Below, in pieces: positions 1-24,875 of a DNA stretch of 24,875 nucleotides (within the stretch, counting starts at the first letter, position 1; each line of letters begins with the position of its first letter). Origin of the DNA: a virus. The translations under genes and the position numbers were made by a program. Under the pieces are notes generated by a model, which had not been told where the DNA came from, made no database searches, and saw nothing but the letters and a program-made list of their open reading frames with translations. The stretch covers positions 1-24,875 of the IMG/VR virus record IMGVR_UViG_3300000227_000002. One strand, written 5' to 3'.

Positions 1-60
1 TTTTTTTAATTAAAAAAAGTTTTAATAATAAAAAAATATCCCCCCAAGTTTCTAACTTTT

Positions 61-238
61 TTATTCAAATTCGAAGAAGTTGAATAACAAAATTGTAACT
101 TTGTTCTTTGATTCGAAGAATCAAAGAAAAAGTTTTTAGTTGATAAAAAGCAATAATAACTTTGATTTATTTTGAATAAAGTAAAGACTAAAAACTTGTC
201 AAAGTTACAAAAAATTTTTGAAAAAAACAAGTTTTTTT
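61..238. other. Structured multi-helix intergenic element (possible RNA)
   Basis: This stretch downstream of the tape-measure gene is packed with perfect inverted repeats. Bases 61-68 pair with 80-87 around an inner TTC-GAA-GAA hairpin. Bases 93-103 pair with 200-210 over 11 bp. Nested inside are a perfect 11-bp hairpin with a GAA triloop (104-114 with 118-128) and an 11-bp helix (130-140 with 187-197), which itself encloses a smaller hairpin (166-171 with 175-180). The nesting describes a three-way junction. Bases 221-228 and 231-238 form a further A/T-rich hairpin. There are no wobble pairs to reveal the transcribed strand. It is not a tRNA. It could be the 3' end of the tape-measure transcript, a stand-alone RNA or a DNA-level site. 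An AT-only reading frame crosses it on the minus strand but looks non-coding. Confidence 0.5.
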
Positions 239-259
239 ATATAGGACCACAAAAAAAAA

Positions 260-2797
260 TTATCCATTTTTTTCCTGATTAAATTTTCTAATTGCAATTT
301 TAGCACTATATATTTTTTCAAATAATTTAGACCCATCAATTTCTAATGTTATGTTATTATTTAATGATATATTTTTATCTGCAAATTCAACTTTTATTGG
401 TTCTTTTAATAATTTTGATAATTGGCCTAATGCACTATTACTTTTAACATTAACATTTGATATTGATTCTATTATTTGCAGAATTTCTTTGTAATCTTCT
501 TTATTTCCAGATAATACTGCATTTATTGATTTAAAAGCGTCGCCAACTTTCATAATACCTTCAGCATTTTTTGATATTCTATTTAATGCAAATGATAATG
601 CTAATGCTTGCGGTAATATAAAACCAGCAACTGCAAATGAAGCAACCATAGAACCAATACCTAACGATACCTTCATAAAATCATCACCAACACCTTTAAT
701 GTTTTTAAACATTTTAGCAAGTCCTTCACTCATATAACCAATACCAGCAGCAGCAATACCAATACCAGAACCCACCATTAATGCAGCAGCACCAAATGCT
801 AATAAACCTAATGATGATGCTTCACTTGCCTTTCCTAATATCGTAATTGCAAGTGCTGCACCCGTACCGACGGTTACGAACAATCCAAGCGCATAAACTA
901 TATCAAGTAATAATTTTGCTTTATCTTCACTTAATTTAGATAATGAATCTGCAAGTGCACCAATTCCTGCAGCAGCAGCACCAATACCAGCACCAATACC
1001 TAATGCAGCAGCACCAATACCAGCACCAGTGCCTAAATTTTTAAATCCTTGTTCTTTCAAACTTCCTGTTAATTGACCAGTATTTCCAATATTAGGTGAT
1101 ACGCTTGGTGTTTCTATATTTTTTTTACTTTTAAAAATATTAAGCAAATTAGATTTTGATTTATATTCACCTTTTCCACCAAAAAAAGAATCTGAATTTA
1201 CATAATTATCTATCGCCTTTTTAAACATGTTAGAGGCTTTAGATAGTAATACAGAACTAGTACCTAATGCTAATAATGCTATTGTTAAGCCACCCCAACC
1301 ACTTTTTGCTAAATCTGCAAGGTAACTTAATGGTTTTAATAAAACAGTATTAATTGCTTTTAATAATGGCAATAAAGCAGATTTAAGCATATCTATTGTT
1401 GATTTTAATGTTTCATTAAATGTCATTGCTTCTTTTGCTCTTTTTTCTAGAGTTGCTTGTTCCGATGCAAAAGATTTTGCTTGTTCTTTTGTTAAATCAC
1501 TAATATTTTTCATTTGTCCTGCAATTTGAACCTGAAATTTACCTGTTTCTGAATTAAAAAATGCAGCACCTTTAATTAATTCCTTTTCTCTATCAGTCAA
1601 ACCAGTTCCACCAAGTTCTTTTGTCATTTTATCCATGTCATAAGCCCTTAATGCCATTTCAGTCATTTCTTCTTTACTAATTCCCAATATTTTAGCAGCT
1701 TCGTTTAATCTGTCACGGTCAGCAGGACTTATAAATTTTTCAAAAGTACCATCACTATTTTTTCTTAGCGTAACTAATCCTTTTGTTAATCCAGCAATTT
1801 TTTCTTGTAATTTTGCGGGGTCATTACGTGCAAAATATAATGTTTCAAACATATCAAGTTTAGCAAATTCTCCGCCCATAACTTGTAATTTAGCAACCAT
1901 ATCAATAGCACCCTCAAGGGTTCTTGCAGTTTCAGCAGAATTTAATGCGCTATCAATTGCAATTTTCATTTTTTGTGAGTATTCTGCCATTTGCGCAAAT
2001 CCCTTAACACCTTGTTGAAAATTATAAGTTTGTAATTTTTTAAAATTATTTGAAACATCTTTTAATAATTTAGTGGCATTAATACCCATATTTTCAGAAG
2101 ATTTTACAACATTTTGAACATAATTCATAGATGTTTTCACATCAACACCCATTAGTTCAAATTGTGAACTTAATTTAGTTGCGTTTTCAATACCAAGTCC
2201 AGTTCCTTTAGCAATTAATGTTATATCATTTACCATTTGACTTGTTAAAACACGAGACCTTTCAGTTTCATCTGCAAATCCTTCCATTATTTTTTGAATT
2301 TCAGCAAGGTCACCACCAAATCTAGCAACAAAAATAGCACTTTTTTCAAAAGATGCTCTCATTAAATCTGCTTTAGCACCACTCATACCTAAATTAAGTA
2401 TTGTGGTTTTTATTATTTTATCATTTAATTGTAGATACTTCCATAATTCAACGACAGAATCTTTTAATTTTTTTGCTAATTCAACATTTTTTTCTCTTTT
2501 TTTTCTTTCTTCTTCTAATTGTTCATTAATTCTTTTTTGAATTTCAGTAAGTTCTTTTAAATTTTTTTTATCATTAGCAATACTATTTTCAATTTCTTTT
2601 AGAGTTTTCTTTTCGGATTCATTTAATTTATTATATTCTTGTTTAAGTATATTAATTCTTTGTAATTTTTCAGCAATGGATTCTTGAATTAATAATATTT
2701 TATCTTCAACACCACGTGTTTCATCTATTGCTTTTTTATAATTATTTTGTAAATTAATTAATTCTTTTAATGTTTCATTATTTAATTTATCTGCCAT
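260..2797 (-). CDS. Tail tape-measure protein
   Basis: This 845-residue protein is probably the tape measure that sets tail length and chaperones tube assembly (T4 gp29 role). Residues 1 to about 115 are highly charged and strongly heptad-like, so coiled coil. The middle is helical. Residues about 588-615 are a Gly/Ala-rich zipper with repeated GIGA units, followed by hydrophobic segments at about 625-720 that could insert in a membrane. No enzymatic domain is visible. It is the longest helical protein in the window and lies immediately after the frameshifting chaperone, the standard place for a tape measure. At about 1.5 angstrom per residue its length would suggest a tail near 125 nm (inference). 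A GTATTTAT promoter-like motif lies 19 nt before the ATG. The call rests on composition and position, as tape measures are poorly conserved. Confidence 0.75.
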   Translation of the reverse strand: MADKLNNETLKELINLQNNYKKAIDETRGVEDKILLIQESIAEKLQRINILKQEYNKLNESEKKTLKEIENSIANDKKNLKELTEIQKRINEQLEEERKKREKNVELAKKLKDSVVELWKYLQLNDKIIKTTILNLGMSGAKADLMRASFEKSAIFVARFGGDLAEIQKIMEGFADETERSRVLTSQMVNDITLIAKGTGLGIENATKLSSQFELMGVDVKTSMNYVQNVVKSSENMGINATKLLKDVSNNFKKLQTYNFQQGVKGFAQMAEYSQKMKIAIDSALNSAETARTLEGAIDMVAKLQVMGGEFAKLDMFETLYFARNDPAKLQEKIAGLTKGLVTLRKNSDGTFEKFISPADRDRLNEAAKILGISKEEMTEMALRAYDMDKMTKELGGTGLTDREKELIKGAAFFNSETGKFQVQIAGQMKNISDLTKEQAKSFASEQATLEKRAKEAMTFNETLKSTIDMLKSALLPLLKAINTVLLKPLSYLADLAKSGWGGLTIALLALGTSSVLLSKASNMFKKAIDNYVNSDSFFGGKGEYKSKSNLLNIFKSKKNIETPSVSPNIGNTGQLTGSLKEQGFKNLGTGAGIGAAALGIGAGIGAAAAGIGALADSLSKLSEDKAKLLLDIVYALGLFVTVGTGAALAITILGKASEASSLGLLAFGAAALMVGSGIGIAAAGIGYMSEGLAKMFKNIKGVGDDFMKVSLGIGSMVASFAVAGFILPQALALSFALNRISKNAEGIMKVGDAFKSINAVLSGNKEDYKEILQIIESISNVNVKSNSALGQLSKLLKEPIKVEFADKNISLNNNITLEIDGSKLFEKIYSAKIAIRKFNQEKNG

Positions 2798-2816
2798 AAT
2801 ATTAAAATATTTATAT

Positions 2817-2824
2817 ATAAATAC
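2817..2824 (-). promoter_or_regulatory. Putative late promoter motif, tape measure
   Basis: TGTATTTATATATAAATA read on the minus strand, with the GTATTTAT core ending 19 nt before the tape-measure ATG. A TATAAATA sequence like the T4 late element overlaps downstream at 2808-2815. Confidence 0.5.
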
Positions 2825-2871
2825 AAAAGACTAAGAAATTAACTATTACAGTTTTTATCTTAGTCTTTTGT
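2823..2871 (-). terminator. Long hairpin at chaperone/tape-measure junction
   Basis: A perfect 14-bp inverted repeat (2823-2836 with 2858-2871) encloses a 21-nt loop that holds the chaperone stop codon (2855-2857). It could stop or slow transcription, be an RNA-processing site or protect the upstream mRNA end. Its downstream arm touches the promoter-like motif of the tape-measure gene. There is no clean U-tract on the minus strand, so intrinsic termination is uncertain. Confidence 0.45.
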
Positions 2872-3061
2872 TATATTTGCTTTTTTCTTGTTCTTGTATT
2901 TTTTCTAATTCTTCGAATTCTTTTTGTAGTAAATGTAAATAAAATCTTCTACGATAAACTGGTATATTTTCAATATATTCTGAATTAAAATTTCCATGTT
3001 TTGTTAAAACATATATTTCTTCATTTATCATTTTTTTATATTCAGATGCTAAATCTTTGGG
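2855..3061 (-). CDS. Tail chaperone C-terminal extension (-1 frame, GT-like)
   Basis: This frame is open from CCC at 3061 to TAA at 2855-2857 and overlaps the end of the gp26-like gene in the -1 frame. A -1 slip on T-TTT-TTC (3067-3061) would join residue 317 of the upstream protein to 68 further residues, giving a fusion of about 385. The extension begins PKDLASEYKK and continues into a charged helical domain with the stretch YIENIPVYRRRFYLHLLQKE. An ATG at 3031 would alternatively give a free 58-residue protein. Codon use and protein quality hold across the whole extension, including the 10 residues before that ATG, which favours a fusion. The alternatives are a homopolymer sequencing error in the run of nine T or a genuinely separate small gene. 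The position before the tape measure matches tail chaperone GT proteins. Confidence 0.65.
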   Translation of the reverse strand, partial: PKDLASEYKKMINEEIYVLTKHGNFNSEYIENIPVYRRRFYLHLLQKEFEELEKIQEQEKSKYNKRLR

Positions 3062-4011
3062 AAAAAAAAATCTAATCCAATAACTAAATTAGCGTTAAAA
3101 GTATAATTATCTTTAGTAGTAAATTCATATTCTAAATCAACATCAGGACTAACATCATTTATTTTTTTTCTAATTGCATATGCATCTAAAGCAGGCATTG
3201 CATCAACGAATTTATCAATATACAATCTATCAGAATTGCCATTTATTGAAAAAATGCTTGCTTTTAATTTCATTGTTGAATATTGATTATATTCTTCATT
3301 ATATGCTTCTTGAATTGATTTTGCTTTTTTAAATAATATATTTTCTTCACCAGCAGTAAGCAATTTAAATTTAACTTCTTTTTTTCGCATAGGCAGCATT
3401 ACTGAAAATAAACCATTTTCATCGGGAAATTCTTTTATTTCTTTATATTTTAATTTTGTTAAATCAACAACAGTTTTAAATGGTGTATTTGTTCTAGGGT
3501 CAATTACTTGAACAGTATATTCACGTCCATAACTAGATGATCTTAAAAAAAGAATAATTGCATTTCGGTCACCGGGTAATAAATCATCAGGATTAACACC
3601 CTGTGTTTTAATTTTCCTTTTAAGAAGAACATCAAGAACAGTACCGTTTTCTATTAATGATGGAGTTGTTAACATATCTTCATCTTTTGAAGTCATATAT
3701 TCAACAGCAACTTCAGATAATTTATTTGAATAAAATAATCCCATAGATGGAAGTTTAACAATTTCATATGTTGTCATCAAATCGGGGTCAATTTCTTTAT
3801 TCATTATATTTTGTATATCATTTGGTGAATAATAATTTGATTTTGGTATTTGATATGAATTTACTTTTGAAGCATTATCATTAGCAATTGGTGGATTTGT
3901 TAGATTGTTATCAGATTCATTAATTGATAAATTATTTAATTGTCTATTTTCTTTATATTTTTTTAATAACTCACTGATTTTTTCTTTATTAGATGCATTG
4001 TTATCTGTCAT
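3049..4011 (-). CDS. T4 gp26-like tail/baseplate assembly protein (chaperone G-like)
   Basis: A 320-residue protein. Residues 1-78 are polar and probably disordered. Residues about 80-320 resemble the T4 gp26 baseplate-hub assembly family: a start around YEIVKLPSMGLFY, then LTTPSLIENGTVLDVLLKRK, LLPGDRNAIILFLRSSSYG and a C-terminal helical part. Proteins of this family act in tail assembly without being major virion parts. It is longer than T4 gp26 (about 208 residues) mainly through the N-terminal tail. The zero frame ends in TAG at 3049-3051 just after the slippery run, so most product should be this short form. With the -1 extension and the following tape measure it forms a G/GT/tape-measure cluster. 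The family call is from memory of motifs and is moderately secure. Confidence 0.7.
   Translation of the reverse strand: MTDNNASNKEKISELLKKYKENRQLNNLSINESDNNLTNPPIANDNASKVNSYQIPKSNYYSPNDIQNIMNKEIDPDLMTTYEIVKLPSMGLFYSNKLSEVAVEYMTSKDEDMLTTPSLIENGTVLDVLLKRKIKTQGVNPDDLLPGDRNAIILFLRSSSYGREYTVQVIDPRTNTPFKTVVDLTKLKYKEIKEFPDENGLFSVMLPMRKKEVKFKLLTAGEENILFKKAKSIQEAYNEEYNQYSTMKLKASIFSINGNSDRLYIDKFVDAMPALDAYAIRKKINDVSPDVDLEYEFTTKDNYTFNANLVIGLDFFFPKI
3061..3067 (-). promoter_or_regulatory. Putative -1 ribosomal frameshift site T-TTT-TTC
   Basis: In the gp26-like reading frame the codons GAT TTT TTT TTC CCA run through nine consecutive T. The last seven bases form T TTT TTC, a known X-XXY-YYZ slippery heptamer. 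The zero-frame stop follows three codons after TTC. The -1 frame is open for 68 codons. I see no obvious downstream pseudoknot or internal Shine-Dalgarno stimulator. Confidence 0.6.
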
Positions 4012-4047
4012 TTTTATAAAATTTTATATAATATTATTATTTTAAAT

Positions 4048-4055
4048 ATAAATAC
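4048..4055 (-). promoter_or_regulatory. Putative late promoter motif, tail chaperone
   Basis: TGTATTTATATTTAAAATAA on the minus strand, core 36 nt before the gp26-like ATG, within the divergent region shared with phoH. Confidence 0.45.
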
Positions 4056-4133
4056 ATAAAATTTTAAATTTTTATTCAAGATTTAAAATTATATTTCGTA
4101 TTATTAGTTAAAATAATAATATAAATTAATATT

Positions 4134-4955
4134 ATGGTTAAAGATAAATTTAAAGATATTAAAGAATATGAAAAATTAATATCAACAACAAATATTGATA
4201 ATATTGGTGAAATTAAAAGTATTATTAGTAAATTAATACCAAACGATTTAAAAATAATAGCAAAAAATGAAAGCCAAAAAAATTTAATAAATTTAATAAA
4301 GAATAATGAAATAACAATTTGTTCAGGTCCTGCAGGAACAGGAAAAACATTTGTAGCATTAGCATTTGCATTAAATTTATTAAGAAAAACGACAAATAGA
4401 TATAAAAAAATATATTTAGTTAAATCAGTTACAACATTAAAAGGTGAAGAAATTGGATATTTAAAAGGAGATTTAAAAGAAAAAATAGAACCTTTTATGT
4501 GGAGTTTTTATATTAACATGGAAAAATTACTATTAAATTCAATTATTAAACAATTAGTTGAAAATGATATAATAATACCATTTCCATTAGCATATATGAG
4601 AGGCGCAAGTCTTGATGATTGTATTATAATTGTTGATGAAATGCAAAATGTATCTTTAGATAATTCAAGAACATTATTAACAAGAATTGGTAGTAATTGT
4701 AAATTAATATTATTGGGTGATACTAATCAAATTGATTTAAAAAATAAAAATGATAGTTCATTAGATATATTAATTAATTTATTTGAAAATGTTAATAATA
4801 TTGGTGTTATTAAAATGTCTGAAAAAGATACGAATGTTAGAAATCCGTTAATTACAATAATTGAAGAAAAATATAAGGAATATTATGGTGCTAAATATCA
4901 ATTATCAGGAAATACTAAAACAATAACAAAAAATAAACAGATTTTAAATGATTAA
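4134..4955 (+). CDS. phoH: PhoH-like ATPase
   Basis: A 273-residue P-loop ATPase of the PhoH family, related to the N-terminal domain of RecD/superfamily 1 helicases and very common in large phages. The Walker A motif GPAGTGKT is at residues 65-72, followed by the PhoH-typical LVKSVTTLKGEEIGYLKGDL at about 95-114. Walker B IIIVDEMQN is at 164-172 and the sensor-like GDTNQID at 195-201. The length is normal for the single-domain phage form. Its role in phages is unsettled; RNA or nucleotide metabolism is usually suggested. It opens a plus-strand run after the divergent region 4012-4133, and no GTATTTAT motif lies before it, so it may belong to another expression class. Its end overlaps the next ORF by 8 nt if that ORF starts at 4948. 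Confidence 0.92.
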   Translation: MVKDKFKDIKEYEKLISTTNIDNIGEIKSIISKLIPNDLKIIAKNESQKNLINLIKNNEITICSGPAGTGKTFVALAFALNLLRKTTNRYKKIYLVKSVTTLKGEEIGYLKGDLKEKIEPFMWSFYINMEKLLLNSIIKQLVENDIIIPFPLAYMRGASLDDCIIIVDEMQNVSLDNSRTLLTRIGSNCKLILLGDTNQIDLKNKNDSSLDILINLFENVNNIGVIKMSEKDTNVRNPLITIIEEKYKEYYGAKYQLSGNTKTITKNKQILND

Positions 4956-5235
4956 TAATATGGATAATAAAATATTAGTTATATATGTTGGTGTTGGTGA
5001 TATGAATAGTTCTGATAAAATTTTAGATTTTATTAACACTATAAAACAAAAAATAGTTCCAGTAACGTTTGAGGGTGAAATTATTATAATTCCAACACGT
5101 TCATATGATACGAGAATTGAATGTATTAATCCTGTTTATATAACAGATACTGAATTAGTAAACAAGCACACTGAATTAATGAAAAAATTACATGAAGAAC
5201 TTAATTATCAAATTAGTCAAATAAATAATAAGTAA
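4948..5235 (+). CDS. Hypothetical protein, 95 residues
   Basis: Not recognised. The start at 4948 overlaps the end of phoH; a second ATG at 4960, five bases after the phoH stop, gives a 91-residue form (MDNKILVIYVGVG) and is about as likely. The protein alternates beta-like hydrophobic stretches (KILVIYVGVG, EGEIIIIPT) with a charged C-terminal helix, and holds a distinctive TRIECINPVYITDTEL segment around residues 56-71. No signal peptide or membrane segment. It is separated from the next gene by a single base, so the two are surely co-transcribed and probably translationally coupled. The function may relate to the HAD-like or glycosyltransferase genes that follow, but that is only a guess. 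Confidence 0.75.
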   Translation: MINNMDNKILVIYVGVGDMNSSDKILDFINTIKQKIVPVTFEGEIIIIPTRSYDTRIECINPVYITDTELVNKHTELMKKLHEELNYQISQINNK

Positions 5236-5236
5236 T

Positions 5237-5971
5237 ATGAAAAGAGTGAATGTTGGTATTTGTATTGATGAAATATTAAGAGCAAAATGGTTGCAATTTG
5301 ATAGATATTATGTGCAAGAGTTTGGTGAAGATGGTGTACCAGATGAACCATATGTGTATGATTTTTTTAATTCTTATAAATTTAATGATAAATATGAAAC
5401 TATAAAAGAATTAAAAGAACCCGAAGACATGGTTGATGATATTAATCCAATTGCATATATTGTTGATAGTAAAACCAATGAAGCACCTGTAGATGCATTT
5501 ATATTTAAGAAGCCAGTTACTATAAAAAAAACTGCCAGAAAGGTATATAATCAATTTATGTATGAGGATTTTTTATTCGAAATACATGGTAGTGCACCAA
5601 TGATGTATAGAAACATGGATGTACATGTTAATGAATTTATACGAAAATATGAAAAATTTGCTAATTTCATTATATTATCGGTAGAAAATAAATTAAGCAT
5701 ACCGCCAACATTGTTTTTTTTAAGTAAAATTTCAAGTAGATTTAATAATTATCGTTTTGTACAAAATTCGAGTGAAATGTGGAAAGGTATTGATGTATTA
5801 ATAACTACTGACCCTGAAATTTTAAAGAAAAAAGTACCTTGGTTTAAAAAACTAATAAAAGTAAAAAGACCATATAATAGTGATATTAAATCAGGTCATT
5901 TAGAAATTATACAAATTGCCGATTTAATAGATAATGAAAATTTTGAAAAAATAATTAAATTTAAAAAATAA
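5237..5971 (+). CDS. HAD-like fold protein, nucleophile position altered
   Basis: A 244-residue protein that opens with a strand and loop, VNVGICIDEILRA at residues 4-16, resembling HAD motif I (hhhDxDxxL). In true HAD phosphatases the first Asp is the nucleophile; here that place is Cys9 and only Asp11 remains. Residues about 145-225 read like the C-terminal half of a Rossmann-like HAD core: FIILSVENKLSIPPTLFFL, then VLITTDPEIL and a Lys-rich strand. This pattern recalls phage 5'-nucleotidase-like proteins. With the nucleophile replaced it may be non-catalytic or have another role. It lies between a small unknown ORF and two glycosyltransferases, separated from the next gene by five bases. 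The fold assignment is by eye and tentative. Confidence 0.6.
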   Translation: MKRVNVGICIDEILRAKWLQFDRYYVQEFGEDGVPDEPYVYDFFNSYKFNDKYETIKELKEPEDMVDDINPIAYIVDSKTNEAPVDAFIFKKPVTIKKTARKVYNQFMYEDFLFEIHGSAPMMYRNMDVHVNEFIRKYEKFANFIILSVENKLSIPPTLFFLSKISSRFNNYRFVQNSSEMWKGIDVLITTDPEILKKKVPWFKKLIKVKRPYNSDIKSGHLEIIQIADLIDNENFEKIIKFKK

Positions 5972-5976
5972 ATACT

Positions 5977-7131
5977 ATGAATAATGAATTAAATGAAACT
6001 GTAATGCAAACAGAATTAGAAAAAATTGAAAAAATTAAAGAATCAATAAATAAAATAGTAAATAAAAAATCAAAATTTATTTATTGTATTCCAGAATCTC
6101 AAAATCCTGCTGCTAGCGTATATGAATTATATTTTCATGCTACAATTGTAAAAAACATGGGTTATGATGTTATTATATTAGTGGAAAATAATAATGATAA
6201 TAACATTAAAATTCCAGATTGGATTGAAAAAGAATTAACCAATCATAAACACATGTCATTAAGTTCTTCTAAATTACAAATCGGTCCTGAAGATGTTATG
6301 ATTATTCCTGATGTTTTTTCAAATGTAATGGAACAAACTAAAAATCTACCATGTTTACGTATTGGTTTTTTACAATCGGTTGATTATATGTTAAATGCAT
6401 TAATTCCGGGTGTTGATTGGAGCACATTTGGTATTAAAGATATTATTACTACGTCGCAAACATTAAAAGAATGGATGGAATTATTTTATGGTAAAAATAA
6501 ATTTAATATTATAACATATAACATTGGTATTCCTGATTATTTTGAAAAATCAAAAATGCCACAAAAGCCAATAATTTCTATTGTAGGTAGAAATCCTAAT
6601 GAAATTTCAAAATTTGTTAAGTTATTTTATAGTAAATATCCTGAATACAATTGGGTAACATTTGACCCAATGTTAACACATAGTAAACCACCGCAAACAA
6701 TGCGAAGAGTAGATTTTGCTAATAGATTGAAAGAAAATTTTGCAGCGGTTTGGATTGATAGAATATCAAGTTTTGGTACATTTCCGCTTGAATGCATGAA
6801 ATCTGGTGTTATTCCTGTTTGTTTAAAACCTGATATTATTCCAGAGTATATTATTGAAAGGGATGAAAATAATAATCCAGTAAAATTAATAGAGAATGCA
6901 GGTATTTGGGTTGATAGTTATTATGATTTACCGATTATTGTTGGTGAACTATTAGTTAGATTTTTGGATGATAGCATTAATCCAATTTATTATGAAACAA
7001 TGGATAAAATTGCGTCTAAGTATAGTCAAGAATCAAGCGAAAATATGATTATTGATGTTTATAAAACAATTATAAATAATAGAATTGAATCATTAAATAA
7101 AATAATCAATTTATTATATGATAAAAAATAA
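5977..7131 (+). CDS. GT-B fold glycosyltransferase
   Basis: A 384-residue protein with a GT-B layout. After a charged N-terminal helix, the first Rossmann-like half starts at FIYCIPESQNP (residues about 34-44) and includes YELYFHATIVKNMGYDVIIL, the usual acceptor-domain opening. The second half begins at PIISIVGRNPNEI (about 198-210) and carries SSFGTFPLECMKSGVIPVCL around 264-283, matching the donor-binding E-x7-type segment of GT4-like enzymes with Glu272. It probably moves a sugar from a nucleotide donor to a phage or host acceptor. No membrane segment is present. It is followed after 25 bases by a GT-A enzyme, so the two may act in series. The substrate cannot be told from sequence. Confidence 0.75.
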   Translation: MNNELNETVMQTELEKIEKIKESINKIVNKKSKFIYCIPESQNPAASVYELYFHATIVKNMGYDVIILVENNNDNNIKIPDWIEKELTNHKHMSLSSSKLQIGPEDVMIIPDVFSNVMEQTKNLPCLRIGFLQSVDYMLNALIPGVDWSTFGIKDIITTSQTLKEWMELFYGKNKFNIITYNIGIPDYFEKSKMPQKPIISIVGRNPNEISKFVKLFYSKYPEYNWVTFDPMLTHSKPPQTMRRVDFANRLKENFAAVWIDRISSFGTFPLECMKSGVIPVCLKPDIIPEYIIERDENNNPVKLIENAGIWVDSYYDLPIIVGELLVRFLDDSINPIYYETMDKIASKYSQESSENMIIDVYKTIINNRIESLNKIINLLYDKK

Positions 7132-7132
7132 T

Positions 7133-7140
7133 TATAAATA
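7133..7140 (+). promoter_or_regulatory. TATAAATA element before GT-A gene
   Basis: An exact copy of the T4 late promoter core TATAAATA in the 25-nt gap between the two glycosyltransferase genes, 16 nt before the ATG. The same 8-mer lies 16 nt before the gene at 8792. A chance match is quite possible in DNA this AT-rich. Confidence 0.3.
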
Positions 7141-7156
7141 TAAATTTTAAATAAAT

Positions 7157-7957
7157 ATGAATGTTACTGTAATAATTCCAATACATCAATATGATGAAAA
7201 TGTGTCTAATTTATTGAATAAAGCAATAACATCAATTGCTAATCAAAAAGAAAATAATATACCAAAAACAATTATTGTTTATAAATCATCAATTGAAAAC
7301 GATATTATTAATAATCCATCTATTAAAATATTAAGTTCTGATAATTTACAATTGTTAAAAAATGATGGTAATTGCGACTATCAATCACAAGTCAATTATG
7401 CTGTTGAACATGTAACAACTGATTATTTTTCAGTATTAGAATTTGATGATGAATATAGCAGCACCTATTTTTATAATGTGAATAAATATATTATGACATA
7501 TCCTAATGTTGATGTGTTTATGCCAATAATTATTGAGGTTAATAAAAATAATGAGGGTATTAAATTAACAAATGAAATTGTGTGGTCTCTACATTTTGTT
7601 GGTGAAAACGGCGAAATGGGTTATTTAAATCAAAAATTATTAAAAGAATATACCGATTTAAAATTATCTGGTGCGGTTATAAAAAAATCAGAATTTATCA
7701 ATATTGGTAAATATAAAACCAATATTAAATTAACATTTATGCTTGAATTTTTATTAAGAGCATTAAATAATACATGCAAAATATATACAATTCCAAAAAT
7801 TGGATATAAACATTTGGCTATGCGTGATGGTAGTTTGTTTAGTGATTACCTAAAAAATATGCCGATGAATGAAAGAAAATTTTGGTTTGATATTGCATAT
7901 AAAGAATATAATTTTAATAATGAAAGATTTATTGATATATCAAATTTAAATCATTAA
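7157..7957 (+). CDS. GT-A (family 2-like) glycosyltransferase
   Basis: A 266-residue protein with the opening MNVTVIIPIHQYDENVSNLL (residues 1-20), typical of family 2 glycosyltransferases. The middle region has NDGNCDYQSQVNYAVEHV (about 69-86), corresponding to the segment where the N-terminal domain contacts the donor base, then FSVLEFDDEYSS (91-102), whose Asp97-Asp98 fills the place of the metal-binding DxD. A later stretch, GAVIKKSEFINIGKYKTNI, matches the acceptor-side region of such enzymes. It is shorter than many bacterial homologues and has no membrane helix, so is probably soluble. It directly follows a GT-B enzyme and precedes the late sigma factor gene. The acceptor is unknown; virion protein, cell-wall or DNA-base glycosylation are all possible. 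Confidence 0.75.
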   Translation: MNVTVIIPIHQYDENVSNLLNKAITSIANQKENNIPKTIIVYKSSIENDIINNPSIKILSSDNLQLLKNDGNCDYQSQVNYAVEHVTTDYFSVLEFDDEYSSTYFYNVNKYIMTYPNVDVFMPIIIEVNKNNEGIKLTNEIVWSLHFVGENGEMGYLNQKLLKEYTDLKLSGAVIKKSEFINIGKYKTNIKLTFMLEFLLRALNNTCKIYTIPKIGYKHLAMRDGSLFSDYLKNMPMNERKFWFDIAYKEYNFNNERFIDISNLNH

Positions 7958-7997
7958 TTATATAAAAATAATATGACTTTTTATATTTTGAAACTAA

Positions 7998-8759
7998 ATG
8001 AAATTAAAAAATGATGAAAACGATTATTATTTTGGAGAAAGAGAAGAACAAGCAGTAATTGATTATATTCGTTCGGATTCTATTGAAGAAAAAAATAGAA
8101 TATATAATGAAATATTGTTAGTACCATTTAAAAAAATGATACAATCAATATTAAGACGATACCCTATTCATATCGGAAATTACGATATGAATGAAATTGA
8201 GTCTAATGCATTATCTCATTTAATAGAACAAATGGTTAAATTTAATCCCGATACAATAACAAAATCGGGAAATAAAACCAAAGCATATAGTTATTGTCAA
8301 ACAATAATTAGAAATTATTATAAAGACCATAGCAAAAAAAGTTATTACGAAAAAAAAGTAAATTTATGTTATGACGATTTTGTTCATGAAATTTATCAAA
8401 ACAATGAATATGTTTATGAATTAGATATTGATAACCAACAGTATTTAGATAAATTAATTGCTGATATTATAACTGAAATAGAAACTATGATTAATAATAC
8501 TAATAATAATAATTTAAAGAAAAATGAAATTATTGTTGGTGAAGCAATTGTTAATATTTTAAAAAATTGGAATATTTTATTTAGTGAAGAGAGTCCAATT
8601 GGTAATTATCAGAAAAAAATAACAAATAAATTTGAAAAAAATAAAATTTTATTATATTTAAAAGAACAAACTGGTCTAAATACAAAAGAAATTAGAAATG
8701 GTATAAAACCTTTTAAAAATGTTTATTATTTATTGAAATTAAAACATTTAGATAATTAA
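7998..8759 (+). CDS. Late-transcription sigma factor, T4 gp55-like
   Basis: A 253-residue protein resembling the divergent phage sigma factors for late transcription. Residues about 36-112 look like sigma-70 region 2: a helix with LVPFKKMIQSILRRYP, then NEIESNALSHLIEQMVKFNP, and KAYSYCQTIIRNYYKDHSKK, where aromatic and basic residues match the -10 recognition helix. T4 gp55 has about 185 residues; the extra here is a charged central part and a C-terminal helical part. It would direct host RNA polymerase to late promoters with a sliding-clamp co-activator encoded elsewhere. The repeated GTATTTAT-type motif found upstream of virion genes in this window is a candidate target. The ATG at 7998 is preceded in frame directly by TAA, so this is the longest possible start. 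No usual promoter is seen in the 40-bp gap. Confidence 0.7.
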   Translation: MKLKNDENDYYFGEREEQAVIDYIRSDSIEEKNRIYNEILLVPFKKMIQSILRRYPIHIGNYDMNEIESNALSHLIEQMVKFNPDTITKSGNKTKAYSYCQTIIRNYYKDHSKKSYYEKKVNLCYDDFVHEIYQNNEYVYELDIDNQQYLDKLIADIITEIETMINNTNNNNLKKNEIIVGEAIVNILKNWNILFSEESPIGNYQKKITNKFEKNKILLYLKEQTGLNTKEIRNGIKPFKNVYYLLKLKHLDN

Positions 8760-8760
8760 A

Positions 8761-8768
8761 GTATTTAT
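8761..8768 (+). promoter_or_regulatory. Putative late promoter motif, gene at 8792
   Basis: AAGTATTTATATAAATAATAA, core 23 nt before the ATG at 8792. It directly follows the sigma-factor stop codon and contains an overlapping TATAAATA at 8768-8775. Confidence 0.5.
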
Positions 8769-8791
8769 ATAAATAATAAAACATAGTTGTT

Positions 8792-9172
8792 ATGCCTAGA
8801 CCACAAAGAAAAAAATTAAAATTTGATGAAGAAAGTGTGAATAAACTTCTTCAAGAAATATATGATGATAGCTATAATATTAGAGCTAAAATTGCTAGAT
8901 TATTTACCAAATGGGAAACTAAAATTAAAGAAACTGGTGAAGTTGCTGCTATTGGTGACCAAATTGTTAAATTAATTGCTGCTGAAGCAAAAAATCAAGA
9001 CCAGAAAATAATGATTTTAAAATATCTAAAAGAAGTCGTTTACGATAATAAAAATAGTAATAGTAATAATAATGATGATGAAAAAAGTATTGTTGATTCA
9101 AATAGAAGAAACGAATTACTTAATTTTGTAGCCGAAGAACTTAGAAAAAAAGAATCTGAAAAGAAAAAATAA
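8792..9172 (+). CDS. Hypothetical charged helical protein, 126 residues
   Basis: Not recognised. It has a basic N-terminus (MPRPQRKKLKFDEE), a helical middle with KIARLFTKWETKIKETGEVAAIGDQIVKL split by a short GEVAAIG turn, an Asn/Ser/Asp-rich linker near residues 88-100 and a charged C-terminal helix ending in poly-Lys/Glu. No signal peptide or membrane segment. It starts a new transcription unit, as a strong GTATTTAT motif lies just upstream, and its stop codon abuts the ATG of the next gene with no gap. A small DNA-packaging or assembly protein would fit the size and charge, but nothing in the sequence proves it. Confidence 0.75.
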   Translation: MPRPQRKKLKFDEESVNKLLQEIYDDSYNIRAKIARLFTKWETKIKETGEVAAIGDQIVKLIAAEAKNQDQKIMILKYLKEVVYDNKNSNSNNNDDEKSIVDSNRRNELLNFVAEELRKKESEKKK

Positions 9173-10492
9173 ATGAATAGAACCGATAATAAAAGAAACG
9201 TTTTTAATACAATAAAAACATATAATTCAATGAATCAGACGTATAAAACAAAAAAAGAATCTGATTCAATGAAATCTATTAATAATGACAAAAACTCAAT
9301 AATATTTTTAATAGATACGTTAAAAGTTCTTGCTGGTGCTGGTGCGTTAAAAATTTTAATTGGTTCAATGTTAACAAAATTATTAAAAAATACCGAAAAG
9401 GATGTAAAGGTTTCAATGAAAAAACAATTTACACAATCAAATGCAAGTGAACCTTTGCCAAATAATTTTACTAATAATGGTATTAATGTTAATGTTAATA
9501 AAATTGATACTTCTGGTAAATTAAAAGTTAGTCCAAATTCGATTGAAAATGGCGGTAATTTAATATATGGTCAGCCAAATAGCAATAATTTTGATTATAA
9601 TGCGTATAATGCAATTCAATCTGAAGGTACACCTGTTAATTGCAATAATTTGAAATTACAATATAATTCAGCAACTGATTCTTTTAATATTAAACCAAAT
9701 GGTACGTCATCTAATATTAATTCATTTTTTAATGCGTATATTGATAATGCTCAAATTATAAATTCTGATGAAATTGTTAGTAATACAATGGATAGAATTT
9801 TTGGAACTTTATCTAGTCAACAAAATAAAACACCTGATAGTATATTGAATGAATTAATTATTGAGAAATTGTTAAATCAAGTTTTAGAAGGTAACTATTC
9901 TTTTGAAATATCTTCTAATGATTTAAATGATTTACAAGATTTAGCGTATCAATTAAGTAATGGTGTTGTAGGATTAGATTTGGGTTGCGGTTATATGCCA
10001 GCGTCTTTAAGTATTCAAGATTTAAATAATTTAATTAATGCAATTTCTAGAAATAGTAATCCATTTGAAGTAGCAAATGCATTAGAAACAGCACTTGATA
10101 ATTCTTTGACTAATAATACTGATAAAGCAAATCAAAATAAAGAAACTATAAAAGATAATTATTTTCAAAGCATTATTAATAATTTAATTGTTAAAGTTTT
10201 TGTTGCAATTACAACCGCACCACAAATTCGAACATTACAAGGTATTTCTAGTTCATTTCAGAATAATGGTCAAGCAATGATTGATGATACCAAAAATGAT
10301 ATGAAAAAATGGAAAACATTTATTATTTGTATGGGTAAGCAAATATTAATGATGTTTTCTAAATTTATTTTTGATTTGATTTTAGTATATTTAGTTAAAC
10401 TGATTAGTAAAATTCAAAAAAAAGTAATTAAAGAAAAAATTGAAAGTTTTAAAAAAATTATAAAAAGTTTAATTAAAAATGAAAGTGGTTAA
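9173..10492 (+). CDS. Putative virion protein with two hydrophobic segments
   Basis: A 439-residue protein with no recognised domain. After a polar N-terminus, residues 42-70 form a hydrophobic helix with the small-residue stretch VLAGAGALKILIGSMLTKLL. Residues about 95-180 are rich in Asn, Ser and Gly and look like extended or disordered structure. A mixed helical domain covers about 190-320, with GLDLGCGYMPASLS in it. Residues 382-412 are strongly hydrophobic (FIICMGKQILMMFSKFIFDL onwards) and could span a membrane, followed by a Lys-rich tail. It lies between an unknown charged gene and the baseplate cluster leading to the gp5-like hub, so a baseplate or injected membrane-active role is plausible (inference). 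Confidence 0.7.
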   Translation: MNRTDNKRNVFNTIKTYNSMNQTYKTKKESDSMKSINNDKNSIIFLIDTLKVLAGAGALKILIGSMLTKLLKNTEKDVKVSMKKQFTQSNASEPLPNNFTNNGINVNVNKIDTSGKLKVSPNSIENGGNLIYGQPNSNNFDYNAYNAIQSEGTPVNCNNLKLQYNSATDSFNIKPNGTSSNINSFFNAYIDNAQIINSDEIVSNTMDRIFGTLSSQQNKTPDSILNELIIEKLLNQVLEGNYSFEISSNDLNDLQDLAYQLSNGVVGLDLGCGYMPASLSIQDLNNLINAISRNSNPFEVANALETALDNSLTNNTDKANQNKETIKDNYFQSIINNLIVKVFVAITTAPQIRTLQGISSSFQNNGQAMIDDTKNDMKKWKTFIICMGKQILMMFSKFIFDLILVYLVKLISKIQKKVIKEKIESFKKIIKSLIKNESG

Positions 10493-10534
10493 AACACTAA
10501 TTATTAATAATTTAATTTTTTAAATATATAAATT

Positions 10535-10705
10535 ATGATAGTAGACCAAAAATTAAACAAAAATATTATTGGTGCTTATTTAATTGATGGAGATATTAAT
10601 GGAACTATGTTAGGAACAACAAAAAAACCGAATTTATTTAATAGGTTGTTTATTAGATTAATATTAGGATGGAAATGGATTTCAATTAATAAAATAAAAA
10701 AATAA
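10535..10705 (+). CDS. Small hypothetical protein, 56 residues
   Basis: An ORF from ATG at 10535 to TAA at 10703-10705. The protein starts MIVDQKLNKNIIGAYLIDGD and ends with a Trp-containing hydrophobic part and Lys-rich tail (FIRLILGWKWISINKIKK). It fits in the 224-bp gap between two larger genes of the same strand, and its codon use is like theirs. The next gene starts 11 bases later. Two Trp codons and a Gly-rich loop argue for a real protein rather than AT noise. Function unknown. Confidence 0.6.
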   Translation: MIVDQKLNKNIIGAYLIDGDINGTMLGTTKKPNLFNRLFIRLILGWKWISINKIKK

Positions 10706-10716
10706 TATATTTTAAT

Positions 10717-11124
10717 ATGGGAATTGATTTTAGCAATATTGATTCTATTATAGATGGTTTTGATAAAATTTTAAGTTTATCATCAATTGGTTCACCACCG
10801 CCAATACCAGTTCCATTAATATTAACTGGTGTTCCTAAAAGAACTGGATTATCAGCAACAAAAATTGCAGCACGTATTATTTCAAGAAAAAATGAAGCAG
10901 GTCTTCCTGTTGGTATTTTATCGACAGGAAATGCAAATCCTGATGAATTAATGGAAGTTATTAGAATTGAAGAAATAGTTAGAGCATTACAGGAAGATGC
11001 AATAATAAGCGTTGCAGTTCCACCCGGTATTTCATTGTCTGCAGCAGGTATTTCATCAACAGGTCCTGTATCTGTTTTTGGTACAACAATAACATACATT
11101 AAGGGTTATGGAGTTATACAATAA
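10717..11124 (+). CDS. Putative baseplate-associated protein, 135 residues
   Basis: Not assigned to a family. It is noticeably less AT-biased in amino-acid use than its neighbours: rich in Gly, Pro, Ser, Ile and Val, with PPPIPVPLILTGVPKRTGLS (residues about 28-47) and a C-terminal part AVPPGISLSAAGISSTGPVS (about 99-118) that reads as a beta-rich tip or adaptor. A short charged helical stretch (NPDELMEVIRIEEIVRALQE) lies between. It precedes a coiled-coil ORF and the gp5-like hub protein; its TAA overlaps the next ATG by one base (TAATG). A role at the baseplate hub or spike, similar in place to PAAR-type tips, is possible but no PAAR motif is seen. A 137-residue minus-strand frame over it is a shadow. 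Confidence 0.75.
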   Translation: MGIDFSNIDSIIDGFDKILSLSSIGSPPPIPVPLILTGVPKRTGLSATKIAARIISRKNEAGLPVGILSTGNANPDELMEVIRIEEIVRALQEDAIISVAVPPGISLSAAGISSTGPVSVFGTTITYIKGYGVIQ

Positions 11125-11342
11125 TGAAAGATTTAAAAGAATATACAATTATTGAATTAATTAAAATTAGTAATGATTTATCAATAAAACATGATGAATT
11201 AAAAAAAAGAATTGTTGATGATTCGTTAGTTATTGATGAATTACAAGAAAAAATTAATAATAATTTGATGGAGTTAGATGAATTAGAAAAAAAATATGTT
11301 TTAATTATTGAAGAATTAAATAATAGAAATTATGTCAGATGA
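11124..11342 (+). CDS. Small coiled-coil protein, 72 residues
   Basis: Almost the whole protein is one predicted coiled coil: Leu, Ile and Val recur at heptad spacing from residue 8 to about 66 between charged residues (for example VDDSLVIDELQEKINNNLME). It starts on the A of the upstream stop (TAATG) and its own TGA lies 11 bases inside the next gene, so translation of the three genes is likely coupled. The function is unknown; small coiled-coil proteins next to hub genes may act as assembly partners. Confidence 0.7.
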   Translation: MKDLKEYTIIELIKISNDLSIKHDELKKRIVDDSLVIDELQEKINNNLMELDELEKKYVLIIEELNNRNYVR

Positions 11343-12225
11343 ATCTACAAAAATATTAAATACATCAAATCCATATAATACAACACCAGCATATATTGAA
11401 CTTAATAGAACTATTTATTATGGATATGTTGTAAGTATTGATGATGATACTGATGGTGGTAGAATTAAAGTAAGAATACCTGATTTAGATAATAATATTG
11501 ATGACAATAATTTACCTTGGGCATATCCTTTATTACCAAAATTTTTTCATGTATTTCCTAAAGTAGATGAAATTGTTAGAATTTTCATTGAAGATAATAA
11601 ATTTCCACAAAGAAGTCGATATTGGCTGGGTAGTGTTATATCACAATTACATAAAATCGAATATGATAATAAAATATCAGCATTATCAACCACAAATTTA
11701 GGATTTATTGCACCCGATGTAGCACCTAGTAAATATCCTGATTCTGATGGAGTTTTTCCATTAAAAACTGATATTGGTATTATTGGCAGAGTTAATACTG
11801 ATGTAATTTTAAGAGAAAATCAGATTTTTATTCGTGCTGGTAAACATGAAAATAATAATATTTTAAAGTTTAATAATATTAATCCTGCTCAAATTAATTT
11901 AAATTTTGAAGCAAATACTAATAATGATGATTATTATAGTAATACCATTATTAGTAGTGATAAAATTGCAATAATTTCTCATGATGGCATACCTAAATTT
12001 AAACCCACTAATTTAACACAACAAGATAAAATAGATATATTTAATAATGGACATCCAATGGTACGTGGTGATGTACTTGTTGAAGCATTAAATTTAATAA
12101 GAAACGCATTAATTGCTCATATTCATGGTTATTCTGCAATACCAGCAGAAAAAACTGAAATTATATTACAATTGGAAAATATTGATTTTGAAAATATGTT
12201 ACAAAAAAACATTGTTATTAATTAA
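11332..12225 (+). CDS. Baseplate hub protein, gp5 OB-fold-like
   Basis: A 297-residue protein whose residues about 27-105 match the N-terminal OB-fold of T4 gp5 and similar hub proteins: TIYYGYVVSIDDDTDGGRIK, then VRIPDLD, the LPWAYPLLPKFFHVFPKVDE stretch and RYWLGSVISQ. Such domains form the ring at the tail tip under the tube. The lysozyme domain and triple-stranded beta-helix of T4 gp5 (575 residues) are both absent. The remainder has a beta-rich segment (DVILRENQIFIRAG, about 156-169), and a helical stretch GDVLVEALNLIRNALIAHIH, a feature often seen in gp5-type proteins of other phages. It ends its plus-strand cluster at a bidirectional terminator. Overlap with the previous gene is 11 bases. 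Confidence 0.8.
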   Translation: MSDESTKILNTSNPYNTTPAYIELNRTIYYGYVVSIDDDTDGGRIKVRIPDLDNNIDDNNLPWAYPLLPKFFHVFPKVDEIVRIFIEDNKFPQRSRYWLGSVISQLHKIEYDNKISALSTTNLGFIAPDVAPSKYPDSDGVFPLKTDIGIIGRVNTDVILRENQIFIRAGKHENNNILKFNNINPAQINLNFEANTNNDDYYSNTIISSDKIAIISHDGIPKFKPTNLTQQDKIDIFNNGHPMVRGDVLVEALNLIRNALIAHIHGYSAIPAEKTEIILQLENIDFENMLQKNIVIN

Positions 12226-12228
12226 AAT

Positions 12229-12258
12229 AAAAAAGTCACTATAATTAGTGGCTTTTTT
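12229..12258. terminator. Bidirectional intrinsic terminator
   Basis: A stem of AAAAAAGTCACTA and TAGTGGCTTTTTT with a TAAT loop (one G-T pair), T-rich on both sides, lies between the convergent hub and tail-tube genes. It can end transcription from both. Confidence 0.9.
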
Positions 12259-12266
12259 ATTTATTA

Positions 12267-12755
12267 TTATACATTTAATATACATCTCCATGGTTGAACT
12301 TCCAATGTAATATTCGTTAATTCATCACTACCATAATCATTATCACCAAAATTGATATTTGTTATCATACATTGCTCTAATGTCCATTTTTCAACTTCAA
12401 TACCAGTTGGGTCTAATGATTTTAAAATAATTGTTTTTTTATAACCAGCAGCATATCCCATTCTACCCGTTAATGATTCTGCATGTAATCTTACCCATTC
12501 CATTAATATTTGAGATGTAGAAGGACCTATTGGGTCAATAAATGTAATTGTCACAGGGTCCCAACTATATCTTCCAGCAACATAATTTTGTTCATTCATA
12601 TATGGAATTGAAACACTGTTTATTTTCATTGATGGTCTTTTGAATTTTTGTATTTGCCAAACTTCAACATTAACATCTATAATTTCTGCAAAAAATCTAT
12701 TAACCCTTTTTGGTTCATAGGTGAATGGTACATCTCTTAACATAATGCCTGCCAT
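12267..12755 (-). CDS. Tail tube protein, gp19-like
   Basis: A 162-residue protein of almost exactly the T4 gp19 length (163). The order of beta-strand segments is that of contractile-tail tube proteins: RVNRFFAEIIDVNVEVWQIQ (18-37), SVSIPYMNEQNYVAGRYSWD (47-66), then VTITFIDPIGPSTSQILMEW and a C-terminal ELTNITLEVQPWRCILNV. Tube monomers stack into hexameric rings inside the sheath, through which DNA passes. It lies two genes after the sheath in the same direction, as expected. The convergent terminator is at its 3' end, and a GTATTTAT motif is 41 nt upstream of the ATG. Confidence 0.88.
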   Translation of the reverse strand: MAGIMLRDVPFTYEPKRVNRFFAEIIDVNVEVWQIQKFKRPSMKINSVSIPYMNEQNYVAGRYSWDPVTITFIDPIGPSTSQILMEWVRLHAESLTGRMGYAAGYKKTIILKSLDPTGIEVEKWTLEQCMITNINFGDNDYGSDELTNITLEVQPWRCILNV

Positions 12756-12796
12756 ATATTCTATATATTTAATTTAATATACTTTTATTTTTTTAT

Positions 12797-12804
12797 ATAA
12801 ATAC
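12797..12804 (-). promoter_or_regulatory. Putative late promoter motif, tail tube
   Basis: GAGTATTTATATAAAAAAAT on the minus strand, core 41 nt before the tube ATG, in the short gap after the 107-residue gene. Confidence 0.5.
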
Positions 12805-12824
12805 TCAACATAAAAAAAATTAAT

Positions 12825-13148
12825 TTATTTAGGTAATTTACCCGTTCTCAAGTAAAATCTTTCTTCGATAATTGATAATTTTTTTATTGGTGTTTCTTTT
12901 ATATTCAATTGTGTTGATTTATTAATATTTTTATTTTCATATGTATTATCATAACTATTTTTTACTTCAAATTCAATTTCAATATCCGATTTGGTATTTG
13001 AAACATTATTAATTTCAACATTATCATTATTCACATTAATTTTACTTTCACTATTTGATTCGGTAGTTGAAATATCATTTGTTTCTAAATCATCATTATT
13101 TACAATAATTTTAGTTTCTTTTTTTATATTAATTGCTTTTTTTCTCAT
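12825..13148 (-). CDS. Repeat-containing hydrophilic protein between sheath and tube
   Basis: A 107-residue protein of unknown function, almost lacking hydrophobic residues until its last 20. Residues 12-34 and 35-57 are a tandem duplication: TKIIVNNDDLETNDISTTES and SKINVNNDNVEINNVSNTKS begin the two copies. Residues 58-90 are again Asn/Lys/Glu-rich. The C-terminus, IIEERFYLRTGKLPK, is different in character and looks like a short binding motif. It lies alone between the sheath and tube genes with its own promoter-like motif 38 nt upstream and a terminator before that. It may be a disordered linker or assembly factor. A plus-strand frame over 12991-13200 is a shadow. Confidence 0.65.
   Translation of the reverse strand: MRKKAINIKKETKIIVNNDDLETNDISTTESNSESKINVNNDNVEINNVSNTKSDIEIEFEVKNSYDNTYENKNINKSTQLNIKETPIKKLSIIEERFYLRTGKLPK
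12978..13115 (-). repeat. Two-copy 69-bp tandem repeat inside the 107-residue gene
   Basis: Bases 13115-13047 and 13046-12978 (minus strand) are diverged direct copies of 69 bp, coding for 23 residues each. The reading frame is kept and the differences are scattered, so the duplication is old. Confidence 0.7.
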
Positions 13149-13186
13149 ATATGTTTATTATTTTTATAATCAAATTATTATTTTAT

Positions 13187-13194
13187 ATAAATAC
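13187..13194 (-). promoter_or_regulatory. Putative late promoter motif, 107-residue gene
   Basis: AAGTATTTATATAAAATAAT on the minus strand, core 38 nt before the ATG at 13148 and just downstream of the sheath terminator. Confidence 0.5.
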
Positions 13195-13203
13195 TTTTAA
13201 TTT

Positions 13204-13237
13204 AAAAAAGACCTACCTTATTAAGGTTGGTCTTTTT
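13204..13237 (-). terminator. Intrinsic terminator after the sheath gene
   Basis: AAAAAAGACC-T-ACCTT-ATT-AAGGT-T-GGTC-TTTTT: a stem with one T-T mismatch, ending in a T-tract on both strands. It lies eight bases after the sheath stop codon. Confidence 0.88.
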
Positions 13238-13244
13238 ATAATTA

Positions 13245-16001
13245 TTACGCACCTACGTCTTCAAAACTAGCACCAGATGGCGTAATTGTAAATGTAATAC
13301 CAATATATTCTAAAGTTCGTGTTGGCTTAATAAATATTTCACCGTATAATTCATTTCTATCACGAGTTTCAGGCGTATTATTAGTATCATCCATTTTTAT
13401 TCTAAAATCAATTAATCCACGTTCTCTTTTAATTGTTTCTAATAGAGGATTTGCTTTTTCTAAAAATTGGTCAATTGTTGCTTGGTCATTTTGGTCAAAA
13501 ACTAACCTGATTGCGATATTTGCAATAAGTACTTTTATTTGAAGCAATAATCTACGAACATTAATTCTATTTAATGCGGTTTCTTTAATTTGTAATGTTT
13601 TTTGACCAAATATTGCAGTACCAACATCAGCAAAATCTGCTAATGGATTAATATTTGCTGCGTATAAAATATCTCTCGCTTCTTGACTTAATTTATATTT
13701 AGATTTTCTAGCATTGGTAACACCACGAGTTAAACCAGCAGGAGCAAACCATGGATATTTTACGTTATCAGTAAATGCCATTGATTTAACTACTTCACCT
13801 GTTGGTGGAATATACAAATTAACATTGTTTTCATTATCTCTAATTTGAATCCATGGAAAATAGGTACATGCGTAGTTACTATCAATACCTGTATCTTTTA
13901 GAGCATTTGCTATTTGTTGTGCTGCTATAATATCAGATTTACCACCGTCACCAATACTTGTTGAAATTTCAATATCTGGTGAATCTATTATATATAGACT
14001 ATCTGTTCTTTGTTTTTCAATCATTTCAATAGTTTCTCTCACCAATATTGAATTATCCATCCAATTAATACCGGGTGTTGCAAATAAATTAATTGTAACA
14101 TTTTCTGGATTTGCAAAAGTTTCAATTGCAGTTTTCCATGCTTGATAATCATTAGTAGGCACTACATTTGGTTGTCCCGGTAATCCACTATAAATACCAC
14201 CTTGTTGATAACCATCACCATTTGAACGTTTATTACGATGAACATTCCATCCATCAAAACCACCTGCTGGTACTAATGTGAACTTTCTTGATTTAATATC
14301 CTTATATGGATTATTAACATCTTCAACATCTTTATATGTTCTAAATGATGCTTCACCAACTTCAAACTCACCAATATATATATTTCCATTGTAATATGTG
14401 CTAGTTGCACCGCTATCCATATGGAATCCTTTTGATTTTACATGTGCTGATGATGGTTTACCATTGAAATTGAATAAATTTTGATTAATACCACTACCTG
14501 CTAACTGTGCTGAATCATATCCGTGTTCTGAAATACCTAAATAATATTTTGATAATCTACCAATTTCGTTTGCATCATATTTAGTTTTATAAAATATTTT
14601 TGGCGGTTTTCCATTTGTAGTTAAATCACCAGTTGCTGATGATGTATAATCATTTAACATATATCCTTCAAAACCTGCAGGAAATACTTTATCTGGTATT
14701 TCATTATTTAATTCTACCATTACATATTTGCTCATTAATGGATATTCACCATCAGTTGTACCAATTTTTTGTGCTAAATAACTATTTAATCCTTTAATTA
14801 ATGTACATTTATTATAACTTTCTAATATGATTGGACTTGCATCTGTGTCATAAAAATCTCTAATTATTACATCGAATTCATATGTAATTGGATTAATATT
14901 GGTTATTGATATTTTAATTTCATTATTCGCTGAATCACCATCACTAATTGTTATAAATTTAAATAATCTATTTACTTGACTACCCATTAATTGCGATACT
15001 ACCCAAGGTGTTTCTGGTGTTTGATATTTAATTTTCCAATCAGTAAAATTATTGGTTTTCCCTGTTAATATATGTGTATTTATACCATAACCCAATCCAT
15101 ATGCATCTAATTTCTTTATTAAATCAGGATATATTGCTTCAACCCAAATTTTTGTGTTTTTATCTTTTGGCGTTTTACCTATTACATTAGGTAAATAATT
15201 AGAATCATTTGGATTTAATGATACTTTATGTGTTTCAGTACTACCACTATCTGATGCAATTAAATTAAAAATACCAAACATATCACCAACACCAATTAGT
15301 GTTTGATTTGTGTTAATTGATAAATTCGTTGCTTTAAATACTATTCTAGGTTCTTCATTTACCGAATCAAACACATCTGCACGGCTTCTTATTACAGCCA
15401 ATACCATATTTTCATATTCACTTAATGAATTTCCTGTTATGGTAATTGGAGTAACATTAACAATACCATTAGAACCAACAATATTTGTCACAACAAATGA
15501 ATATGCAATACCTTTAAATGTATTATCTAATTGTTTGGTAAATCCAGTAAATGAATATCCAGTATCACCAACACTATATAGTGTTCTACCAAGATATATA
15601 TTATTGGTAAAATTATCATTATATGATGTTCCAGATGTCGCACCTGTTGTTGATAAATCAACACCAGCACTTAATGTTAACATCCATGCAGTTCCAGCAT
15701 CATAACCGCTTAACCCTAATACCCTTGTTACGTATAATTGATTTGATTGTGACAAGTATGCATCTGCAACATATGGTAAATGATATTGTAATCCATTATT
15801 ATTAGGAAATTTTTTCGTGCTTTTACCACCAAATCTAGTTCTAAATTCATTTTTATCTTGTATTGCAACTGGTTCAAATGCAGGTCCTTTTAATGTTTCG
15901 CCAACTAAACCCAATGTAGTTATACCGACATTTCTAGTTACATAAGTTAAATCTCTTTCTTTAAATTTATAACCGGGAGATGTGAATATAAATTCTGCCA
16001 T
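13245..16001 (-). CDS. Tail sheath protein, gp18-like
   Basis: A 918-residue contractile sheath subunit. The N-terminus has the standard opening FTSPGYKFKERDLTYVTRNV (residues 6-25), followed by TLGLVGETLKGPAFEPVAI and FRTRFGG, found in most phage sheaths. The C-terminal part has YPWFAPAGLTRGVTNA, LADFADVGTAIFGQKTLQ and RINVRRLLLQIKVLIANIA, the conserved sheath core that also contacts the tube. T4 gp18 has about 659 residues; the excess here falls in the middle (roughly residues 120-600), consistent with additional outer domains. A terminator follows immediately and a GTATTTAT motif lies 53 nt upstream. The ATG at 15999-16001 is the natural start, as MAEFIFTSPGY matches family N-termini. Confidence 0.93.
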   Translation of the reverse strand: MAEFIFTSPGYKFKERDLTYVTRNVGITTLGLVGETLKGPAFEPVAIQDKNEFRTRFGGKSTKKFPNNNGLQYHLPYVADAYLSQSNQLYVTRVLGLSGYDAGTAWMLTLSAGVDLSTTGATSGTSYNDNFTNNIYLGRTLYSVGDTGYSFTGFTKQLDNTFKGIAYSFVVTNIVGSNGIVNVTPITITGNSLSEYENMVLAVIRSRADVFDSVNEEPRIVFKATNLSINTNQTLIGVGDMFGIFNLIASDSGSTETHKVSLNPNDSNYLPNVIGKTPKDKNTKIWVEAIYPDLIKKLDAYGLGYGINTHILTGKTNNFTDWKIKYQTPETPWVVSQLMGSQVNRLFKFITISDGDSANNEIKISITNINPITYEFDVIIRDFYDTDASPIILESYNKCTLIKGLNSYLAQKIGTTDGEYPLMSKYVMVELNNEIPDKVFPAGFEGYMLNDYTSSATGDLTTNGKPPKIFYKTKYDANEIGRLSKYYLGISEHGYDSAQLAGSGINQNLFNFNGKPSSAHVKSKGFHMDSGATSTYYNGNIYIGEFEVGEASFRTYKDVEDVNNPYKDIKSRKFTLVPAGGFDGWNVHRNKRSNGDGYQQGGIYSGLPGQPNVVPTNDYQAWKTAIETFANPENVTINLFATPGINWMDNSILVRETIEMIEKQRTDSLYIIDSPDIEISTSIGDGGKSDIIAAQQIANALKDTGIDSNYACTYFPWIQIRDNENNVNLYIPPTGEVVKSMAFTDNVKYPWFAPAGLTRGVTNARKSKYKLSQEARDILYAANINPLADFADVGTAIFGQKTLQIKETALNRINVRRLLLQIKVLIANIAIRLVFDQNDQATIDQFLEKANPLLETIKRERGLIDFRIKMDDTNNTPETRDRNELYGEIFIKPTRTLEYIGITFTITPSGASFEDVGA

Positions 16002-16054
16002 TTTGTTGATAATTTTATTAGATATATTTTAGTTATTTTTTATGTTCGTTTTCA

Positions 16055-16062
16055 ATAAATAC
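16055..16062 (-). promoter_or_regulatory. Putative late promoter motif, sheath
   Basis: TTAGTATTTATTGAAAACGA on the minus strand, core 53 nt before the sheath ATG. It lacks the TATAAA tail seen in other copies. Confidence 0.4.
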
Positions 16063-16265
16063 TAAAAAAGAATTGAAAAGATATATAATTTAATTTATTA
16101 TAGTATTATTATATTTATTATAAAATTTAAATTTTGATTAATTTTTGAAAATTTTACTTATTTTTTATTTTTTTTATTTTATTTGATTAATTTTATCTGA
16201 TTTTTTGTGAAATATTATTTATAAAAAAAATAATAATTTTTATTTTTTTTTATATTTTTCGTATA

Positions 16266-16273
16266 GTATTTAT
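16266..16273 (+). promoter_or_regulatory. Putative late promoter motif, gene at 16291
   Basis: ATAGTATTTATGTGAAAATAA, core 17 nt before the ATG, so a short leader is implied. Confidence 0.45.
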
Positions 16274-16290
16274 GTGAAAATAATTTAAAT

Positions 16291-18390
16291 ATGAATAAAT
16301 CACAAAGAATTTATTTAAATATTAATAGCACAACTACACAATCAAATGTTGATGTTGATAAACATATAAAAATTAGATTAGAACAAAATGTCGATACATT
16401 AGAATTTTTAACACTTAGCCTTAATACTGAAAATGCTTATCAAAATTTTAATGCTGATTATGGTGTTTTAATTGGCCGTGTTATTGCTAATAATGGTATT
16501 GGTATTCCTAATGCCAAAATAAGCATTTTTATTCCATTAAGTAAAGATGATGAAAATAATAGTGATATTGTTAGCGTTTATCCATATAAAACACCAAGAG
16601 ATAAAAATTTATACAAAAAAAGATATAATTTATTACCACGTGTTTCTGAATATAACCCATACACAGGTGTTTATTCACCAAGACAACCATTTGGTTCATT
16701 CTTTCTTAAACAAGAAATTCTTACTAATGAATTATTCCTAAATGTATATCAAAAATATTATAAGTATTCAACGGTTACCAATGAATTTGGTGATTATATG
16801 ATTTTTGGTGTACCAGTTGGAACTCATATCGTTCACATGAGCGTGGATATTACTGATATTGGTAAGTATTCAATGAATCCCGCTTCTATGGTAACTAATT
16901 TAGGATATTCACCAAATTTATTTACAGAGAATAATACAAGAATTAAAGAAAGCGATGAACTTGAAGATTTACCACATATTGACACGCAAGAAATTACGGT
17001 TGATATCATTCCATTTTGGGGTGATTCCGATAATTTTGAAATTGGTATTACTAGACAAGATTTTAGAATTAAAGCCATGCTTACTAATCAGTTTACTATC
17101 TTTGGTAGTGTTTTTACTGATGACTATAAAGCAAGACGTGCCGATAAGCATAATTTAGACAAAGACCTTGCTATTGGACAATTATACAGAATATCACCTG
17201 ATGAAGATTATAATGTTAGTATTCGAAGTAAAAGAATTGCAAAAGTAACTGAAACTATTTATTATTATCCAAATGATGTAACTGATGATGAAATTCAACA
17301 GGATGGTGTTGATTTATATAAAAAAGCATTGATATTAGACCCATCTCAATATACTGTTTATAAAAGAAATGGTGATTTTGTATTTATTATTAATTGTAAT
17401 AGAAAAAAAGTTATAACTAGTGAATTGGGTAGTTATATTGAAGTACCTGAATCTTATAATGGTGGTGTGTATACCGAATTTAAAGGATTCGTTACTTTTG
17501 AAATTACCGAAAAAGACTTAGCAACACCAAATGTGAAACTTGATAATGCAATTGGCGGTAAACATTCTGTTACTGTTTTTAGAACAAAAATAAAAATACC
17601 GCAAAATTCACCAGCAAATCAAGGATTCTTTGATTCATCACAAGCACATAAATGGAGAAATTATCACTACACTTTTAAAGCGGGTAATATTTATAGTGTT
17701 TCTCAATTTTATGGTACTGTAAAAAATAGTAGTGGTAATATTAAACCACAAGTACATAGTACTTATAATCAATTTGCTAGTACTGATGATATAAACAATA
17801 TACATCTTGACCCATATTTTACTTGTGGTATTATTAAAACAACTGAAAATGGAAATGATGATTATGAATTTCCTAGTAATGGCACTACTGATATAAATAA
17901 ACCTGCCTTTGGTGCTAATTGGTTAAATTTTACCCTATATTTACCACAAATGGGTTATGTTATTTCTAGTGATTATGGTTTAAAAGTTGCTACTTATTTT
18001 ACTTTTTTGGTTTCTGCCAAGAAAGACAAAAATAGTAAACCCAATTTTTATACCGATGATGATGAACCTATAGGTGCTAATGAAACAAATTTGAAATGGT
18101 TTTTACGTTCCGACCTGCATTGGACTAATTTTATTTTGGTTACCGAAAATGATATTAAAATTTTTTACGATTTCCCCCAAAAGGGCGGACATGATAATAT
18201 GGATTATTTTAAAAATGAAAATAATATAGTAAAATCAAATTATATGTATGGTGAAAAACAGTGTCCGTATGGTGGTGGTAAAAAGAACGGCATTCCAAGT
18301 AATGCTACCGATAATAATGTATATTTTTATAAGGGTTTTGGTACAGCCAATTGTATTGAATTCGTAAAGGGTATTCTTAATATAAAATAA
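16291..18390 (+). CDS. Large virion protein with carboxypeptidase-regulatory-like domain
   Basis: A 699-residue protein. Residues about 57-82 (YGVLIGRVIANNGIGIPNAK and on) and about 155-182 (TVTNEFGDYMIFGVPVGTHI) are the two halves of a carboxypeptidase-regulatory-like beta sandwich, the G.V.D..G.P...A and T...G.Y.......G.Y pattern, split by an insertion of some 70 residues. The rest is beta-rich, with a Cys-containing end CPYGGGKKNG and GFGTANCIEFVKGILNIK. Domains like this often serve as adhesive or decorating modules on phage tails. No signal peptide or catalytic motif. It is a single-gene unit between a late promoter-like motif and a strong terminator, divergent from the sheath. A tail or baseplate decoration role is inferred from context. 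Confidence 0.75.
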   Translation: MNKSQRIYLNINSTTTQSNVDVDKHIKIRLEQNVDTLEFLTLSLNTENAYQNFNADYGVLIGRVIANNGIGIPNAKISIFIPLSKDDENNSDIVSVYPYKTPRDKNLYKKRYNLLPRVSEYNPYTGVYSPRQPFGSFFLKQEILTNELFLNVYQKYYKYSTVTNEFGDYMIFGVPVGTHIVHMSVDITDIGKYSMNPASMVTNLGYSPNLFTENNTRIKESDELEDLPHIDTQEITVDIIPFWGDSDNFEIGITRQDFRIKAMLTNQFTIFGSVFTDDYKARRADKHNLDKDLAIGQLYRISPDEDYNVSIRSKRIAKVTETIYYYPNDVTDDEIQQDGVDLYKKALILDPSQYTVYKRNGDFVFIINCNRKKVITSELGSYIEVPESYNGGVYTEFKGFVTFEITEKDLATPNVKLDNAIGGKHSVTVFRTKIKIPQNSPANQGFFDSSQAHKWRNYHYTFKAGNIYSVSQFYGTVKNSSGNIKPQVHSTYNQFASTDDINNIHLDPYFTCGIIKTTENGNDDYEFPSNGTTDINKPAFGANWLNFTLYLPQMGYVISSDYGLKVATYFTFLVSAKKDKNSKPNFYTDDDEPIGANETNLKWFLRSDLHWTNFILVTENDIKIFYDFPQKGGHDNMDYFKNENNIVKSNYMYGEKQCPYGGGKKNGIPSNATDNNVYFYKGFGTANCIEFVKGILNIK

Positions 18391-18392
18391 GA

Positions 18393-18422
18393 AAAAATCC
18401 CTTCAGTATTGAAGGGATTTTT
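18393..18422. terminator. Perfect bidirectional intrinsic terminator
   Basis: AAAAATCCCTTCA and TGAAGGGATTTTT pair over 13 bp with a GTAT loop, starting three bases after the TAA of the 16291 gene. It also serves the convergent lipoprotein remnant. Confidence 0.95.
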
Positions 18423-18451
18423 ATTATTTATAATATTCATTACTGTTTTTG

Positions 18452-18946
18452 CTAAATTAATATTACACCTATTGGTATCATATTATAACCAGTTGGTTGA
18501 ATTTGTTTTATTTTGAGTATTTTTTTATTTTTATCATAATCAAGTATTTAATATACTATATCGCCACCCAATCGAATTTTATTATCGGCTTCATCAAGTC
18601 TTAATTCACAATCATAAAAAGTAACGGGAGTATAAGGAGCGCAAATATTTGTAATATCACAATGTGCTTCTGGTATATCATAGCCTTCAATGTGTTCAAT
18701 TGGTTTGATTTCAAAATTCCTAATAATCCTCTCACGCATTTCTGGAGAGAATGTATTATTTTCATCATTATTAACATTGTTACAATCATTATAGACAATC
18801 CCTTTATATTCGGCAGATTCGCAATCTCATTTATCGATAAGTTCTTCAATTGTGATAATTGGGTTCACATCATCATTTTTTTCGCAAGCAGTATTTATAA
18901 ATACAAATGCAAAAAACAGTAAAGTAACATAAGATAATCTTTTCAT
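18452..18946 (-). pseudogene. Lipoprotein gene interrupted by in-frame TGA and TAA
   Basis: From ATG at 18946 the frame encodes a lipoprotein signal peptide, MKRLSYVTLLFFAFVFINTA, followed by Cys21 and the acidic stretch EKNDD. It meets TGA at 18827-18829 (codon 40), continues open with Cys-rich, protein-like sequence (DCESAEYKG ... PEAHCDITNICAPYTPVTFY) to TAA at 18548-18550, and then still reads sensibly (ILDYDKNKKILKIKQIQPTG ...) to TAG at 18452-18454. All three segments are in one frame with no indel, giving 165 codons. Other genes here use TGG for Trp and end at standard stops, so general recoding is unlikely. Its codons are less AT-biased than the neighbours (CTG, GCC, CCC, GGC occur), suggesting acquisition from a host. 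Nonsense decay is the simplest reading; read-through cannot be excluded. The first 39 codons alone could still yield a short lipopeptide. Confidence 0.6.
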
Positions 18947-18974
18947 AGTTTCAAATTTTTATGATTTCTGTGTG

Positions 18975-19005
18975 ATTATACAATAAAATGATTGAAATGT
19001 TACAA
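18975..19005 (-). promoter_or_regulatory. Possible sigma-70-like promoter of lipoprotein remnant
   Basis: On the minus strand TTGTAA (19005-19000) and TATAAT (18980-18975) are 19 bp apart and the -10 lies 28 nt before the ATG. It is different from the GTATTTAT motif of the virion genes. Weak support in AT-rich DNA. Confidence 0.25.
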
Positions 19006-19020
19006 TAATTAAAAATTATT

Positions 19021-20241
19021 ATGGATAAACAATTAAATATATTATTAGGTAAATATAAGAATATTAAATCAGTAAATGTAGATAATTTTGATTTAATACA
19101 ATTGTTAAATAGAACATCAGAATTTCACGATAATTTTATATTTGATAGAGTAAATTCTGCTGATGTGTCATATGATGAAAGAGAAAAATATTCTATATAT
19201 AGAATTTATGGTAGAATAGAGTATTTATCGTTATTAAATGGGTTGATAAATTTATATGAAAATTGTAGTGATTTTTTTGTTAAACGTAACGAAAATAGCG
19301 ACGATTCGTTATATCATAATTTTTTAATGTCATTTAAGTTTTTTTTAGTTAAGCCAGCAAAAATTGAATATAGTAAAATAAATGAAAATAATGATTTATG
19401 TGAATATGTTAGAAAGTTTGAAGTTATTGCAAAGCCAGAAGATTTTGATATATTTTCGGCAGGTTTTTCAAAAAATATATTCAATGAAAGAATATTTGCA
19501 TTTCACTTAAAAAAAGATATTGATGTAATTAATCAATACGATTATTTTAATTTTCCAATAACAGAATTATATTTAGTACCCATTTATGTACCAAAATTAA
19601 ATGGTGATAAGATAATGGAAAAATATTCTGCTACAACATATAATGTAAATGGTCAACAGCAAAAAATTAAAATAACAGATATACCGAATTTGAATTATGG
19701 AGATATTTTTAGTGTAACTGAAAATAATATAAACATTTGTGATATTGTTAAATATAATAAAAATGAATATTTACAATATCAAGATAGTAATAATGATTTA
19801 TATTGTTATATTAATACACCATGTAAATATAATAATATGAATATTAATCTAATTTGGAAATATAGATTTTTTATACCAATAAAATTAAGATATTTATCAA
19901 ATGAATTATATGTGGTAAATAAAGATACGACAATATATGATGATATTGGATCAGTTCCAGAGCATGCTGCATATTTGGAAGATAGCAATAATTATATTTG
20001 GCGAGAAATATTACCGCAGGAATATATTGACCCATTAACGGGTATTGGAGTGAATTATCCATTTATTAATGGTAAAAGATATTTGTTTAAATCAATTGTA
20101 TTTTCAGTAGTTCCAGATTTAAGTGATAATACAACAAAAAATATGTTTGATAAAATATGGTTTACTAGAAATAATACAACAGTTAATTTTGGTTTTAAAG
20201 ATAAAAATGAATTAAATGATATAACAAAACCATGTAAATAA
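19021..20241 (+). CDS. Putative virion protein, 406 residues
   Basis: Not assigned to a family. The N-terminal part is helical (residues 1-100), with NILLGKYKNIKSVNVDNFDL and a Tyr-rich helix pair. From about 120 on it is beta-rich with many Tyr, Phe and Asn. A well-formed segment near residues 312-345, SVPEHAAYLEDSNNYIWREI then LPQEYIDPLTGIGVNYPF, recalls structural proteins of large Bacteroidota phages. No signal peptide or enzyme motif. It starts a two-gene unit; its TAA shares one base with the ATG of the next gene. No GTATTTAT motif is seen before it, unlike most virion genes here. A tail or neck component is a fair guess, no more. Confidence 0.7.
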   Translation: MDKQLNILLGKYKNIKSVNVDNFDLIQLLNRTSEFHDNFIFDRVNSADVSYDEREKYSIYRIYGRIEYLSLLNGLINLYENCSDFFVKRNENSDDSLYHNFLMSFKFFLVKPAKIEYSKINENNDLCEYVRKFEVIAKPEDFDIFSAGFSKNIFNERIFAFHLKKDIDVINQYDYFNFPITELYLVPIYVPKLNGDKIMEKYSATTYNVNGQQQKIKITDIPNLNYGDIFSVTENNINICDIVKYNKNEYLQYQDSNNDLYCYINTPCKYNNMNINLIWKYRFFIPIKLRYLSNELYVVNKDTTIYDDIGSVPEHAAYLEDSNNYIWREILPQEYIDPLTGIGVNYPFINGKRYLFKSIVFSVVPDLSDNTTKNMFDKIWFTRNNTTVNFGFKDKNELNDITKPCK

Positions 20242-21029
20242 TGAAAAGAATTATTAAATTAAATAATTCAGATACTAATATTAAAATTAATTTAATTGGA
20301 AATAACAATTCATTATTAGGATATAATCAAGAAATTGAAAAATTTGTAGATAATAAGAAAAATGAATTGATAAATCCAATTATTGATTATGAAATGATTA
20401 AATTTACGTATTGTTATAATTTTCATGAGATTGATTTTTTATTTACAATACCTAATAGTACATATACTAGTTCAGCGTTTGGTAATATATTTCCAAGTGG
20501 AGAAATAACCGATAGATTTTCACCAGTAATTAAAAATAGTTTTTTTATTATGGATGTGTATGATACGTATAAAGAATATGAACAGCAAAAATTATCAACA
20601 ATTTATTTCACGAAGATATGGAATTCAAATTACGTTTTTAAATATTTAATTAATTCTGATATTCAATTAAATGATTTATATCTACCAAAATACTATATTG
20701 ATAATAATGTTAATAATAATTTAAATTTATATGTAAAATTTAGTTTTTTTAATGCAAGCAATGGAAATATTTATTTATTTAGAAATTCAAATAATTCTAA
20801 TTTAACATCAGAAAAATTGTATTTTAAAATTAGTATTAATAAAAGTAATTTAATGTGGTATTTTGATGAAAATATAACACAAAATAAAATTAAAGTATTG
20901 CAAATACCCATTAATGATATATATGCGAAAAAAATAAACGATAAAGTTGAAAATGATAGCATTATTAATATTAATTATCCTAAAAAAACAAGATTTAATT
21001 CGATAACAAGAGATTATGAAGATGAATAA
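20241..21029 (+). CDS. Putative virion protein, 262 residues
   Basis: Not recognised. An Asn/Ile/Tyr-rich, beta-looking protein translated in overlap (TAATG) with the gene before it, so the two are expected to be made together and perhaps bind each other. Notable stretches are NPIIDYEMIKFTYCYNFHEI, TYTSSAFGNIFPSGEITDRF and LMWYFDENITQNKIKVLQIP. No signal peptide, membrane helix or catalytic motif. Its last 16 bases overlap the end of the convergent gene at 21014-21778, with no clear terminator between the two. Confidence 0.7.
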   Translation: MKRIIKLNNSDTNIKINLIGNNNSLLGYNQEIEKFVDNKKNELINPIIDYEMIKFTYCYNFHEIDFLFTIPNSTYTSSAFGNIFPSGEITDRFSPVIKNSFFIMDVYDTYKEYEQQKLSTIYFTKIWNSNYVFKYLINSDIQLNDLYLPKYYIDNNVNNNLNLYVKFSFFNASNGNIYLFRNSNNSNLTSEKLYFKISINKSNLMWYFDENITQNKIKVLQIPINDIYAKKINDKVENDSIININYPKKTRFNSITRDYEDE

Positions 21030-21778
21030 CCAAATATGGGTTTTCTTGTTGTTTTAACAATTTCAAAATCTGATTCATCTTGAATAAATGCCATTGCTTT
21101 TAAAACATATTTAGATACAAATAATCTATCGCCATCAATATTTTCAATAATATTTGATTCTGTAATACTATCAATTACAATTGGCATTGGATTACCTTTA
21201 ATAAATAAATATTCTTGTCTTGATGCAAAATTTTTTAAGATATGTTCATCATATTTATTAACATCAACTCTATATTTAGTAAATAATACAACTTCATATA
21301 TCATATCAACATTAGTTGGTTCTGGTGCTTTAAATAATAAATATATTAATTCACCATCATCAAGTATTGGTATTTGAAAATACCTAAATCTTTTGGATTG
21401 AGGTACGTGATATTTATTATTTAAACGAGTACCAATTCTTTTTTCAGTTCTTCTAATTGTAATATATGGTGTGGGTATATTTTTATCATTATCCATTAAC
21501 TTCCATGTTTTACTAAAATCACCCCATCTATCATTATCAAGATATATTGTTGGAACAGTTTTACCATCAATAGTAATTTTTAATTTATCTTGACTAACAA
21601 AATCATATACAGCTTGGTCTATATCTTCAAGTAATATTGTTCTTGGTAAATATTTAGTTTTAGTATTTGTAGCATGCATTAATTCTTCGATTCTATCGAA
21701 TCCATATTTTAAATATTCATTACCTGTTTTAATAGGATTTATATCGTGTGTTAATTTAACTTTTTTTGGTAATGCCAT
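21014..21778 (-). CDS. Probable tail completion/sheath terminator protein, gp15-like
   Basis: A 254-residue protein. Its central part, MIYEVVLFTKYRVDVNKYDE (residues 159-178), resembles T4 gp15 and related tail-completion proteins, where a short strand pattern [IV]YE[LV].[IL]FT[KR]Y is followed by a helix; gp15 has about 272 residues. Other notable parts are PTPYITIRRTEKRIGTRLNN (102-121) and the C-terminal IENIDGDRLFVSKYVLKAMA. Such proteins cap the tail tube and sheath before joining to the neck. It lies upstream of the sheath gene on the same strand, as gp15 does in T4, which supports the call. A GTATTTAT motif is 16 nt upstream. The similarity is from memory and modest. Confidence 0.5.
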   Translation of the reverse strand: MALPKKVKLTHDINPIKTGNEYLKYGFDRIEELMHATNTKTKYLPRTILLEDIDQAVYDFVSQDKLKITIDGKTVPTIYLDNDRWGDFSKTWKLMDNDKNIPTPYITIRRTEKRIGTRLNNKYHVPQSKRFRYFQIPILDDGELIYLLFKAPEPTNVDMIYEVVLFTKYRVDVNKYDEHILKNFASRQEYLFIKGNPMPIVIDSITESNIIENIDGDRLFVSKYVLKAMAFIQDESDFEIVKTTRKPIFGYSSS

Positions 21779-21794
21779 TTTATCTTTTTTTATA

Positions 21795-21802
21795 ATAAAT
21801 AC
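21795..21802 (-). promoter_or_regulatory. Putative late promoter motif, gp15-like gene
   Basis: ATAGTATTTATTATAAAAAAA on the minus strand, core 16 nt before the ATG at 21778. In the opposite orientation, ATAAATACT faces the plus-strand gene at 21857, so this copy is ambiguous. Confidence 0.4.
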
Positions 21803-21856
21803 TATTGCATATTTAAAATAATTTTCATTATTTTGTAAAATAAATAATATAAAAAT

Positions 21857-22240
21857 ATGTTAATAGAGCGAAAAGAACATAAAAATGAAAATAATTATGT
21901 TGATTATATTGAATCAATATATGATTCACAAAATATATTAAAAAGCATATATTTTATGCAATCAAAAAGATTATATATATATTTTAAAAGTGGAATTGCA
22001 TATTCATATGGTAATATTGATAATGAATTGTATGATGAATTTGAAAAAAATGAATCACAGGGTAAGTTTTTTGCGAAAAAAATAAAAAATAATAATAAGT
22101 ATCCATATCGTAAAGAATTTTCATTATTATCAAATGAATTAAACGAATTATTACAAATTGTTAATAATAAGAATAAATATGTACAACATAATGATGATAA
22201 CAGGTTTGATGAACCATTAAATAATAAAAACGATGAATAG
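21857..22240 (+). CDS. KTSC-domain protein
   Basis: A 127-residue protein whose residues about 17-86 match the small KTSC domain: a Ser-containing first strand (IESIYDSQNILKSIYFMQSK), then LYIYFKSGIAYSYGNIDNEL, YDEFEKNESQGKFFAKKIKN and KYPYRK, equal to the V.F..G..Y.Y..V....y..f..a.S.G.yF...I...Y pattern. The biochemical role of KTSC is uncertain; it has been proposed to bind nucleic acid or act with lysyl-tRNA synthetase-linked proteins. Beyond residue 88 the chain is polar and probably disordered. It begins a plus-strand block shared with dut and thyA; its end overlaps the next gene by 8 bases. Confidence 0.75.
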   Translation: MLIERKEHKNENNYVDYIESIYDSQNILKSIYFMQSKRLYIYFKSGIAYSYGNIDNELYDEFEKNESQGKFFAKKIKNNNKYPYRKEFSLLSNELNELLQIVNNKNKYVQHNDDNRFDEPLNNKNDE

Positions 22241-22544
22241 TATTGAAGATTATCAAAACATTATTGAATTGCTAAAAAAAATATTAGCATTCTATGCTGA
22301 TTCTAACAATTATATAAATACCGAAAATATAATTGCTCCAATAACAATTGATAATGGTTTTCAGGCACGTTTTGCTTTAGATAAAATTGAAGAATTGGAA
22401 AAAATTAATCAAGATATATTAAATGATTATAATAAATATGTTGAATATTATTCAAATAATAGTGAAGCAAATTTTAACAATATTAATTCATTTGATATAT
22501 CAAATTTAACTGAAAAAAATGAAAATTTTAATATAAAACAATGA
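22233..22544 (+). CDS. Hypothetical protein, 103 residues
   Basis: Not recognised. The N-terminal half is helical (MNSIEDYQNIIELLKKILAF), a central ENIIAPITIDNGFQARFALD segment joins to a second helix, and the last 25 residues are Asn-rich and likely flexible. It overlaps the KTSC gene by 8 bases (ATG inside its end), so it is translated from the same mRNA. It ends at tandem TGA TGA. Acidic overall, with no membrane segment. Confidence 0.65.
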   Translation: MNSIEDYQNIIELLKKILAFYADSNNYINTENIIAPITIDNGFQARFALDKIEELEKINQDILNDYNKYVEYYSNNSEANFNNINSFDISNLTEKNENFNIKQ

Positions 22545-22749
22545 TGATATTATTTTATTATTTAATTTAGATAAAAATGTTTGAATTAGTACAAGTAAAA
22601 CACAATTAATATAATTATTTGTTGAATAGTATAGTAATAGAATGTTGCAATTTTGTTGATATATAATAGTAAAATTAAATAAACAAAATTTAAAGTTTTG
22701 ATAAAAATAAATAAGTAATAAATAAACATATATATTAAAATTAATTCAT

Positions 22750-23208
22750 ATGATTATAAAATTTAAACGATTAGTGCCAGAAGCAAAAGAACCTTATAAG
22801 GTTAATGATGTTGATGCAGGATTTGATTTATATGCAACATCATATCAAGAATTTGATGGGTATATTGAATATCATACTGGAATTGCATTTGAAATTCCAG
22901 ATGGTTACGTTGGATTAGTTTTTCCACGTAGTTCAATAACAAAATATGACTTAATGCTAAAAAATAGTGTGGGTGTTATTGATTCATCATATCGTGGTGA
23001 AATTATATGTAGATTTTATCAACTTGATAGTAATAATGCATATCGTGTTAATATGGGGTTGGTTCAGTTTGGTAATAATAAATATGCTATTGGTGAACGT
23101 ATTGCACAAATAGTATTTGTTGAAATACCCAAAATTAAATTAGTTGAATCTGATGAATTATCAGAAACGAATAGAGGTAATGGTGGTTTTGGTTCAACGG
23201 GTAATTAA
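22750..23208 (+). CDS. dut: dUTPase (dUTP diphosphatase)
   Basis: A 152-residue trimeric-type dUTPase that converts dUTP to dUMP and PPi. All five motifs are present in order: DAGFDLYA (22-29), PRSS (59-62), GVIDSSYRGEI (75-85), GERIAQIVF (115-123) and RGNGGFGSTG (142-151). Asp78 of motif 3 is the expected catalytic residue. The length is typical. It keeps uracil out of the AT-rich phage DNA and supplies dUMP to thymidylate synthase, whose gene follows after 14 bases. Upstream lies a 205-bp gap with no gene. The ATG at 22750 gives the usual N-terminus. Confidence 0.95.
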   Translation: MIIKFKRLVPEAKEPYKVNDVDAGFDLYATSYQEFDGYIEYHTGIAFEIPDGYVGLVFPRSSITKYDLMLKNSVGVIDSSYRGEIICRFYQLDSNNAYRVNMGLVQFGNNKYAIGERIAQIVFVEIPKIKLVESDELSETNRGNGGFGSTGN

Positions 23209-23222
23209 TAATTAATTGATAT

Positions 23223-24308
23223 ATGAAACAGTATATAGATTTACTAAAAAATATAATATCTAATGGTGTTGAAAAGGAAAGTGGAAGGCCTAATATGCCA
23301 AAAGTAATTGGTTTGTCAAATGCAACCATTACAATGAATTTACGTGAAGGATTTCCATTACTAACCACAAAAAAAATGTATTTTAAGGGAATTGTGCATG
23401 AATTATTGTGGTTTATAAAAGGTGATACTAACATAAAATATTTAATAGATAATAATGTTAATATTTGGAATAACGATGCGTTGAGATGGTATAAAGACGT
23501 CTTGGTGAAAAATTATCAAGCACCAGATATGGATATGGTAGAGTTTATTGAATTGGTTAAACAACAAAAAAAATATTATTATACGAAAAATGTAAAATTA
23601 AAAGATAATATTGATTTAGAAAATAATTTAAGATACGAATCCTGTGTTTATATATATGGTGATATGGGTAAAATATATGGTCATCAATGGAGATATCAAA
23701 ATGGTGTTGACCAATTAAAATACGTGTATGATAATTTGAAAAATAATCCGTATAGTCGTTATCATATTATTAATAATTGGAATCCATCAGATTTATCTGA
23801 AATGGGATTACCACCTTGTCATTTATTATATCAATTTATCGTAAGACCATTAAGTTTAAATGATAGATTAACATATTATTATAATAATATGAAGGGTGAT
23901 TTATTTTTATATAAAAACGATGATAATTTGAAAATTTATTTGAAAAATATTAATGTACCTGAGTTTTATTTAGATTTAAATATGTATCAAAGAAGTGCTG
24001 ATGTATTTTTAGGATTACCATTTAATTTGGCGAGTATGTCATTGTTACTTGAGATTTTTGCTAAGTCATTAAATATGATTTCAGGTGTCGCTACTTGGAT
24101 TGGTGGTGATACTCATATATATATTGAACACCTATCTTCTGTTTTAACACAGTTAGATAGAAATCCATACGCATTACCGAAATTAAAAATAAACAAAAAA
24201 TTAAATTCTTTTGATGATATTATATCATTAGAATATGATGATTTTGAATTAGTTGATTATTTATCACATGAACCAATAAATGCTAAATTATTTACAGGAT
24301 TATCTTAA
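23223..24308 (+). CDS. thyA: Thymidylate synthase (ThyA type) with insertions
   Basis: A 361-residue ThyA-type enzyme making dTMP from dUMP with methylenetetrahydrofolate. The folate- and dUMP-binding landmarks are clear: FPLLTTKKMYFKG (44-56), YGHQWR (152-157), MGLPPCH with catalytic Cys199, QRSADVFLGLPFN (256-268) and GGDTHIY (294-300). It is about 100 residues longer than E. coli ThyA (264). One insertion at about 92-145 resembles the small-domain insertion of the Lactobacillus casei enzyme (APDM ... YGDMGKIYG). A second, at about 208-250 between the catalytic Cys and the QRS motif, is unusual. In the phosphate-binding SRR motif the second Arg is replaced (SRYH, 178-181). It is paired with dut. 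An intrinsic terminator follows inside the opposing gene. Confidence 0.93.
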   Translation: MKQYIDLLKNIISNGVEKESGRPNMPKVIGLSNATITMNLREGFPLLTTKKMYFKGIVHELLWFIKGDTNIKYLIDNNVNIWNNDALRWYKDVLVKNYQAPDMDMVEFIELVKQQKKYYYTKNVKLKDNIDLENNLRYESCVYIYGDMGKIYGHQWRYQNGVDQLKYVYDNLKNNPYSRYHIINNWNPSDLSEMGLPPCHLLYQFIVRPLSLNDRLTYYYNNMKGDLFLYKNDDNLKIYLKNINVPEFYLDLNMYQRSADVFLGLPFNLASMSLLLEIFAKSLNMISGVATWIGGDTHIYIEHLSSVLTQLDRNPYALPKLKINKKLNSFDDIISLEYDDFELVDYLSHEPINAKLFTGLS

Positions 24309-24853
24309 TCACCATTAGTTTCATTTAAAAAAGGAACAACATCTTCTTTTACTGGTATTGCAATAATTAGTTTCCAATAGGGGATAAATCCCCCTATTGT
24401 TTTTTTAGTCTCATCAGTAATATAATTTGCATTTGTGACTTCAAAATATCTAGTTTTATTACCACTCATATTGTATTCAATAATATCGCCTCTATCAATA
24501 TCCGTTTGTTTTTCTTCTAATTCTTTTAAATATATTCCAATACGAATATTTTCTATATCATTACGAATAATTCCATTATTATTGCCATAATATTCTTGTT
24601 TACTTTCACTAATTGTCACCATTGCAGATAATTTAACTGGTGGTAAGAATTTTTTATCATTAGGTTTAGTTTGTCCATATAATGAATGTGATTTAGTTTC
24701 AATAATATTTATTTTATGTAATATTATCTCTTGTATGTTATCGGTTTGTAAATAATTTCTACCATATATAATATCAAGATTTATGGAATTATTTGATATG
24801 AATAATCCGAACCTTTTTTGTTCTAAATCTATTGATTGTTTTTTTCTTTTCAT
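24305..24853 (-). CDS. Probable neck protein, gp14-like
   Basis: A 182-residue protein with features of T4-like neck protein gp14: SLYGQTKPNDKKFLPPVKL (57-75), the LYGE....kfl.P..i pattern, then IGIYLKELEE, RGDIIEYN (121-128) and RYFEVTNANYI (135-145). It is shorter than T4 gp14 (256). gp13 and gp14 complete the head neck for tail joining, and on this strand it lies upstream of the gp15-like and sheath genes, the same order as in T4. The last bases overlap the thyA stop by four. Codons 152-160 contain a strong hairpin that reads as the thyA terminator on the other strand, an odd case of dual use. The family call is moderate. Confidence 0.5.
   Translation of the reverse strand: MKRKKQSIDLEQKRFGLFISNNSINLDIIYGRNYLQTDNIQEIILHKINIIETKSHSLYGQTKPNDKKFLPPVKLSAMVTISESKQEYYGNNNGIIRNDIENIRIGIYLKELEEKQTDIDRGDIIEYNMSGNKTRYFEVTNANYITDETKKTIGGFIPYWKLIIAIPVKEDVVPFLNETNGD
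24375..24406 (+). terminator. thyA terminator embedded in the convergent coding sequence
   Basis: CAATAGGGG (24375-24383) and CCCCTATTG (24391-24399) form a perfect 9-bp stem, followed by a T7 tract on the plus strand. It lies 67 bases after the thyA stop codon and inside codons 152-160 of the minus-strand neck gene. Confidence 0.75.
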
Positions 24854-24875
24854 ATTATTATATTATTGTAAAATC

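Follow-up and report, generated by a model that had tools for sequence, protein, structure and literature searches.

Tail genes and overlapping reading frames of the locus

The analysed window comprises 24,875 nucleotides (positions 1 to 24,875 of the IMG/VR virus record IMGVR_UViG_3300000227_000002) and encodes several tail proteins on its minus strand (Table 1). A gp26-like gene, whose predicted product is a short tail assembly chaperone, is located just before a probable tape measure gene, and its 3' end is overlapped by an open −1 frame.

Table 1. Features of the chaperone locus and neighbouring tail genes in the window
Feature	Position	Strand	Basis or remark
Probable tape measure gene, 845 aa	260..2797	−	Starts 57 nt past the −1 stop
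−1 frame extension, 68 codons + TAA; predicted C-terminal domain (TAC-C) of the long chaperone, as in gp51	2855..3061	−	phrog_634, coding pattern, hhalign
0-frame stop TAG	3049..3051	−	Inside TTA GCA (Leu-Ala) of the −1 frame
0-frame gene, predicted short tail assembly chaperone (TAC-N, gp26-like), 320 aa	3049..4011	−	PF12322, phrog_150
Slippery run TTTTTTTTT C	3061..3070	−	T TTT TTC (3067→3061) and T TTT TTT (3070→3064), 0 frame
Tail tube protein	12267..12755	−	phrog_4542, E 9.4e-29
Tail sheath protein	13245..16001	−	phrog_23, E 4.7e-64; PF17482, E 8.9e-8

An ORF of ~820-860 amino acids occupies the tape-measure place in nearly every relative with enough sequence, and is shorter only at the ends of contigs. 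The 845-aa ORF of the window is weakly similar by blastp (E 6e-4) to the protein annotated as tape measure in Flavobacterium phage immuto, in which the annotated gene order is sheath, tube, chaperone and tape measure. In Microcystis phage Mel-JY01 the sheath and tube genes are followed by the same chaperone, which a small ORF overlaps at its end. Outside the tail module, translations of the plus strand read by eye suggest a PhoH-like ATPase (4134-4955), a dUTPase (22750-23208) and a thymidylate synthase (23223-24308).

The 0-frame gene ends with GAT TTT TTT TTC CCA AAG ATT TAG (minus strand, 3072→3049), and incorporates a run of nine T (3070→3062) in which the last T of GAT is counted. From the CCC at 3061, the −1 frame continues through 68 codons before the TAA at 2857-2855, and the predicted fusion would comprise 317 + 68 = 385 residues. 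The earlier note had described this 0-frame ending, the nine T, the T TTT TTC heptamer, the 68-codon −1 frame and a fusion of ~385 residues, and the sequence reads accordingly. On the plus strand the window contains one T9 and two A9 homopolymers, one of the latter being the run of the gene itself. As the sequence is 75% A+T and carries other nine-base runs, the nine-T run by itself constitutes no evidence for recoding.

Relationship of the two products to T4 gp26 and gp51

The 0-frame product falls in PF12322 'T4_baseplate' (E 7.6e-8, above the curated cut-off) and matches phrog_150 (E 9.1e-10). The −1 product alone matches phrog_634, 'baseplate hub assembly catalyst' (E 9.3e-4), and the −1 ORF is the best match to this profile in the whole record. 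Both T4 gp26 (208 aa, E 8.8e-64) and T4 gp51 (249 aa, E 3.9e-52) are in PF12322 and are therefore paralogues. The extra tail of gp51 matches positions 63-103 of the phrog_634 profile, and the −1 product of the window matches positions 71-119, overlapping the stretch matched by the gp51 tail. When profiles of 21 of the −1 domains and of seven gp51-type tails were compared using hhalign, the probability was 93% (E 3.2e-7). T4 gp51 consists of a gp26 domain and a C-terminal domain joined in frame, with the C-terminal domain here apparently reached by a frameshift. One PF12322 gene over the cut-off is found in the record containing the window, an 88-kb virus fragment, and one in each of nine related records, while T4 contains two. 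For the record of the window, a second copy may lie outside the fragment.

The tie between the gp26 family and the G/GT chaperone system drawn in the earlier note is correct, in that gp26 and gp51 are paralogues and gp51 holds the C-terminal domain in frame, but the idea is not new, as it had already been published. The abstract of the 2022 study by Vladimirov, Gautam and Davidson reportedly names T4 genes 26 and 51. According to passages of two citing papers (PMC10885494; PMC12846349), these authors established which proteins are the tail assembly chaperones in T4-like phages (Virology 566:9-15), and the link of gp26 and gp51 to frameshifting tail assembly chaperones is likewise given there.

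An AlphaFold model was derived from 26 sequences (mean pLDDT 72, core 85-95), and the BFVD matches of the predicted fold were for the most part proteins of the gp26 type or labelled 'baseplate hub', together with unnamed phage proteins. Among solved structures, no PDB match below E 0.001 was obtained either by sequence or by the fold predicted in this model. With BFVD matches of this kind and no match to a solved structure, the model speaks neither for nor against a fold shared with lambda gpG.

Conservation of the slip site and coding constraint on the −1 frame

Two scans of IMG/VR yielded 120 loci, many of which represent the same contigs twice, and the 112 loci with a complete site, together with the window, correspond to 58 distinct sequences in 40 clusters below 80% identity. 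The motif GAY TTT TTT TTC CCN is kept in 56 of the 58 (window counted), T TTT TTC still being present where GAC replaces GAT. The remaining two contain GAT TTT TTT TCC or TCT, where T TTT TTT is still left. The T run in all 58 is T9, or T8 where GAC precedes or TCC/TCT follows. In 57 of the 58 sequences the 0 frame reaches its stop at the sixth codon following the first TTT, and this stop is TAG in 46 of the 49 counted. Among 70 near-invariant amino-acid columns with a synonymous choice, only the three slip-site phenylalanines (TTT, TTT, TTC) use a single codon in every row. TTT and TTC are mixed in the five other conserved phenylalanine columns, and TTC accounts for only 18% of the phenylalanine codons elsewhere in these genes. 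As the sequences are related, no p-value is attached to this codon freeze. The frozen codons provide clean evolutionary evidence of selection on recoding.

The conservation across relatives also bears on a homopolymer error in sequencing or assembly that split one in-frame gene, an explanation suggested by the divergence of the frames at the nine-T run. Numerous separate metagenomes contributed to the 58 distinct sequences, which share the site and the frames and include no in-frame fused version. Such an error is refuted by the relatives, its probability being negligible. Read-through of the TAG as an amino acid was also discarded, as the 0 frame would gain only about six residues before meeting another stop, without entering the −1 ORF.

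Pairwise differences at codon positions 1/2/3 of the −1 frame, counted from the 0-frame stop to the first possible methionine, are 0.128/0.063/0.362. Across the whole −1 domain they are 0.255/0.160/0.437, near the values for the 0-frame gene (0.259/0.172/0.427), and the 0-frame TAG lies inside a conserved Leu-Ala pair of the −1 frame (TTA or CTA, then GC). Two of the 58 sequences contain no ATG, GTG or TTG in the −1 ORF up to codon 45. By these patterns the −1 ORF behaves as a coding sequence from the slip site onward. An ATG does occur at codon 11 of the −1 ORF in most relatives, preceded in some by GGTGAG about ten bases upstream, and some separate C-terminal domain may be produced from it in those relatives. 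That the locus comprises two independent genes, with the downstream ORF translated from this ATG into a separate small protein, is very improbable, as the protein-coding constraint extends upstream of that methionine, two sequences are devoid of any start codon up to codon 45, and there would be no explanation for the frozen synonymous choice at the slip codons.

With the slip codons frozen, the −1 ORF under coding constraint from the slip site and two relatives without a start codon, programmed −1 recoding is close to certain. The proposal of the earlier note, that a gp26-type gene immediately ahead of the tape measure undergoes a programmed −1 frameshift, is strongly supported by the frozen codons and the −1 constraint, and both the U-rich slip site and the −1 register, for which that note had suggested an alignment of homologues, are conserved across the 58 sequences. 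The mRNA structure 5-9 nt after the site that it had also put forward fared differently, as no conserved RNA structure was found downstream of the slip site with RNAalifold (~0 kcal/mol). Single-sequence folds of the region 9-90 nt downstream are on average stabler than shuffled sequences (mean z −1.97) and share no structure. A stimulatory RNA structure or a Shine-Dalgarno-like element is common at sites of the G/GT type but is not a requirement. A downstream hairpin or pseudoknot as stimulator receives no support from this search for conserved structure, in which pseudoknots were not explicitly sought.

Mechanism, direction of the shift and known systems

The same −1 layout, with one PF12322 gene and a phrog_634 domain overlapping in the −1 frame, is found in P-SSM2 (slip site AGT TTT TTC G), Syn9 (TCT TTT TTC G), HTVC008M (AGT TTT TTT A), phiM12 (AAT TTT TTT A), Cr30 (GAT TTT TTT C) and KVP40 (GAT TTT TTC G). 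T4 alone among the eight records compared contains two PF12322 genes, and no match was found in S-TIM5. In LR756511.1 (L045:3100-3420), T TTT TTC is likewise accompanied by an open −1 frame. The 0 frame there runs on for ~20 codons more and its stop is overlapped by an ATG (TAATG), on account of which the C-terminal domain may be a separate coupled gene. In the giant phages Stenotrophomonas phage RAS14 and Xanthomonas phage XacN1 (L047 and L048), −1 downstream ORFs follow TTT TTT ATY, are open from the phenylalanine codons on, and are mutually similar upstream of the annotated start. The XacN1 downstream product, the only one of the pair compared with phrog_634, showed no match.

These sites also bear on slippage during transcription, in which the RNA polymerase would add or drop a U on the T8-T9 run and ribosomes would read the altered mRNAs without slipping, yielding the same two proteins. 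A T9 or T8 run is present in all 58 sequences, and this length is sufficient for polymerase slippage in some bacteria. Other −1 members such as P-SSM2 and KVP40, however, keep the heptamer T TTT TTY despite a shorter T run of six to seven, and the groups have in common the tandem codon site, not a T run of fixed length. As T TTT TTY is kept in groups where the T run is only six to eight, slippage of the ribosome on T TTT TTC is favoured as the likeliest mechanism, and transcriptional slippage is considered unlikely.

With a probability of roughly 0.9, two products are made from the gene, most ribosomes stopping at the TAG and some slipping by −1 on T TTT TTC, to give a short and a long chaperone. 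Most ribosomes would end at 3051-3049 and release the 320-aa gp26-like short form, and those slipping back one base would continue into the 385-aa long form with its gp51-type C-terminal domain. By analogy with the lambda G/GT scheme (reviewed in PMC5009743), the short form, made in larger amounts, would attach along the length of the tape measure, and tail tube subunits would be recruited by the C-terminal domain of the less plentiful long form. The sequence data that speak for the two products are the codon freeze at the slip site, the coding pattern seen in the −1 frame, the gp26/gp51 homology of both parts and the large ORF at the tape-measure place. We infer that the slippage takes place on the ribosome and with an efficiency that would leave the long form the scarcer one; the coating and recruiting roles would be those of lambda gpG and gpGT.

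Relatives at ~34% identity (Mel-JY01, immuto and LR756508) belong to a large sister clade, with ~130 distinct metagenomic sequences, in which the homologous C-terminal domain (hhalign, 97.6%, E 4.4e-12) lies in the +1 (or −2) frame. This class comprises 133 of the 138 distinct sequences with a recognisable site. The conserved form of the site is TTT YTT TGG CCT, and it reads TTT TTT TGG CCT in 85 and TTT CTT TGG CCT in 28 of the 133. The proline codon is CCT in all 133, although CCT represents only 36% of the proline codons elsewhere in these genes, and in 36 of 60 clusters no start codon occurs in the +1 ORF up to codon 30. Public records annotate the sister-clade loci (L042:2468-3548, L044:2474-3437, L043 and L145-L324) as separate or truncated hypothetical genes. 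In a maximum-likelihood tree, to be read with caution because of its long branches and midpoint root, the −1 clade of the window (100/100) is placed inside a group (98/91) of which all other members are +1, and three changes are required to account for the −1 label. As the −1 clade thus nests within the +1 (or −2) clade, the direction of the shift seems to have changed. The chances are about even that it switched within one orthologous family of T4-type chaperones, with several groups using −1, the sister clade +1 (or −2) and the clade of the window having returned to −1. Both the +1 (or −2) sister clade and the change of direction may be new. Through this clade, three natural routes to the same protein pair can be compared, namely a −1 shift, a +1 shift and gene duplication.

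A T4-related phage clade that is widespread and uncultured, with records of up to 366 kb, very probably produces its chaperone pair by frameshifting. With the T4-like chaperones, where gp26 is the short and gp51 the long form, it has in common the PF12322/phrog_150 short form, the phrog_634 C-terminal domain and the slip site T TTT TTC/T, the last being found also in P-SSM2, Syn9, KVP40 and others. The clade of the window differs from these in being deep, AT-rich and uncultured, in an N-terminal extension of ~75 residues, and in a T8-T9 run after which nearly all members have CC, while T4 itself employs two genes instead of a frameshift. The slip site of lambda is GGGAAAG. Lambda gpG/gpGT (Levin 1993; Xu 2004) are likewise encoded by one gene just before the tape measure, with a short and a frameshifted long form. 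The likeness to lambda is one of gene layout, the predicted fold of the window's chaperone having no significant match among solved structures. In the Vandenendeviridae and Andersonviridae, represented by phage Adele, PMC12846349 describes chaperones whose −1 shift takes place at GTTTTT, a conserved T-rich sequence that lies upstream of the tape measure. Although these belong to another phage group, they resemble the locus described here in both the T-rich site of the −1 shift and its position before the tape measure.
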